From Acidimicrobiales bacterium (GTDB taxonomy: Bacteria; Actinomycetota; Acidimicrobiia; Acidimicrobiales; SKKL01): a DNA stretch of 64,000 nt. The notes under the pieces were generated by a model that worked only from the letters and a program-made list of their open reading frames with translations, was not told the origin of the DNA and did not search any database. A program made the position numbers and the translations under genes. Below are positions 1 through 64,000 of this stretch, piece by piece; position 1 is the stretch's first letter; the number at the start of each line of letters is the position of its first letter. Where the stretch lies: contig JAXHLR010000004.1 in assembly GCA_034521975.1 (NCBI GenBank), forward strand, positions 272,165-336,164, read 5' to 3'.

Positions 1-153
1 GCCCAACCACCACGACGCCTCGGCCAGCAGCTCCAGGCGCTCGGCCTCGGCGGCACCTGCGAGCGGGGAAGCGGCGACCGCGGCCTCGTGGGCGGCCCGC
101 CAGTCGTGGCGAGCCAACGCATCTCGCGGTGTGGTGAGGGCATCGACGCCCAA
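1..153 (-). CDS. N-terminus of a LuxR/TPR-type regulator (partial)
   Basis: Reading the minus strand from a possible TTG at 153 down to base 1 gives an open frame that runs off the window. It contains DALARHDWRAAHEA and, further on, LELLAEASWWLG. This Trp-rich helical opening is typical of actinobacterial LuxR-family regulators that begin with a tetratricopeptide-like helix pair. Only about 50 residues are visible, so no DNA-binding domain can be seen. The frame stays open upstream of 153, so the start could lie further right. Confidence 0.45.
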   Translation of the reverse strand, partial: MGVDALTTPRDALARHDWRAAHEAAVAASPLAGAAEAERLELLAEASWWLG

Positions 154-321
154 CGGACCGGCCTCCTCCCCCGGAGTCGGTGCTGGTCTCTCGTCTCGGG
201 TTCCGACCCGAGGATACCAACAGGGTCGGTCGGGCGTGGGGCGATCGCCCCACGCGCGCCCGCCGGGTGGATGGTACGGATGCCCGATGACGCGACTCGA
301 TCGCGGCGCGACGATCCGGGT

Positions 322-1161
322 ATGAGCACCGACACCACCAGCACCGACACCAGCACCGACTTCGCCACGGTCAAACAGCGTCAGCAGTCCAGTTGGTCCG
401 CCGGCGACTACGCCCGGATCGGTGTCACCCTCCAGATCGTCGGCGAGCGCCTCGCCGAGTCGGTCGAGGTCGTCGCCGGCTCCCGGGTCCTCGACGCGGC
501 CGCCGGCAACGGGAACGCGGCGCTCGCCGCTGCCCGGCGCGGCTGCCAGGTGACCGCGGTCGACTACGTCCCCGAACTGCTCGACCACCTCCGCCAGCGC
601 GCGGCCGCCGACCAGCTCGATGTCGAGACCCGTGTCGAGGACATCGAGTCGCTCCCCCTGGACGACGGGAGCTTCGACTCGGTGCTGTCCACCTTCGGCG
701 TCGCCTTCACCCCCGACCACGAGCGGGCCGCGGCCGAGCTGACCCGCCTCTGTCGACCCGGGGGACGGATCGGGCTGGCCAACTGGACCCCCGACAGCTT
801 CGTGGCGGCGATGCTGCGCACCATCGGCGGCTACGTCGCCCCACCCGCGGGCGTCCGGTCCCCGATCGAGTGGGGAACCGAAGCTCACCTTCAGGAGCTC
901 TTCGCCAACTCGCTGCAAGACCTGGAGACCGTCGAGCGCACCTTCGTCTTCCGGTACCGCTCTCCCGAACACTTCGTCGACGTGTTCCGCACCTTGTACG
1001 GCCCGATGGTCAAGGCCTTCGAGTCCCTCGACACCGACGGAGCGGCCGCCCTCACCTCGGACCTGATCGCGCTCTGCGAGGCCAGCGACACCTCCGACGA
1101 GCGCGGCGGCCTGCGCATCCCCAGCCCGTATCTCGAAGCCGTGCTCACGACCAGCGCCTGA
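322..1161 (+). CDS. Class I SAM-dependent methyltransferase
   Basis: 279 residues from the ATG at 322. An upstream in-frame extension to 88 is possible but low in complexity and unlike the family. The SAM-binding motif VLDAAAGNGN lies at residues 56-65, the acidic motif II (TAVDYVPELL) follows, and CRPGGRIGLANW is the post-motif III signature of UbiE/Methyltransf_11 enzymes. It should transfer a methyl group from SAM to a small molecule in the cytoplasm, and the substrate cannot be told. The N-terminus carries a Ser/Thr/Asp-rich stretch. It is followed by the TrpB2 gene after 88 bases, so co-transcription is possible. Confidence 0.85.
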   Translation: MSTDTTSTDTSTDFATVKQRQQSSWSAGDYARIGVTLQIVGERLAESVEVVAGSRVLDAAAGNGNAALAAARRGCQVTAVDYVPELLDHLRQRAAADQLDVETRVEDIESLPLDDGSFDSVLSTFGVAFTPDHERAAAELTRLCRPGGRIGLANWTPDSFVAAMLRTIGGYVAPPAGVRSPIEWGTEAHLQELFANSLQDLETVERTFVFRYRSPEHFVDVFRTLYGPMVKAFESLDTDGAAALTSDLIALCEASDTSDERGGLRIPSPYLEAVLTTSA

Positions 1162-1249
1162 CCCGATCCCCACCCGGGCTCGACCGACGCGCGCGGTTGG
1201 TGCCCGGACGGGCTGAGCATCGTCCCGCCAGCGGTGCCAGAATCCGACC

Positions 1250-2503
1250 ATGCGCTGGAACCTGACCTCCGATCAACTGCCCGAAGCCTGGTTCAACGTC
1301 CTGCCCCGGCTCGACGTCCCGCTCGACCCGCCGCTGCACCCCGCCACCCGCGAGCCGGTCGGCCCCGACGACCTCGCCCCCCTGTTCCCGATGGCGCTCA
1401 TCGGCCAGGAGATGAGCCCCGAGCCGTGGATCGACATCCCCGGCGAGGTGCTCGACATCCTGCGGCTGTGGCGACCCACTCCGCTGGTGCGGGCCACCCG
1501 TCTCGAAGCGGCCCTCGGCACCCCGGCACGCATCTACTACAAGGACGAGTCGGTGTCGCCGGCCGGTTCGCACAAGCCCAACACCGCGGTGGCCCAGGCC
1601 TTCTACAACAAGGCCGAGGGCACGACCCGGCTCGCCACCGAGACCGGTGCCGGCCAGTGGGGAAGCGCCTTGTCGTTCGCCAGCGCGCTGTTGGGGCTCG
1701 AGTGCAAGGTGTACATGGTGCGGGCGTCGTACAACCAGAAGCCGTACCGCCGGGTGATGATGGAGACCTGGGGCGGATCGGTCGTGCCGTCTCCGATCGA
1801 CGATCCCGACCACCCCGGATCGCTCGGCGCCGCCATCACCGATGCGGTGCGCGACGCGGTCGCTCGCGACGACACCCACTACGCCCTCGGTTCGGTGCTC
1901 AACCACGTGCTGTTGCACCAGACCGTCATCGGACTCGAGGCCAAGGACCAGCTGGGAGCCGCCGGCGAGGACCTGCCCAACGTGGTGATCGCCTCCTGCG
2001 GCGGCGGCTCCAACCTCGGCGGCATCGCGTTGCCGTTCGTGCCCGACGACGAGGTGCGCCTGGTGGCGGTCGAGCCGTCGTCGTGTCCGACCCTGACCGA
2101 GGGCAACTTCGACTACGACTTCGGCGACGTGGCCGGCATGACCCCGCTGCTGCCGATGTTCACCTTGGGCCACGAGTTCGTGCCGCCGAGCATCCACGCC
2201 GGCGGGCTGCGCTACCACGGTGACTCACCGATCATCTCCCATCTGGTGCGCGACAAGCGGATGGAGGCGGTGGCCTACCCACAGGGCAAGGTCTTCGACG
2301 CCGCCGTCCAGTTCGCCCGCACCGAGGGGCCGATCGCCGCCCCCGAGACCAGCCACGCCATTCGCGCCGTCATCGACGAAGCGCTGGCCGCCAAGGAGAC
2401 CGGCGAGGAACGGGTCATTCTCTTCTGCTACTCGGGTCACGGGCTGCTCGACCTGTCGGCCTACGACGACTACCTCCACGACCGCCTCGAGCCCGGCAGC
2501 TGA
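1250..2503 (+). CDS. trpB2: Tryptophan synthase beta-like, TrpB2 family
   Basis: 417 residues. Fold-type II PLP enzyme: [10 protein letters not shown] (Lys109, the Schiff-base lysine) and the phosphate-gripping glycine loop CGGGSNLGG near residue 250. The N-terminal extension ([12 protein letters not shown] after a 70-residue lead) and overall length mark the TrpB2 branch rather than classical TrpB, which is near 400 residues and paired with TrpA. It condenses indole and serine to tryptophan. No trpA is nearby, as is usual for TrpB2, which may salvage free indole. Its 3' end overlaps, antisense, the tail of a degenerate minus-strand frame. Confidence 0.92.
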
Positions 2504-2526
2504 GGCGAACCGGAGCGCGTCGGCCT

Positions 2527-2622
2527 CACCTCGCGGCCCGCCAGCACGACGAACCCCTCGTCGTCGATCGAGGCCAGGTCGCCGGTGTGCAGCCAACCGT
2601 CCCGAAAGGTGGCGGCGGTCAC
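2527..2622 (-). pseudogene. Fragment of an AMP-dependent acyl-CoA synthetase
   Basis: The minus strand starting with the GTG at 2622 reads about 32 residues that match the most conserved part of the acyl-adenylate superfamily: RDGWLHTGDLASIDDEGF followed by VVLAGR. In intact enzymes this is followed by a 100-residue C-terminal domain; here the similarity stops after the Gly-Arg and a TAG stop occurs at 2470, inside antisense of trpB2. The GTG overlaps the TGA of the methyltransferase gene upstream (GTGA), so the scrap may still be translated. I read it as the remains of a lost synthetase gene. Confidence 0.7.
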
Positions 2623-3260
2623 CCTCGACAGGTCGTGGTCGGCGAAGGATCGGGATCACGGCGACCGAGGACCGCGACGAGGAAGCCCGAGTCGTCGGTG
2701 AACGGGCGCAGGTCCCAGGTGCCGAGCAGCACCTCGGGAACCAGGTCGGCACCCTCCACGTCGGCCAGGAACTCGTCGAAGGTGTAGTCGCGCCCCGCGC
2801 CGAACCCCACGGCGACCCGGCCGCCGTCGCGGAGGTGTCGACCGAGCCTGGTGAGCACCTCCCGGCGTGTGCTCGGGGCGAGGAACGTCATCACGTTGCC
2901 CGCGCACACGATGGCGTCGAACCCGTCGGTGACGCCCCGCGAGCCAAGGTCGAGCTCGGCGAGGTCGTCGACGAGCCAGAGCGGACCGGGATGATCCTCC
3001 TCGGCCGCATCGATCAGGACCGGGTCGACGTCGACACCCACCACCTCGTGGCCGAGCCGGGCCAGCATCCCACCGACGCGGCCGGGGCCACACCCGGCGT
3101 CGAGGATCCGTGCCCCACGGGGCACCATCGCATCCACGAAGCGAGCCTCGCCGCCCAGGTCGTCGCCGGCAGCAGCCATCTTGCGGAAGCGCTCCACGTA
3201 CCAGGTGGAGTGATCGGGGTTGGCCTCGGTGATCGAGGTCCACTTGCTCTGCTCGGCCAT
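2619..3260 (-). CDS. Class I SAM-dependent methyltransferase
   Basis: 213 residues from ATG 3260 (MAEQSKW). Motif I is RILDAGCGPGRVGG at 51-64, followed by the acidic GVDVDP and a DAIVCAGNVMTF segment, so the family is clear but the substrate is not. Upstream in-frame codons to 3353 are Arg-rich and read into the divergent oxidase promoter, so I reject them. The C-terminal tail after VLGRRDP is irregular and ends in a TGA that overlaps the GTG of an acyl-CoA synthetase scrap. The original 3' end may have been replaced when that scrap was left behind. Confidence 0.82.
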   Translation of the reverse strand: MAEQSKWTSITEANPDHSTWYVERFRKMAAAGDDLGGEARFVDAMVPRGARILDAGCGPGRVGGMLARLGHEVVGVDVDPVLIDAAEEDHPGPLWLVDDLAELDLGSRGVTDGFDAIVCAGNVMTFLAPSTRREVLTRLGRHLRDGGRVAVGFGAGRDYTFDEFLADVEGADLVPEVLLGTWDLRPFTDDSGFLVAVLGRRDPDPSPTTTCRG

Positions 3261-3353
3261 GCGCCATCTCCGGCGGGTCGTGGGCGGCTGGATCCACCGC
3301 CAGGCTACGGCCGCGGGTACCCGCCGACGACGACCCCCATTAGGATCGCCCAC

Positions 3354-4676
3354 GTGGCACCTTCAGCATCCGATGGTCACCGGTGGACGAACTGGGCCGG
3401 CAACCAGGTCTGTGCCCCCGCCGCGGTCGACCACCCCGCCACCGAGGAGGACCTGGTCGCCAGCATCCGGCGGGCGGCCGCCGACGGTCAGCGGGTCAAG
3501 GTCGTGGGATCCGGCCACTCCTTCACCGGCACCGCGCTCACCGACGGTCGCCAGATCGTGCTCGACCGCTATCACCGCCTGCTGTCGGTCGATCCCAACA
3601 GCGGTCTCGTCACCGTCCAGGCCGGCATCACACTTCGCCGCCTCAACGCCGAGCTCGCCCAGCACGGCCTGGCGATGCCCAACCTCGGCGACGTCGCCTA
3701 CCAGACCATCTCCGGCGCTCTGGCCACCGCCACCCACGGCACCGGCATCTCCCACGGAAACCTCGCCACCCAGATCCGGGGCATGCGCCTGATCTCCGGC
3801 GACGGCTCGGTGGTGTCGTGCTCGGCCGACGAGGAACCCGAGGTGTTCGCCGCCGCCCGCGTCGGCCTCGGAGCGCTCGGGGTCGTCTCCACGGTCACCC
3901 TCCAGTGCGTGCCCGCCTTCGACCTCCACGCCGTCGAGGCACCCGAACGCATCGATCCCCTCCTCGCCGACATCGACACCCACGTCGAGGGCAACGACCA
4001 CTTCGAGCTCTACTGGGTGCCCCACACCCGTTGGGCACTCACCAAGCGCAACAACCGCACCGACCTGCCCCGGTCCCGCCGCCCGGTGTGGCGCGAGCTC
4101 TACGAGGACGTCGTCGTGTCGAACCTGGCGTTCGGTGCGCTGTGCCGGCTCGGCCGCCTGTCGCCCCAGGCCATCCCCCGCCTCATGCGGACCCTGCCCA
4201 GCACCGGTCCGACCGACTACGTGGATCGCAGCGACCGGGTGTTCACCAGTCCCCGTCTGGTCCGGTTCTACGAGATGGAGTACGCCGTGCCACGCGAAGC
4301 GGGACCCGAGGCCCTGAACCGGGTGCGTGACCTCGTGGGTCGCAGCGGGCTGCGTCTCAGCTTCCCCGTCGAGGTCCGCTTCGTCGCCGGTGACGACATC
4401 CCCCTGAGCCCCGCATTCGGACGCGAGACCTGCTACATCGCCGTGCACGTCTACCAGGGGACGGACTTCCACCAGTACTTCAGCGGGGTCGAGTCGATCA
4501 TGGATGACTACGACGGTCGCCCCCACTGGGGCAAGCTCCACTTCCAGACCGCCGAGACCCTGGCGCCGCGGTACCCCGAGTGGTCGCGCGTCCAGGCGGT
4601 GCGGGCCCGGCTCGACCCCGACGGCCGGTTCGCGAACGAGTACCTCGACCGGGTGCTCGGCCCGGTGAGGGCCTGA
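3354..4676 (+). CDS. FAD-linked sugar-lactone oxidase (ALO/gulonolactone oxidase family)
   Basis: 440 residues from GTG 3354. The N-terminal PCMH-type FAD domain contains VVGSGHSFTGTALTDG, with His56 placed as the residue that carries covalent FAD in this family. The C-terminal half is the D-arabinono-1,4-lactone oxidase domain, ending HWGKLHFQ, WSRVQAVRARLDPDGRFANE. Expected reaction: oxidation of an aldonolactone such as L-gulono- or D-arabinono-lactone. It diverges from the methyltransferase at 3260 across a 93-base spacer and is followed 4 bases later by the PLP enzyme, so the two probably share a transcript. Exact sugar specificity is not readable. Confidence 0.88.
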   Translation: MAPSASDGHRWTNWAGNQVCAPAAVDHPATEEDLVASIRRAAADGQRVKVVGSGHSFTGTALTDGRQIVLDRYHRLLSVDPNSGLVTVQAGITLRRLNAELAQHGLAMPNLGDVAYQTISGALATATHGTGISHGNLATQIRGMRLISGDGSVVSCSADEEPEVFAAARVGLGALGVVSTVTLQCVPAFDLHAVEAPERIDPLLADIDTHVEGNDHFELYWVPHTRWALTKRNNRTDLPRSRRPVWRELYEDVVVSNLAFGALCRLGRLSPQAIPRLMRTLPSTGPTDYVDRSDRVFTSPRLVRFYEMEYAVPREAGPEALNRVRDLVGRSGLRLSFPVEVRFVAGDDIPLSPAFGRETCYIAVHVYQGTDFHQYFSGVESIMDDYDGRPHWGKLHFQTAETLAPRYPEWSRVQAVRARLDPDGRFANEYLDRVLGPVRA

Positions 4677-4680
4677 GTCG

Positions 4681-5688
4681 ATGCGGGTCGACGATCTCAC
4701 CACCCCGGCCCTGGTGGTCGACGCCGACCGGCTCGACCGCAACCTCGCCACCATGTCCGAGCGCCTGCCCGGCTCGCGACTGCGCCCCCACGTCAAGGCC
4801 CACAAGTGCACGTCGCTCGCGAGGCGACAGGCCGAGCTCGGGAACCAGGGGTTCACCTGCGCCACCATCCGCGAGGTCGAGGGCATGGCCGAGGCCGGCC
4901 TCGGGACCGACCTGTTGCTCGCCAACGAGGTGGTCGACGCCCGCCGCCTCGGCGCGGTCGCCGACCTGACGGGGGCCCGCATCACCGTCGCGGTCGACTC
5001 CGCCGAGACCGTCGCCGCCGCGGCCGACGGCGGGGTGCGCGAGGTCCTGATCGACGTGGCGGTGGGTCTTCCGCGCTGCGGCTGCCGCCCCGCCGACGCC
5101 GGCCCCCTGGCCGAGCTGGCGCGTTCGCGCGGCCTCGAGGTGCGCGGCGTGATGGGCTACGAGGGCCACGTGACCGTCATCGGCGACCGCGCCGAGCGGG
5201 CAGCGGCAGTCGAGTCAGCCATGGCCAAGCTGGTCGACGCCCACGCCGCGGTCGGTGGCAACGTCATCTCGGGCGGCGCCACCGTGAGCTGGGACCTCAA
5301 CACCTGGGTCACCGAGCTCCAGGCCGGGTCCTACGCGCTCATGGACACCACCTTTGCCCCCATGACCCCTGAGTTCGCTCCCGCCCTCAACGTGTTGGCC
5401 ACCGTGATCTCGGTGTCGCCCAAGTGGGCGGTGTGCGATGCCGGTCTCAAGTCGCTCGGCATGGATCACGGGAACCCCACCCTGGCCGGGGGCCGGGGCG
5501 AGGTGTTGCTGGTGTCGGACGAGCACGTCGTGTTCACCCCGGGCGACGGTCCGCCGCCCCGGGTCGGAGACCGCGTGCGGCTCGTTCCCGCCCACATCGA
5601 TCCGACCGTCGCCTATCACGAGCAGATGCACGTCGAGCGCGACGGCGAGGTCCTCGAGACCTGGGCGGTCGACCTGCGGGGTTGGTGA
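4681..5688 (+). CDS. DSD1/D-threonine aldolase-like PLP enzyme (alanine racemase fold)
   Basis: 335 residues. The N-terminus TPALVVDADRLDRNL, then RPHVKAHKC, is the fold-type III PLP barrel with the Schiff-base lysine in VKAHK. The C-terminal beta domain has PAHIDPTVAYHEQMHV, which corresponds to the metal-binding His-x-Cys/Asp region of D-serine dehydratase/D-threonine aldolase enzymes. Likely acts on a D-hydroxy-amino acid. A 15-bp direct repeat (5674-5688 and 5689-5703) duplicates the last codons and stop, so slippage there would not change the protein. Confidence 0.85.
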   Translation: MRVDDLTTPALVVDADRLDRNLATMSERLPGSRLRPHVKAHKCTSLARRQAELGNQGFTCATIREVEGMAEAGLGTDLLLANEVVDARRLGAVADLTGARITVAVDSAETVAAAADGGVREVLIDVAVGLPRCGCRPADAGPLAELARSRGLEVRGVMGYEGHVTVIGDRAERAAAVESAMAKLVDAHAAVGGNVISGGATVSWDLNTWVTELQAGSYALMDTTFAPMTPEFAPALNVLATVISVSPKWAVCDAGLKSLGMDHGNPTLAGGRGEVLLVSDEHVVFTPGDGPPPRVGDRVRLVPAHIDPTVAYHEQMHVERDGEVLETWAVDLRGW

Positions 5689-5720
5689 CTGCGGGGTTGG
5701 TGACCCCGGGGAGACGCCGC

Positions 5721-5921
5721 TCAGGCGGCCCCGGCCAGATCGGACGAGACCTGCTCCCGCTCGGGCCATGTGTCGAGCAACGCGGTGAGCGTGGGCCAGC
5801 ATCCACCGCAGCGCGAGCCGGCACCGCAGTCGCGTGCGATCTCGTCGATCGAGGCTGCGCCGGAGGCGATCGCGGCGCCGACGTCGTTGCTGGTCACCAC
5901 GCGGCAGGAACAGACGTACAC
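5721..5921 (-). CDS. bfd: Bacterioferritin-associated ferredoxin
   Basis: 66 residues, a full-length BFD-type [2Fe-2S] domain. Cysteines are MYVCSC at the N-terminus and CGAGSRCGGC in the middle, giving the four-Cys C-x-C ... C-x-x-C pattern. Bfd passes electrons to bacterioferritin to release stored iron as Fe2+. It lies one base after the stop of the 73-residue protein upstream and is almost certainly co-transcribed with it. Bacterioferritin is encoded divergently 340 bases away, and iron-box-like repeats lie between. Confidence 0.9.
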   Translation of the reverse strand: MYVCSCRVVTSNDVGAAIASGAASIDEIARDCGAGSRCGGCWPTLTALLDTWPEREQVSSDLAGAA

Positions 5922-5922
5922 C

Positions 5923-6144
5923 TCAGATCTCCTCGCTGATCGACGGGGTGGAGTGATCGTGCACGACGAGCGGGATGCCCTCGGAACCGAGGCGGGCGGC
6001 GACCCCCAGCGGCACCCGCCGACTCACCGGGCGGCGATGGCCGACGCCGACGACCTCGGCCATCGGGGCACCGTCGCCGACGGTGACGCGCACCCAGTCG
6101 ACCCTGCGAAGCCCCAGATACCCGGTGTCCCGGCCTCGTGCCAT
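5923..6144 (-). CDS. Small conserved-looking protein in the bfd operon
   Basis: 73 residues, family not recognised. Features: a basic N-terminus, a central VPLGVAARLGSEGIPLVVHDHS segment rich in hydrophobic residues with two His, and no Cys pairs. It has a good ribosome site (GGAGAGGGAACC before the ATG at 6144) and sits one base before bfd, so the two are likely translationally coupled. The iron-box-like operator at 6164-6182 lies directly upstream. A role in iron handling is guilt by association only. Confidence 0.65.
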   Translation of the reverse strand: MARGRDTGYLGLRRVDWVRVTVGDGAPMAEVVGVGHRRPVSRRVPLGVAARLGSEGIPLVVHDHSTPSISEEI

Positions 6145-6163
6145 GGTTCCCTCTCCATGCCGA

Positions 6164-6198
6164 TTAGGTGTTCCTAATAGAAGGTACTCCTAACTGGT
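6164..6198. promoter_or_regulatory. Tandem DtxR/IdeR-like iron boxes between bfd operon and bfr
   Basis: TTAGGTGTTCCTAATAGAA at 6164-6182 matches the 19-bp DtxR/IdeR consensus at about 13 positions, including TTAGG-N4-CCTAA exactly. A second partial site (CCTAAC half at 6190-6195, minus strand TTAGG-N4-CC) abuts it. It is centred about 30 bases before the start of the 73-residue gene and about 90 before bfr, so one repressor could control both directions. No dtxR gene is in the window. Confidence 0.6.
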
Positions 6199-6264
6199 GA
6201 CGGATACAAGACCCAACGTCGAGCGCCGACAGCACCTGTCGCCCACACCACCTATGATCGGACC

Positions 6265-6735
6265 ATGCAGGGCGACCCAGACATCATCGAGCTGCTGAAC
6301 GAGATCCTCACGGCCGAGCTCACTGCCATCAACCAGTACTTCATCCACGCCAAGATGCAGGAGAACTGGGGCTATCACCGGCTCGCGAGCGCGACCCGCG
6401 CCGAGTCGATGGACGAGATGAAGCACGCCGATCAGCTGATCGAGCGAATCCTCTACCTCGAAGGTGTCCCCAACCTCCAGCGCCTCGGCGCGGTCATGGT
6501 CGGCCAGACCGTCGCCGAGCAGTTCCGGCTCGACCTCGATGTCGAACGAAGCGCACTCGAGCGCTTCAACCGCGGGGTCGCCCAGGCACGCGACGCCGGC
6601 GACAACGGAACCCGGGAGCTGCTCGAACGGCTGCTGGTGTCCGAGGAGGAGCACGCCGACTGGCTCGAGACCCAGCTGGGCCTCATCGACACGATGGGCG
6701 ACCAGCTCTACCTGTCCACCCAGCTCGGGACCTGA
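6265..6735 (+). CDS. bfr: Bacterioferritin
   Basis: 156 residues, the standard length. All ferroxidase ligands align with E. coli Bfr numbering: Glu18, Glu51, His54, Glu94, Glu127 and His130. Met52 (the DEMKHAD motif), which ligates haem b at subunit interfaces, is present. It forms 24-subunit shells that oxidise Fe2+ and store it as mineral. Divergent from the bfd operon, with iron-box-like repeats between them, so the storage and release functions are probably co-regulated. Confidence 0.96.
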
Positions 6736-6802
6736 TCTCGCGGTCGCGGTGACTGCTCCCCGGGAGGATTGACCTCGCTCCCCAACGGGTATCACCCACC
6801 AC

Positions 6803-7186
6803 ATGAACGATCCTGCTACCCACGAGGCCGGAACCGACAAGTCCGGAACCGACAAGTCGGGAACCGACAAGTCCGGAACCGACAAGTCGGGGACCGGCAC
6901 CCCGGACGAACCCATCCGCGAGTACCGCGGGGCGGGGATCATGTGGAGCGCCATCGCCGTGGTGGTGGTGCTCGCCGCCTTCATCATCGTGGTGATCCAG
7001 AACTCCGAGTCCGTGCCGTTCGAGTTCCTGTGGATGACCGTCGACACGCCGCTGGCACTGATCATCGCCGTCGCGGTCGCCGCCAGTCTCGCCATCGGCG
7101 AGATCATCGGCTGGGCCTGGCGACGGCACCGCCGCGGCGACCTCCAGCGGCGAGAGGAGCTACGCCGCCTCAAGCGGTCGAAGTGA
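6803..7186 (+). CDS. LapA-domain (DUF1049) small membrane protein with N-terminal repeats
   Basis: 127 residues. Residues 10-30 are four copies of Gly-Thr-Asp-Lys-Ser encoded by a perfect-phase 15-bp repeat. The core has two transmembrane segments (about 50-70 and 85-105) around the loop IQNSESVPFEFLWMTVDTPL, the signature of LapA/DUF1049 proteins. The C-terminus is strongly basic. The role in Gram-positives is unclear; the family is linked to envelope assembly elsewhere. The 3' end overlaps the convergent P-type ATPase gene by 27 bases. Confidence 0.8.
   Translation: MNDPATHEAGTDKSGTDKSGTDKSGTDKSGTGTPDEPIREYRGAGIMWSAIAVVVVLAAFIIVVIQNSESVPFEFLWMTVDTPLALIIAVAVAASLAIGEIIGWAWRRHRRGDLQRREELRRLKRSK
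6830..6889 (+). repeat. 15-bp minisatellite, four copies
   Basis: Four back-to-back 15-bp units beginning GGAACCGACAAGTC, with only the last base of the unit alternating C/G. In frame, so copy-number change would lengthen or shorten the hydrophilic N-terminus of the LapA-like protein by five residues per unit. Confidence 0.95.
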
Positions 7187-9742
7187 CCGGTCCGGCCCGA
7201 GTCCCCTGGCGGCCTGGACGACGATCAGCGGGACGAATCCGAGCCCCGCGGCGATCAGATATCCCTCGATTGGAAGCGACGTCAGTCCCAACAGGGAGGT
7301 GAGCGGGCCGAACGTCAGCGCCACCAGCTCGAGCACCACGGTGATCGTCAGTGCCGCCCACAGCCACGGATTCGCGGCCGCACCAGTGAACCCCGACCCG
7401 TGCTCGGTGCGGGCGTTGAACACGCCGAGGGTCTGTCCCAGGGTCATCCCGATGAAGGTCATCGTCTGGGTACCCGCGACCGACAGGTCGAGCGACCAGC
7501 GTCCGATGGCGTAGGCCACCAGCCCCGCCCCGGCGACCAGCGTGGCGTGGGTGACCATGCGCTGCAGCAGGCCGCGATCGATGACCGGCTCCGACGGATC
7601 GCGTGGTGGCTGTTCCATCACGTCGGCCCGACCCGGCTCCAGGGCGAGGGCGAAGGAGGGGAGGACGTCGATGATGAGGTTGTTCCACAGGATCATGAGT
7701 CCGGCAAGGGGTGGATCGACGCCGGCGGCGAGAGCGATGGTGATGACCGCGACCTCGGCCAGGTGCCAGGAGAACAGGAACTGGGCGAACCGGCGGATGT
7801 TGGTGAAGATCCGCCTGCCCTCGGCCACGGCGGTGGCGATCGTCTCGAACTCATCATCCAACAAGACGATGTCGGCGGCGTCACGCGCGACGTCGGTGCC
7901 CGAGCCCATGGCCACGCCGACATCGGCCTGGCTGAGTGCCGGGGCATCGTTGACCCCGTCACCGGTGACCGCGACGACCTCGCCTGCGGCCTGCAACGAC
8001 TCGACGATCCGCAGCTTGTCCTCCGGGGCCACGCGGGCGAACAACGCGGCGCTGGACGCGTGGCCCACCAACTCGTCCTCGGAGAGCTCGTGCAGCTCCT
8101 TGCCAGAGATCGCCTCGCCGTCGGAGATGCCCATCTCCGATCCGATGGCCGACGCGGTGTCGGCCCGGTCGCCGGTGATCATCACGGTGCGGATCCCTGC
8201 TCTCCGCAGCAGTTCGATCGCCTCGACCGCCGACTCCCGCGGTGGGTCGTGCATGCCGACGATCCCGAGCACCTCGGCCCGGTCGAAGACGGCGTCGTCG
8301 TCGCTGTCCATGTCGCTGTCGCCGGCGGGGGCCGGGCCCCGGGCGAAGGCCAGGACCCGCAGCGCCCGTTCGGCCATCTCCTCGGCCAGCTCCAACAGGT
8401 CCGAACACCGCTCGGGGTCGAGGATCACCTCGGGTGCACCCTTCACGTGTGCGGTCCCATCGACGATGACCGCCATGCGCTTGGTCTCGGAGCTGAACGG
8501 CACCTCGCCGTCGCGGGGCGCGTCCTCACGGAGTCGGCGCCAGTCGATCCCACGGGCCGACGCACCCCGCAACAACGCCACCTCGGTCGGATCTCCCACC
8601 GGATCTCCGTCGGGGTCGACGTCGGCATCGTTGCAGAGCACCGCTGCCACCCACAGCGTCTCCTCGTCGACGTCCTCGGCGGTCACGACCTCGACGACCT
8701 GCATCTCGTTGCGGGTCAGGGTCCCGGTCTTGTCCGAGCAGATCACCGTCGTCGAACCGAGCGTCTCCACCGCCGGCAGGCGCCTCACCAGGGCGTTGTC
8801 CGCCGCCATGCGACGCATGCCCACCGCCAGGGTGAGAGTCGCGACCGCGGGAAGCCCCTCCGGCACCACGGCGATGGCCAGCGCCACCGCCACCTCGATC
8901 GCCTCGGCGGTCTCCAACCCGCGCGCCACGCCGAGGCCGAGCAGACCGATCGCCCCGACGACCACGGCGACGGCGAGCCGACGGCTCAGATGGCTCAGTC
9001 CCTCCTGCAGCGGCGCCTTCGTCTCCTCCGCCGACTCGGCGAGGTCGGAGATGCGACCCATCTCGGTGTGGCGACCCGTGGCCACGACGATCCCCCGCCC
9101 CCGCCCGGCCACGACCGTGGTGCCGGTGAAGAGCATCGACGTGCGCTCGGCCAGCGGCGCGGCGGCATCGATGACCTCCGGGGTCTTGTCCACCGGCTCG
9201 TTCTCACCGGTCAGACCGGCCTCGTCGACCCGTAGGTCCTCCGCGTCGAGCACCCGGAGATCGGCCGGGACCTGTTCACCAGCCTCGATCCCGACGATGT
9301 CACCGGGCACCAGCTCAGAGGCGTGGATCTCGTCCCGTCGGTCGTCTCGCTCCACCTCCGCGGTGGTGGTCATGAGGGCCCGCAGCGACTCCATCGATCT
9401 CGCGGCACGCAACTCGGTGACGAACCCGACGACGGTGTTCACCACCAGAACCACTCCGATCGCCGCCGCCTCGACCACCTCGCCCGCCAGAAAGCCGGCA
9501 ACCGCGGCACCGAGCAGCAGCACGATCACCGCATCGGCGACCTGTGCCCACACCACCTTCCACCACTGCGCACGCTTGCCCGATCCCAGGTCGTTCGACC
9601 CGTGGATGCCGCGCCGCCGTTCCACCTCGGCCGTGCTGAGCCCGATGTCGGGGTCGACACCGAGCGCCTCGGCGACCCTCTGCACCTCGACAGCATGCGG
9701 CGCGTCGGGACTCGCAACCACCGACTGCTCGGACATGGCCAA
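7160..9742 (-). CDS. P-type cation-transporting ATPase (type II, Ca2+/Na+-like)
   Basis: 860 residues. In order: cation-ATPase N-terminal domain (residues 10-75), TM1-2, the actuator TGE motif at 178-180, TM4 with VPEGLPA at 293-299, the phosphorylated Asp337 in CSDKTGTLT, a nucleotide-binding domain, the hinge [10 protein letters not shown] and [11 protein letters not shown], and a six-helix C-terminal membrane domain. The PEGLP motif and long C-terminal domain place it with PacL/SERCA-like pumps, which export Ca2+ or Na+. Ion choice is not certain. The first Met or the Met two codons later could start it. Confidence 0.92.
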
Positions 9743-9846
9743 ACCGTAGGGCCTGGCGGGAACATGTCAGCGTTGGTGCGCGTTGGACCCAGTGCAGCCA
9801 TCATGTGAAGGCATCGCCCCCACACCCGACCTGGAGTTCGCCCGCC

Positions 9847-10863
9847 GTGACCGTTCCGCTGTCCGTACTCGATCTCGCCACCGTCGACCGTGGCACGAGC
9901 ATCGGGGAGAGCCTGGCCAACAGCGTGACCCTCGCCCAGCGGGCGGAGGCGCTCGGGTACCGCAGGGTCTGGTACGCCGAGCACCACAACATGAGATCGA
10001 TCGCCTCGTCGGCCACAAGCGTGCTCATCGCCCACGTGGCCGCGCACACCACCACGATCCGGCTCGGCTCCGGTGGCGTGATGTTGCCGAACCACTCGCC
10101 GCTCACCATCGCCGAGCAGTTCGGCATGCTCGAGTCGCTCCACCCCGGACGAATCGATCTCGGGCTCGGACGGGCACCCGGCACCGACCAGCCGACGATG
10201 CACGCGCTGCGTCGCGACGCCACCTCCTCGGACACGTTCCCCCAGGACGTCCAGGAGCTGCAGGGCTATCTGTCGGGTGAGACGCTCGTGACCGGGGTGC
10301 AGGCCGTCCCCGGTGCCGGCACCAACGTGCCGATCTACATCCTGGGGTCGTCGCTGTTCGGAGCCCAGCTGGCGGCGCTGCTCGGGTTGCCCTTCGGGTT
10401 CGCGTCGCACTTCGCTCCCGACGCGCTCCACCAAGCCGTCTCGTTGTACCGGCGCGAGTTCCGGCCCTCGGCCCAGCTCGACGCACCCCACGTGATCGCG
10501 GGTGTCGGGTGCATCGCCGCCGACACCGACGACGAGGCCCAGGATCAGCTCCTCACCGCCAAGCGCCGACGGGCGCGCTGGATGCTCGGATCGGGTCGCG
10601 ACCTCACCGACGAACAGAGCGACACCCTGCTCGCCTCGCCCCAGGGTCAGCAGCTCATGCGGATGATGACCTACACCGCGGTGGGCTCACCCGACGCGGT
10701 GAAGGCGTACCTCGACTGGTTCGCCGGCCACGCCGACGCCGATGAGCTCATCGTCGCCCACCAGGCACCATCCGCCGTGGCCCGCTTGCGTTCGCTCGAG
10801 CTGGTGGCGGAGGTCGCCGGTCTCGCGGCGGCACCGACCGCCTCCCCCACCGGACCGAGCTGA
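9847..10863 (+). CDS. LLM-class flavin-dependent oxidoreductase
   Basis: 338 residues from GTG 9847; an ATG at 9805 in the same frame would add 14 unstructured residues. Bacterial-luciferase-like TIM barrel: opening [16 protein letters not shown], then [10 protein letters not shown], and [42 protein letters not shown], split here by family motifs typical of the MsnO8/YhbW subgroup. It uses reduced flavin from a separate reductase; the substrate is unknown. Confidence 0.88.
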
Positions 10864-10928
10864 GCCGTCGCCGGCCACCGTCGACCTGGTGGCCGCCGCC
10901 GATCATCGCCAACGGGCAGACTGCACCC

Positions 10929-13016
10929 ATGGCCAAGAGCATCTACGTGGCGTCGCTCGAGGAGCACTCGGGGAAGTCGCTCGTCGCGCTGGGCCTGGTG
11001 GATGCGCTCACCCGTCGGGTCGAGTCCACCGGGATCTTCCGTCCGGTCACCCGCTCGCGCGCCGGCGACGACCACGTCGTCGAGCTGCTCCTGAGCCGCG
11101 ATGGCGTCGACCAGGACTACGACGAGTGCGTCGCCGTCACCTACGACGACGTCCATGCCGATCCCGACGCCGCGCTGGCCACGATCGTCGAGCGGTACCG
11201 CGCCATCGACCGTGACCACGAAGCGGTCGTCATCGTCGGGTCCGACTACACCGACATCGCCTCCCCCACCGAGCTGTCGTTCAACGCCCGCGTCGCGGCC
11301 AACCTCGGCGCGCCCGTGCTGCTCGTGGCCAGCGGGTTCGAACGAACGCCCGACGACGTGGCCCAGGTGGTCGACCTCGCCGTCGCCGAGATCAGCGGGG
11401 GCCACGCCACCACCATCGGGGTGCTCGCCAACCGCTGTGACCCCGAACAGCTCGATGCCATGTGCGACCACCTCGCCGCGCCGGACCGTCCCGCGTGGGC
11501 CCTTCCCGAGATCCCGCTGCTGTCCGCGCCCACCGTGGCCGAGGTGATGACCGCCCTCGACGGCGAGCTGCTCCTCGGCGACGAGGCACTCCTCGGTCGC
11601 GAAGCCGAGCACATGCTCGTGTCCGGCATGAACATCGAGCATGTGCTCGAACGGCTGAGGGACGGTCAGCTCTGCATCGCCGCCAGCGACCGCCCCGAGG
11701 CGCTCATCACCCTCGCCACCGCCCATGCGGCCCACAGCTTCCCTTCACTCGCGGCGATCGTGCTCAACGGCGGCTACCAGCCGTCGGCGTCGGTGATCGA
11801 GCTGGTCCGGGGATTGGGCCGGAGCCTGCCGGTGGTCCTCACGCCCCACAACACCTATGACACGGCGCGCATCGTGGCCTCCACCCGCGGTGTGCTCGGG
11901 CGTGGCACCCAACGCAAGATCGACACCGCGCTCGAGGTGTTCGAGCGCCACATCGACCCCGACGACCTGCTCGCCCGCCTCGACGTTCCCCGCACCGAGG
12001 TCATCACCCCGCTCATGTTCGAGTCGATGCTGGTCGAGCGGGCGCGGTCGGGCACCCAACGGATCGTGCTGACCGAAGGGAGCGACGAGCGCATCCTGCG
12101 GGCGGCGTCCACACTGCTGTCCCGACAGGCCGCCGAGCTGATCCTGCTCGGGGTCGAGTCGGACCTGGTGGCCCGGGCGGCCGAGCTCGGACTCGACATC
12201 GCCGGCGCCCGCATCATCGACCCCGCGGCGTCGGATCTGGTCGAACCCTTCGCCGCCGAGTACGCCCGGCTCCGCGCCCACCGGGGAGTCACCCCCGACC
12301 GCGCCAGGGAGATCGTCCGCGACGTGTCCTACTTCGGGACCCTGATGGTCCACCTCGGCGAGGCCGACGGCATGGTCTCGGGCGCGGCCCACACCACCGC
12401 GCACACCATCACCCCCGCGTTCGAGATCATCAAGACGACCCAGGGCACCTCGGTCGTGTCGTCGGTCTTCTTCATGTGCCTCGACGATCGGGTGCTGGTG
12501 TACGGCGACTGCGCCGTGATCCGCGACCCGACGGCGGAACAGCTCGCCGACATCGCCATCTCGTCTGCGAGCACGGCATCGCAGTTCGGCATCGAACCCA
12601 GGGTGGCGATGCTGTCGTACTCCACCGGTGAGTCCAGCTCGGGTGCCGACGTCGAGAAGGTCCGCATCGCCACCGAGCTCGTCGGGTCGCGTCGCCCCGA
12701 CCTCTCGGTCGTCGGTCCGATCCAATACGACGCCGCGGTCGACGCGTCGGTCGCGCAGGCCAAGCTCCCCGACTCCTCGGTCGCCGGCCGGGCGACGGTG
12801 TTCATCTTCCCCGACCTCAACACCGGCAACAACACCTACAAGGCCGTGCAACGCAGCGCCGGAGCGGTCGCCGTGGGCCCGGTGCTGCAGGGGCTGAACA
12901 AGCCGGTGAACGACCTGTCGCGGGGCGCCACGGTGCGCGACATCGTCAACACCGTCGCCATCACCGCGGTCCAGGCCCAGGCCGCCGGCGCCGACCGTGC
13001 CCCGGAGCGGCCGTGA
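10929..13016 (+). CDS. pta: Phosphate acetyltransferase (long form)
   Basis: 695 residues, the long multi-domain type. The N-terminal P-loop-like domain (IYVASLEEHSGKS) and a DRTGG domain precede the catalytic PTA_PTB domain from about residue 360 (PLMFESMLVERA, then VLTEGSDERILRAA). It interconverts acetyl-CoA and acetyl phosphate. The stop overlaps the start of ackA (GTGA), so the two are coupled. The N-terminal region normally tunes the enzyme to metabolites. Confidence 0.95.
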   Translation: MAKSIYVASLEEHSGKSLVALGLVDALTRRVESTGIFRPVTRSRAGDDHVVELLLSRDGVDQDYDECVAVTYDDVHADPDAALATIVERYRAIDRDHEAVVIVGSDYTDIASPTELSFNARVAANLGAPVLLVASGFERTPDDVAQVVDLAVAEISGGHATTIGVLANRCDPEQLDAMCDHLAAPDRPAWALPEIPLLSAPTVAEVMTALDGELLLGDEALLGREAEHMLVSGMNIEHVLERLRDGQLCIAASDRPEALITLATAHAAHSFPSLAAIVLNGGYQPSASVIELVRGLGRSLPVVLTPHNTYDTARIVASTRGVLGRGTQRKIDTALEVFERHIDPDDLLARLDVPRTEVITPLMFESMLVERARSGTQRIVLTEGSDERILRAASTLLSRQAAELILLGVESDLVARAAELGLDIAGARIIDPAASDLVEPFAAEYARLRAHRGVTPDRAREIVRDVSYFGTLMVHLGEADGMVSGAAHTTAHTITPAFEIIKTTQGTSVVSSVFFMCLDDRVLVYGDCAVIRDPTAEQLADIAISSASTASQFGIEPRVAMLSYSTGESSSGADVEKVRIATELVGSRRPDLSVVGPIQYDAAVDASVAQAKLPDSSVAGRATVFIFPDLNTGNNTYKAVQRSAGAVAVGPVLQGLNKPVNDLSRGATVRDIVNTVAITAVQAQAAGADRAPERP

Positions 13017-14200
13017 GCGAGACGGTGCTGGTCATCAACTCCGGGTCATCGTCGATCAAGTACCAGCTGATCGACACCCGGGCCGACACGGCGATCGCCG
13101 GCGGTGTCGTCGAGCGCATCGGCGAGGAGGAGTCGCGGCTCGAGCACACCCACGGCGACACGACCACCGAGCGGGTCGAACCGGTCGCCGACCACCGCAA
13201 CGGCATGGACCGGCTGCTGGCCGCCTTCGACCAGGTCGGGCCCCGGCTCCACGATGCCGGGGTGGTGGCGGTCGGCCATCGGGTGGTCATGGGTGGTCGC
13301 GCCTTCGACGGTCCCACCCTCATCGACGACGAGGTCATCGCCACCATCGACCGGCTCTCACCCCTCGCGCCGCTGCACAATCCCCCGAACCTCACCGCCA
13401 TCAGGGTGGGGACCGAGCTGCTGCCCGATGTCCCCCACGTGGCGGTGTTCGACACCGCGTTCTTCCACCACCTGCCCGCGGCGGCCGCCACCTACGCCAT
13501 CGACCGCGAGATCGCCGATGCTCACGACATACGCCGGTTCGGCTTCCACGGCACCTCCCACCAGTACGTGTCGGCCCGGACCGCCGAGCTCCTGGGGCGC
13601 GACCGGTCGGGGCTGCGCCAGATCGTCCTGCACCTCGGCAACGGGGCGTCGGCCTCGGCGGTCGTCGGCGGAGCGGCGGTCGAGACCTCCATGGGGATGA
13701 CCCCGCTCGAGGGACTGGTCATGGGTACCCGCAGCGGCGACATCGACCCCGCGGTGGTGCTGCACCTGGCCCGCAACGCCGCCATGGACATCGACGAGCT
13801 CGACGAGCTGCTCAACCAGCGCTCGGGCATGCTCGGCCTCACCGGCCGCAACGACATGCGCGAGGTCCACGAGCTCATCGCCGACGGCGATCCCGCCGCT
13901 CGACTCGGCCTCGACGTCTATGTCCACCGCCTCAAGAAGTACATCGGCGCCTACGCCGCGATCATGGGTGGACTGGACACGCTCACCTTCACCGCCGGCG
14001 TCGGCGAGCACGACGCCGTCGTCCGGGCCGAGGCGACCGGCGGGCTCGGACACCTCGGCATCGAGGTCGACCCGGGTCGCAACGAGCGCGTGTCCGACCA
14101 GGCCCGGCTGATCTCCCCGGACGACTCGGCCGTGGCGGTGATGGTCGTCCCAACCGACGAGGAGCTGGCCATCGCCCGCCAGGCGGTGTCGATCCTCTGA
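13013..14200 (+). CDS. ackA: Acetate kinase
   Basis: 395 residues. ASKHA-fold signatures are clear: INSGSSSIKYQL at the N-terminus, GHRVVMGG, the second signature FGFHGTSHQYVS, the phosphate loop LGNGASASAV and GVGEHDAVVRAEA. It phosphorylates acetate or, in the overflow direction, makes ATP from acetyl phosphate. It overlaps pta by four bases and completes the acetyl-CoA to acetate pathway. Confidence 0.96.
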   Translation: MSETVLVINSGSSSIKYQLIDTRADTAIAGGVVERIGEEESRLEHTHGDTTTERVEPVADHRNGMDRLLAAFDQVGPRLHDAGVVAVGHRVVMGGRAFDGPTLIDDEVIATIDRLSPLAPLHNPPNLTAIRVGTELLPDVPHVAVFDTAFFHHLPAAAATYAIDREIADAHDIRRFGFHGTSHQYVSARTAELLGRDRSGLRQIVLHLGNGASASAVVGGAAVETSMGMTPLEGLVMGTRSGDIDPAVVLHLARNAAMDIDELDELLNQRSGMLGLTGRNDMREVHELIADGDPAARLGLDVYVHRLKKYIGAYAAIMGGLDTLTFTAGVGEHDAVVRAEATGGLGHLGIEVDPGRNERVSDQARLISPDDSAVAVMVVPTDEELAIARQAVSIL

Positions 14201-14271
14201 GCCGACCCGTTTCCCCCCGACCACGTGCGGGTAGCTGCAGTGGCAGTCCCGACGATGGGGAGGTGTCCGCC

Positions 14272-14406
14272 ATGGCGGTCTGCGAGCACTGCGCGTGCAA
14301 GGTGATCGGTCACGGCATCGAGGTCGACGACCGGTTCTTCTGTTGCGCGAACTGCGCCCGAGCGGCGACCGGCACCGACAAGGTGAGCGACCGCGTCGCG
14401 TCCTGA
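14272..14406 (+). CDS. 44-residue Cys-rich, metallothionein-like protein
   Basis: Short ORF with a ribosome site GGGGAGG nine bases before the ATG. Eight residues of the first 29 are Cys or His in the pattern C-E-H-C-A-C-K-V-I-G-H-G then, after an acidic turn, F-F-C-C-A-N-C-A. This two-part arrangement (CxxCxC plus a CCxxC knuckle) resembles bacterial SmtA/BmtA-type metallothioneins, which hold Zn or Cu. The acidic and basic tail has no Cys. It follows ackA by 71 bases. Confidence 0.72.
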   Translation: MAVCEHCACKVIGHGIEVDDRFFCCANCARAATGTDKVSDRVAS

Positions 14407-14440
14407 CGCGCTCGCAAGACTTCGCCGTCGAGGCGTCTGA

Positions 14441-15541
14441 GTGGTGAAGCTCTGCCTCACCGGTGACGTCATGTGCGGTCGGGGTGTCGACCAGATCCTC
14501 GCCCATCCCGGTGACCCCAGGATCGACGAGCAGTGGTTGCGGTCGGCGGTCGGCTACGTGGAACTGGCCGAGGAACGGTCGGGTCCCATCCCGCGCGGGG
14601 TGCCGCCCCGCTATGTGTGGGGAGACCTCCTCCCCGAGATCGACGTCATCGCCCTCGATGCGTTCGTGGTCAACCTCGAGACCGCCGTGACCGACAGGGG
14701 TGCGCCATGGCCGGGGAAGGGCATCCAGTACCGGATGCACCCGGCCAACGTGGATGTCTTGTCGGCCGCGGGGATCGACGTGGCGGTGCTGGCCAACAAC
14801 CACGTGCTCGACTGGTCGGTCCCCGGCCTGGAACAGACCCTCGACACCCTCCGAGCGGCCGGTCTCGCGACCGCGGGAGCAGGACGCACCGACGACGAGG
14901 CATGGATGCCCGCTGTCGTCGACCGGCCATCGGGTTCGCGGACTCTTGTCGTCGCGGCAGGAACGACCTCGAGCGGGATCCCCCCGGACTGGGATGCCGG
15001 ACACGGGCGTCCCGGGGTCGCGATGCTGGCCGACCTCTCCGAGACCCAGGTCGAGCGCATCGCCGGTCTGGTCCGGGAGTCGGCGCGTCCCGGCGACGTT
15101 GTCGTGGCGTCGCTGCACTGGGGCGGGAACTGGGGTCACCGGATCCCGCCCGAGCACCGGCGCTTCGCCCACGCACTGATCGAGCGTGCCGGGGTCCATG
15201 TGGTGCACGGGCACTCGTCGCACCACCCGCTCGGCATCGAGGTCCACCGGGGTCGGCTCATCCTGTACGGCTGTGGTGACCTGCTCACCGACTACGAGGG
15301 GATCGGCGGTCACGGGGAGTACCGGGGAGACCTCGGAGCCCTCTATGTCGCCGGCATCGACCCCACGTCAGGTCTGGTGCAGGACCTCACGCTCGTTCCC
15401 AGCAAGGTCGAGCGGTTCCGACTCACCCGGCCCTCGGTCGACGACATCGAGTGGTTGGCCACAACCCTGACCCGGGAGGGCTCAGCGCTCGGCACGGCTG
15501 TCGGCGTGGGAGACGACGGGCTCCTCCACCTGCGGTGGTGA
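14441..15541 (+). CDS. CapA/PgsA-type metallophosphoesterase-like protein
   Basis: 366 residues. The opening LCLTGDVMCGRGVD, then VVNLETAVTDRG and VLANNHVLDW, and later SLHWGGNWG with AHALIERAGVHVVHGHSSHHP, are the metal-binding blocks of the CapA family (poly-gamma-glutamate capsule protein). There is no signal peptide or membrane anchor, unlike the capsule proteins, so this is the soluble subgroup. The polymer or substrate is unknown. Starts GTG (14441 or 14444). Confidence 0.85.
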   Translation: MVKLCLTGDVMCGRGVDQILAHPGDPRIDEQWLRSAVGYVELAEERSGPIPRGVPPRYVWGDLLPEIDVIALDAFVVNLETAVTDRGAPWPGKGIQYRMHPANVDVLSAAGIDVAVLANNHVLDWSVPGLEQTLDTLRAAGLATAGAGRTDDEAWMPAVVDRPSGSRTLVVAAGTTSSGIPPDWDAGHGRPGVAMLADLSETQVERIAGLVRESARPGDVVVASLHWGGNWGHRIPPEHRRFAHALIERAGVHVVHGHSSHHPLGIEVHRGRLILYGCGDLLTDYEGIGGHGEYRGDLGALYVAGIDPTSGLVQDLTLVPSKVERFRLTRPSVDDIEWLATTLTREGSALGTAVGVGDDGLLHLRW

Positions 15542-15547
15542 GCTCGG

Positions 15548-16180
15548 TCAGGGGGAAGCGGGAGGGGCCGCGCGCCACAACGGATAGGGGATCCCGGCGA
15601 GACGGTTGATGACCAACCCCTGCCCGACGAGCAGCACCACCGCCACCATCAGCACCACCAGTTGCTCGGGTTCGCGGAGGATGCCGAGCGACACGATGAG
15701 GGTGGTCGCACCCGCCGGCGGGTGGGGCACCTTGGCCCACGCCATCGCTCCACTGGTGAGCCCCAGCGAGAGTGCGGCGGCGCCCACCCGACCACCGGTG
15801 ACCTCCGAGGCCAGAGCCGGCGCGGCGTCGGTCAGCCCGAACACCACGAGCGCAAGGTAGCCCGCGGCAGCCCCGATGGCATGACCGAGGACGGTGTTAC
15901 GCGGTGAGGATGCCGGCGCCATCGGGGTGTAGAAGAGCAGGAACGCGGTGGGTCCGAGCGAGGGGAAGATGAACGGATCGCCGGTGATCAGCGCGACCGC
16001 GGCCATGATCCCGATGGCGATGAGTCCGTTCACGAACGCGAACAGACCCAGCACCGCGGTCGACGAGTGCCGCTGGGTGAGCGCGTCGAGGCGGAACCGA
16101 GCGGTCAACCCGAACACGATCGCGGCCATGTCGCCGCCGATCGGCCCGGGGCGTCGCGGGCCCTCCGTCGGTTCGGTCAC
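15548..16180 (-). CDS. HPP-family integral membrane protein
   Basis: 210 residues from GTG 16180, whose GTGA overlaps the stop of the upstream small membrane protein. Four or five hydrophobic segments. The family motif HPPAGATTLIVSLG is near residue 150, with PSLGPTAFLLFYTP earlier. HPP proteins have been linked to nitrite transport in plants and cyanobacteria, which may be relevant because this gene ends a molybdopterin oxidoreductase operon. Convergent with capA. Confidence 0.85.
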   Translation of the reverse strand: MTEPTEGPRRPGPIGGDMAAIVFGLTARFRLDALTQRHSSTAVLGLFAFVNGLIAIGIMAAVALITGDPFIFPSLGPTAFLLFYTPMAPASSPRNTVLGHAIGAAAGYLALVVFGLTDAAPALASEVTGGRVGAAALSLGLTSGAMAWAKVPHPPAGATTLIVSLGILREPEQLVVLMVAVVLLVGQGLVINRLAGIPYPLWRAAPPASP

Positions 16181-16434
16181 CGCAGGTATCGGTAGAACGA
16201 GGCGCTGCCGGCGGCGAGCAGCACCGAGAAGCCGGCGGTGATCCAGGCGAGCGAGTCCTCGTCGGCGTGGAAGGCGTCGAGCCCCACGGTGAGGAGGAAC
16301 AGCTGGAGGCTGATCAGCACCACGACGAAGAGGCCGATGGCCACCGGCGCCTCGCGCTGGGATCGCACTCTCCGGGGTCCGGTGCGGTGAGGCGGCGGGG
16401 TGTGCGGGGGCACCCGCCGGTGGTCGGTGCTCAT
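16177..16434 (-). CDS. Small single-helix membrane protein of the redox operon
   Basis: 85 residues, family not recognised. A Pro/Arg/His-rich cytoplasmic N-terminus (about 30 residues) is followed by hydrophobic segments VAIGLFVVVLISLQLFLLTVGL and a second one near the C-terminus, ending SFYRYLR. Its ATG overlaps the stop of the Rieske gene and its stop overlaps the HPP start, so it is embedded in the operon. It may anchor or assemble the complex. Confidence 0.75.
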   Translation of the reverse strand: MSTDHRRVPPHTPPPHRTGPRRVRSQREAPVAIGLFVVVLISLQLFLLTVGLDAFHADEDSLAWITAGFSVLLAAGSASFYRYLR

Positions 16435-16994
16435 GCCTGACCTCCGCCGGGGTCGGCCGCCGCCTGCTCACCGAGGTTCTCGACCGCCCAGACAACACCG
16501 TCTCGCACCTCGACCTCGATGCGGCCGAGGGGTCGCTGGGGCGGGCCGGCGGTGACCTCCCCGGTGTTGACGTCGAAGAAGCCCTCGTGACAGGGGCACT
16601 CGAGTTCGGGGTGGCCGGATGTGTAGAACACCACGCAGCCCAGGTGAGTGCACTTCTGGCTGTAGGCCCGCAGCTCACCGCCTGGCAGGTGCAACAAGAT
16701 GGCCGGATCGGCGTTGGTGGGGTACTTGAACAGATGGGCCGAGTCCTCGGGGAACTGGTCGAGGGCGATGATGGGTCGGGGTTGGCCGGGGTTCACCGAC
16801 CGGAGCGACGACCAGATGGCCACGCCGACGTTGCCGGCCGCGAACCCGCCGGAGGCCAGCACCAGGTAGCGCACGAACTCGCGGCGGGTGACCTCGTCCT
16901 CGCCGGCCGAGGTGAGGGGGAAGTCCTGCCGCCAGACCGGGTCGGCGTCGCCCTCCCCGACTCCTCCGCCGCTGCGGTGTGTGGATCCGCTCAC
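16431..16994 (-). CDS. Tat-exported Rieske [2Fe-2S] protein
   Basis: 187 residues from GTG 16994 (GTGA overlap with the ferredoxin stop). A twin-arginine signal/anchor is visible: [15 protein letters not shown] at 36-50. The Rieske motifs are C115-T-H117-L-G-C120 and C133-P-C-H136: ligands C115, H117, C133, H136 and disulfide C120-C135. So the 2Fe-2S domain should face outside the membrane. No cytochrome bc1 genes are adjacent; the partner is presumably the membrane subunit of this operon. Confidence 0.9.
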
Positions 16995-17686
16995 CTCCGT
17001 GCTCCCATCTCGGTGCTGTCGGCCACCTCGTCGAGGCCGAACGGGTCCTCCTGCCAAGGCTGTCCACCAATCGAGGCCATCACGTCGATGGGGCCTTCGT
17101 GGTGGGCGACGGTGCGCACCTTGGTGTTGACCCTTTGGTTTCCGAACTGCCACTCGTTGACCAGCTCACCCGAGCGGGTCTCGTCGAACTCGTGCGGAGA
17201 GCCGAACCAGAGGGCTTGGCTGGGACAGACCGAGGCGCACATGGGCTTGAGGCCGACCGAGGTGCGGTCGTAGCACATGTCGCACTTCATCATCTGGTCG
17301 ATGGCGGTCATGTACTTGGGCACCCCGAAGGGACAGCCGTAGACACAGTTCGAACAGCCGATGCAACGAGGCTTGAGCGAGGACTGCACGACGCCGTCCT
17401 CGTTCTGCTTGATGGCATCAGCGGGGCACACCTCGGCGCAGGTGGGGTCCTCGCAGTGCATGCACACCATCGGCGCGGTCTGGGTCGAGGTGGCCCGGTC
17501 GATCTGGTCGAGGTGGATGAGCGAGGTGCCGCGATGGGTCCCGCACTCGGCACACGCCTGCACGCAGGCCTCGCAGCCGATGCAGCGGCTCGCGTCGATC
17601 ACGAAGATGCTGTCGTCGAAGGAGCCGGCGACGGGACGGGTCGCCGGCGATCGCGTGGCGCCGAGGGCGACGCGGGTGGTGGTCAT
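16991..17686 (-). CDS. Four-cluster 4Fe-4S ferredoxin subunit (NrfC/DmsB-like)
   Basis: 231 residues from ATG 17686, overlapping the stop of the oxidoreductase by four bases. Four groups of Cys are visible: [11 protein letters not shown] near 42, [11 protein letters not shown] near 85, [12 protein letters not shown] near 110, and CDMCYDR with CASVCP near 140-160. This is the electron-wire subunit of complex-iron-sulfur molybdoenzymes. No Tat signal, so it should sit on the cytoplasmic side with the catalytic subunit. Confidence 0.92.
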
Positions 17687-19998
17687 TGGCGCTCCTCCCT
17701 GGCTGCCTTCTCCGCGGCTCTCACCGCGATCGGGTCCACGCCCTGCTCGTCCATCGCCGCCGATGCATCGCTCGCTCCGACGACCTCCATGTCGCGGTGG
17801 TCGGTCAGCGTGACGTCCCGCTGCTGGACGCGCTCCAGCCGCACGGCGGACACCTTGTACTCGGGGATCTTCGAGACCGGGTCGAGGGCCCGATTGGTGA
17901 GCTGGTTGGCGGCCTGGCGGCCCGGCCAGTGGTAGGGGATGAACACCGTGTCGGGCCGGATCGTGGAGACCACCTTGGCCGGAACCACCATGGACCCCCG
18001 CCGGGAGGTCACCCGCACCAGGTCGCCCTCGGTGATGCCGTGCTGGGCCGCCAGGTTGGGGTGCATCTCGCACAGCGGTTCGGGATACTGGGCGACCAGC
18101 GGGCCGATTCGTCGGGTCTGGGTCCCCGACAGGTACTGGCTGATGACCCGGCCGGTGGTGAGCCACACCGGGTACTCGTCGTCGACCACCTCGGCGGGTG
18201 GCCGGTGCTCGACGGGGTGGAACCGGCCGCGCCCGGTGTCGGTGTAGAACCTGCCGCCCTCGTACAGGCGGGGGGTGCCAGGGTGGCCTTCTTCGGGGCA
18301 GGGCCAGAAGACCCCCATCTCCTCCTCGACGCGGTCCCAGGTGATGCCCGAGTAGTCGGCGGTGCCGCCCTTGGACGCCACCCGCAGCTCCTCGAAGATC
18401 TCCTCGGCGCTGTTGTAGGGGAAGTAGTGGCCCTTGCCGAGGCGCTCGGCGATGTCGAGGAGGATGTGCCAGTCGAGCCGGGCGTTTCCAGGCGGCGTCT
18501 TCGAGGGGTTGAGCTTGATGACGCGGCCTTCGACGCTGGTCGAGGTCCCCTCGTCCTCCTCGTGCAACGAGCCGGGGAAGACGACATCGGCATGGAACGC
18601 GGTCTCGGAGAGGAAGAAGTCGATGACCCCGTAGTACTCGAGCTTGTCGAGCGCCTCGCGGGTGTAGGCGGTGTCGGGCAGCGACACGACCGGGTTGAAG
18701 CAGATCGACAGCAACCCCTTGATCTCGCCTCGGTGGATCGCCTCGACGATCTCCTGGGCGGTGATGCCCTTGCCGGGTATCTCATCGACGTCACATCCCC
18801 ACACCGAGGCGATGTACTCGCGGTGCTCGGGGTTGGTGATGTCTCGGTTGCCGGGCAACTGGTCGCACTTGTGGCCATGTTCGCGACCACCCTGGCCGTT
18901 GCCCTGGCCGGTGATGGTGCTGACCCCACAGCCGGGCTTGCCGTACTTGCCGGTGGCAAGACCGAGGTTGATGCACGACAGGACGTTCTCCACACCCTTG
19001 GTGTGGTGCTCGATGCCGCGAGCGTGCAACAACATGCCCGTCTCGGTGGTCCCCCAGATCTCGGCTGCCTGTTCGATGCGGGCGGCGGGCACGCCGGTGA
19101 TCGACTCGCCCCAGGCCGGGGTGTAGTCGCGGACGGCCTCGGCGGCCCCTTCGAACCCCTCGGTGTGGTTCTCGATGAAGTCGTGGTCGAGCCAGTCGCG
19201 CTCGATGAGGATGTGCAGGATCGTGCCCATCAGCGCCGAATCGGTGCCGGGCCGCAAGCCGAGAAACACGTCGGCGGTTCGAGCGAGTGGGGTGACCCTG
19301 GGGTCGGCGACGATCAGCTTGGCGCCGCGGTCGCGAGCCCGCCACACGTAGCTGGTCGTGATCGGGGCACACTCGGCGACGTTGGCGCCGGCGACGAAGA
19401 CCACGTCGGCGAGCGGGATGTCGCTCCAGGGGTTCGATGCCCGGTCGATGCCCAGGGCCTTCTTGTTGGCCGCGCCGGCTGAGACCATGCAAAGGCGGCC
19501 GTTGTAGTCGAGGTTGGCGGTCCCGAGCGCGAGTCGGGCGAACTTGCCGATGAGGTAGGACTTCTCGTTGTCGAGCGAGACGCCCGACAACATGGCGACC
19601 GAGTCCTTGCCGTAGGTGTCCTGGATGCGCTGGATCTCCGACACGGTGCGGTCGAGGGCATGGTCCCAGGACACGGGTCGGAACCCGTTCGGGTTGGCAG
19701 AGTCGCGCACGAGCGGCTCGGTGAGACGGTCCTCGTGCGCGTTCTGCAGGTAGCGCTTCACCCCCTTGGGGCACAGCTTTCCCTCGTTGAAGGGGAACTC
19801 GTACCACGGCTCGAAGCCGACGACCTCTTCCTCCTTGACCTTGAGGATGATGCCGCACTGCTGGCCGCAGAAGCAGCAGTGGGTCTTCACCTCGTGGTCG
19901 TGATCGACACCGGCGTTCCACCCGCCGGGCGGGGTCCGGTTGAGATGTGGACCGTACCGGGCGACGAGCTCCTCGTCGGTGAGCGGGGGTGTTGCCAT
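17683..19998 (-). CDS. Molybdopterin oxidoreductase catalytic subunit
   Basis: 771 residues from ATG 19998 (TGATG junction with the upstream gene). The N-terminal 4Fe-4S site is C41-x2-C44-x3-C48-x27-C76. Molybdopterin domains follow, with a probable Mo-ligand Cys170 (GRLCMVS), and the C-terminal MGD-binding barrel has [18 protein letters not shown]. It resembles FdhA/NarB/NasC-type enzymes; a Cys replaces selenocysteine if it is a formate dehydrogenase. No Tat leader is visible. The substrate (formate, nitrate or another oxyanion) cannot be decided from sequence alone. Confidence 0.88.
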
Positions 19999-21038
19999 CA
20001 GCCGAAGCCTCCGACGCGTTGGGATTGGGCGAGCGCGACCACTGCACGCCGACATCGTGGGCAGTGGTCCTGGTAGTGGCCCTCGGAGCTCGACGAGTAG
20101 TCGAAGCCCACCTGGGGCAGCACCGTCTTGAGGTCGGCTACCTGCATCGCGGACGCGAACGGCTCGTCGCAGCGACGGCAGCGCTGCTGGTCGCCTTCGG
20201 CACCTGCTCGCTTGTAGTAGGCGACACCCAGGTTGGCGGGCCGTTGGAAGATGTGGAAGAGCTTCCCGAACGGGATGTACATGAGCCCGAGGATCACGGT
20301 CATGGCGTGGATCGTGTTGAGGAAGATGTAGAAGCGCCCCTCCATCCAGAGACTGGACGCGGTCAGCGCCAAGCCGGTGACCGACACGGCGAACAGCCCT
20401 GCCAGGGCGAGGAAGTCGTTGGAGCGCTCGACGGCGAGGGCGCCCGGATCGCGCAGCCGGCGCGACAGGAAGATGAACACCCCGGCGAGCACGAGGAAGG
20501 CCGCGATGTTGAGGGCGTGGATGAGGAGCCACCCGACGATGCTGCGGCTGTCGAAGCTCATGGTGCCGATACCGGCGACCATCGCCTGGTAGCGACGCCC
20601 GTTGTCGCCGACCGACTGGAAGTGCAACAACCCCATGACGAGCGGGAAGGTCACGAGCGCGGCGAGGATACAGCCCCAGAACACGAGTTGGTGGGCGAGC
20701 CAGCGAGCGGTCGAACGGTTCTTGATGAAACGCTGCAGGAGCAGGTTCGACACGATGAGCCCTGGCAGGCTCCGGAGGTTGCGACCGGTGGAACCGCGGT
20801 GGCGGAACGACTCCCATCCCCGCTTGTTGAGCATGGCGGTGGGAGGCCGGCGGATCCACACGAGGTAGCGGTAGACGATGCCGAACGCGGCGAAGAGGGT
20901 GCCGAACAGGTAGCCGACGAGTGCGGCGTCGAACCAACGGAGGTTGCCGCTGCCGAGGATGGTGACGGCCAGCAGGACGAACACCGCGACCACACCCCAG
21001 GTGGCGGCCCGTCGATCGATCGTCGCCAGCTCTCCCAC
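19998..21038 (-). CDS. NarI/DsrM-like membrane cytochrome b with Cys-rich tail
   Basis: 346 residues, first gene of the redox operon. About six transmembrane helices. Several His lie in or near helices ([33 protein letters not shown]), consistent with b-type haem ligands of quinol-oxidising subunits. The C-terminal 70 residues carry C-x2-C pairs (RCRRCDEPF and HCPRCRR), a zinc-ribbon or Fe-S-like module not found in standard NarI. Likely exchanges electrons between the quinone pool and the ferredoxin subunit. Confidence 0.8.
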
Positions 21039-21140
21039 GGCTGCCCCTCCTCAGGTCGGCAGAACCCAGCTGACGTCAATTCTTACCATCCGAGGCCCGG
21101 GCACCGACCATCGTGGCGTGTGGGGCGCGATGATGATGGT

Positions 21141-21494
21141 GTGAAGAGCGACGCGACGACGGTCGAGGACTACCTCGGGACCTTGCCCGACGACCGGCGG
21201 GAGGTGATCGAGGCAGTGCGGGAGACCATGCTCGCCCACCTCCCCGAGGGCTTCGAGGAGACCATGCAGTACGGGATGGTCAGCTACGTGGTGCCGCTCG
21301 AGCGCTACAGCGAGGAGGGCGCGGAGGACTGGCTGCGGCAACGATGGACGGCAACGGGCCGCAAGCTCGACATGGGCAAGAGCTGTGTCCGCTTCAAGCG
21401 TCTCGACGAGGTGGCCCTCGACCTGGTCGGTGAGGCGATCGCCCCTACCTCGGTGGACGACCTCATCGAGCACTATGAGCGCTCGCGGACCTGA
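21141..21494 (+). CDS. DUF1801 protein with an internal deletion
   Basis: 117 residues from GTG 21141. N-terminus (VEDYLGTLPDDRREVIEAVRE), EGFEETMQYGMVSYVVPLERY and C-terminus (GRKLDMGKSCVRFKRLDEVALDLVG) are clear DUF1801. Family members have about 30 further residues after the PLERY motif, including a conserved ASQKNHM strand; here PLERY runs straight into SEEGAEDWLRQRW. The frame is kept, so the gene is expressed-looking but probably lacks part of its fold. Confidence 0.75.
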   Translation: MKSDATTVEDYLGTLPDDRREVIEAVRETMLAHLPEGFEETMQYGMVSYVVPLERYSEEGAEDWLRQRWTATGRKLDMGKSCVRFKRLDEVALDLVGEAIAPTSVDDLIEHYERSRT

Positions 21495-21526
21495 GCCCGC
21501 CGCCCGGGAGCCTCACCCGCTCGTGG

Positions 21527-21706
21527 TCAACGCTTCGCGGAACGGCGAGGCCCGACGCGGGACACGACGCGACGCCACGTGCGCTGAGCCAGACGCCGCA
21601 CCTTCGACCGGATCCGTCGCTGGTCGGCCCGATCCTGGTTCCAGAGTCGCTTGAACGCGTTGACGGTGGTCTGGGTGAACCCCGCCTTGGAAGTGCCTCC
21701 GTACAT
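21527..21706 (-). CDS. Possible small basic protein
   Basis: 59 residues from ATG 21706 (an upstream start at 21808 is possible). Very rich in Arg and Lys (VRRLAQRTWRRVVSRVGPRR), with a distinct middle segment TTVNAFKRLWNQDRADQ. No family recognised. It lies between DUF1801 and the cold shock gene and could be a chance frame. Confidence 0.35.
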   Translation of the reverse strand: MYGGTSKAGFTQTTVNAFKRLWNQDRADQRRIRSKVRRLAQRTWRRVVSRVGPRRSAKR

Positions 21707-21807
21707 GGCTCCAGGGTGCCAGCTACCTGACCGGATCTCCCACACCTGGCGCAATCGCGAGTCCCTACCGGCGAAGCTACCTCCCTGGGGTGGAGCGACC
21801 TCGAGCA

Positions 21808-21835
21808 TTGGTTCGGCGCGGCTGGCGGCTACGAT
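21808..21835 (+). promoter_or_regulatory. Probable csp promoter
   Basis: TTGGTT (21808-21813) and TACGAT (21830-21835) with a 16-bp spacer, about 50 bases before the cold shock start. That leaves a 5' leader of about 45 bases, which is modest for cold shock genes. Confidence 0.4.
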
Positions 21836-21886
21836 GGAACGAGCGTTCGGTCACATGGATCGTCGCACTAACGAGAAGAGAAGTCT

Positions 21887-22087
21887 TTGACTACAGGTAC
21901 CGTGAAGTTTTTCAACGCAGAGAAGGGGTTCGGCTTCATCTCGCGTGAGCAGGGCGACGACGTGTTCGTCCACTACTCCAACATCCAGGGCTCCGGCTAC
22001 AAGAGCCTCGACGAGGGCCAGCACGTCGAGTTCGACGTGGCCCCCGGCCGCAAGGGTGAAGAAGCCCAGAACGTTCGAGTCGTCTAA
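21887..22087 (+). CDS. cspA: Cold shock protein, CspA family
   Basis: 66 residues from a TTG start; AGAAGAGAAG is the ribosome site. RNP1 (KGFGFISRE) and RNP2 (DVFVHYSNI) RNA-binding motifs are intact. Binds single-stranded RNA and DNA as a chaperone. A strong hairpin terminator follows at 22114. Monocistronic. Confidence 0.95.
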
Positions 22088-22113
22088 CTCGCCCGACGGC
22101 GAGCGCGACCGAC

Positions 22114-22144
22114 GAGGAGCCACCGGCACCGCCGGTGGCTCCTC
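22114..22144 (+). terminator. Hairpin terminator after cspA
   Basis: Perfect 14-bp stem (GAGGAGCCACCGGC and its complement) with a 3-base loop, 27 bases after the cspA stop. No T-run follows, as is common in high-GC genomes. Confidence 0.8.
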
Positions 22145-22257
22145 TCGCGTCTCCGGCCAGGTCCGGGTTCCGAACGACGCGCACGGGTAGACCGCCGCTG
22201 ATGGGGGTAGGAGGGCACCGTGCGCCGACGCGGCGCCCCGAAGGAGACGCGCTTCCA

Positions 22258-22719
22258 ATGGACATCGTTCGCAACGACGATGGCACCCTGACGGTGCCGG
22301 TCGAGCCCGCTCGCACCCATGACGAGGAGGGCGACGCCGAGAAGGCAGAAGCGGCGCCGGAGGCTCCGACCACCCGGACCATCCATCCGGGCGAAGGTGG
22401 ATACGACGAGGCACTGGCGCAGTGGGACGAGCAGCAGAACCCCGACCGCGAGCCAGTGGTCTCCACCGCCGGTGGGCGCGACGAGGCGATGTCGGTCGTC
22501 CACGCGGTGGCGAACGACCCCGATGGCGACGTTGCGGCTGCGGTCGAAGGGCTGAACGACCCGGAAGCCAGCGGCGAGGCGTTGCGCCACGTGCTCGTCG
22601 GTGGAGTCCCGTCGGTCGAGGCGTTCGCCGCCGAGGTGGCCGATGCCGAGGGCGGCGAGCCGCTCCCCGCCCACCAGGCCACCACGATCATCGGGGAGAT
22701 CCTCGCCGAGCTCGACTGA
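22258..22719 (+). CDS. Acidic hypothetical protein
   Basis: 153 residues from ATG 22258 with AAGGAGA upstream. No family recognised. The first half is Glu/Asp/Ala/Pro-rich and likely disordered; the second half (EAMSVVHAVANDPDGDVAAAVEGLND, then EAFAAEVADAEG) looks helical. No membrane or secretion signal. Confidence 0.6.
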   Translation: MDIVRNDDGTLTVPVEPARTHDEEGDAEKAEAAPEAPTTRTIHPGEGGYDEALAQWDEQQNPDREPVVSTAGGRDEAMSVVHAVANDPDGDVAAAVEGLNDPEASGEALRHVLVGGVPSVEAFAAEVADAEGGEPLPAHQATTIIGEILAELD

Positions 22720-22758
22720 GTTGTCGGCCGCCGTCGTCGATGCGGCCATCCGGTTCGC

Positions 22759-23151
22759 CTACTCCCCCGCGGATCTCTCTCGGTCGAGGGACTCGACCGT
22801 GTAGTGGATCGTCTGGGCGACGATCCGCCCGTCGCGGACGAGGAAGGAGTCGGCGCCGTCACGCACACGCGCCCCGTCGGCATCCGCATGCCATTCGAGG
22901 AACCCCATCTCGCCCCGTACGACGACCGTGGTGTACTCGAAGGTGGCGTTGGGCAGTTGAGCGTCGAGCAGCTCGGCCAGGACCCGTACCTCGTCGACGC
23001 CCTCGAACACCCCGAACCCGGTGAGCACGATGATGTGTTCGGCGACGTTGCGTTCGAGGTCGGTCCGCCAGTCGCCCTCGGCAGCGAGCCGCAGGTGGTC
23101 GTGGAGCACCTCGGTCGGTGAGCGACCTGACAACTGATCGTCCTGGCCCAT
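22759..23151 (-). CDS. SnoaL/NTF2-like protein
   Basis: 130 residues from ATG 23151, with an AAGGAGG ribosome site. Pattern of a cone-shaped NTF2-like fold: LHDHLRLAAEGDWRTDLERNVAEHIIVLTG at the N-terminus, then FLEWHADADGARVRDGADSFLVRDGRIV. Such proteins are small-molecule isomerases or stress-linked dimers; function not predictable. Confidence 0.72.
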   Translation of the reverse strand: MGQDDQLSGRSPTEVLHDHLRLAAEGDWRTDLERNVAEHIIVLTGFGVFEGVDEVRVLAELLDAQLPNATFEYTTVVVRGEMGFLEWHADADGARVRDGADSFLVRDGRIVAQTIHYTVESLDRERSAGE

Positions 23152-23277
23152 TGGACCTCCTTCGCATGGCAGGCCTGACTTCCCGTGGGCAGCCTGAACT
23201 CTGCCACTTCTCGACATCGATCGTGGATCCAGGCCGGTTCGTGCGCGACGCGGGCCGAGCCGGTCCTCGCTCCGGGG

Positions 23278-24705
23278 TCAGCGCGAGGCGGGCGGGACGT
23301 TCTGGTGGAGACAGAAGCGGTTGTCGGGGTCGAGTCGGGCCTTGACGCGGGCCAGGCGCTCGTAGTTCGACTCGCCGTGGGCCGAGCGCAGCGCGGACTC
23401 GCCATCTTCGAGGAACCCAGGGAAGTTCAGGTACTCGCGTCCGGTCGACAGCGAGCGGAACGCCTCGAAGCAGCGACGGGTCCACTCCACGTTCGCCTCA
23501 TCGTGTTCGGGCTCCTCCCAGTTGGACTCGATGCCGAGGAGGTAGGGGGCGCTGCGGTCGCCGTAGGCGGTCGCGTCCGGCGCCACCTTCGCCATCGCCC
23601 CACCCAGGTGCCACACGTCGACGGTGGTGAGCGGCGACGGTCGGGTCCCGGCCCACTCCGCCAGCCGATCGACGATCTCCGCGCCCATTCCCGGCAGGTG
23701 CAGCGACTTCCAGTAGTAGCGGAGCCCGTTGGGGTAGTCCTCGTCGAAGAGGGTCTGCAGCTCGGTGTAGGGCATGGGCCCGCTCAGATCGGCGATCGGG
23801 TCGGCCAGGTCGCGGATCGGCGCCGTCAGCTCCTGGCCGGCGACGAGGTCGGTCGCGGCGCAGGCGACGACCATCACCCCCGACTCGCCCCGCCAGGCCT
23901 CGGGCACCTCGTCGACCTCGGGGATCGCTCCGCACAGCGCAAGCGCCGTCACCTCCTCGGCCAGGTCGGTGGTCCAGGCACCGAAGGCCTCGAGGACCTC
24001 GGTGGTGCGCTCGCCCCGATGGACGACGAAGGCGACGAACACCTCGGGACCGACCGGGTGGAGCCGGTAGGTGAGCTCGGTGGCCACTCCGAGGTTCCCG
24101 CCACCGCCTCGCAGTGACCACATGAGCTCGGGGTCCGAACCGTCATCCACGTCGAGGACCTCCCCGGTGGCGGTCACCAGGCGCGCCCCCACGAGGTTGT
24201 CGCAGCTCATGCCGTGCTTTCGACGCAACCAGCCGATCCCGCCGGTGAGGGTCAGCCCGCCGATCCCGGTCGCTGACACCAACCCGCCCGGCGCGGCCAG
24301 CCCGTGAGGCTGGGTGGCTCCGTCGAGGTCGGCCCAGGTGGCGCCGCCGCCAGCCCTGGCGGTCCGCGCCTCGGGGTCGACCACCACCTCGTTCATCGCC
24401 GAGAGGTCGATCACCAGGCCGTCATCGACCCCCGCTGTCCCGGCCACGTTGTGGCCACCGCCGCGGACGGCGAACACCAGGTCGTGGTCGACGGCAAAGC
24501 GCACGGTCGCCGACACGTCGTCGGTGTCGGCGCAGCGCACGATCATCGCCGGGCGCCGGTCGAGCATCCCGTTCCACAGGGCCCGGGCGTCGTCATAGCC
24601 GGCGTCGCCCGCACGGATCACCTCGCCGCGCAGCGCAGCCGCGAGGTCCTCAGCGGCGTCGTCGAGCGCCGTCACCTCTCCACTGGTCGTCAACAGATCG
24701 GTCAT
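23278..24705 (-). CDS. Bicovalent FAD-linked oxidase, BBE type
   Basis: 475 residues from ATG 24705, chosen because GGAGG lies seven bases upstream. FAD domain: FAVRGGGHNVAG holds the His, and KHGMSCDNLVGA holds the Cys, of the doubly attached FAD seen in berberine-bridge-like enzymes. The BBE C-terminus is intact (ERLARVKARLDPDNRFCLHQN). The same frame stays open upstream into a truncated GNAT gene, so a 697-residue fusion is also possible. Substrate unknown; sugars, alcohols and polyphenols are typical. Confidence 0.85.
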   Translation of the reverse strand: MTDLLTTSGEVTALDDAAEDLAAALRGEVIRAGDAGYDDARALWNGMLDRRPAMIVRCADTDDVSATVRFAVDHDLVFAVRGGGHNVAGTAGVDDGLVIDLSAMNEVVVDPEARTARAGGGATWADLDGATQPHGLAAPGGLVSATGIGGLTLTGGIGWLRRKHGMSCDNLVGARLVTATGEVLDVDDGSDPELMWSLRGGGGNLGVATELTYRLHPVGPEVFVAFVVHRGERTTEVLEAFGAWTTDLAEEVTALALCGAIPEVDEVPEAWRGESGVMVVACAATDLVAGQELTAPIRDLADPIADLSGPMPYTELQTLFDEDYPNGLRYYWKSLHLPGMGAEIVDRLAEWAGTRPSPLTTVDVWHLGGAMAKVAPDATAYGDRSAPYLLGIESNWEEPEHDEANVEWTRRCFEAFRSLSTGREYLNFPGFLEDGESALRSAHGESNYERLARVKARLDPDNRFCLHQNVPPASR

Positions 24706-25371
24706 CGTGGTCCTCCAACTCGTGGGATGGGGGGGGGTGAGCAACATGACGCTCACTCCCCCGCCGGCGACCAGCAACCCGGCCACCACACCGCGCCCGT
24801 CGACCCGGCCGAGGAGCAGACAGAACCGCTCGTCGTCGAGGACTCCGGGCCCCAGCGGAGCGTGTGCGGGGTCGACACCGCTCAGGGGGAAGGCCTCGGA
24901 CACGACGGTGTTCCACTCCTCGAGCTCGGTGGGGTCGGTCACCTCCACCACCTCCAGCTCGTCGGGCGCCGCGACCTCCAACGGACCGGTCGGCTGCCGA
25001 AACAGCAGCGGCGGATGACCCGCCAGCTCCCAGCCCCGCCGGTACAGGTCAGGTATCGGCCACGGCGACCACAACAAGGCCTCGCCACCACCTTCGGCGC
25101 GGTAGAACGCCTCGATCTCGGCGATGGCGGCTTCGAGCTCCTCGCCGAGGCGCGGCACGGTGAGCACAGCGCAGTTCATGATCCCGGCCGGTCGCCCGGT
25201 GTCGACCGCGACGAAGCCACTCCCCCGGCGGATCCGACCTCCAGAGGCGGATGCCACCGCCTCCCATGCTGCGACGGTCGCATCCACACCGAGGCGCACG
25301 ATCGTGTCGCCAGGTGGGGTGGTCGCATCCCAGCCGGTCTCGAGATGGGTGGTCGGAGCGGTCGCTGGCAT
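24706..25371 (-). pseudogene. Truncated GNAT-like acetyltransferase joined to the FAD oxidase
   Basis: 222 codons from ATG 25371 (GAGGAG upstream). It begins like a GNAT acetyltransferase and reaches the strand LLLGRVDGRGVVAGLLVAGGGVSVM, exactly before the acyl-CoA-binding loop (Q/R-x-x-G-x-G/A), which is missing. It then enters a run of nine C (minus strand) at 24729-24737 and continues in frame into the oxidase. With eight C it would stop at a TGA overlapping the oxidase ATG. Either the acetyltransferase core was deleted or a length-variable tract joins the two. Confidence 0.65.
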
Positions 25372-25510
25372 CGTCGGGCTCCTCTCGGGAGTCGCTGTGC
25401 CCGTTCACCATCACCCGCTGGGGTTGCCGCTCGGTGACATCCCGGTTGCACGCCGGTCACCGCGCTCTGGACCGCACCCGGTCGTGATCGGTGCCGTACC
25501 CTCGTGTGGC

Positions 25511-28330
25511 GTGATCGAAGTGTCGGTCCTGGGGCGGGTGGAGGCTCACGTCGACGGCCGGCGCATCGAGATCACCAGCCGCACCCAGCGCATCCTGCTC
25601 GCGGCGCTGGCCCATGCACGGGGTGCCACGGTGCCGACCGACCGCCTCATCTGGTTCGTGTGGGGCGACGATCCGCCCGACCGTGCCCGCCCGTCGCTCA
25701 AGAGCCATCTGTCGCGGTTGCGGCGCACCTTGCGCGACGACGTCGTGGTCTCCCGGCCCCCTGGCTATGTCCTGACCATCGACCCCGAACACCTCGACCT
25801 GCACCGCTTCGAGCAGGGGATGTACGCCGACTCCCTCCCCGAGCTCGATGAGGCACTGGCCTTGTGGCGGGGGGAGCCCTTCGGGGAGCTTGGCGACCAC
25901 GAGCACCTGGCCGGGGAGGTGGCGCGCCTCACCGAGCTGCACCTGGCCGCACGCGTTCGCCGGGCCGAGCTCCTTGCCGACGCCGGGCGCCACGCCGAGG
26001 CCATCAGCGAGCTGCGATCTCTGGCTGCCGAGCGTCCCCTGCTCGAACGGGCCCGTGTCGCGCTCGTCGCCACCCTGCACCGGGCCGGTCGGCAAGCCGA
26101 CGCCATCGCCGAGGCCGACCGCTATCGGGCCCAGGTCGCCGATGTCGGTCTCGAGCCGTCGTCAGCGTTCGTGGCCACCGAGCGTGCCGTGTTCGCCGAG
26201 CCCTCACCGCCCCCACCGACGCCCGCGGTCCGTTCGACCCCGCCAGCCCGCGTCGGCAGCCTTGTCGGCCGCGACGACGAGATCGACCACATCTGCGGGC
26301 TGCTGGCCGAGCGGAGGTTGGTGACGATGGTCGGACCCGGCGGGGTGGGCAAGACCGCGCTCGCCATCGAGGTCACCCGCCGGATGGTCGATCTCGTCCC
26401 CGACGGTGTGTGGATCGCCGAGCTCACCGAGGTGGAGGACGATGCCGGCGTGCTCCCCACGGTGGTGCGAGCGGTCGGGGCGCCCACCACGAATCCGATG
26501 GAGGTCTCGCTCGCGGGCTACCTGAGCGGCCGCGACGGGCTCGTCGTGCTCGACAACACCGAACACGTCACCTCCACGGCGGGCGCGATCGCCGACCGCA
26601 TCCTGGCCGCAGCCGGAGGGATCCGGATCCTCACCACCAGCCGCCGGCCGCTCGGACTCGCGGGAGAGGTGGTCGTGGCGGTCGATCCGCTCACCATCGA
26701 CGCTGCGCTCCGGCTGCTGGAGGAGCGGTGCCGGGACGCGGGGGCCACCATCGAACCGCACCAGATCGACCTCGCGACCCGCATCTGCGAGCGCCTCGAC
26801 CGGCTCCCCCTCGCCATCGAGATGGCTGCCGCCCGCCTGCGCGCCCTGTCGCTCGAGGACCTCGACCGTCACCTCGACCAGCGCCTCCGCCTGTTGCGTT
26901 CTGGCCGCGACGGTCGCCACGAGACGCTCGAGGACGTGGTTGCCTGGTCCTCTGACCTGCTCGATCCCGACCAGCGGGGGCTGTTCGAGCATCTCGCGGT
27001 GTTTGCCGGACCGTTCGATCTCGACGCGGCCATGGCGGTGCACGGATCGGAGCACACCGCCGGGCTCTTGGCCGACCTCGTCGACCGATCGCTGGTCCAG
27101 ACCCGCAACGACATGGGATCGGTCCGCTATCAGATGCTCGAGACGGTCCGGTCCTTCGCCAGCGAGCGCCTGGAGGAGTCACCCACCCGCGACGCGACGC
27201 TGGACCGCTTCATCAGACACCACGTGGCCTTGGCCGAGCAGGTCGCCGAAGGGCTCCGCGGCCCCGATGAGCGTCGCTGGACCGACCTCTTCGACCTGAG
27301 CACCCCCAACTTCGAGGTGGCCCACGCCCGGGCGCTCGAACGAGGCGACATCGACGCCGCGGTCCGAATCGCCGCCGCGACGTACGTGCTCGTCTACCAG
27401 CGTCTGCGGGGCGACATCGGCGCGTGGGCCGAGGCCACGCTCGAGCCGGCACGGCGTACCGATCACCCCGCCACCGCCACGGTGCTGGCCATCTGCGCCC
27501 TCGACCGGATCAACCGCGGCCTCCACGAGGAGGCGGCCGCCCTGCTCACCGACCTGCCCGACGACCCCGTCGCTGCTCATGCTCACGAGACCCTCGGCGA
27601 CCTCTACACCTATCAGGGGGAGCTCGCGGCCGCCGTCGAGCACTTCGCCCTCGCCGCCGAGCTGGCCCTCGCCGGCGGGGACCAGACCACCGCCGCCCAC
27701 GCCCGCATGAGCCAGGCAGTCGCGCTCGGCTACGCCGGCCATCGGGACGAGGCGCTGAGCAAGCTGCGGTGGGCGCGGTCGACCGGCGAACGGGTAGGTG
27801 CCGGCTTCGTGTCGGCCTGGTGTGACTACGCCGAGGCCGAGCTGCTCGTCGACATGGACCCGGCGCGCTCGCTCGAACTGGTGGACCAGGCCGTGGCCGC
27901 CGCCGACCGCGAGGGCTGGCGCATGCTCGCCGGCGTGGGCCGTCTCACCGCCAGCTCGCTGCGGGCACGCTCCGCAGAGCCGTCCGATGCCATCGCCGGG
28001 TTCGACCGACTCATCCGGCACTGGGACCGACTCGGCGACACCAACCACCAGTGGACGACCCTGCGCAACCTGGTCGAGCTGCTCGTGCGACTCGACGATC
28101 CAGAGCGTGCCGCCCAGGTCCTCGGGGCGGTCACCAACAGCCCTCGACCCACGTTCGGGCTCGAGGAGGAACGCATGCGCGGCGCTGAGGCGACGATCCG
28201 CGCCACGCTCGGCACGCGGGCTGACGAGCTCGTCGAGCAAGGTGCCATCCTCGACCTCGACGCCACGATCGGGTTGGCGCTGGAGGCCCTCGCAGAGCTC
28301 GGATCGAAGGAGAACGCTGCCCCGGAGTGA
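25511..28330 (+). CDS. SARP/AfsR-type transcriptional regulator
   Basis: 939 residues from GTG 25511. OmpR-like winged helix (1-95, SRLRRTLRDDVVVSRPPGYVL), bacterial transcriptional activator domain (about 100-240), NB-ARC ATPase with Walker A GPGGVGKTAL at 275 and Walker B GLVVLDNTEH, and a C-terminal TPR-like region. Such proteins activate secondary metabolism or stress operons. It diverges from the GNAT/oxidase pair over 139 bases, so those genes are candidate targets. Confidence 0.9.
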   Translation: MIEVSVLGRVEAHVDGRRIEITSRTQRILLAALAHARGATVPTDRLIWFVWGDDPPDRARPSLKSHLSRLRRTLRDDVVVSRPPGYVLTIDPEHLDLHRFEQGMYADSLPELDEALALWRGEPFGELGDHEHLAGEVARLTELHLAARVRRAELLADAGRHAEAISELRSLAAERPLLERARVALVATLHRAGRQADAIAEADRYRAQVADVGLEPSSAFVATERAVFAEPSPPPPTPAVRSTPPARVGSLVGRDDEIDHICGLLAERRLVTMVGPGGVGKTALAIEVTRRMVDLVPDGVWIAELTEVEDDAGVLPTVVRAVGAPTTNPMEVSLAGYLSGRDGLVVLDNTEHVTSTAGAIADRILAAAGGIRILTTSRRPLGLAGEVVVAVDPLTIDAALRLLEERCRDAGATIEPHQIDLATRICERLDRLPLAIEMAAARLRALSLEDLDRHLDQRLRLLRSGRDGRHETLEDVVAWSSDLLDPDQRGLFEHLAVFAGPFDLDAAMAVHGSEHTAGLLADLVDRSLVQTRNDMGSVRYQMLETVRSFASERLEESPTRDATLDRFIRHHVALAEQVAEGLRGPDERRWTDLFDLSTPNFEVAHARALERGDIDAAVRIAAATYVLVYQRLRGDIGAWAEATLEPARRTDHPATATVLAICALDRINRGLHEEAAALLTDLPDDPVAAHAHETLGDLYTYQGELAAAVEHFALAAELALAGGDQTTAAHARMSQAVALGYAGHRDEALSKLRWARSTGERVGAGFVSAWCDYAEAELLVDMDPARSLELVDQAVAAADREGWRMLAGVGRLTASSLRARSAEPSDAIAGFDRLIRHWDRLGDTNHQWTTLRNLVELLVRLDDPERAAQVLGAVTNSPRPTFGLEEERMRGAEATIRATLGTRADELVEQGAILDLDATIGLALEALAELGSKENAAPE

Positions 28331-28387
28331 TCTCGACGCGAATCGAGGAGCAGCACGAGCGGTAGGCCTCGGGCCCTGTGTTCGACA

Positions 28388-29224
28388 TCAATCGTGGGCG
28401 GCAAGGTGTTCGAGCAACAGGGCGCCGAAGCGGTCGGATGCCAGCTCGGGGATCCAGTGGTTCACGCCTTCGAGCACCTCGAAGCGGTAGGGGCCGGTCA
28501 CCAGTGCCGCCGTAGCCTCCGCCGCGTCGCGACCCAGGGCCGGGTCCTGGTCGCTCCAGACGTACAGGGTGGGCATCGGCGAGGGCGGGGTCGCGGCACT
28601 CGAGGCGCCCGACATTGCTCGGTACCAGTCGACTGCGGCCACCAGGGCCCCCGGCTCGGAGAGGTCGGTGACGTACTCGTCAACCACCTCTGCTGGGAGT
28701 CCGTCGTAGGCGGCCCGCAACAGCGCGGCATCGTCGGCGAGGAGCTGGGCCTCGGGTTCTCCCCTCGGAGCCTCCCGGAACGTGCGCATGTACCCGGACC
28801 GCTGGTGCTGGTCCCCTTCACCGCTGCGGTAGCTGGCCCGGAACGCGGCGGGATGCGGGGTCGACGCCACCGACACGGTGTGGACCCGGTCAGGGTGGTG
28901 GCCCGCAACCATCCAGGCGATGGCCCCGCCGAAGTCGTGACCAACCAGATCGAACCGGTCCCACCCCAGTGCGTCGGCCACCTCGAGCACGTCGCCGACG
29001 AGCAGCTCGGGTGCGTAGGCCGCGGGGTCGTCCGGTCGGGCGCGGGGCGAGTAGCCGCGCTGGTCGAAGGCCACGGCCCGCTGACCGGCCCCGGCGAGCG
29101 CGTCCATCACCGGGACCCACGCTCGCGAGGTCTGGGGGAACCCGTGCAACAGCAGCACGGGACGCCCGTCCTCGGGTCCCGCCGCCCGTGCCCGGAAGGT
29201 CCACTGCTCGGTCCTGATCTCCAC
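28388..29224 (-). CDS. Alpha/beta hydrolase, epoxide hydrolase-like
   Basis: 278 residues. LLLHGFPQTSRAW carries the oxyanion-hole HGFP, and the nucleophile elbow is VGHDFGG with Asp rather than Ser, which points to epoxide hydrolases or haloalkane dehalogenases. The acid and base are probably in WSDQDPAL and NHWIPE. Convergent with the SARP regulator. Confidence 0.88.
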   Translation of the reverse strand: MEIRTEQWTFRARAAGPEDGRPVLLLHGFPQTSRAWVPVMDALAGAGQRAVAFDQRGYSPRARPDDPAAYAPELLVGDVLEVADALGWDRFDLVGHDFGGAIAWMVAGHHPDRVHTVSVASTPHPAAFRASYRSGEGDQHQRSGYMRTFREAPRGEPEAQLLADDAALLRAAYDGLPAEVVDEYVTDLSEPGALVAAVDWYRAMSGASSAATPPSPMPTLYVWSDQDPALGRDAAEATAALVTGPYRFEVLEGVNHWIPELASDRFGALLLEHLAAHD

Positions 29225-29311
29225 CGGCGGTCCTCCCTTCTCGGTCGTCCCATCGTAGGGCGCCTCGCCGGCATCGCTGTTCCTGGCAACGGCGCGCAGC
29301 GGTCGTGGCGG

Positions 29312-29707
29312 TCACTGCGGGGGCGTGTGCAACTCGATCCCCGCGTGCCGAGCGAGCGCGCCGAAGTCGCGGTCGGCATGGAGGATCGGTGTGGCGTGCC
29401 GGGCCGCGACCGCCCCGATGAGGCAGTCGATCAGCCTGCGTACGGTGTCGCCGCGGGTGCGACACGCCCGGTACAGCGCTGCGGCCTGCTCGTAGTCGAC
29501 CGGGTCCGTGGGAAGGACGGTTGCCCGTGCCAACAGCCCCCGCAGGTCGCGCAGGTGGGTCTCGTCTCGCGCCCCGGCGAGCACCTCCATGCGGATCGCG
29601 TCGCAGATGGCGATGTCGCCAGCAAGCACTCGGTCCACCTCAGTACACACCGGACTGCCGGTATCTCGGAGGAACTCGACCCAGGCCGAGGTGTCGACGA
29701 GGATCAC
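29312..29707 (-). CDS. vapC: PIN-domain toxin VapC
   Basis: 131 residues from GTG 29707, overlapping the antitoxin stop (GTGA). PIN acidic residues: Asp in VDTSAW near the start, Glu in RMEVLAG, Asp in RLIDCLIGAVAARH and Asp in HADRDF. VapC toxins are Mg-dependent RNases, often cutting tRNA or rRNA. Paired with VapB upstream. Confidence 0.9.
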   Translation of the reverse strand: MILVDTSAWVEFLRDTGSPVCTEVDRVLAGDIAICDAIRMEVLAGARDETHLRDLRGLLARATVLPTDPVDYEQAAALYRACRTRGDTVRRLIDCLIGAVAARHATPILHADRDFGALARHAGIELHTPPQ

Positions 29708-29907
29708 TCGGCTCGGCTTGCTCGCATCTCGTCGAGATCGCCATCCCAGCCCGAGCCGCGAAGCTGGCGAGCCTGCTCGAGGTCGAGTGCCTCCCCCGCA
29801 ACCAGCCGGAGTGCCAAGTTGACCGCATCGCGCTTCGACCGGAGGTGGTAGCGGGCCATCACCCGCTCGCACGCTTCGTCATCGATGTCGATGTTGGTAC
29901 GTGCCAT
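29704..29907 (-). CDS. vapB: VapB-type antitoxin
   Basis: 67 residues from ATG 29907. N-terminal DNA-binding segment MARTNIDIDDEACERVMARY, typical of the VapB Arc/ribbon group (R-T-x-I-D), followed by RSKRDAVNLALRLVAG. The C-terminus is acidic (GDLDEMRASRAE), fitting toxin binding. It should repress its own operon with VapC. Confidence 0.88.
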   Translation of the reverse strand: MARTNIDIDDEACERVMARYHLRSKRDAVNLALRLVAGEALDLEQARQLRGSGWDGDLDEMRASRAE

Positions 29908-29947
29908 ACACCAAGGATACACCACTGCGGCAGGGGCCTCGTCAGCC

Positions 29948-31132
29948 TCACCGGCTCTTGCCGGGCGGGTTCGTCCGGATCCTGGAGTAGAGGTGGATCG
30001 AGACCTCCAGCGGGTCGTCGGGATCGTCGATCCAACTCGCCACCAACGGCGCCGCCGACGGCGACACCCCCAGGTGATGGCAGGGCATGAACCATCCCGC
30101 GCCGGTCGGGACCACGGCCGCGTACGCGATCTCGCCCGGTTGGGTGCACCGGCTGACCGAACCGTTCATCGCCTCGACGCAGCGGCCGGTGTCGTGGTCG
30201 ATGAGGGTGAGCGAGTGACCGGGGTCGGTCGCCTCGACACGCCACAGCCGATGACGTGTGCCGACCCACTCGGCGAGTAGCTCGCGCTCATCGGCGGGCA
30301 GCAACGCGCCGAGCGTGTCGACGAACCAGGCGATGAGGTCGGCGTCGAGCAGGGCGATGGCCTCGGTCGCAGACTCGTGGAGCACCTCGGCGACCGCCTC
30401 GTGGTCGTCGTCGAACTGCTCGACGTCGGCCAGGTCAGCCACCACCTCGAGGAACGCCCACTGCTGTGGTGGACGGCGGAGCCACCACGCGGCCTTCTCC
30501 CACAGCCAGGCGACCCGCTCGTGCAGCGGATGGTCGTCGACCATGACGCCACAGCATCGCTTGGTCTTCACCTCCGACCCGCAGCGACAGGGATCGTTGC
30601 GCCCCGAGCCCGATCGCCGGGGCGGGTAGTGGGACAGCGTGTGGAGCATCACGTCGGTTCTGGGGTCGTCGACCCGTCCGAGCAGGCGCGTCGCGGTGGC
30701 GATGTCGCCCTCGACAAAGGCCAGGAATCCTCGGTCGAACAGTGCCGGTTCGAAGCCGTCGTCACGGGCGATGCTGAGATCGAGCTGTGCTCGCCACTGG
30801 TCGAATCGGCCGCGCAGCTCGGCCGTACGCGCCAGGACGTATCGGACCCCGGCGCTGTCGCCGTCGCCGGTCAGCGCCCGGTCGGCTTGGGCATCGAGCA
30901 GGCCGACTCCACTGCTCACCCCCGCCATCTCGACCATCGACTCGACGTATCTGGTGGCGACCTCGGGATCGCCGAGGAACGTGTGAGCATCGGGCTCCGA
31001 GCCGGGGTGCACAGCATCGTGGCCGAGATCGGCCAGGCAACGAGCCTGGGGCAGGCTCAGGTCGTACTCGTAGGCGAGGTCGACGAGGAGATCGTCATAG
31101 ACCTTCGACCCAGCCAGCGGGTGGGTGGACAT
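29948..31132 (-). CDS. SEC-C motif protein
   Basis: 394 residues. A SEC-C zinc motif sits in the middle: [21 protein letters not shown] near 177-197. The N-terminal part is TPR-like ([33 protein letters not shown]). The C-terminal half is acidic and ends with an exposed basic tail. SEC-C motifs bind zinc and proteins; the role here is unknown. Immediately upstream, on the other strand, is the Fur-like gene. Confidence 0.75.
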
Positions 31133-31248
31133 GGCTTCCTCCGGGATTCATGGATCACCGAGGGGGAAGCTCAGGCGTCACTGTACGCCGCGCCACCGAC
31201 AGTGGGAAGGCCCTCGGGCTCGGCCAACGTTCCTACCTCGTGGCCGAC

Positions 31249-31266
31249 TCTTGACTCTGTCCAGAA
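31249..31266 (+). promoter_or_regulatory. Putative FurA/promoter element
   Basis: TCTTGACTCTGTCCAGAA, which ends 19 bases before the Fur-like start, resembles from memory the mycobacterial furA operator/-35 region (TTGACT followed by TTCCAGAA). It would give autoregulation of the fur-katG unit. No convincing -10 is seen, so this is a resemblance only. Confidence 0.35.
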
Positions 31267-31285
31267 TCGGCGCGATGGTCAACTC

Positions 31286-31708
31286 GTGTCCATCGAACCC
31301 GCCGAGACGCTTCGCCAGCACGACCTGCAGGTGACCGCCCAACGGATCGCGGTCCTGCGAGCCGTGGCGTCCGACCCCCACACCACGGCCAACGCGATCG
31401 TCGAGGTCGCACGGGACCAGATCGGAACCATCTCGCGGCAGGCGGTGTACGACACGCTCTCGCTGCTGACCGAGCGCGACATCATCCGTCGGATCCAGCC
31501 TGCTGGCTCGCCGGCGCGCTACGAGGGCCGGGTGGGCGACAACCACCACCACCTCGTGTGCCGGCACTGCGACCGTCTCGTCGACGTCGACTGCGCCGTG
31601 GGCGAGACGCCATGCCTCGTCCCCGTCAGCAACGGGAACTTCGTCGTCGACGAGGCCGAGGTCATCTACTGGGGCCTCTGCCCCGACTGCCAGTCCGCCG
31701 ACTCCTGA
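31286..31708 (+). CDS. Fur-family repressor (FurA/PerR-like)
   Basis: 140 residues from GTG 31286; the upstream ATG at 31275 is in another frame. Winged helix: [41 protein letters not shown]. Metal site: [20 protein letters not shown] and a C-terminal CPDC. Placed 55 bases before katG in the same order as furA-katG of mycobacteria, so it most likely senses peroxide or iron and represses katG. Confidence 0.9.
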
Positions 31709-31763
31709 CCGACCCCACGCGCTCCCGACAACGCACCCTCCAACCGACACAAGGGGACACCCG

Positions 31764-33968
<2,205 letters not shown>

Positions 33969-33990
33969 GCGCACAGCCCGTCTGACGGTG

Positions 33991-34013
33991 GGGCGCCGCA
34001 TCTCGCGGCGCCC
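33991..34013. terminator. Bidirectional hairpin between katG and ZIP gene
   Basis: Perfect 9-bp stem GGGCGCCGC/GCGGCGCCC with loop ATCTC, between convergent katG and the ZIP gene. A second copy is at 37728-37750. Confidence 0.7.
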
Positions 34014-34045
34014 TACCGGCGTCCGGGTCCCGATGGCCGCGGCGA

Positions 34046-34780
34046 TCAGGCCATCAACGCGACGGTGAACAGGAGCAGGAGACCGACCGCGAAGCCGGTG
34101 CTCAGGATCGCCTTGGCGCCGGCGGTGCGTGAGGTGGTGATCTCGGGCAGCAGGTCGGTGGCAGCGATGTAGATGAAGTTGCCGGCGGCGAAGGGGACGA
34201 GGACGGCGACGTCGATGTGACCGCTGACGCCGTAGGCGAGGAGACCACCGACGAGGAAGGTGAGACCCGAGAGCACGTTGAACAACAGCGCCCGGCGGCG
34301 ATCCCAGCCGCTGTGGACGAGGATCCCGAAGTCGCCGAGCTCCTGAGGAACCTCATGGGCCGCGGCCACCAGCCAGGTGACGATCCCGACCCGATGGTCG
34401 AGCACGAACGCGCTACCGACGGCGAGACCTCCGATGAAGTTGTGGAGACCGTCAGCAACGAGGATCAGGTAGCCGAGAGGGCGATGCGCGGCGACCGGAC
34501 GATGGCAGTGGTGCCAGTGCAGGTACTGCTCGAGCAGGAAGAACGAGAAGATTCCGGCGGCCACCCAGGCCCAGACGGTGAGCTCGTTGCCCAGCGCATC
34601 GATCGACCCGGGCAACATGTGGAAGAGGGCGCCTCCGAGCAGTGCGCCGGCGGCGAGGGCCACCAGTGGCAGGACGAGCCTCTTGAAGGTCTCGGTCGGA
34701 ACGATGAGGGTGAGACTGCCGGTGAGTGCGAGCGCGCTCATGGCGAATCCGGAGACGGTGATCCACCCGAGGGTCGTCAC
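34046..34780 (-). CDS. ZIP-family divalent metal transporter, copy 1
   Basis: 244 residues, seven or eight transmembrane helices. TM4 is DGLHNFIGGLAVGSAF and TM5 AAAHEVPQELGDFGIL, the ZIP metal-binding helices (His-Asn and His-E-x-x-x-E pattern). Between TM3 and TM4 is a His-rich loop (HWHHCH). ZIPs import Zn, Fe or Mn. Encoded convergently to katG. Confidence 0.93.
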   Translation of the reverse strand: MTTLGWITVSGFAMSALALTGSLTLIVPTETFKRLVLPLVALAAGALLGGALFHMLPGSIDALGNELTVWAWVAAGIFSFFLLEQYLHWHHCHRPVAAHRPLGYLILVADGLHNFIGGLAVGSAFVLDHRVGIVTWLVAAAHEVPQELGDFGILVHSGWDRRRALLFNVLSGLTFLVGGLLAYGVSGHIDVAVLVPFAAGNFIYIAATDLLPEITTSRTAGAKAILSTGFAVGLLLLFTVALMA

Positions 34781-34827
34781 GCCGTCAGGTCACGCCGTAG
34801 CGGTCGGTGCAGGCCCATCGTCCGCGG

Positions 34828-35634
34828 TCAGGTCGACTGCAGGGTGCCGCCGTGGCGCTGGAGCACCTCGCGTGTCGCCCCCGGTTGGCCGTGACTGCAG
34901 ACCGCGACCAACACCTGACCGGGCTCGAGCTGGGTGTGGGCGATCTGTTCGTGCGCGCTGAGCGCGCGCTCCTCCGTCGCCATGCCGACGAAGCCGCCGA
35001 GCATGGCGCCGCCGGGAACGGTTGCCGCACCCACGGCGAGCAATCCGCCAACGCCGACAGCGCCGATGACCGGGACGAGGGCACCCATGAGCACGAACCC
35101 GGCAAGGAACCCGACGACCACTCCGGTGCCCGCACCGGCTTCGAGGCGGTGGCCGAGGTCGACGTCGAGGTCGTGCTCGAACGCGAGCTGCCCCGACCCG
35201 TGCACCGCGACCCCGAGACTGTCGCTGCCCAGTCCGAGCTGGCGCAGCTCGTCCACTGCGGCCTCGGCACCGGACCGCTTCCCGAACACAGCAACGATGT
35301 GATCGTGCTCCTGGTGCGCCCGGATGTCGGCCTCGTCGAACGGCGGTCGGTGCAGGCGCTGCACGATGTAGGCATCGTCTCCCCCGGCAGCTTGCCCATA
35401 GGGCATCGTCAGCGTGCCGACCGGCTCGCCCGCCGCGGTGGTCAGGGCGAACACCACCGCTTCGTCCGCGGGATCGGTGGGCCCCTCGAAGCGAACCACC
35501 TCGACCACCGACAGCGCAGCCGGGTCGTGCCGCACCCCGGTCTCCACCGCCCGCAACGCGGGCCCGTCCGGCACGAGGTCGTCGCCGAAGCCCGCCTTGG
35601 CCAGCCGATCGAGCGCTTCGCTCATCGTCTCCAT
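34828..35634 (-). CDS. Stress protein with YflT-like domain and glycine zipper, copy 1
   Basis: 268 residues. A YflT/GSP17M-like domain is seen near residue 115 (VAVFGKRSGAEAAVDELRQLGLGSDSL). It is followed by a Gly/Ala-rich segment (GVVVGFLAGFVLMGALVPVIGAVGVGGLLAVGA) resembling a glycine zipper membrane region. Function not assigned; likely general stress. An identical-looking copy is at 38565. Confidence 0.7.
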   Translation of the reverse strand: METMSEALDRLAKAGFGDDLVPDGPALRAVETGVRHDPAALSVVEVVRFEGPTDPADEAVVFALTTAAGEPVGTLTMPYGQAAGGDDAYIVQRLHRPPFDEADIRAHQEHDHIVAVFGKRSGAEAAVDELRQLGLGSDSLGVAVHGSGQLAFEHDLDVDLGHRLEAGAGTGVVVGFLAGFVLMGALVPVIGAVGVGGLLAVGAATVPGGAMLGGFVGMATEERALSAHEQIAHTQLEPGQVLVAVCSHGQPGATREVLQRHGGTLQST

Positions 35635-35711
35635 GGGCCAATCCTCCCAGCGTTCGGTTGCCGGCGACAGTGCCGAAGGACCCAGGATAACGGCCCTGGG
35701 CCGACGCGCTG

Positions 35712-37706
<1,995 letters not shown>

Positions 37707-37727
37707 GCGAACGATCCTCGGACGGTG

Positions 37728-37750
37728 GGGCGCCGCATCTCGCGGCGCCC
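37728..37750. terminator. Hairpin between truncated katG and ZIP copy 2
   Basis: Same 9-bp GC stem and ATCTC loop as the one at 33991-34013. The 14-15 bases just before the shared GACGGTGG differ between the copies. Confidence 0.65.
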
Positions 37751-37782
37751 TACCGGCGTCCGGGTCCCGATGGTCGAGGCGA

Positions 37783-38517
37783 TCAGGCCATCAACGCGAC
37801 GGTGAACAGGAGCAGGAGACCGACCGCGAAGCCGGTGCTCAGGATCGCCTTGGCGCCGGCGGTGCGTGAGGTGGTGATCTCGGGCAGCAGGTCGGTGGCA
37901 GCGATGTAGATGAAGTTGCCGGCGGCGAAGGGGACGAGGACGGCGACGTCGATGTGACCGCTGACGCCGTAGGCGAGGAGACCACCGACGAGGAAGGTGA
38001 GACCCGAGAGCACGTTGAACAACAGCGCCCGGCGGCGATCCCAGCCGCTGTGGACGAGGATCCCGAAGTCGCCGAGCTCCTGAGGAACCTCATGGGTCGC
38101 GGCCACCAGCCAGGTGACGATCCCGACCCGGTGGTCGAGCACGAACGCGCTACCGACGGCGAGACCTCCGATGAAGTTGTGGAGACCGTCAGCAACGAGG
38201 ATCAGGTAGCCGAGAGGGCGATGCGCGGCGACCGGACGATGGCAGTGGTGCCAGTGCAGGTACTGCTCGAGCAGGAAGAACGAGAAGATTCCGGCGGCCA
38301 CCCAGGCCCAGACGGTGAGCTCGTTGCCCAGCGCATCGATCGACCCGGGCAACATGTGGAAGAGGGCGCCTCCGAGCAGTGCGCCGGCGGCGAGGGCCAC
38401 CAGTGGCAGGACGAGCCTCTTGAAGGTCTCGGTCGGAACGATGAGGGTGAGACTGCCGGTGAGTGCGAGCGCGCTCATGGCGAATCCGGAGACGGTGATC
38501 CACCCGAGGGTCGTCAC
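37783..38517 (-). CDS. ZIP-family divalent metal transporter, copy 2
   Basis: 244 residues, differing from copy 1 by one residue that I could see (LVAATHEVPQ instead of LVAAAHEVPQ). Same helices and His-rich loop. Expression from its own promoter is plausible, so gene dosage would be doubled. Confidence 0.92.
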   Translation of the reverse strand: MTTLGWITVSGFAMSALALTGSLTLIVPTETFKRLVLPLVALAAGALLGGALFHMLPGSIDALGNELTVWAWVAAGIFSFFLLEQYLHWHHCHRPVAAHRPLGYLILVADGLHNFIGGLAVGSAFVLDHRVGIVTWLVAATHEVPQELGDFGILVHSGWDRRRALLFNVLSGLTFLVGGLLAYGVSGHIDVAVLVPFAAGNFIYIAATDLLPEITTSRTAGAKAILSTGFAVGLLLLFTVALMA

Positions 38518-38564
38518 GCCGTCAGGTCACGCCGTAGCGGTCGGTGCAGGCCCATCGTCCGCGG

Positions 38565-39371
38565 TCAGGTCGACTGCAGGGTGCCGCCGTGGCGCTGGAG
38601 CACCTCGCGTGTCGCCCCCGGTTGGCCGTGACTGCAGACCGCGACCAACACCTGACCGGGCTCGAGCTGGGTGTGGGCGATCTGTTCGTGCGCGCTGAGC
38701 GCGCGCTCCTCCGTCGCCATGCCGACGAAGCCGCCGAGCATGGCGCCGCCGGGAACGGTTGCCGCACCCACGGCGAGCAATCCGCCAACGCCGACAGCGC
38801 CGATGACCGGGACGAGGGCACCCATGAGCACGAACCCGGCAAGGAACCCGACGACCACTCCGGTGCCCGCACCGGCTTCGAGGCGGTGGCCGAGGTCGAC
38901 GTCGAGGTCGTGCTCGAACGCGAGCTGCCCCGACCCGTGCACCGCGACCCCGAGACTGTCGCTGCCCAGTCCGAGCTGGCGCAGCTCGTCCACTGCGGCC
39001 TCGGCACCGGACCGCTTCCCGAACACAGCAACGATGTGATCGTGCTCCTGGTGCGCCCGGATGTCGGCCTCGTCGAACGGCGGTCGGTGCAGGCGCTGCA
39101 CGATGTAGGCATCGTCTCCCCCGGCAGCTTGCCCATAGGGCATCGTCAGCGTGCCGACCGGCTCGCCCGCCGCGGTGGTCAGGGCGAACACCACCGCTTC
39201 GTCCGCGGGATCGGTGGGCCCCTCGAAGCGAACCACCTCGACCACCGACAGCGCAGCCGGGTCGTGCCGCACCCCGGTCTCCACCGCCCGCAACGCGGGC
39301 CCGTCCGGCACGAGGTCGTCGCCGAAGCCCGCCTTGGCCAGCCGATCGAGCGCTTCGCTCATCGTCTCCAT
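38565..39371 (-). CDS. Stress protein with YflT-like domain, copy 2
   Basis: 268 residues, same sequence as the copy at 34828. The shared upstream flank extends only 67 bases before the sequence becomes unique at 39439. The in-frame extension to 39440 is not needed. Confidence 0.7.
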   Translation of the reverse strand: METMSEALDRLAKAGFGDDLVPDGPALRAVETGVRHDPAALSVVEVVRFEGPTDPADEAVVFALTTAAGEPVGTLTMPYGQAAGGDDAYIVQRLHRPPFDEADIRAHQEHDHIVAVFGKRSGAEAAVDELRQLGLGSDSLGVAVHGSGQLAFEHDLDVDLGHRLEAGAGTGVVVGFLAGFVLMGALVPVIGAVGVGGLLAVGAATVPGGAMLGGFVGMATEERALSAHEQIAHTQLEPGQVLVAVCSHGQPGATREVLQRHGGTLQST

Positions 39372-39468
39372 GGGCCAATCCTCCCAGCGTTCGGTTGCCG
39401 GCGACAGTGCCGAAGGACCCAGGATAACGGCCCTGGGCAAACGACGGTCGGGGGCGGATCATGGGCTC

Positions 39469-40104
39469 ATGGAACGCGTCATCGCCACCCACCACCATGA
39501 CGGCCACCAGCTCGACGTCGTCGAGCTCGTCGATGACGACGACCTCACCGTCCGCTTCGTCGTCGACGGCCAGCTTCTGCCAGCTGATGCCCACCCCGGC
39601 CACGTTCCCACAGCCGAGGAGGCGAGGTCCCTCTTGGCGACCCGGTCCAAGGGGGCCGACTCCAACCGGGTCGCCGAGCACGAAGCGAAACACAGCGTGC
39701 TCAGCCCTCAGGAGGTCATCGCTCTGCTCGACGCGCTCGACGACCAGCATCGGGCGCATGCCACCTATGCGCAGGTCGTCTCCGACTTCGGCGAGGTGAT
39801 GCCCTTCGCGAACATCGTCGGATCGAAGAGTCGCCACATCGAGTCCCTCACCGAGCTGATGCAACGATACGAGGTGCCGGTACCCACCGACCCGTGGCCG
39901 ACGAAGGTGGAGCGGTACGAATCGGTTGCCGATGCCTGTGCCGAAGCCGCCGAGGCCGAGCGCGCGAGCGCAACGCTCTGCTCCCGGCTCCTCGCCCACG
40001 CCGGGCGATCCGAGGTCCGCGACGTGCTCCACGAGCTCGAGGAGGCCTCGCGACAGCGGCACCTCCCCGCCTTCCAACGCTGCGTCGAGCAGGGGCAGCG
40101 ATGA
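39469..40104 (+). CDS. Ferritin-like DUF2202 protein
   Basis: 211 residues from ATG 39469. The C-terminal 140 residues read LLDALDDQHRAHATYAQVV, FGEVMPFANIVGSKSRHIESL, then YESVADACAEAAEAE: a four-helix ferritin-like fold typical of DUF2202. The N-terminal 70 residues are His/Asp-rich (THHHDGHQLDVVELVDDDDL). Plausible metal or peroxide role next to the katG/ZIP block. Confidence 0.75.
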   Translation: MERVIATHHHDGHQLDVVELVDDDDLTVRFVVDGQLLPADAHPGHVPTAEEARSLLATRSKGADSNRVAEHEAKHSVLSPQEVIALLDALDDQHRAHATYAQVVSDFGEVMPFANIVGSKSRHIESLTELMQRYEVPVPTDPWPTKVERYESVADACAEAAEAERASATLCSRLLAHAGRSEVRDVLHELEEASRQRHLPAFQRCVEQGQR

Positions 40105-40139
40105 AACGGGGCGTCGAGCGGCCGCCGGACAGGCTCGGG

Positions 40140-41075
40140 TCAGTCGGGTAGATAGAAGTAGTGCACGCGGGAGTGGCCACCCTCCAGCTCCCAGGTCTCG
40201 ACGATCAGCTCCGCGTCCTGCTTGTGCAGCGCGTAGAACGCGGTGGCGACATCACCGCTCCACGCATCCTCGAGCGTCACCTCCCAGTCGGATGCAGCGA
40301 ACGTCTCTTCGAGTGCCGCCTTCGTGTCACCGGCGTCGCCACCCTCGAAGGTCGCGCCGAAGAACCCCTCGGTGTCGATGCCGGCCTCTCGCGCGAAGCG
40401 CTCAGTCGGTGAGTAGGAGTCCTCGATGTCCGCGGCGCTCGTGAGGACGAGCCCCTCCGGCACAGGCGCATCGGCAGGGAACGAGGCCGGAAGGACGTCC
40501 TGACCGACTCCACGCAGGCTCCCGGCCAGTTGGGCGTCGGGGAGGTACAGCACGCACGCCTTCGTCCGTGCACCGTCGTCCCATTCCTCCTCTGTGGGCT
40601 GCACGCGGAAGCCGCCCAGTGCACTCGGCGAGCCGTCGATCCCGAGGAACTCGTTGAACGCGGGGACACAGACCTCCTGGAAGAGATCGTCCCAGACGTC
40701 CTCATCGGGGTAGGCGGCGTCGGCTCCCTCCTCGAGTGTGTGGACGGTGACGACCTCCCTGTCGTGGGGTGGTTCGCAGTCGACGATCAGCGGTGGACGT
40801 GAGTAGTCGGGATCGCCGCCATCGTCGAACCGGTGGTCGAAGCAGTCACCGTCGGAGAGGTATCCGGTGAAACTCGCCGGCGTCGCGTCGGGGTTCGAGG
40901 AGCCATCCTGCGACCCCGTCGTTTCGGACGATCCCGTGTCGGCGTCCTCGGCATCGGCGTCGACCGGTGCCGAGCCATCGGGCGAGGGGCTTGCTGCGGT
41001 GTCATCGTCCCCACCGCCGCAGCCAGCCAGGAGCACCACCACCAGCGCGCCAACGCCAAGCAACCTTCGGGTCAT
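40140..41075 (-). CDS. Septum-formation-domain lipoprotein
   Basis: 311 residues from ATG 41075. Lipoprotein signal: MTRRLLGVGALVVVLLAGC, with lipid-modified Cys19. A Ser/Asp/Thr-rich linker is followed by a Septum_form-like region (DCFDHRFDD, VDCEPPHDREVVTV, VCVPAFNEFLG) with paired Cys, and a C-terminal domain ending VHYFYLPD. Predicted to be surface-anchored. Confidence 0.78.
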   Translation of the reverse strand: MTRRLLGVGALVVVLLAGCGGGDDDTAASPSPDGSAPVDADAEDADTGSSETTGSQDGSSNPDATPASFTGYLSDGDCFDHRFDDGGDPDYSRPPLIVDCEPPHDREVVTVHTLEEGADAAYPDEDVWDDLFQEVCVPAFNEFLGIDGSPSALGGFRVQPTEEEWDDGARTKACVLYLPDAQLAGSLRGVGQDVLPASFPADAPVPEGLVLTSAADIEDSYSPTERFAREAGIDTEGFFGATFEGGDAGDTKAALEETFAASDWEVTLEDAWSGDVATAFYALHKQDAELIVETWELEGGHSRVHYFYLPD

Positions 41076-41353
41076 CGATCCACCTCCGGCGTCGCTGACG
41101 TCCGAGTGTGGCATTTCGTCGCGGCCATTTCCGCGAATCGTGCGCTCGGCTATGGGGCGGCTCCTCCCTTCACCCACCGAATGTCGACGCGGCCGTTTCG
41201 CACTCAGGACCGACATCGGGGCTGCGCAGGCGCCCCACTCAGGAGATGAACCACGCTCGAGGTACCTGCGCTTTGCCTGGTCGTCAGTCGTGATCTGGCG
41301 CGGACGGGGCCCACCGAGGGTCCGGTGATCGCACCCCCAGCTCCTCGGCCACC
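41076..41353. other. Gene-free stretch
   Basis: 278 bp upstream of the septum lipoprotein and downstream of the next lipoprotein on the same strand. Mixed sequence of lower GC; I see no hairpin, repeat or credible ORF. Confidence 0.5.
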
Positions 41354-42331
41354 TCAGCCGGTGGGCGTGAGCTCGAACTCCAGCTCGACGAGGGGATCGG
41401 TGAGGCCCGGACCCTGAGGGCTGATGTGCAGGATGTAGGTATCCTCGCCCAGCTCGTCGGGATCGAAGACGACACCATCGAGCTCGAAGCTCACCATGAC
41501 CCCGCGGAGCGTCTCGCCGCCGGAGATGATCTCGTTCGGTCCCCCTTCTGGCGAGATCTGCGTCCCGTCGGGTAGGACGAGGCGGAAGGAGTCACCCATC
41601 ACGTTCGCGTCGTACCTCGAGTCGACCAGCATCGTCACGTCGACGGTCACGAGCAGGATCGGGGCATCGACCGGCTGCTGGGCCACCGTCGAAATGCGGC
41701 TGAGGGGGTCGTGGGCGAACAGTTCGAGACCGGTGATCGCGGCTTCGATCTGGCCGTCGTCCACCATCTGCTCCGGCGCCTCGAGGGTGATCGGAGCGGC
41801 GGGAACCGTGGCGTCGGGGTCGCTCAGGGGAACCATCGCCTGGATCTGGCGCTCCGTACCCGCGTACAGGGCGGCGTCGTCGAAGGCGAACGACTCGTCG
41901 ACCATGAACTCGGCGGTCAACCGACCGCTCGCGCCCGGTCGGACGACGTCACCGAACGACGAGGTCATCGCCGATCTGTCACCCCAGCGAAGCTCGAACT
42001 CGTCGGCTGGGAAGACGCCATCGCTCTCCCGAAGGTTCTCGGTCACCAGGTCGACCTCGACGGTCGACCCATCACCGACGTCGTCGGCGCCGAGGCGAGC
42101 CTCGACGATGTCGACCCGGAACCCCGCGTAGTAGATCTCGGCCCCGACCTCGACCACCTCGGGCTCGAGCGCCGGTTCATCCTCGGGAGCGATCGTGGTC
42201 GCCTCCGAGGTCATCGTGGTGGTGACCTGTGACGCATCGTCGTCGCTACCGCAGGCCACCACGGCCAAGCCGAGAGCAGCGACAGCAGCGACTGCGAACA
42301 TGCGGTGAACGCGCGACAGCAAGGAAACCAT
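41354..42331 (-). CDS. Secreted lipoprotein, immunoglobulin-like domains possible
   Basis: 325 residues. Signal peptide and lipobox GLAVVAC (Cys27). A Thr/Glu-rich linker is followed by two beta-rich regions (EIYYAGFRVDIVEARLG and QIEAAITGLELFAHDPL), resembling DUF4352-type extracellular domains. No catalytic motif seen. A second Met at residue 11 is an alternative start. Confidence 0.7.
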   Translation of the reverse strand: MVSLLSRVHRMFAVAAVAALGLAVVACGSDDDASQVTTTMTSEATTIAPEDEPALEPEVVEVGAEIYYAGFRVDIVEARLGADDVGDGSTVEVDLVTENLRESDGVFPADEFELRWGDRSAMTSSFGDVVRPGASGRLTAEFMVDESFAFDDAALYAGTERQIQAMVPLSDPDATVPAAPITLEAPEQMVDDGQIEAAITGLELFAHDPLSRISTVAQQPVDAPILLVTVDVTMLVDSRYDANVMGDSFRLVLPDGTQISPEGGPNEIISGGETLRGVMVSFELDGVVFDPDELGEDTYILHISPQGPGLTDPLVELEFELTPTG

Positions 42332-42757
42332 GGCACTTCCTTTCCTCCGTCTCCCCAGAATCGTCCTACTTCCGGTGGCGGTGGCCCAGGGCCGAAGGTC
42401 ACCATCGCCATGCGGACCGGAACTCAGGGACCTCCCTGACCGTCCTTCAACTGGGAAATGTCACCGGGTGAGGTTTTCCATCAGCTGTGAACGGTCATCC
42501 AATGTCCATCCAACGGCGAGAAGCGTCCGGAACACCCCGGGGTACACCCGGCCCAGGTCCTGAGTACAGGTGTCCGTCAACCCGGGGTAGGTCCATCACA
42601 CCCGCACCGTGATCGACGGCCACCGGCGCGACCCGAGGACCGCTACCGAATGCGTCGACTCACCGCCGACGAGATGGCAAGGCTCTGCCGGCTCGCCAGG
42701 CTAGGCCCGCCCGAGCACCAGCAGGTGCGCCATCTCACAAGAACCAGACTCTGCGCG
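42332..42757. other. Gene-free stretch holding element boundary
   Basis: 426 bp. Contains the inverted-repeat end GGGAAATGTCACC (42453-42465), the direct repeat (42464-42487) and GC palindromes such as ACCCCGGGGT. A 99-residue frame at 42650-42949 on the plus strand is antisense to the RT 3' end and has no features, so I do not call it. Confidence 0.6.
42464..42487 (+). repeat. Left direct repeat flanking the RT locus
   Basis: 24 bp, matching 44425-44448 at about 21 positions; the core TTTTCCATCAGCTG is identical. In the right copy, this core contains the stop codon and last two codons of nrdJ. Confidence 0.85.
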
Positions 42758-44284
42758 CTAGCCGGACGTAACGAGCGTGACCGCAGGTGCGATCTCCCGA
42801 TACTGATTCGCGAGTGGCTTCAGGCGACGTTGAGCAACGTCACGAGGCTGCGACGCATAGCCGGAGACTGCGGCCCGACGGTACCCGACATGGGAGAGCG
42901 TATCGACGAGGTGATCGGCATCGTTCGGCTTCCAGGCGCGGCTCGATGACCACGCCTTGACTGCCCAAGCACCGACCGAAGGCTGACGGTGCGTAGCTTG
43001 CTCCCACGCGAAATCATGCAGGCGCTGCCCGTTCTGCTTGTCGACACGGTATTCAGCCAGGGCCCGAAATGCGTGTAGCTGGCCAGCTGAGGTGTGCTTA
43101 TCGGGGGTGCGGCCCACCGCCCGGTCCATCAGCCATGTGACGTCGATCGCCTCTCGGGCGTCGCGGTCAGCTGCGATCGCCACTAGGTAGTCACCGACGG
43201 AGCGGGGCTCCCGGTCGAACCAGTGGGGGTTCGCCTGGAGAAACTCGAGAGCTCCCGGGTCCTTGTGAATACGGAACCGCCCGAGCACGGACCGAAGGTG
43301 TGCGGCGGGAAGCTGCCCGTCAAGGCCGAGCGACTGCATCATCGTCTCGGCCTCGAGCAGATCGCAGAGTCCGTCAGTGCCCTCGACGGCGAATAGTGAA
43401 TCGCGAGACGGGTCGAGCAGCTTCTGCTCTGCGACGGGCGCCTTCAGCAGCATGCCGGTCTTGCGGCCATTGAGATGCAAGCCGACCCCACCCAAGAGCT
43501 CGCCGATCATTCCGTGCAACTCGGGCCACAAGGCGGGGTCGGTGAGGAACACGTCAAGGTCGTCAGTCCATCGCACGAACTTCCGGCCCTGGGCTACTAG
43601 TTCTTGATCAACTGCACCTACGAACAGGTTCGCAATCGGCCCTGAACCCTCGAAACCGATCGGCAGTCCCGTTCCTCCCGGGAACAGCACGGCGAGCAGC
43701 TGCACGATCACCTCAACCGCACCGGCGGGTGCACCCGCTTGGAGGAGCAGCTCAGCAGCGTGATGATGACCGCAGGACGGGAAGAAGTTCTCGATGTCGA
43801 AGAAGCCGACTGCCGCGGTCCGATCATCGTCGTAGTAAGCGCGCTGAAGCTCCCGCCGACGTCGGTGCTGCTCGACGAAGGCGGCTGAGAACCATCCTGG
43901 ACCGGTGGTTCCGATCAGCCCGTTGAGAACATGGCGACTATCGGTCGCAGCCTTGATCGCAGCGGAGCACCGGCCAACATAGGACCGCAACCCCAGCTCA
44001 TCGTAGGGATCAAGGACCGTCAGCCCCCGCGTGGCCGAACCGTCCGATTTCGGAAGCGGGAACCTCTCGGTGCGCTGAAGAGCAACGCCGCCCTCAAGCT
44101 GCCCCCGGACGAGCTCGTAAGTCGCGCCGGGGTCGCAGTAAAGATCCTCAAAGCCAAGGACGTCGGGTACGTCACGGGCTTGGGCGAAGCGCCGCGCTGC
44201 GGCAACACCCTCTCGGATGTCGGATCGGAGTGGTCGGAGACCACCGGGGTCAGAATTGAAGGTGTTCGATGGGTCAGCCCTCAC
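42758..44284 (-). CDS. Reverse transcriptase of an unassigned, defence-like group
   Basis: 508 residues from GTG 44284. RT blocks: an early FPLPKSDGSATRGLTVLDPYDELGLRS region (75-101), motif A FFDIENFF with Asp163, motif B GTGLPIGFEGSGPIANLF (204-221), motif C RWTDDLDVF with Asp241-Asp242 (Trp instead of the usual Tyr/Phe), then GLHLNGRKT. A 230-residue, mostly helical C-terminal extension has no maturase, HNH or integrase motif. It is a single gene with no accompanying intron. This matches stand-alone RTs of the Abi/DRT kind that act against phage, but the subgroup cannot be fixed by eye. Confidence 0.85.
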   Translation of the reverse strand: MRADPSNTFNSDPGGLRPLRSDIREGVAAARRFAQARDVPDVLGFEDLYCDPGATYELVRGQLEGGVALQRTERFPLPKSDGSATRGLTVLDPYDELGLRSYVGRCSAAIKAATDSRHVLNGLIGTTGPGWFSAAFVEQHRRRRELQRAYYDDDRTAAVGFFDIENFFPSCGHHHAAELLLQAGAPAGAVEVIVQLLAVLFPGGTGLPIGFEGSGPIANLFVGAVDQELVAQGRKFVRWTDDLDVFLTDPALWPELHGMIGELLGGVGLHLNGRKTGMLLKAPVAEQKLLDPSRDSLFAVEGTDGLCDLLEAETMMQSLGLDGQLPAAHLRSVLGRFRIHKDPGALEFLQANPHWFDREPRSVGDYLVAIAADRDAREAIDVTWLMDRAVGRTPDKHTSAGQLHAFRALAEYRVDKQNGQRLHDFAWEQATHRQPSVGAWAVKAWSSSRAWKPNDADHLVDTLSHVGYRRAAVSGYASQPRDVAQRRLKPLANQYREIAPAVTLVTSG

Positions 44285-44372
44285 ACGTCGTGCGGTCGGT
44301 TGTCGGCTCGGTAGGCACGGATTCGCCTGGGAACGCAGCTGGGCCGGGTGCTCGCGATAGTTAGCAGTTGCG

Positions 44373-44434
44373 CCTTTCCCTGGCGCGAAGTCAGGCCTTC
44401 CCTGGCCGCGAAATCAGGGGTTTCCCTGGTGACA
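44373..44434 (-). repeat. 23-bp tandem repeats resembling IS21-type ends
   Basis: Two full units and a partial third with exact 23-bp spacing (44373, 44396, 44419), each containing TTCCCTGG and, in the full units, CGCGAA. The last ends in GGTGACA. Multiple short internal repeats behind a TG...CA terminus are characteristic of IS21-family ends. They lie between the RT start and nrdJ stop. No transposase gene is present. Confidence 0.75.
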
Positions 44435-44448
44435 TTTTCCATCAGCTG
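44425..44448 (+). repeat. Right direct repeat, overlapping nrdJ 3' end
   Basis: Partner of 42464-42487. Includes the TCA (minus-strand TGA) stop of nrdJ at 44442-44444. Its GGTGACATTTTCC portion (44428-44440) is also an inverted copy, 12 of 13 bases, of GGGAAATGTCACC at 42453. Confidence 0.85.
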
Positions 44449-47400
44449 CAGCCGCTGGTGTTGCCGCAGCTGGGGCAGGCGTGGCACGAGCCGGCCCGCT
44501 GCATCTGGACACCGCACTGCATGCACATCGGCGCGTCGCTCGACTGCTGCATCGGGGTCGAACCCGACTCCCGCTGCATCTGGGCCGACAGCTCCGAGGC
44601 CGAGGGGATCGACTTGGGATCGGGTTGGACATCGGAACCGGTGCTGGTCTCGGTGGTCGACTCCTCGACCCCGGGCAGCGTGGGCTGGGTGCGCTCTTCG
44701 ATGGTGAAGATCCCGAGCTCGGCCCTCTCCTCGTAGCTGAGGTACTCGATCGCCAGCTTGCGGAACAGGTAGTCCATGAGGCTGGAGGCGATCCGCACAT
44801 CGGGATCGTCGGTCATGCCCGCAGGCTCGAAGCGCATGCCGGTGAAGGCTTCGATGAAACCGCGCAGAGGCACGCCGTACTGCAGGCCGTGGCTGAGCGA
44901 GATGGCGAAGGCGTCCATGATCCCCGCCAGGGTCGAACCCTGCTTGGACACCCGAACGAAGATCTCGCCGGGGCGACCGTCGGTGTACTCGCCGACGGTG
45001 ACGAAGCCCTTGCAGTCGGCCACCCGAAACTCGAAGGTCTTGGAGGAGCGAGTGCGGGGCAGGCGCTCGCGCACCGGCACCTCGACGACCCGCTCGACCA
45101 CCTTCTCGACGACCTCGGCCGGCGACTCGGCCACGTCCTTCTTCACCGTGGACAACGGCTGGGAGTTCTTGCAGTTGTCGCGGTAGATGGCGACGGCCTT
45201 GACCCCGAGCTTCCACGCCTCGATGTGGAGCGCCTCGACGTCTTCGATCGTGGCCTCCTCGGGCAGGTTCACGGTGTTGTGGTTCATGATGCCGTTGCCG
45301 ACGAAGGCATGGGTCGCCGGCACCGACAGGTCGTACACCTCACGCAGTCCAGCGTCGGCGACCGACTCCACGGGGCTGAAGTGCAGCCCGTCGTCGACGA
45401 TCTGGTGCAGCCAGGAGGGCACGGCGTCTCCGGCAACCGCGATGACACGTTCGAGGGTCTCGCGGGTGACCCGCCTGGTGCGGCGATCGCACAGGTACGC
45501 GAACTCTGCCCGCACCCCGTAGCCGTTGCGTCCGCTCTTTCCCCTCGGCAGCATCTCGTAGAGGTCCCGTGGGGCGATCGGCACCACATCGGAGGTCGCA
45601 TGTCGGCTGCCGAACGTGCGAGCGCTGAGCAGCGCAGCGGCGGCTGCCTTGTCCGGCTCGAGGAACGGCACGAGCTCGATCAACCGCTGGGCATCGCCGC
45701 CGGTGACGTACACCTCGCCGTAGTGCTTGTCGTAGTCGCGGTTGTACTTCTCGACTCGACCGCTCCGGATCCCCAGGTTCGTGAGCACGGCCTGGAGGTC
45801 GTCGAGCAGGCCCGCCGAGTCGAGGCAGATCGCCCACTTCGGAGCGGTCGACACGGTGGTGTAGGCGTCGAGCCACAGCCCCTGCAGGAAGGCCAGAACG
45901 TGGTGGCGAGGCGAACGCAACACCGCATCGGGGATGCGCTTCTCACGTGCACGGTGTCCCAAGCCGAGGTGATCGAGGAACTCGACCACGGTCTTGGATG
46001 CCACCGTCACCGAGGGGCAGCGGACACCGTCATCGACGACTCGAGCCTCGAGTCCGAACAGCGAACGCCACGCCGACACCACGCGGTCGCGAACCGCCGG
46101 CACCGAGTTGGTGACGTGAACGGTGTAGGTGCTGGCGGTGACGTGTCCTTCCGACGCGATCGCCCCCAGCAGGAACGCCAGTTCGGAGCTCATCTCATCG
46201 GGGATCGTCACCTTGGTCTGGGAGCCATATGGGGCCGACGGCTCGAAGTCATCGAAGCGAGCAGGCAGAGGCGACCACATCTGTGAGCCGTACTGCTGGG
46301 CCACGAGATCTGTCGGCTCGATCTCGTCGAGCCGCTTCCAGGCGATCCCCTGCTCGCTGCCAACGAGCAGCCGGTGGTTGGGCGTGCCGGTGATGGTGTG
46401 GCCCGACCGCAGCGTGACGGTGATCGTGGGCCGCAGACCGCCGTAGTAGAAGGCGTCGGTCTTCTGTGGACCGTCGATCGAAGCAACCTCGACGATCTCG
46501 TCACGGAAGCTGTCGGGCGCCTCGCTCTGGTGAAGCGAACCGATGCGGACGAGACCGTCAGCGGTCGGCACCAACGTGTCGCCCACCACGCACTTGCTGA
46601 TCGCGCCGCTGATGAAGGGCTGGACCGCGCCCATCATGCGCACGTGGCCGTTGTGGTGGATGGCGTTGTCGCCCATCGAGCAGGCGAACACCTCGAGGTG
46701 CTCGGCCTTGAGCTGTGGGCAACCGAGGATGGTCTTGTTCTCCTCGAGGTAGGCCATGATGTCGGCCTGCTCGTCGGCGGTGTAGCCGAGGTTGCGCAGC
46801 GCCCGGGGCACCGTCTGGTTGATGATCGACATGGTGCCGCCGCCGACCAGCTTCTTCATCTTGAACAAGCTGAGGTCGGGCTCGACCCCGGTGGTGTCAC
46901 AGTCCATCATCAGCCCGATGGTGTTGTGGCTGATGAACCCGTTGGCCACATAGGTGACGTTCTCGGGCACCGAGATGTCGTAGGTGAACTCCTCGTCGCC
47001 CAGCTCGGCAGATTCGACGGTGTCGAAGAAGAATCCGAGCAGGTGGCCGAGTTCGGCATCGCCGCTGAGCTCGTGGAGCTCGGTGGCCAGTCGACGGGTG
47101 ATGGTGCCCGAACGGTTCAACTCCATGAGCGCCACCCTGCGGTTGCGACCGTTGGTCGGCGCCACCCGGTCGATCAGCTCGCGACTGGCCGGGATGTGGT
47201 CGTAGCGTGCGGCCTGGGGAGCGTCGCTGGTGTCGACCCTGGCCGACTTGGAGCCTCCGATGAAGCCGACCTCGTCGAGCCACCGCTGGTTGACCGCACG
47301 GTTGAGCAGGCGCACGACCGACAGGTCCGAGCCCCGGCCGCTGGTCTGGTGCGACAACGTGGTGACGAACCCGAGGGCCAGCATGAGGCTCTGGACCTCG

Positions 47401-50400
47401 GTGGCGAAGTCGGCGTTGGCCGTGGTCCACGACGGGTAGCCAACCGTGACGGTGCCATCGGCCTCGAACAGACCCCGCAAGAACGCCCGATACACCTCGG
47501 CGTCGTTGCTGTGGAGCACCGCATCGGGGATGTGGGGGGCATACCCCTTGCCCGAGTGGCCTTGGTGGGGAGCGTGCTTGGCGAAACCACATGCCTCCCA
47601 CCACTCGACGAGGCGGACCGAGTGGAACGCGACCTCGGTGTAGCCCTCCTTGGGCGAGGTGCGGGCACCGATGCCGAACAGCTCCTTGCCGAGATGCTCG
47701 AGGCGCTCGACTACGTCGAAGTCGCCGGCGGCGACACAGAGCCGCAGGCCACGGGAGTGCAGTGAGCCGTCGCCCATGAAGTACCCGACCAGCTCGGCGA
47801 GCTCGGCCGACATCTCACGGGGCACCCGCACGTGGTGCTCGCCCGCCCAGTAGGACTCCGAGATGGGCGGCAGGTTGACGGCCTGGGGCTCTCCGACGAG
47901 CGAGTCGAGTGCCAGCGGAACCTGGTCGCCGGGACGCACGTCGGCGAAGTGCCGCCACACCCAGTCTCCCGACTCGTCGACGACCTTGATGCGGTGCTGG
48001 GTGGTGCCCGAGATGCGATAGCCGCGGCGGGTGCGCACATCGACGACCGGCTCGAGCCCGTTGATGTAGAACTTGGTGGCCTCACGCACGCCTTCGTCGG
48101 TGGCGACGTCGACGTCGAGGTCCTGCCACTGCTGACCATCGGTGTCGCCGAGGGAGCGCAGCCGGACCAGGCCACGCGAGGTGGGGATCAGCGAGCCACC
48201 GACCAGACATCCGGTCGGTGCAAGCACACTGGCCTGGGAGTTGCGGACACCGTGGTCGGCGCCGAGCTCGCAGGCCTCGTCCCATGCCCGCTGGGCGGCC
48301 GACAACAGGTCGGCGGGCACCAGCTCCTCGTCGATCTCCGAGGCTGCCTCGCGGTGCATCTCGAGCACCCGCAGCATGGGCTCGGCGTTCTCCTCGTAGC
48401 CGGCGAAGGGACCCATGCGAGCCGCGGTGCGGGCCGAGGTGGCATAGGCGTGGCCGGTCATCAGCGAGGTGATCGCCGCGGCCGTGGCCCGGCCGCCGTC
48501 GGAGTCGTAGCCATAGCCCAGCGCCATGAGCAGGGCACCGAGGTTGGCGTAGCCGAGGCCGAGCTGGCGGAACTTGCGGGAGTTGTCGCCGATGGGCTCG
48601 GTCGGGTAGTCGGCCCGGCCGACGAGGATCTCCTGGGCGGTGAAGACGACCTCGACCGCGGCCTTGAAGCCCTCGACGTCGAACACGCCGCCCTCGGGGC
48701 TGAACTTCAACAGGTTGAGGCTGGCCAGGTTGCACGCCGAGTTGTCGATGTGCATGTACTCCGAGCAGTTGCGCACCACCACGCCGTTCACGACATAGGA
48801 GTGGTTGCGGGGCTCGGACAGGTTGTAGGTGGTCTCGACGCCGTCGTCGGTGCGGCTGGCAAGACGAGTGGTGGTGTCGGTGTCGTAGAACCGGTGCTCG
48901 CCCACCATGGCGGCCAGCGCCTCGGCCTTGGCCGGCGCGTCGAAGCCGATCTGTGAGGCGAACGCCTGAAGGTCCTCCACCTGGAGCTCGTTGGAACCGA
49001 TGCGACTCGAGACGCCGAAGGTGGTGAGCAGGTGCTGGACGTCCTGCAGCAACGGCTCGGACGTGGAACCGAGCCCGACGTAGCGGCTCTTGTCGCCGTC
49101 GTAGACGCAACCGTCGGCGTCGAAGAGGCCACGGAGGAACGAGGCCACGACATCGGCGGGCGCTTCGTTGACCGACCACGGCACCCGCTTGGTGTGAGCC
49201 GGCCCGTCGGAGACGCCGAGGGCCTCGAGGAACCGGGCCACGATGCGCCGCGACTGACGGAGCTGCACCGTGCCGTTGGCCTGGGGCGACGGCGTGGGCT
49301 CGCGCCCGTCGTTGATGTCGGTGATCAGGGCCCGGTGCCGGGGCAGGGCGTGCTTGCGGTCGTCGTCGCTGCCATAGACGGTCGAGGCGACATCGCCCGA
49401 GAGGCAGCCGTCACCGACGAGCCATCCGAGGTAGTGGGCGAAGTCGTCGGTCCACTTCTCGGGCAGGTTGAGCGCACTGGACCAGTCGCCGGTGCTGGCA
49501 TAGGCGAGCGCATCGGTGGCCACCGGCAGCGAGCGGCTGGCCGAGATGGCCGGCGCCGGGAGGTTGAGGGTGGCGATGCGGTCGTCGGCGGTGAGCTCTG
49601 ACGCGGGGACATAGCCACGATTGCGGGTGAAGATCTTGTGGCCGGCGGTGCAGCGCAGCTCCATGCCGTTGGAGAACCGCAGCTTCACGATCTCGTTGAC
49701 GCCGGTGACCATGAAGGCGTCGGGAGTGGTGATCTCCATGGCCTCGGCCGGGGCGTCGGGGTTGGTGGCGTCGTGGGTGTAGACGCCGAAGGTCTCGCCG
49801 TCGTTCACCCGGTCGATGAGGTCGACGAAGCTGATGAGGCCCTTGTCGGTGTGCACCAGCGAGTCGCCGGTGAAGCACGGGTTGGATCCGTTGATGCGGT
49901 CGGTGTTGGCCGCGGTGTGCCAGCGGTTGATGGTGGTGTCGAACTGCATGCCCGGATCGGCGCACTCCCATGCCGCCTGGGAGATGTCGCGGAACAGGTC
50001 GCGGGCCCGGACCGTCTTGACGATGCTGTCGTCGGTGACCGCCCGCAGGTGCCAGTCGGCGTCGTCGACGACGGCCTGCATGAACTCGTCGGTGACCCGA
50101 ATGGAGTTGTTGGCGTTCTGGTACTGCACCGAGGCCATGTCGGCGCCGTCGAGGCTCATGTCGAACCCGGCCTCGGCCAGGGCCCGGATCTTGCGTTCCT
50201 CGCGGGCCTTGACCCAGATGAACTCCTCGATGTCGGGGTGACCGGCGTCGAGGATCACCATCTTGGCGGCGCGACGGGTCTTGCCGCCGGACTTGATGGT
50301 GCCGGCCGAGGCGTCGGCGCCGCGCATGAAGCTGACCGGGCCCGACGCGGTGCCACCGCCCTTGAGGTGCTCCTTGGACGAGCGGATCTTGGACAGGTTG

Positions 50401-50936
50401 ATGCCCGCGCCCGAGCCGCCCTTGAAGATGGTGCCCTCCTCGACGTACCAGTTGAGGATCGAGTCCATCGTGTCGTCGACCGACAGGATGAAGCACGCTG
50501 AGGCTTGCTGGGGCACGCCCTCGACGCCGATGTTGAACCACACCGGCGAGTTGAACGCCGCCTTCTGGGTGACCACCAGGTGCTTGAGCTCGGCCCGGAA
50601 GATCTCGGCCTCGCGATCGTCGAGGAAGTAGCCGCCCTCGATGCCCCACTGGGTGATGGTGTCGACCACGCGGTCGATGACCTGCTTGAGCGACGACTCG
50701 CGCTCGGGGGAACCGGGGGTGCCCCGGAAGTACTTCTGGGTGACGATGTTGGTGGCATTGACCGACCAGGTGGTGGGGAACTCGACCCCGAGCTGCTCGA
50801 AGGCGACCGACCCGTCCTGGTAGTTGGTGATGCGACTGTCTCGTTGCTCCCACTCGACCTCGTCGTAGGGGTGCACGCCCTCGGTGGTGAAGTAACGGCG
50901 GATGCCGATGCCGGTCTGCTCCGGGGCAAGTGCCAT
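44442..50936 (-). CDS. nrdJ: Class II (B12-dependent) ribonucleotide reductase with three inteins
   Basis: 2164 residues from ATG 50936 (GAGGAG upstream), about 926 after splicing of three inteins. Exteins: 1-353, 724-909, 1339-1448, 1888-2164. Functional sites: first redox Cys148 (ASACFILS); NPC-SEY, where intein 1 sits directly before the thiyl-radical Cys724; APTG-TIGLMM, the phosphate loop split by intein 2; and ISK-TVNLP split by intein 3. The C-terminus has CMQCGV...CHACPSCGNTSGC, a redox-relay/zinc tail. Reduces ribonucleotides using adenosylcobalamin without oxygen. NrdR boxes lie in its leader. Confidence 0.96.
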   Translation of the reverse strand: MALAPEQTGIGIRRYFTTEGVHPYDEVEWEQRDSRITNYQDGSVAFEQLGVEFPTTWSVNATNIVTQKYFRGTPGSPERESSLKQVIDRVVDTITQWGIEGGYFLDDREAEIFRAELKHLVVTQKAAFNSPVWFNIGVEGVPQQASACFILSVDDTMDSILNWYVEEGTIFKGGSGAGINLSKIRSSKEHLKGGGTASGPVSFMRGADASAGTIKSGGKTRRAAKMVILDAGHPDIEEFIWVKAREERKIRALAEAGFDMSLDGADMASVQYQNANNSIRVTDEFMQAVVDDADWHLRAVTDDSIVKTVRARDLFRDISQAAWECADPGMQFDTTINRWHTAANTDRINGSNPCFTGDSLVHTDKGLISFVDLIDRVNDGETFGVYTHDATNPDAPAEAMEITTPDAFMVTGVNEIVKLRFSNGMELRCTAGHKIFTRNRGYVPASELTADDRIATLNLPAPAISASRSLPVATDALAYASTGDWSSALNLPEKWTDDFAHYLGWLVGDGCLSGDVASTVYGSDDDRKHALPRHRALITDINDGREPTPSPQANGTVQLRQSRRIVARFLEALGVSDGPAHTKRVPWSVNEAPADVVASFLRGLFDADGCVYDGDKSRYVGLGSTSEPLLQDVQHLLTTFGVSSRIGSNELQVEDLQAFASQIGFDAPAKAEALAAMVGEHRFYDTDTTTRLASRTDDGVETTYNLSEPRNHSYVVNGVVVRNCSEYMHIDNSACNLASLNLLKFSPEGGVFDVEGFKAAVEVVFTAQEILVGRADYPTEPIGDNSRKFRQLGLGYANLGALLMALGYGYDSDGGRATAAAITSLMTGHAYATSARTAARMGPFAGYEENAEPMLRVLEMHREAASEIDEELVPADLLSAAQRAWDEACELGADHGVRNSQASVLAPTGCLVGGSLIPTSRGLVRLRSLGDTDGQQWQDLDVDVATDEGVREATKFYINGLEPVVDVRTRRGYRISGTTQHRIKVVDESGDWVWRHFADVRPGDQVPLALDSLVGEPQAVNLPPISESYWAGEHHVRVPREMSAELAELVGYFMGDGSLHSRGLRLCVAAGDFDVVERLEHLGKELFGIGARTSPKEGYTEVAFHSVRLVEWWEACGFAKHAPHQGHSGKGYAPHIPDAVLHSNDAEVYRAFLRGLFEADGTVTVGYPSWTTANADFATEVQSLMLALGFVTTLSHQTSGRGSDLSVVRLLNRAVNQRWLDEVGFIGGSKSARVDTSDAPQAARYDHIPASRELIDRVAPTNGRNRRVALMELNRSGTITRRLATELHELSGDAELGHLLGFFFDTVESAELGDEEFTYDISVPENVTYVANGFISHNTIGLMMDCDTTGVEPDLSLFKMKKLVGGGTMSIINQTVPRALRNLGYTADEQADIMAYLEENKTILGCPQLKAEHLEVFACSMGDNAIHHNGHVRMMGAVQPFISGAISKCVVGDTLVPTADGLVRIGSLHQSEAPDSFRDEIVEVASIDGPQKTDAFYYGGLRPTITVTLRSGHTITGTPNHRLLVGSEQGIAWKRLDEIEPTDLVAQQYGSQMWSPLPARFDDFEPSAPYGSQTKVTIPDEMSSELAFLLGAIASEGHVTASTYTVHVTNSVPAVRDRVVSAWRSLFGLEARVVDDGVRCPSVTVASKTVVEFLDHLGLGHRAREKRIPDAVLRSPRHHVLAFLQGLWLDAYTTVSTAPKWAICLDSAGLLDDLQAVLTNLGIRSGRVEKYNRDYDKHYGEVYVTGGDAQRLIELVPFLEPDKAAAAALLSARTFGSRHATSDVVPIAPRDLYEMLPRGKSGRNGYGVRAEFAYLCDRRTRRVTRETLERVIAVAGDAVPSWLHQIVDDGLHFSPVESVADAGLREVYDLSVPATHAFVGNGIMNHNTVNLPEEATIEDVEALHIEAWKLGVKAVAIYRDNCKNSQPLSTVKKDVAESPAEVVEKVVERVVEVPVRERLPRTRSSKTFEFRVADCKGFVTVGEYTDGRPGEIFVRVSKQGSTLAGIMDAFAISLSHGLQYGVPLRGFIEAFTGMRFEPAGMTDDPDVRIASSLMDYLFRKLAIEYLSYEERAELGIFTIEERTQPTLPGVEESTTETSTGSDVQPDPKSIPSASELSAQMQRESGSTPMQQSSDAPMCMQCGVQMQRAGSCHACPSCGNTSGCS
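45276..46592 (-). mobile_element. NrdJ intein 3 (439 aa)
   Basis: Residues 1449-1887 of the precursor, between SGAISK and TVNLPEE. Block A starts CVVGDTLVPT, block B has TPNH, and the end is VGNGIMNHN followed by Thr. LAGLIDADG-type endonuclease: first motif LLGAIASEGH acceptable; second motif FLQGLWLDAYT lacks the expected catalytic acidic residue. Splicing residues are intact but the endonuclease is probably dead. Confidence 0.93.
46923..48209 (-). mobile_element. NrdJ intein 2 (429 aa)
   Basis: Residues 910-1338, splitting APTG from TIGLMMDCD. Block A CLVGGSLIPT, block B TTQH, end FISHN then Thr: canonical residues. Endonuclease motifs VGYFMGDGSL and FLRGLFEADGT are intact, so homing could be active. 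Confidence 0.94.
48768..49877 (-). mobile_element. NrdJ intein 1 (370 aa)
   Basis: Residues 354-723, between GSNP and the catalytic Cys724. Block A CFTGDSLVHT, block B TAGH, end VNGVVVRN then Cys. The penultimate residue is Arg, where His is normal. Endonuclease motifs YLGWLVGDGCL and FLRGLFDADGC are intact. Confidence 0.94.
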
Positions 50937-51033
50937 GCGATGAGCTCCTCGAGAGGTGGTGGCCAGGCGGTCTGGCCGGGGCCGTTGATGGGTCTGGGAT
51001 GGGTCGGGCGCAACGCTGCGAGACCCGCTGCAA

Positions 51034-51049
51034 ACACGAGATGTTGTGT
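51034..51049 (-). promoter_or_regulatory. NrdR box, proximal
   Basis: ACACGAGATGTTGTGT, a near-perfect 16-bp NrdR palindrome (ACAC-N8-GTGT with central AT), about 98 bases before nrdJ. Confidence 0.85.
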
Positions 51050-51076
51050 GATCCCCCACGCCGCCGGGGCCCGTCA

Positions 51077-51092
51077 CCACAAGATGTTGGGT
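51077..51092 (-). promoter_or_regulatory. NrdR box, distal
   Basis: CCACAAGATGTTGGGT, a weaker copy of the NrdR palindrome, 43 bp (four helical turns) from the proximal box. Paired sites on one face of the helix are typical for NrdR, whose gene is at 57251. Confidence 0.75.
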
Positions 51093-51107
51093 CCGAGGCG
51101 TCTGACA

Positions 51108-51137
51108 ATTACACCATCGTAATTCCACCGCTGTCAA
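51108..51137 (-). promoter_or_regulatory. nrdJ promoter
   Basis: Minus strand TTGACA (51137-51132), 18-bp spacer, TGTAAT (51113-51108): a strong sigma-70-type promoter. The NrdR boxes lie just downstream of the -10, so bound NrdR would block initiation or early elongation. I looked for a cobalamin riboswitch in the leader and did not see one. Confidence 0.75.
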
Positions 51138-51199
51138 CGGATTGATCGAAGATCTCGGTGACCAGGCCGGTGGCGCACCCCTCACCCTATGGACCCCTC

Positions 51200-51229
51200 C
51201 CTGTGGAGCATAAGAGGGAACATCCTGGG
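51200..51229 (+). repeat. Imperfect 30-bp direct repeat, copy 1
   Basis: Begins CCTGTGGAGCATAAG; matches 52238-52267 at roughly 22 of 30 bases. The two flank the TSUP gene. Nature unknown. Confidence 0.5.
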
Positions 51230-51324
51230 CACAACGACGATCCCCCTGGGCACAAACTGTGGAAATCGACGGCGTGGGTGTGGGTGGGGTCTAACCTGCC
51301 GCCGATGCCGGTGCCACCGCCCCC

Positions 51325-52047
51325 ATGGAGCTGACCCTCGTCGCCGTCGTGGCCGCAGCGATCGCCACCCTCGTCGGCGCCACCATCCAGGGCTCGATCG
51401 GGTTCGGCATGAACCTGGTGACGGTCCCGGTCCTGGCGCTGGTGCTGCCCGAATCGCTTCCGGCCGCGGTGATCGTGCTCGGGATCCCGGTGTCGATCAC
51501 CATGTTGCGCCACGAGTGGGCCTCGCTGGACCGCACCGGCCTCGGCTGGATCATCGGTGGGCGACTCCCCGGCACCGCCCTCGGCGCCTGGATCGTCGCG
51601 ACCGTCGCGACCAGCACCCTGCAGGCGGTGATCGGCTCGATGATCCTGTTGGTGGTGCTGGCCAGCATCGCCGCCCCACCGGTACCGGTGCGGCCCGGCA
51701 CCCAGGCGGCCACCGGCGCGGTGTCGGGCATCACCGGCACCGCCGGGGGCATCGGCGGCCCGCCCCTCGCCCTGCTCTACCAGTACAGCAGCGGTCCGAC
51801 GATCCGAGCCACGCTGTCGGCGTCGTTTCTCATCGGGACCGTCGTGTCCCTCTTCGCCCTGGGCGTCACCGGGTCGCTCACCGCCGGCCAGCTCGGGTTG
51901 GGCGCGGGGCTCGCACCGCTGGTCGTGGCCGGGGTGATCATCGGTCGACGCTCGCACTCGGTGCTCGACCAGGGCTGGATGCGACCCGCGGTGCTGGCCT
52001 TCGCCGCGGTGTCGGCCACCGTCGTCATCGTCGACGCGGTGGTCTGA
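51325..52047 (+). CDS. TSUP (TauE/SafE) family permease
   Basis: 240 residues, seven or eight transmembrane helices. The family's two related motifs are present: QGSIGFGMNLVTVPVLAL near the N-terminus and TGTAGGIGGPPLALLYQ in the middle. TSUP proteins export sulfite, sulfoacetate or other organosulfur anions. Divergent from nrdJ. Confidence 0.88.
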   Translation: MELTLVAVVAAAIATLVGATIQGSIGFGMNLVTVPVLALVLPESLPAAVIVLGIPVSITMLRHEWASLDRTGLGWIIGGRLPGTALGAWIVATVATSTLQAVIGSMILLVVLASIAAPPVPVRPGTQAATGAVSGITGTAGGIGGPPLALLYQYSSGPTIRATLSASFLIGTVVSLFALGVTGSLTAGQLGLGAGLAPLVVAGVIIGRRSHSVLDQGWMRPAVLAFAAVSATVVIVDAVV

Positions 52048-52237
52048 AGCGGGCCGCCGGGCCACCCCGAAGGCGACAGGCCGGACAGGTTCGAAGCAAG
52101 GTCGCGGCCACCCCGTCAGGTGTTCGATCCTGCTTCACAGCGTCTTGTCCGACTCGCCAGCGACAACCGGGGACGCTCCCACTGTTCCGTCCGGCCTATC
52201 GCCTTGGGGTATCTGGTACCCAGGCTAGAGAACCTTG

Positions 52238-52301
52238 CCTGTGGAACGTAAGGGGGGTGATCCTGTGAATTGCCTGTGGACGACGGGGGTTCATCCACAG
52301 G
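52238..52301. repeat. Imperfect direct repeat copy 2, with a CCTGTGGA hairpin
   Basis: 52238-52267 is the partner of 51200-51229. It is followed by an 8-bp inverted repeat CCTGTGGA/TCCACAGG (52273-52280, 52294-52301), a candidate terminator or protein site. The 285-bp gap from 52048 to 52332 otherwise holds nothing I recognise. Confidence 0.45.
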
Positions 52302-52332
52302 ACACCTCCCCACAACCATGGCGGTCGATGTG

Positions 52333-52763
52333 TCAGGCCTGCCGGACGCCCTGGACGTCGATGTCGATCTTGACCGTCTTGGAGACGAGCACGCCACCGG
52401 TCTCGAGCGCCTGGTTCCAGGTGAGGCCGAACGCCTCGCGGTCGATCTCGATCTGGGTCGAGAACCCGACCCGCTCGTTGCCCCACGGGTCCTTGGCGAC
52501 ACCTTCGAGCTCGGCGGGCAGGGTGATGGCCTGGGTGACACCCCGGACGGTGAGCTCGCCGTCGACGTCGCCGGCGGGGCGCACCGCGATGGACCGGAAG
52601 GTGATCTCGGGGTGCCGGTCGACCGCGAAGAAGTCCTCGCTGAGGAGGTGAGTGGATCCTCGGCGATGGTGATCGTGTCCGAGTAGGAGCCGAAGCGGCC
52701 CCGGACCTTGGACACCATGAGGTGACGGGCGGCGAACTCGAGGGTGGAGTGGCGTTCAACCAT
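52333..52763 (-). pseudogene. Frameshifted YceI-family gene
   Basis: The first part reads MVERHSTLEFAARHLMVSKV and GSYSDTITIAEDP in one frame; the rest reads LSEDFFAVDRHPEITFRS and VRGVTQAITLPAELEG in another. About 20 residues that normally sit between them (the central helix-strand segment) are missing at 52640-52655. YceI proteins are lipocalin-like binders of polyprenoid lipids. Deletion plus frameshift makes this a pseudogene unless the sequence is wrong. Confidence 0.78.
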
Positions 52764-52827
52764 CTCCACCGCCCATCCATTCCGACCCTCCCCCAGCCGG
52801 CGGCCGGATTCCGCTATCACATCGGGG

Positions 52828-54144
52828 GTGGACGACGACGACCGCGAGCGCGAGCACCCACCGGAGCCCCGCCGCGCCGACCACGCGCACGGCCACCTCG
52901 ACGACACCGCCCTGGTCGACGGGGGCCGCCAGCACCTCGCGGTGCGCATCATCCTCGGGATCGTCGCCGCGGTGGCCGTCACCACCATCGCGGGACTCAT
53001 CGTCTGGTGGCCACGGGGCGATGCCCCCGACACCGGAGCGTCGATCGCCGGCCTCGCCTACCCCCGTGCCACCGTCGTCGACATCGACCACGGCGAGTGC
53101 CCCACCTTCGAGTTCGACGCCCCCAGTGACTGCGATCTCGTCAGCGCCGAGCTGACCAGTGGGCCCGACGAAGGCTCGATCATCACCTTCCAGGTCGCAG
53201 CCATCGACTTCGACGTCCCCACCCTGTCGGTCGGCGACCGACTCGTCCTCCAGCACAACCCGCTCGCCCCACCCGAGTTCGCCTACACCTACTGGGAGCA
53301 CCAGCGCGACACGCCCCTCATCGCCCTCACCGCGCTCTTCGTGATCGTGATCCTGATCTTCGGCCGCTGGCACGGCGCCAGGGCGCTGGTCGGACTCGTC
53401 GTCACCTTCGGCATCATCGTCTGGTTCCTGCTGCCGTCGCTGCTTCGCGACGAGCCGGCGGTGGCCGTCGCCCTCGTCGCCACCTCGCTCATCGCGTTCG
53501 CGACCCTGTACCTGGCCCACGGCGTCAGCCTCAACACCACCGTCGCCCTCGTCGGCACCATGGCCAGCCTCGTGGTGATCGCCACCCTCGCGGCCGTCTT
53601 CGTCGGACTCGCCCACCTCACCGGCCTGTCCAGCGCCGACGTCCAGCTGATCAGGGTCAGCGCCGAGGCTCTCGATCCCGCCGGCCTGCTCCTGGCGGGG
53701 ATCATCATCGGTGCCCTCGGCGTGCTCGACGACGTGACCGTGACCCAGGTCGCCGCCGTCGCCGAGATCAGAGCGGCCGACCCCACCATGAGCCCCCGCC
53801 GCCTCTATCAGGGGGGCCTGCGCGTCGGCCGGGACCACATCGCCGCCACCGTCAACACCCTCGTGCTGGCCTACGTGGGGGCCTCGCTGTCGCTCATGCT
53901 GTTCTTCGCCCAATCCGACCGCCCCATCGGCCAGCTCCTCGGCCAAGAGGCGGTCGCCATCGAGATCGTACGGACCCTGGTCGGCAGCATCGGTCTCGTC
54001 GCCGCCGTCCCCATCACCACCGCCCTCGCCGTGCTCGTCAGCACCGCCGGCCGACCCCCGGCGGGTCACCCCCCGGACCCCGAACCGGCCGATGCCACAC
54101 CGAGCTGGGAGGACTTCGCCCCCGACGACGAGCCCCGATTCTGA
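52828..54144 (+). CDS. YibE/F-family membrane protein
   Basis: 438 residues from GTG 52828. A cytoplasmic charged N-terminus, one TM, an outside beta-rich domain (IDHGECPTFEFDAPSDCDLV, with two Cys), then about seven TMs with YibE/F features VLDDVTVTQVAAVAEIRAADP and LVLAYVGASLSLMLFF. Function unknown. Confidence 0.88.
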   Translation: MDDDDREREHPPEPRRADHAHGHLDDTALVDGGRQHLAVRIILGIVAAVAVTTIAGLIVWWPRGDAPDTGASIAGLAYPRATVVDIDHGECPTFEFDAPSDCDLVSAELTSGPDEGSIITFQVAAIDFDVPTLSVGDRLVLQHNPLAPPEFAYTYWEHQRDTPLIALTALFVIVILIFGRWHGARALVGLVVTFGIIVWFLLPSLLRDEPAVAVALVATSLIAFATLYLAHGVSLNTTVALVGTMASLVVIATLAAVFVGLAHLTGLSSADVQLIRVSAEALDPAGLLLAGIIIGALGVLDDVTVTQVAAVAEIRAADPTMSPRRLYQGGLRVGRDHIAATVNTLVLAYVGASLSLMLFFAQSDRPIGQLLGQEAVAIEIVRTLVGSIGLVAAVPITTALAVLVSTAGRPPAGHPPDPEPADATPSWEDFAPDDEPRF

Positions 54145-54182
54145 CCGCCCCTTCTCGCGATCGTCCCGCTAGGGTCGCCTCG

Positions 54183-54962
54183 ATGCTGCGCCGGCTTCCC
54201 CTCCACCCTGGCGAGACCACCGCCGAACCGATCGATCCCGACGACGTGGCGGCGCTGATCGCCGCCGAGGCCCGACCCGCGCCGCCACACCGACCGTGGG
54301 TCGCGGTCAACATGGTCACCTCGGCCGACGGAGCCACCACCACCTCCGCAGGGGTGTCCGGCGACCTGGGCAGCGACACCGACATGGCCGTCTTCGGTGC
54401 CCTGCGGTCGATCGCCGACGTGGTACTCGCCGGGTCGGGCACCGTCACCGCCGAGCGCTACCGGCCACCCAAGGCCGGCCCTGCCCGCCGCGACCAACGC
54501 ATCGCCCGCGGCCAGGCTCCCCTCCCGCGCCTCGCGGTGGTGTCCAACCGCGGCGACGTCGATCTCGACCTCCCCCTGTTCAGCGAGGCCACCCCGGAGT
54601 CGCGCCCGATCGTGCTGGTCGCCACCAACGCCGTCGACGACGAGCGACGCCACCGCCTCGACCAGGTGGCCGAGGTGATCGACGCCGGCGACAGCCTGGT
54701 CGACCCCGCCATCGCCGTGCGCCTGCTCGGCGACCGGACCGGGGCCTCGGTGGTGGTCTGTGAGGGCGGACCCACCCTCAACGGCTTGCTGCTCGCCGGC
54801 GACCTCATCGACGAGTGGTGTCTCACCATCGGCCCCATCCTCGCCGGCGGGGAGTCGCACCGCGGCTCGCACGGGCCCACCCTCGCCGAACCCCTCACGC
54901 TCGACCTCGCTCGGGCCTGGCAGCACGACGGCGAGCTGCTCCTTCGCTACGTGCGCCACTGA
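54183..54962 (+). CDS. RibD C-terminal-type (pyrimidine reductase-like) protein
   Basis: 259 residues. DHFR-like fold: WVAVNMVTSADGATTT, AVFGALRSIADVVLAGSGTV, VVCEGGPTLNGLLLAGDLIDEW. Equivalent to the reductase half of RibD with no deaminase domain, so it probably reduces a riboflavin-type or related substrate with NADPH. No other rib genes are nearby. Confidence 0.88.
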   Translation: MLRRLPLHPGETTAEPIDPDDVAALIAAEARPAPPHRPWVAVNMVTSADGATTTSAGVSGDLGSDTDMAVFGALRSIADVVLAGSGTVTAERYRPPKAGPARRDQRIARGQAPLPRLAVVSNRGDVDLDLPLFSEATPESRPIVLVATNAVDDERRHRLDQVAEVIDAGDSLVDPAIAVRLLGDRTGASVVVCEGGPTLNGLLLAGDLIDEWCLTIGPILAGGESHRGSHGPTLAEPLTLDLARAWQHDGELLLRYVRH

Positions 54963-55238
54963 CCGCCAAGCGGGGCGACGCCACGGCCCCGCCCGCGACG
55001 AACTTGCATCACACGGGGCGGCTGGCCGCACGCGTCCTCGAGCTGGGACGCGGATCGGTGGGCGGCTTTCGATCGTGCAATGCTGAACCACAGATGGGCC
55101 ACGCCCGACGAGGTGCCGGGCGACCTTCCTCTGCCCAGCTGGAGGATTGGGAGGGGACCGACGGCTGGTAGGACACAGAACAGCGTCAGCCGGCGGTGGG
55201 GGCATCTGCTCTCAGGTGGTCGCGGCGAAGGGACTGGG
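54963..55238. other. Gene-free stretch
   Basis: 276 bp between the RibD-like gene and hicB. Several short antisense frames cross it, none convincing. No hairpin or repeat seen. Confidence 0.5.
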
Positions 55239-55568
55239 TCAGCTGCGAGCAAGCCGGTCGCTGACGAGCCTGTTCAAACTCACGCCCTCCTGTGCGGCGG
55301 ACAGAGCCAGTTCACGATGAAGGGACTCGGGAACGCGAACGTTGAACCTTCCAGAGAAGCGCCGCTCGGCGATCGGCTCCGGGACCGGGTCACCGTTCGC
55401 CTCCAGGTCGGCGACGACGTCGGCGACCAGATCGACCAGTCCCCGTAGTGCCTTGGCCTGGTCCACGTGGAGCCATGACAGTGACGGGAACTCAGCCACG
55501 GTAGCGACGAACTCGCCGTCCTCAGCCGACCACAGAACTCGGTAGGCGTAGTGCTTGATGTCGGTCAC
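55239..55568 (-). CDS. hicB: HicB-type antitoxin
   Basis: 109 residues from GTG 55568 (GTGA overlap with hicA). RNase H-like half: YRVLWSAEDGEFVATVAEFPSLSWLH. C-terminal ribbon-helix-helix: FNVRVPESLHRELALSAAQEGVSLNRLV. Binds the HicA toxin and the operator. Confidence 0.9.
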   Translation of the reverse strand: MTDIKHYAYRVLWSAEDGEFVATVAEFPSLSWLHVDQAKALRGLVDLVADVVADLEANGDPVPEPIAERRFSGRFNVRVPESLHRELALSAAQEGVSLNRLVSDRLARS

Positions 55569-55819
55569 TTCTGCTCCTCCTGCAGCTTGTCGATGGCCTT
55601 GAGTACTTGCCGGACTTGGTAGGCCTTCGCCTCGCCGTCTTTGGACTTCTGGATGTTCACCCGTGGGTCGCCCGGCCAGGGGGTCTTGAACACAGCGTGG
55701 GATGTCCCGCTCTGACGTGGTTCCCCGAAGAAGTGGGCACACACCGAGTGAAGATCGTGGTACGAGATGTTCTGCGGTGCGTTACGCATCGCAGCCACGG
55801 TCTCGTCGAGCTTGGCCAC
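55565..55819 (-). CDS. hicA: HicA-type toxin
   Basis: 84 residues. The catalytic His is in SGTSHAVFKTPWPGDPRV; C-terminus AYQVRQVLKAIDKLQEE. HicA is an mRNA interferase of the dsRBD fold. Toxin-first order with a GTGA overlap to hicB. Confidence 0.9.
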   Translation of the reverse strand: MAKLDETVAAMRNAPQNISYHDLHSVCAHFFGEPRQSGTSHAVFKTPWPGDPRVNIQKSKDGEAKAYQVRQVLKAIDKLQEEQK

Positions 55820-56266
55820 TCATCGATGGTACCAATAGCGGTACCGTTCGGCAACAGGTCCAGAACTCACGATCGAATCGAGGATGCTGAGCGAGTCGCC
55901 GGAGAGAGCTGCAGCGGCGACAACTCGGGCCGACAGACACTCCGGTTCTGGGCGATGGCGGAGGTGGCTGCCGACGGCCATCGACATCGTGGGCGCCACA
56001 CTGAGACCGCCCTCCAAGTGCCACACGGCGACGGTGTGCGACCGAGCGGAAGCCACCAGCCGCTGTTATACGGGTGGGGTCACGGCACCCCTCCGTGGAG
56101 GCCGCCCAACGTCGAGCGAAGGAACTCTGCCGGCGAGATGTGCCGTTCTGGAGCGTTCTGTGCCGGCAGAGTGGATTCACCTGGAGGTCGTCCTGCAACC
56201 GCTGCCACCGACGTGCCGTTGGAAGATACGGCGAATGGTGCCTGACGCGGCGCTAACCTCCCAGCG
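55820..56266. other. Gene-poor stretch with one Cys-rich mini-ORF
   Basis: 447 bp. The plus strand 56074-56256 can encode 60 residues with C-x3-C-R and a CNRC knuckle (WRSSCNRCHRRAVGRYGEWC), suggestive of a zinc-binding remnant. No clear ribosome site. The rest shows nothing. Confidence 0.35.
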
Positions 56267-57223
56267 ATGATCGAATGGGTGGAGGTACCTGACGAGGCCG
56301 CCGAGGAGATGCGGGCGGTCAACACCGCGGTCGAGGAGCTGATCGCGGGACAGCCGCCGATCGAGCAGGTGGGGGCCGAGGTCACCAGGCGGGCCCGGCT
56401 CGACGGCGACAGCTGGATGGGACCGGTGGTGACCAGCGACGACGCAACCACCCGGACCATCGACACCGACATCGGCCCGATCGATGTTCGGGTGGTGGCG
56501 CCCGACGACCCGCGCGCGGTGTACCTCCACCTCCACGGCGGCGGATTCGTCCTCGGCGCCGCCGACCAACAGGACCTGCTCCTGTCGACCATCGCCCACC
56601 GGTGCGGCGTCGCGGTGGTGAGCGTCGAGTACCGGCTGGCTCCCGAGCACCCGTTCCCGGCGGGTCCCGACGACTGCGAGGCGGCGGCGACCTGGCTCAT
56701 CGAGCACGCGGCCGCCGAGTTCGGCACCGATCGCCTGATGATCGGCGGCGAATCCGCCGGCGCCCACCTCGCCGCCCTCACCCTGTTGCGCCTGCGCGAC
56801 CGCAACGCGACCGTGGCTCCGTTCGTCGCCGCCAACCTGGTCTTCGGCGTCTTCGACCTGACCCAGACGCCGAGCGCCCGCAACTGGGGTGAGCGCGCCC
56901 TCATCCTGTCCCGGGCCACATTGGCCTGGTTCAGCGACTGCTTCACCCTCGACCTGTCCGACGAGCAGCGCCGCGACCCCACGGTGTCACCGCTCTATGC
57001 CGACCTGGCCGGGCTGGTACCCGCCCTGTTCACCGTTGGCGATCAGGATCCGCTCCTCGACGACTCGCTGTTCATGGGCGCGCGCTGGCGAGCTGCCGGC
57101 AACCCCGCCGAGGTCCTCGTGTTCCCCGAAGGCCCCCACGGCTTCGTGGCGTTCCCCACCGCCATCGCCACCATGGCCACCGACCGTCAACTGGAGTTCA
57201 TCGCCCGCCACGCCGCGACCTGA
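56267..57223 (+). CDS. Alpha/beta hydrolase, HSL/acetyl-esterase family
   Basis: 318 residues. Oxyanion motif LHLHGGGFVLG near 90, nucleophile elbow GGESAGAHLAAL with the catalytic Ser, acid in VGDQDPLLDDS and His in GPHGFVAFP. Cleaves short-chain or steroid-type esters. Monocistronic, convergent with nrdR. Confidence 0.92.
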   Translation: MIEWVEVPDEAAEEMRAVNTAVEELIAGQPPIEQVGAEVTRRARLDGDSWMGPVVTSDDATTRTIDTDIGPIDVRVVAPDDPRAVYLHLHGGGFVLGAADQQDLLLSTIAHRCGVAVVSVEYRLAPEHPFPAGPDDCEAAATWLIEHAAAEFGTDRLMIGGESAGAHLAALTLLRLRDRNATVAPFVAANLVFGVFDLTQTPSARNWGERALILSRATLAWFSDCFTLDLSDEQRRDPTVSPLYADLAGLVPALFTVGDQDPLLDDSLFMGARWRAAGNPAEVLVFPEGPHGFVAFPTAIATMATDRQLEFIARHAAT

Positions 57224-57250
57224 TGCGGGCTGAGGGGGCGACGCCGCGGA

Positions 57251-57748
57251 TCAGTGGCGCTTGGGCTCGGTCGCCTTGGTGAGCACCGCGACCTCGCGCT
57301 CGAAGTCGGCGGGTTCGTCGAAGCCCTTGTAGACGCTGGCGAAGCGCAGGTAGGCGACCTGGTCGAGCTCGCGGAGCGACTCGAGCACGCTGAGCCCCAC
57401 CTGCTCGGTCGTGACCTCGGTACCGAGCAGCCGCAGCTGGTCCTCGACCTGGGTGGCCAGCGCCTGGACCGCGTCCTCGGTGACGGGACGGGCCTTGGCC
57501 GCCGCCATCACCCCGGCGATGACCTTGGTGCGGTCGAAGGGCATGCGGTCGCCCGAGCGCTTCACGATCACCAGCGGCAGCTCCTCGAGCCGCTCGAAGG
57601 TGGTGAACCGCCGGCCACATTCGAGGCACTGGCGACGTCGGCGGATGGTGCTGCCGTCATCGGACTGGCGCGAGTCGACGACCTTGTCGTCGAGGTTCGC
57701 GCAGCCGGGGCACTTCACCGGCTGGACGCTAGTGGTCGAACCAGCCAC
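57251..57748 (-). CDS. nrdR: Transcriptional repressor NrdR
   Basis: 165 residues. N-terminal zinc ribbon (KCPGCANLDDKVVDSRQSDD, then CLECGRRFTTFER) followed by the ATP-cone (VIVKRSGDRMPFDRTKVIAGV). It senses dATP/ATP and represses ribonucleotide reductase genes at paired palindromes. Two such palindromes lie before nrdJ in this window. Encoded 20 bases downstream of the small membrane protein and likely on the same LexA-linked transcript. Confidence 0.96.
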   Translation of the reverse strand: MAGSTTSVQPVKCPGCANLDDKVVDSRQSDDGSTIRRRRQCLECGRRFTTFERLEELPLVIVKRSGDRMPFDRTKVIAGVMAAAKARPVTEDAVQALATQVEDQLRLLGTEVTTEQVGLSVLESLRELDQVAYLRFASVYKGFDEPADFEREVAVLTKATEPKRH

Positions 57749-57768
57749 CGCGCACCTCGGTTGCCCCG

Positions 57769-58050
57769 CTACCCCCCGACCGGCGAGGACGGGTCGGCCT
57801 CGGCGGCGACCGATGCCGAAGCCGGGATGCCGCGCTGGGAGTCGAGGACTCGCCCAAGGGTGATCGTGCCCGCCGCCACGACCACCGCCAGGGCCACGAC
57901 GGCCATGACCGCCAGCAGGCGCGACACGGCGTTGACGGGCTCGACACGTTCGCCGCCGGAGGCCAGCCGCAGCGGTGGGGGGTCGATGACGGTGGCCTCG
58001 CGATGATGGGGCTCGAGCCAGCGGGGTGAGTCGGTGGAGATGGCAACCAT
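57769..58050 (-). CDS. Small membrane protein divergent from lexA
   Basis: 93 residues from ATG 58050. One transmembrane helix (LLAVMAVVALAVVVAAGTITLG) between a cytoplasmic N-terminus and a short outside Ser/Pro tail. In many actinobacteria this position holds an SOS-induced division inhibitor with a LysM domain; here there is one helix but no LysM. Preceded by LexA boxes, so SOS-controlled, and a division role is possible. Confidence 0.75.
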   Translation of the reverse strand: MVAISTDSPRWLEPHHREATVIDPPPLRLASGGERVEPVNAVSRLLAVMAVVALAVVVAAGTITLGRVLDSQRGIPASASVAAEADPSSPVGG

Positions 58051-58149
58051 GGTTCTGATCTTCTCCAGGGGGTGTGACAGCGAAGGGTGTGACAGCGAGC
58101 GCTCGACCCCGCCTTCGCGGCCATCCGCGCCCGGCAGAGGTTCAAGTGG

Positions 58150-58180
58150 TAGAACGATCGTTCGACGAACGGCTGTTCGA
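58150..58180. promoter_or_regulatory. Two abutting LexA (SOS) boxes
   Basis: TAGAACGATCGTTCGA at 58150 and ACGAACGGCTGTTCGA at 58165, sharing one base. Both fit the actinobacterial LexA consensus GAAC-N4-GTTC. They lie about 100 bases before the start of the small membrane protein and probably control it. Confidence 0.88.
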
Positions 58181-58193
58181 CCTCCACCCAAAC

Positions 58194-58209
58194 ACGAACA
58201 GGCGTTCGT
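58194..58209. promoter_or_regulatory. LexA box 3
   Basis: ACGAACAGGCGTTCGT, a full GAAC-N4-GTTC palindrome, midway between the two divergent genes. Confidence 0.88.
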
Positions 58210-58221
58210 GTCAAGCACGGG

Positions 58222-58237
58222 TCGAACAGATGTTTGT
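58222..58237. promoter_or_regulatory. LexA box 4
   Basis: TCGAACAGATGTTTGT, one half weakened (GTTT instead of GTTC). Confidence 0.75.
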
Positions 58238-58265
58238 CTCCCGCCACCGCTGGTGGTACCGTGAC

Positions 58266-58281
58266 ACAAACAGGCGTTCGA
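58266..58281. promoter_or_regulatory. LexA box 5
   Basis: ACAAACAGGCGTTCGA, 16 bases before the lexA start; one half weakened (AAAC). Likely the autoregulatory operator. Confidence 0.8.
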
Positions 58282-58297
58282 CCGAAGGGGACCTGCC

Positions 58298-58930
58298 GTG
58301 ACCGAATCCATGCTGACCATCCGCCAGCGAGAAGTGCTCGAGACCATCGACGCCCACATGCGCGACCGCGGCTACCCGCCATCGGTGCGCGAGATCGGCG
58401 AGGCGGTCGGGCTCAGCTCGCCGTCCACCGTGCACTCGCACCTCCGCACGCTCCAGAAGCTCGGCTACCTGCGCCGCGACCCCACCAAGCCACGCGCCAT
58501 CGAGGTGCGCTGGGACGCCAGCTCGGGCCCCAACATCGAACGCCGGCCCGTGCGCCACGTTCCCCTGGTCGGCGACGTCGCCGCCGGCACCGACGTGCTG
58601 GCCCACGAGAACATCGAAGAGGTGGTCCCCCTGCCCGCCGACCTCACCGGCGACGGCGACCTGTTCATGCTCCGGGTCCGGGGAGACTCCATGATCGATG
58701 CCGGCATCCTCGACGGCGACTTCGTCGTCGCCCGCTCCCAAGCCCAGGCCGACCCCGGCGATGTGGTGGTGGCAGGCATTCCCGGCGACGAAGCCACGGT
58801 CAAGACCTGGACCCGCGATGGCGACCAGGTCGTGCTGGTCCCCGCCAACGCCGAGCTCGAGCCCATGGCCTTCGACCCCGCCGACGTCGTGGTCTACGGC
58901 AAGGTCGTCACGGTGATGCGCAAGCTCTGA
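58298..58930 (+). CDS. lexA: SOS repressor LexA
   Basis: 210 residues from GTG 58298. Winged helix (YPPSVREIGEAVGLSSPSTVHSHL), self-cleavage site Ala96-Gly97 (DVAAGTD), catalytic Ser131 (RGDSMIDAG) and Lys169 (ATVKTW). Represses DNA-damage genes until RecA filaments trigger cleavage. Five operator-like sites lie in the 247 bases upstream. Confidence 0.97.
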   Translation: MTESMLTIRQREVLETIDAHMRDRGYPPSVREIGEAVGLSSPSTVHSHLRTLQKLGYLRRDPTKPRAIEVRWDASSGPNIERRPVRHVPLVGDVAAGTDVLAHENIEEVVPLPADLTGDGDLFMLRVRGDSMIDAGILDGDFVVARSQAQADPGDVVVAGIPGDEATVKTWTRDGDQVVLVPANAELEPMAFDPADVVVYGKVVTVMRKL

Positions 58931-58978
58931 GACGCCGGTGCGCGAGGCGCCCCCGCCGATGTGCGACGCTTCTTGGCG

Positions 58979-60160
58979 ATGCCTGAGACCGCTGCCGGCT
59001 CCACGCCACACCCACCGCCCACCATCGGCATGGTCGGTGGTGGACAGCTCGCCCGCATGACCCACCAGGCGGCCATCGCCCTCGGCATCCCCTTCAGGGT
59101 GATGGTCGCCTCGCCCACCGACTCCGCTGCCCTCGTCAGCCCCGACACCACCACCGGCGATCCACACTCGGCCGCCGATCTCGCCGCGTTCGCGACCACC
59201 TGCGACGTGATGACCTTCGACCACGAGCTGGTCGACCTCGACGCCCTCGACACCATCGAATCCGCCGGTGCGGCCGTCGCCCGGCCTCCGGCCACCGCCT
59301 TGCGGTTCGCCACCGACAAGGCCCACCAGCGGCGCGCCTTCGCCGCGGCCGGGCTCCCCCTCCCCCATCACCGCATCGTCGACGATGCCCCGGGTGCCGC
59401 CGCGGCGGGCACCGACCTCGGATGGCCGGTGGTGGTCAAGACCGCCCGCGGCGGATACGACGGGCGGGGCGTGTGGATCCTCGACGACCAGGCAGCGCTC
59501 GACGCGCTCCTCGCCCAGATGGGCGATCCCTGCCCCACCCTCGTGCTCGAGGAACGCATCTCGCTCGAACGCGAGCTGGCCGTGGTCATCGCCCGCAGCC
59601 CGGATGGGGCCACCGTGTCCTACCCGGTCGTCGAGACGGTGCAGGCCGACGGGATCTGCCGCGAGACGATCGTGCCCGCCCGGATCGAACCCCATGTGGC
59701 CTCCGAGGCCGTCGAGGTCGCGACCGCTGCCGCCGAGGTGGTCGGCGCCGTCGGCATCATCGCCGTCGAGCTGTTCTGGGACGGTCGCCGGGTCACGGTC
59801 AACGAGGTCGCCACCCGCCCCCACAACTCCGGTCACTGGACGATCGAGGGCGCGGTCACCTCGCAGTTCGCCAACCACCTGCGGGCCGTGGCCGGGCTGC
59901 CGCTCGGGGCCACCGCCGCGGTCGCTCCCGCAGTGGTCATGGCCAACATCCTCGGCCACGCCGACGGCCGCGACCCCCTCGACCACCTCCACACCGCCCT
60001 GGGCGTGCCGGGTGCCGCGGTGCACCTCTACGGCAAGGGACCCAGACCCGGCCGTAAGCTCGGCCACGTGACCGTGCTGGCCGACACCGTCGCCGACGCC
60101 AGGAGCCGGGCCCGGGCTGGCGTGGCAGCACTCGGCGACCCGGTCCCCGACCGGCCATGA
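58979..60160 (+). CDS. purK: 5-(carboxyamino)imidazole ribonucleotide synthase
   Basis: 393 residues from ATG 58979 (a GTG at 58961 adds six). ATP-grasp enzyme: GMVGGGQLARM at the N-terminus, VVVKTARGGYDGRGV, and NEVATRPHNSGHWTIEG in the active site. Carboxylates AIR using bicarbonate and ATP for PurE next door. Confidence 0.95.
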   Translation: MPETAAGSTPHPPPTIGMVGGGQLARMTHQAAIALGIPFRVMVASPTDSAALVSPDTTTGDPHSAADLAAFATTCDVMTFDHELVDLDALDTIESAGAAVARPPATALRFATDKAHQRRAFAAAGLPLPHHRIVDDAPGAAAAGTDLGWPVVVKTARGGYDGRGVWILDDQAALDALLAQMGDPCPTLVLEERISLERELAVVIARSPDGATVSYPVVETVQADGICRETIVPARIEPHVASEAVEVATAAAEVVGAVGIIAVELFWDGRRVTVNEVATRPHNSGHWTIEGAVTSQFANHLRAVAGLPLGATAAVAPAVVMANILGHADGRDPLDHLHTALGVPGAAVHLYGKGPRPGRKLGHVTVLADTVADARSRARAGVAALGDPVPDRP

Positions 60161-60194
60161 ACCCCGACCGGCCATGAACCCCGACCCGCCATCA
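60145..60194 (+). repeat. 17-bp tandem repeats over the purK stop
   Basis: Two exact and one partial copy of CCCCGACCGGCCATGAA. The purK stop lies in the first unit, so copy number does not alter the protein but changes the purK-purE spacing. Confidence 0.9.
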
Positions 60195-60211
60195 GCACAG
60201 GAGCCGAACCA

Positions 60212-60709
60212 GTGAGCGTCGCCGTCGTGATGGGTAGCGACTCGGACTACCCGACCATGCAGGGAGCGGTCGAGGTGCTCGACGAGTTCGGCATCGACCG
60301 CGAGGTGCGGGTCGTGTCGGCCCATCGCACCCCCGACGCCATGATCGCCTACGGTCACGAGGCCGCCGACCGCGGGGTGCAGGTCATCATCGCCGGCGCC
60401 GGAGGCGCCGCCCACCTGCCCGGCATGCTCGCCTCGGTGACACCGCTGCCGGTCATCGGGGTACCGGTCCCCCTGGCGCACCTCGACGGCATGGACTCGC
60501 TGCTGTCCATCGTGCAGATGCCCGCGGGAGTGCCAGTGGCCACCGTGTCGGTGGGCGGGTCCCGCAACGCCGGCCTGCTCGCGGTGCGAATCCTCGCTGC
60601 CACCGACCCCGACCTGCGAGCCGCCATGGAACGGTTCCAGGGCACTCTCGCCGAGACCGCCCGGGCCAAGGACGCGGCCCTCACCGAACGGCTGGCCAAC
60701 CCGGACTGA
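60212..60709 (+). CDS. purE: 5-(carboxyamino)imidazole ribonucleotide mutase
   Basis: 165 residues from GTG 60212 with AGGAG upstream. [22 protein letters not shown] and [13 protein letters not shown] are the PurE signatures. Converts N5-CAIR to CAIR in purine synthesis, after PurK. Confidence 0.97.
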
Positions 60710-60766
60710 CCTCGGTCCCCGCCGCCACCTCGACACCGGGTGCCAGGTCTGCGCCTTCGACGCTCC

Positions 60767-61840
60767 TCAGGCGCCGCCGGTCACCAGATCGTGCAGGGCG
60801 GCGTAGGCGATCTCGAGATCGTGGCGTTCGACGTGTTCGTCGGGGGCGTGGGCGATGGTGGCGTCGCCCGGTCCGAAGTTGGCCGCAGGGATGCCCGCCG
60901 CGGCGAAACGGGCGACGTCGGTCCAACCCAGCTTGGCCCGCACCTCCAAGCCGTTGCGCTCGATCAGTCTCTGCACCAGCGGGTGGTCGGTAGCGGGCCA
61001 GGCCGCCCCGGCCTCATCGACCCGCTCGATGGTGTCCTCGGGACCGAACAGCCCGTCGAAGACCTCCATCACATGGGCCTCGGCCTCCTCGAGATCCCGA
61101 TCGGGCGCGAACCGATGGTTGATCGTGAGGTGCGCCGAGTCGGGCACCACGTTGCCGGCGACCCCACCTTCTACGGCGGTGGCCAGGAGCGCCTCGTGGA
61201 ACTCGCACCCGCCGATGACCGGACGGCGCGGCTCGTACAGCTCCAACACGGCCAGCAGCCGGCTCAGCCGGTGGATGGCGTTCACCCCCATCCACGCCCG
61301 GGCGGGATGGGCCCGACGGCCGGCCAGGCCGATGACATAGCGCAGGGTCCCCTGGCACCCGGCCTCGATCGCGGCCGACGTCGGTTCGCCCAACAAGGCC
61401 ACATCACCCTCGAGCAGGTCGGGCCGCTGCTCGAACAGCTCGTTCAGGCCGCTGTGGACCCTGGCCACCTCTTCGCGGGCGTAGAACACGTAGGTGACAT
61501 CGACCACGGGCTCGGTCACGGTGCGACCCAGCTCGAGCATGACCGCCAAGCCGCCCTTCATGTCGGTGGAGCCGACACCCCAGAGCGTGTCCCCATCGAG
61601 GCGGGCGGTCTCGTTCCCGTTGGGCAGGACCGTGTCGGTGTGACCGGCCAGGATGAGTCGGGTGTCGCGGCCCAACGACGTGCGGGCCACCAGGTTGTCG
61701 CCCACGCGATCTACCTGAAGCGACGGCACCGCCTCGAGCTCGCGCTGGAGATGGTCGACCACCGGTCCCTCGGCGAACGACGGCGACGGCAGGTCGACCA
61801 GCTCGGCGGTGAGCTGGAGCAGATCGGTGTCAGAGCTCAC
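60767..61840 (-). CDS. dapE: Succinyl-diaminopimelate desuccinylase
   Basis: 357 residues from GTG 61840 (GTGA overlap with dapD stop). M20 metallopeptidase: [39 protein letters not shown], and the C-terminal metal His in [13 protein letters not shown]. Removes succinate from N-succinyl-LL-DAP for lysine and cell wall. Convergent with purE. Confidence 0.92.
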
Positions 61841-62673
61841 ATCGAGACGCCGTGCTCCCGGAGCACGTCGTTGAGCGTGGCCTTGTCGTGACGCTCACCC
61901 TCGGCGAACCGCTTGATGATGAGCGCACAGGGCAAGCCGAAGGTGCCGCCCCGGAACACCTTCGCACGCGTGGCGTTGATCACCAGGCACCACGGCGGCA
62001 CGATCCCCCGCGACACCTCGTCGCCGGTCTCGGCGTCGATCACCGGGATCGACGGGTTGAGCACCACCCCGGCGCCGAGCATCGCACCCTCGCCGACCCG
62101 GGCACCTTCGGTCACCATCGACCGGCTCCCGATGAACGCCTCGTCCTCGATCACCACCGGCGCGGCCTGCGGCGGCTCGAGGACGCCACCGATGCCGACG
62201 CCACCGGACAGGTGGACGTTCTCGCCGACCTGGGCGCACGACCCGACCGTGGCCCAGGTGTCGACCATCGAGTTGGCCCCCACCCGGGCACCGATGTTCA
62301 CATAGCTCGGCATCAGCACCACGCCACGGTCGAGGAACGACCCCCACCGGGCCGACGCGCCCGGGACCACGCGCACACCGGACGCCTCGTAGGCGGCCTT
62401 GAGCGGGATCTTGTCGGCGTACTCGAACGGCCCCAGCTCGATGGTCTTCATCTGCGAGATCTTGAACAGCAGCAACACCGCGTGCTTGAGCCACTGGTTC
62501 ACCAGCACCTCGCCCATCTCGCTCCCGTCGGGCACCACCTCGGCGATGCGCTCCTCACCCGCGTCGAGGCGGGCGATGGCGTCGCGGATGGTGGCGCCGG
62601 CCTCGGGATCGGCGACATCGAAGGTGTCGCGCTCGTCCCAGATCCGTTCGATTCGAGCCTTCAGGTCTGCCAT
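61837..62673 (-). CDS. dapD: Tetrahydrodipicolinate N-succinyltransferase
   Basis: 278 residues. Left-handed beta helix with hexapeptide repeats: SYVNIGARVGANSMVDTWATVGSCAQVGENVHLSGGVGIGG. Adds succinyl from succinyl-CoA. Coupled to dapE; divergent from the CoA-transferase. Confidence 0.95.
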   Translation of the reverse strand: MADLKARIERIWDERDTFDVADPEAGATIRDAIARLDAGEERIAEVVPDGSEMGEVLVNQWLKHAVLLLFKISQMKTIELGPFEYADKIPLKAAYEASGVRVVPGASARWGSFLDRGVVLMPSYVNIGARVGANSMVDTWATVGSCAQVGENVHLSGGVGIGGVLEPPQAAPVVIEDEAFIGSRSMVTEGARVGEGAMLGAGVVLNPSIPVIDAETGDEVSRGIVPPWCLVINATRAKVFRGGTFGLPCALIIKRFAEGERHDKATLNDVLREHGVSM

Positions 62674-62757
62674 GGAGGCCGAGACTATCGCCGCTGGGCC
62701 GGCGCGCCCGACCCCGACCGGGCGCGATCGGCTGCGATTCCTGCTACGACTGACACC

Positions 62758-64000
62758 GTGAGCGCCACGACTCCACGACCTCCGTCGCTGTCACCCACCA
62801 GCCCGGAGGCGGTCCTCTCGCACGTCTCGCCCGGCACCAGCATCATCGTGCCCCTCGCCAACGGCGAACCACGAACGGTGCTCGACGCCATCGAGTCCGG
62901 AGCTGACGGCCTCCGCGGCGTGCGGGTGCACCAGATGCACGCCCTGTACGACCGCGACTACCTCAACGGGCGCTGGGCCGGCCGCCTCGACCACACCTCG
63001 TACTTTCTATCCCACATCACCAGGCCGTACTTCCACAAGGGCACGGTCGATCTGGTGCCGTGCAACTTCAGCGAGCTTCCCCGCCTGCTGCGCCGGCTCC
63101 CCGAACCCCGGCTGGTCATCGCCGCGGTGTCCCCTCCCGACCGCCACGGCTACTTCTCGCTCGGCACCAACGCCGACTACGTCTCGCCGTTCATCGGCCG
63201 GGTCCCGTTCTTCGTCGAGGCCAACCCCGCGATGCCGCGGACCTTCGGGCGCAACTCGATCCATGTCAGCCAGACCATCGGCTGGACCGAGGCCGACTAC
63301 CCCCTGTTCGAGATCGAGCCAGCAGAACCAGGTGAGACCGACCGCACCATCGCCCGGTTCGTCGCCGAGCGCATCCCCGATGGCGCCACCATCCAGGCCG
63401 GCATCGGATCGATCCCCAACGCCGTGCTGGGCGAGCTGTCGGGCCACCGCGACCTCGGCCTGCACACCGAGCTGCTGTCCGACGGCATCATCGACCTGGT
63501 CCACCGCGGGGTGCTCACCGGCACCCGAAAGCTCCGCCGACCGGGCAAACACGTCACGACCTTCGCCATGGGAAGCCGGGCGCTCTATGACTTCATGCAC
63601 GAGAACCCCGCGGTCGAGCTCTTGCCGGTCGACTACGTGAACGACCCACGGGTCATCGGCACCGAGCCGAACTTCGTCTCGATCAACGCCACGACCGAGG
63701 TCGACTTCCTCGGCCAGTGCGCCTCCGAGACGATCGGTGGACGGTACTGGTCAGGCAGCGGTGGACAGGCCGACTTCGCCCGGGGATCGACCTACGCCGA
63801 CGGTGGTCAAGGGTTCGTGGTGCTGCACTCCACCACCAGCGACGGCAGCTTCTCGCGCATCCGGTCGCGGCTCACCACCGGCTCCGCGGTCACCACCCTC
63901 AAGAACACCGTCGACAAGGTCGTGACCGAGCATGGGGTCGCCGAGCTGCGAGGCCGCTCGATCCGCGAGCGGTCGCGTGCGCTGATCGCGATCGCCCACC
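62758..64000 (+). CDS. Acetyl-CoA hydrolase/CoA-transferase (partial, 3' end outside)
   Basis: 414 residues visible from GTG 62758, continuing past the window. Cat1-type features: QAGIGSIPNAVLGEL (nucleotide-binding loop), ATTEVDFLGQCASE (catalytic Glu region) and GSGGQADFARGS. It moves CoA between acetyl-CoA and another acid, as in 4-hydroxybutyrate or succinate:acetate CoA-transferases. Acceptor unknown. Confidence 0.9.
   Translation, partial: MSATTPRPPSLSPTSPEAVLSHVSPGTSIIVPLANGEPRTVLDAIESGADGLRGVRVHQMHALYDRDYLNGRWAGRLDHTSYFLSHITRPYFHKGTVDLVPCNFSELPRLLRRLPEPRLVIAAVSPPDRHGYFSLGTNADYVSPFIGRVPFFVEANPAMPRTFGRNSIHVSQTIGWTEADYPLFEIEPAEPGETDRTIARFVAERIPDGATIQAGIGSIPNAVLGELSGHRDLGLHTELLSDGIIDLVHRGVLTGTRKLRRPGKHVTTFAMGSRALYDFMHENPAVELLPVDYVNDPRVIGTEPNFVSINATTEVDFLGQCASETIGGRYWSGSGGQADFARGSTYADGGQGFVVLHSTTSDGSFSRIRSRLTTGSAVTTLKNTVDKVVTEHGVAELRGRSIRERSRALIAIAH

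What the first reader, a model, noticed from the sequence alone, without database searches (positions are those of the whole stretch)
42758..44284. Stand-alone reverse transcriptase, candidate anti-phage (DRT/Abi-like) system
The protein has RT motifs A (Asp163), B and C, but motif C reads W-T-D-D instead of Y/F-x-D-D. A 230-residue helical C-terminus replaces the maturase and endonuclease parts of intron RTs. There is no intron, no second gene, and it sits alone between housekeeping genes, bounded by repeats. Stand-alone RTs of this build (AbiA/AbiK/unknown groups) defend against phage. The assignment to that class is inference.
Basis: partly seen in the sequence, partly recalled or inferred. 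Interest (0 to 1): 0.85.

Follow-up and report, generated by a model that had tools for sequence, protein, structure and literature searches.

The report
Unclassified anti-phage-type reverse transcriptase beside nrdJ
This is an intact stand-alone bacterial reverse transcriptase, probably an anti-phage gene that makes DNA without copying a template; it belongs to a small, unnamed family that in three different bacterial families sits directly behind the gene for the enzyme that makes DNA building blocks.

Summary
In detail: 42758-44284(-) is an intact 508-aa reverse transcriptase (RT) gene with catalytic Asp163, Asp241 and Asp242 and a C-terminal domain predicted as an alpha-solenoid. It is not an intron, DGR or retron RT: a tree with group II/DGR RTs is rejected (p 0.010), as is one with class 2 DRTs (p 0.033); grouping with Abi/DRT4-type class 1 RTs is not rejected. 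It belongs to a new clade (95/96 support) of about ten RTs, all from its own order (Acidimicrobiales by record titles). They are patchy (about 2% of genomes), only 20-31% identical to it, and fit no PADLOC group (at most 112 bits, against 235-537 for true members). Most relatives lie beside defence genes (DndB, Wadjet, DUF2290-helicase, PDC-S11). The W-T-D-D motif is common in this part of the RT tree. No conserved RNA or partner gene was seen. New here: in three families the RT lies directly downstream of, and co-directional with, the ribonucleotide reductase gene nrdJ, whose flank otherwise varies. An imperfect 24-nt repeat brackets the window's RT and its GC3 is low, so it looks acquired. 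Most likely it works like Abi/DRT4 enzymes (untemplated DNA synthesis on infection). Defence and mechanism are inferred.

The parts
42758..44284 (-). Stand-alone reverse transcriptase gene, 508 aa, GTG start
   Evidence: GC3 0.715 against 0.90 in nrdJ
43430..44077 (-). RT (fingers/palm) domain, about residues 70-285
43796..43798 (-). Motif A catalytic Asp163
   Evidence: Invariant in 9 full-length sequences
43643..43669 (-). Motif B GLPIGFEGS (P-I/V-G in place of P-Q-G), residues 206-214
   Evidence: DRT4-like GIPIG and Drt3b GIVIG at the same place, UG15 GVPIG
43559..43570 (-). Motif C W-T-D-D with catalytic Asp241 and Asp242
42761..43363 (-). C-terminal alpha-solenoid domain, about residues 308-508
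   Evidence: AlphaFold2 pLDDT 88.9; Foldseek hits are armadillo/alphaRep solenoids, E 0.02-0.1
44442..51185 (-). nrdJ, class II (B12-dependent) ribonucleotide reductase with inteins; upstream co-directional neighbour
   Evidence: NCBIfam PRK06556 1353 bits, intein domains
44285..44441 (-). 157-bp nrdJ-RT gap; no unusual RNA folding (z +0.56)
44425..44448 (.). Left copy of the 24-nt imperfect direct repeat, overlapping the nrdJ stop codon
42464..42487 (.). Right copy of the 24-nt imperfect direct repeat, beyond the RT gene
44376..44418 (.). 23-nt tandem repeat, 1.9 copies, in the nrdJ-RT gap
42332..42757 (-). Region between the RT stop and the next gene; no unusual RNA folding in 42480-42760 (z -0.84)

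Best explanation
A single-gene UG/Abi-type reverse transcriptase of a not yet named subgroup, acquired horizontally and inserted directly behind nrdJ, that most likely defends against phage. Shown here: an intact RT with the three catalytic aspartates, selected in its relatives; a predicted alpha-solenoid C-terminus; separation from group II, DGR and class 2 RTs; patchy distribution; defence-gene neighbours of homologues. Inferred: the RT and solenoid lobes form the C-shaped, probably oligomeric enzyme known from AbiK and DRT4, the solenoid taking the place of a template; on infection it makes DNA without a nucleic-acid template, probably primed on itself, and that DNA or the enzyme-DNA adduct stops phage multiplication by abortive infection. 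The site behind nrdJ is more likely a recurrent landing site, or a favourable expression site, than a shared pathway.
For: Clade of 9 with 95/96 support, separate from group II/DGR (96/99); AU tests reject joining with group II/DGR (p 0.010) and class 2 (p 0.033) but not class 1 (p 0.24; 0.43 with the sister group). C-terminus modelled as an alpha-solenoid; whole-model Foldseek best hits are DRT6, UG15, DRT4, AbiA, then AbiK and Abi-P2 among group II RTs. Motif B lacks the Gln of P-Q-G, as in DRT4-like and Drt3b. Neighbours of homologues: DndB in L049/L050, DUF2290 plus helicase in L051, PDC-S11 and Wadjet JetB/JetC in L048, RmrA-like in L088. Patchy: full-length in 8 of 397 order genomes, 1 of 4 in its own family, 1 of 37 in that of G666. 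Low GC3. dN/dS below 0.4 in relatives. Known class 1 enzymes: helical domain replaces the template, protein-primed untemplated synthesis (PMC9508834; PMC13174585).
Against: No activity or phage data. The family is not inside the clade of known class 1 RTs; the deeper branches are unresolved. No invariant tyrosine to serve as primer. The solenoid match is only by shape (E at best 0.02, and no Abi or DRT chain among the best 50), and hhalign finds no sequence link to other UG C-termini. The window copy itself has no recognised defence neighbour. P-I/V-G also occurs in DGR RTs.
Confidence: 0.6

Rival explanations
1. Same defence role, but RNA-templated as in class 2 DRTs: an undetected noncoding RNA next to the gene is copied repeatedly.
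For: Class 2 DRTs need adjacent ncRNAs that are hard to see by sequence (PMC12632851, PMC12483538); 426 bp downstream and 157 bp upstream are free.
Against: Grouping with class 2 rejected (p 0.033); no unusual folding on either side; no shared flanking block in common among L048-L051 beyond the coding ends; P-I/V-G instead of P-Q-G.
Confidence: 0.13
2. The RT works together with the ribonucleotide reductase: co-transcription behind nrdJ couples it to dNTP supply or lets it sense dNTP pools.
For: Co-directional nrdJ-RT adjacency in three families: window (157 bp), L085 (83 bp), L054. Phage nrdA/nrdB mutants escape DRT9, so RNR activity matters for a related defence (PMC12483538).
Against: Most homologues are elsewhere; the gap sequences are unrelated; most nrdJ-bearing genomes lack the RT; the L054 case holds only the last codons of an nrdJ at a contig end, and that genome has another nrdJ.
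Confidence: 0.13
3. A non-defensive RT, for example in DNA repair like group II-like 4 RTs, or another domesticated role.
For: The window copy sits among ordinary genes; G2L4 RT appears among structural hits.
Against: Patchy, fast-diverging, foreign composition, defence neighbours of homologues; outside group II.
Confidence: 0.1
4. The RT is a selfish mobile cassette that targets the nrdJ 3' end, the 24-nt repeats being its insertion scars.
For: 24-nt direct repeats at the nrdJ stop and beyond the RT; three nrdJ locations.
Against: No such repeats at L085 or L054; no integrase or intron RNA; other homologues at unrelated sites.
Confidence: 0.04

Closest known systems
DRT4 / DRT6 (UG15 / UG12), single-gene class 1 DRTs
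   Same: One gene, RT plus helical C-terminus, about 500 aa, P-I-G motif B in DRT4; among the best whole-model Foldseek hits
   Different: Outside the clade of the DRT4-like RT; weak or no score to their profiles; no shown activity
AbiK / AbiA / Abi-P2
   Same: RT lobe plus alpha-solenoid lobe, no intron parts
   Different: AbiK and Abi-P2 fall in a separate clade; no conserved priming tyrosine found
PADLOC RT_UG23, Drt8, RT_UG22, RT_UG32
   Same: Best profile matches over the RT domain; UG23 match reaches residue 375
   Different: 60 bits for this protein and at most 112 for relatives, against 235-537 for true members of PADLOC DRT groups
Short RTs of family f73 (L020-L025) and L029
   Same: Sister group, 97/95; W-x-D-D and P-I/V-G
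   Different: f73 proteins are about 230-310 aa and lack the C-terminal domain
DRT9 (class 2)
   Same: RT defence in which RNR and dNTP supply matter (PMC12483538)
   Different: Needs an ncRNA and has P-Q-G; grouping rejected

Membership tests
UG/Abi (DRT) reverse transcriptases | RT domain lies with UG RTs, outside group II and DGR RTs | tested here: met
   (no retron reference in the tree); PADLOC best hits are DRT/UG
UG/Abi (DRT) reverse transcriptases | Association with defence loci | tested here: met
   For homologues, not for the window copy:
UG/Abi (DRT) reverse transcriptases | RT-dependent phage protection | not testable with these tools
   Needs plaque assays with an active-site mutant
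Class 1 UG (AbiK, Abi-P2, Drt3b, DRT4) | C-terminal alpha-helical repeat (HEAT-like) domain | tested here: met
   By predicted fold only:
Class 1 UG (AbiK, Abi-P2, Drt3b, DRT4) | RT domain in the class 1 clade | tested here: inconclusive
   Known class 1 form their own clade without it, but joining is not rejected, p 0.24-0.43
Class 1 UG (AbiK, Abi-P2, Drt3b, DRT4) | Untemplated, protein-primed DNA synthesis | not testable with these tools
   No invariant Tyr
Named PADLOC groups (Drt8, UG22, UG23, UG32) | Full-length profile score comparable to true members | tested here: not met
   60-112 bits against 235-537
Class 2 UG (DRT2, DRT9, DRT10) | Clade membership and ncRNA template | tested here: not met
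   Clade with Drt3a/Drt9 rejected, p 0.033; no structured RNA signal
Class 3 UG (DRT1) | Nitrilase or phosphohydrolase domain | tested here: not met
   No such domain in Pfam or model
Group II intron RT | Intron RNA, maturase profile, clade | tested here: not met
   No Rfam intron; TIGR04416 24.9 bits against cut-off 300; p 0.010 for group II plus DGR
DGR RT | Clade and template/variable repeat | tested here: not met
   (with group II); no repeat of that form in 42330-44480
Retron RT | msr-msd RNA and retron RT profile | tested here: not met
   No Rfam match; best NCBIfam retron score 28.1 against cut-off 235

The most novel reading that the evidence does not exclude
A new UG subgroup whose members repeatedly settle in the nrdJ transcription unit because the RT is functionally tied to ribonucleotide reductase: host dNTP supply, or its disturbance by phage, is the trigger or fuel for untemplated DNA synthesis.
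Probability: 0.13. Interest if true: 0.78.

Novelty: new variant of a known kind. Interest (0 to 1): 0.52.

Why it matters
Single-gene DRTs are being found to make DNA in ways no other polymerase does. This clade is not resolved into the studied class 1 core, yet keeps the solenoid architecture and the P-I/V-G motif, so testing it would show how far untemplated synthesis reaches. The nrdJ linkage, if confirmed, gives a direct way to ask whether dNTP supply controls such a defence; phage RNR mutants already escape DRT9 (PMC12483538).

Tried and rejected
Single-protein scans of genome contigs and viral contigs found no relative; viral scans with alignments gave none or only distant RTs, the two examined being DGR-like; no relative in plasmids or phages for the window protein. 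Rfam gave only sub-threshold chance hits. RNA folding on both sides was ordinary. Flanking repeats at other homologous loci were not above shuffles, apart from L050 slightly. hhalign of the C-terminal profile against other UG C-termini gave nothing convincing. Whether nrdJ-linked RTs form one clade is undecided (p 0.23). nrdJ downstream regions share no gene between families except this RT, apart from one marginal match. A first ORF script misread locus strands and was redone.

Full report
Observation. The ORF 42758-44284(-) is intact, 508 aa, with a GTG start and no other in-frame start upstream. It matches RVT_1 at E 3.3e-6 (27.4 bits, cut-off 29.6) and many PADLOC DRT/UG profiles, best Drt8 and UG22 at 6e-17. 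It is the only RVT_1 match in the 3.3-Mb genome. Asp163, Asp241 and Asp242, with 24 other residues, are invariant among nine full-length sequences, the window's included.

Family. Searches of the genus and family found no second copy. In 397 genomes of the order, 8 hold full-length homologues, the window genome included, and G099 holds two full-length copies and a third, truncated one. They are 20-29% identical to the window protein over the alignment and up to 31% in pairwise BLAST. In 396 genomes of the phylum no full-length member was found outside the order. Two members carry public names: bacterium isolate APA_bin_18 and an uncultured Acidimicrobiales bacterium, which is the basis for naming the order. 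The gene is under purifying selection in the close members, dN/dS 0.24-0.38 where dS is not saturated and 0.06-0.14 where it is.

What it is not. In a tree with AbiK (pSRQ800), an Abi-P2-type phage protein, Drt3b, a DRT4-like RT, Drt8, UG22, UG33, UG21, Drt9, Drt3a, group II and DGR-like RTs, the family is one clade (95/96) with a sister group of short RTs (97/95). Group II RTs were identified by TIGR04416; the DGR-like ones by their LPIG/LPLG...SQ motif. Holding the family with group II/DGR is rejected (p 0.010), with class 2 rejected (p 0.033), with class 1 not rejected (p 0.24, or 0.43 including the sister group). The known class 1 RTs form a clade of their own (100/97). Retron RTs were not in the tree; the best retron profile match is far below its cut-off.

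Named groups. True members of PADLOC groups found on the way score 235-537 bits (L013 UG33 425, L012 Drt8 457, L070 Drt9 537, L040 UG21 444, L041 UG22 312, L011 UG22 235), whereas this family scores at most 112 and the window protein 60. I therefore do not file it under a named group.

Architecture. The whole model has mean pLDDT 74.9 and its best PDB matches are DRT6, UG15, DRT4 and AbiA, followed by group II RTs, AbiK and Abi-P2, all at low TM-scores near 0.3-0.4. The C-terminal 209 residues modelled alone reach pLDDT 88.9, 14 helices, and resemble armadillo and alphaRep solenoids, at weak E-values. In AbiK and Abi-P2 the helical domains share shape but no sequence, that of AbiK resembles HEAT repeats, and they take the place of the template strand (PMC9508834). 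Class 1 UG RTs are described as RT plus HEAT-like repeat domain with untemplated synthesis (PMC13174585). Motif B is P-I/V-G rather than P-Q-G, as in UG15/DRT4-like and Drt3b but also in DGR RTs. No tyrosine is invariant, so the priming residue cannot be named.

Neighbourhoods. L049 and L050: DndB directly upstream. L051: DUF2290 plus helicase. L048: PDC-S11 upstream, Wadjet JetB and JetC downstream. L088: RmrA-like protein. L053: HmaB fragment and ISL3 transposase. No gene accompanies the RT throughout, which fits a single-gene system. No flanking block outside the coding ends is common to the four close loci, and the window's intergenic RNA folds no better than shuffles.

nrdJ. The window RT starts 157 bp behind the stop codon of nrdJ, same strand. 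In G666 (L085) the RT starts 83 bp behind nrdJ. In G033 (L054) the contig begins with the last 17 codons or so of an nrdJ (GSCHACPSCGSTSGCS, stop at 4047), followed by the RT within about 115 bp. That genome holds another nrdJ with a different 3' end on contig C2, so contamination or a second copy is possible. The three genomes belong to three families. nrdJ is about 77% identical in DNA between the window and L085, while the RTs are 30% identical. Downstream of about 27 nrdJ genes of the order, genes are shared only between close relatives, except for this RT and one marginal match (E 9e-5). Three of nine or so distinct RT loci at one gene is far from chance: with about 3,500 genes per genome, two further loci behind the same gene would be expected by luck at roughly 1 in 400,000 (my estimate). 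Whether this is a landing site, a favoured expression site, old inheritance or a functional tie is open; the clade test is undecided (p 0.23). In DRT9, phage nrdA/nrdB mutations give escape (PMC12483538), which makes a functional tie worth testing.

Arrival. GC3 of the RT is 0.715 against 0.90 for nrdJ and 0.76-0.95 for other coding-like ORFs of the window. The 24-nt imperfect repeat CAGCTGATGGAAAA(TG/CC)TCACC(A/C)GG lies across the nrdJ stop and again 270 bp after the RT stop; none of 400 shuffles equals it, and it is the best second match in the whole genome. It is not seen at L085 or L054, so I treat it as a possible insertion scar only.

Mechanism. Shown: an intact RT of UG kind with a predicted solenoid C-terminus, selected and defence-linked relatives, patchy spread. 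Inferred from named enzymes (AbiK, DRT4, DRT1 and DRT9 papers): oligomer formation, protein priming, untemplated DNA synthesis and abortive infection. My confidence is about 0.9 for UG-type RT, 0.75 for defence, 0.55-0.6 for untemplated synthesis.

Noticed in passing
window 44442-51185: nrdJ carries intein insertions: one 2247-aa frame with two intein N-terminal and two C-terminal signatures in NCBIfam; three inserts by eye.
   Followed up: no
L020-L037 (family f73 of the phylum): Short stand-alone RTs (about 230-310 aa, no C-terminal domain) occur in many genomes of one family, sometimes twice per genome; they are the sister group of the clade studied here.
   Followed up: partly
L054 3930-4100 and L165: Genome G033 has two different nrdJ 3' ends, one directly before the RT at a contig end: second copy, duplicated fragment or contaminant contig.
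   Followed up: partly
L009, L011, L063, L073: Long RTs of about 680-705 aa; L011 is a UG22 member (235 bits) whose RT domain starts near residue 180, and the others cluster with it in the tree.
   Followed up: no
L048 3321-10293: Wadjet genes JetB and JetC about 1-8 kb beyond the RT.
   Followed up: no
window 44376-44418: 23-nt tandem repeat (TTCCCTGGCCGCGAAATCAGGCC) between nrdJ and the RT, function unknown.
   Followed up: partly
window 49408-49463: Sub-threshold CRISPR-DR20 match inside nrdJ (E 0.075), probably chance.
   Followed up: no
window 40140-42331: Two ORFs (40140-41216 and 41354-42331, both -) with signal-like N-termini and no family match; the second is the RT's downstream neighbour.
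   Followed up: no
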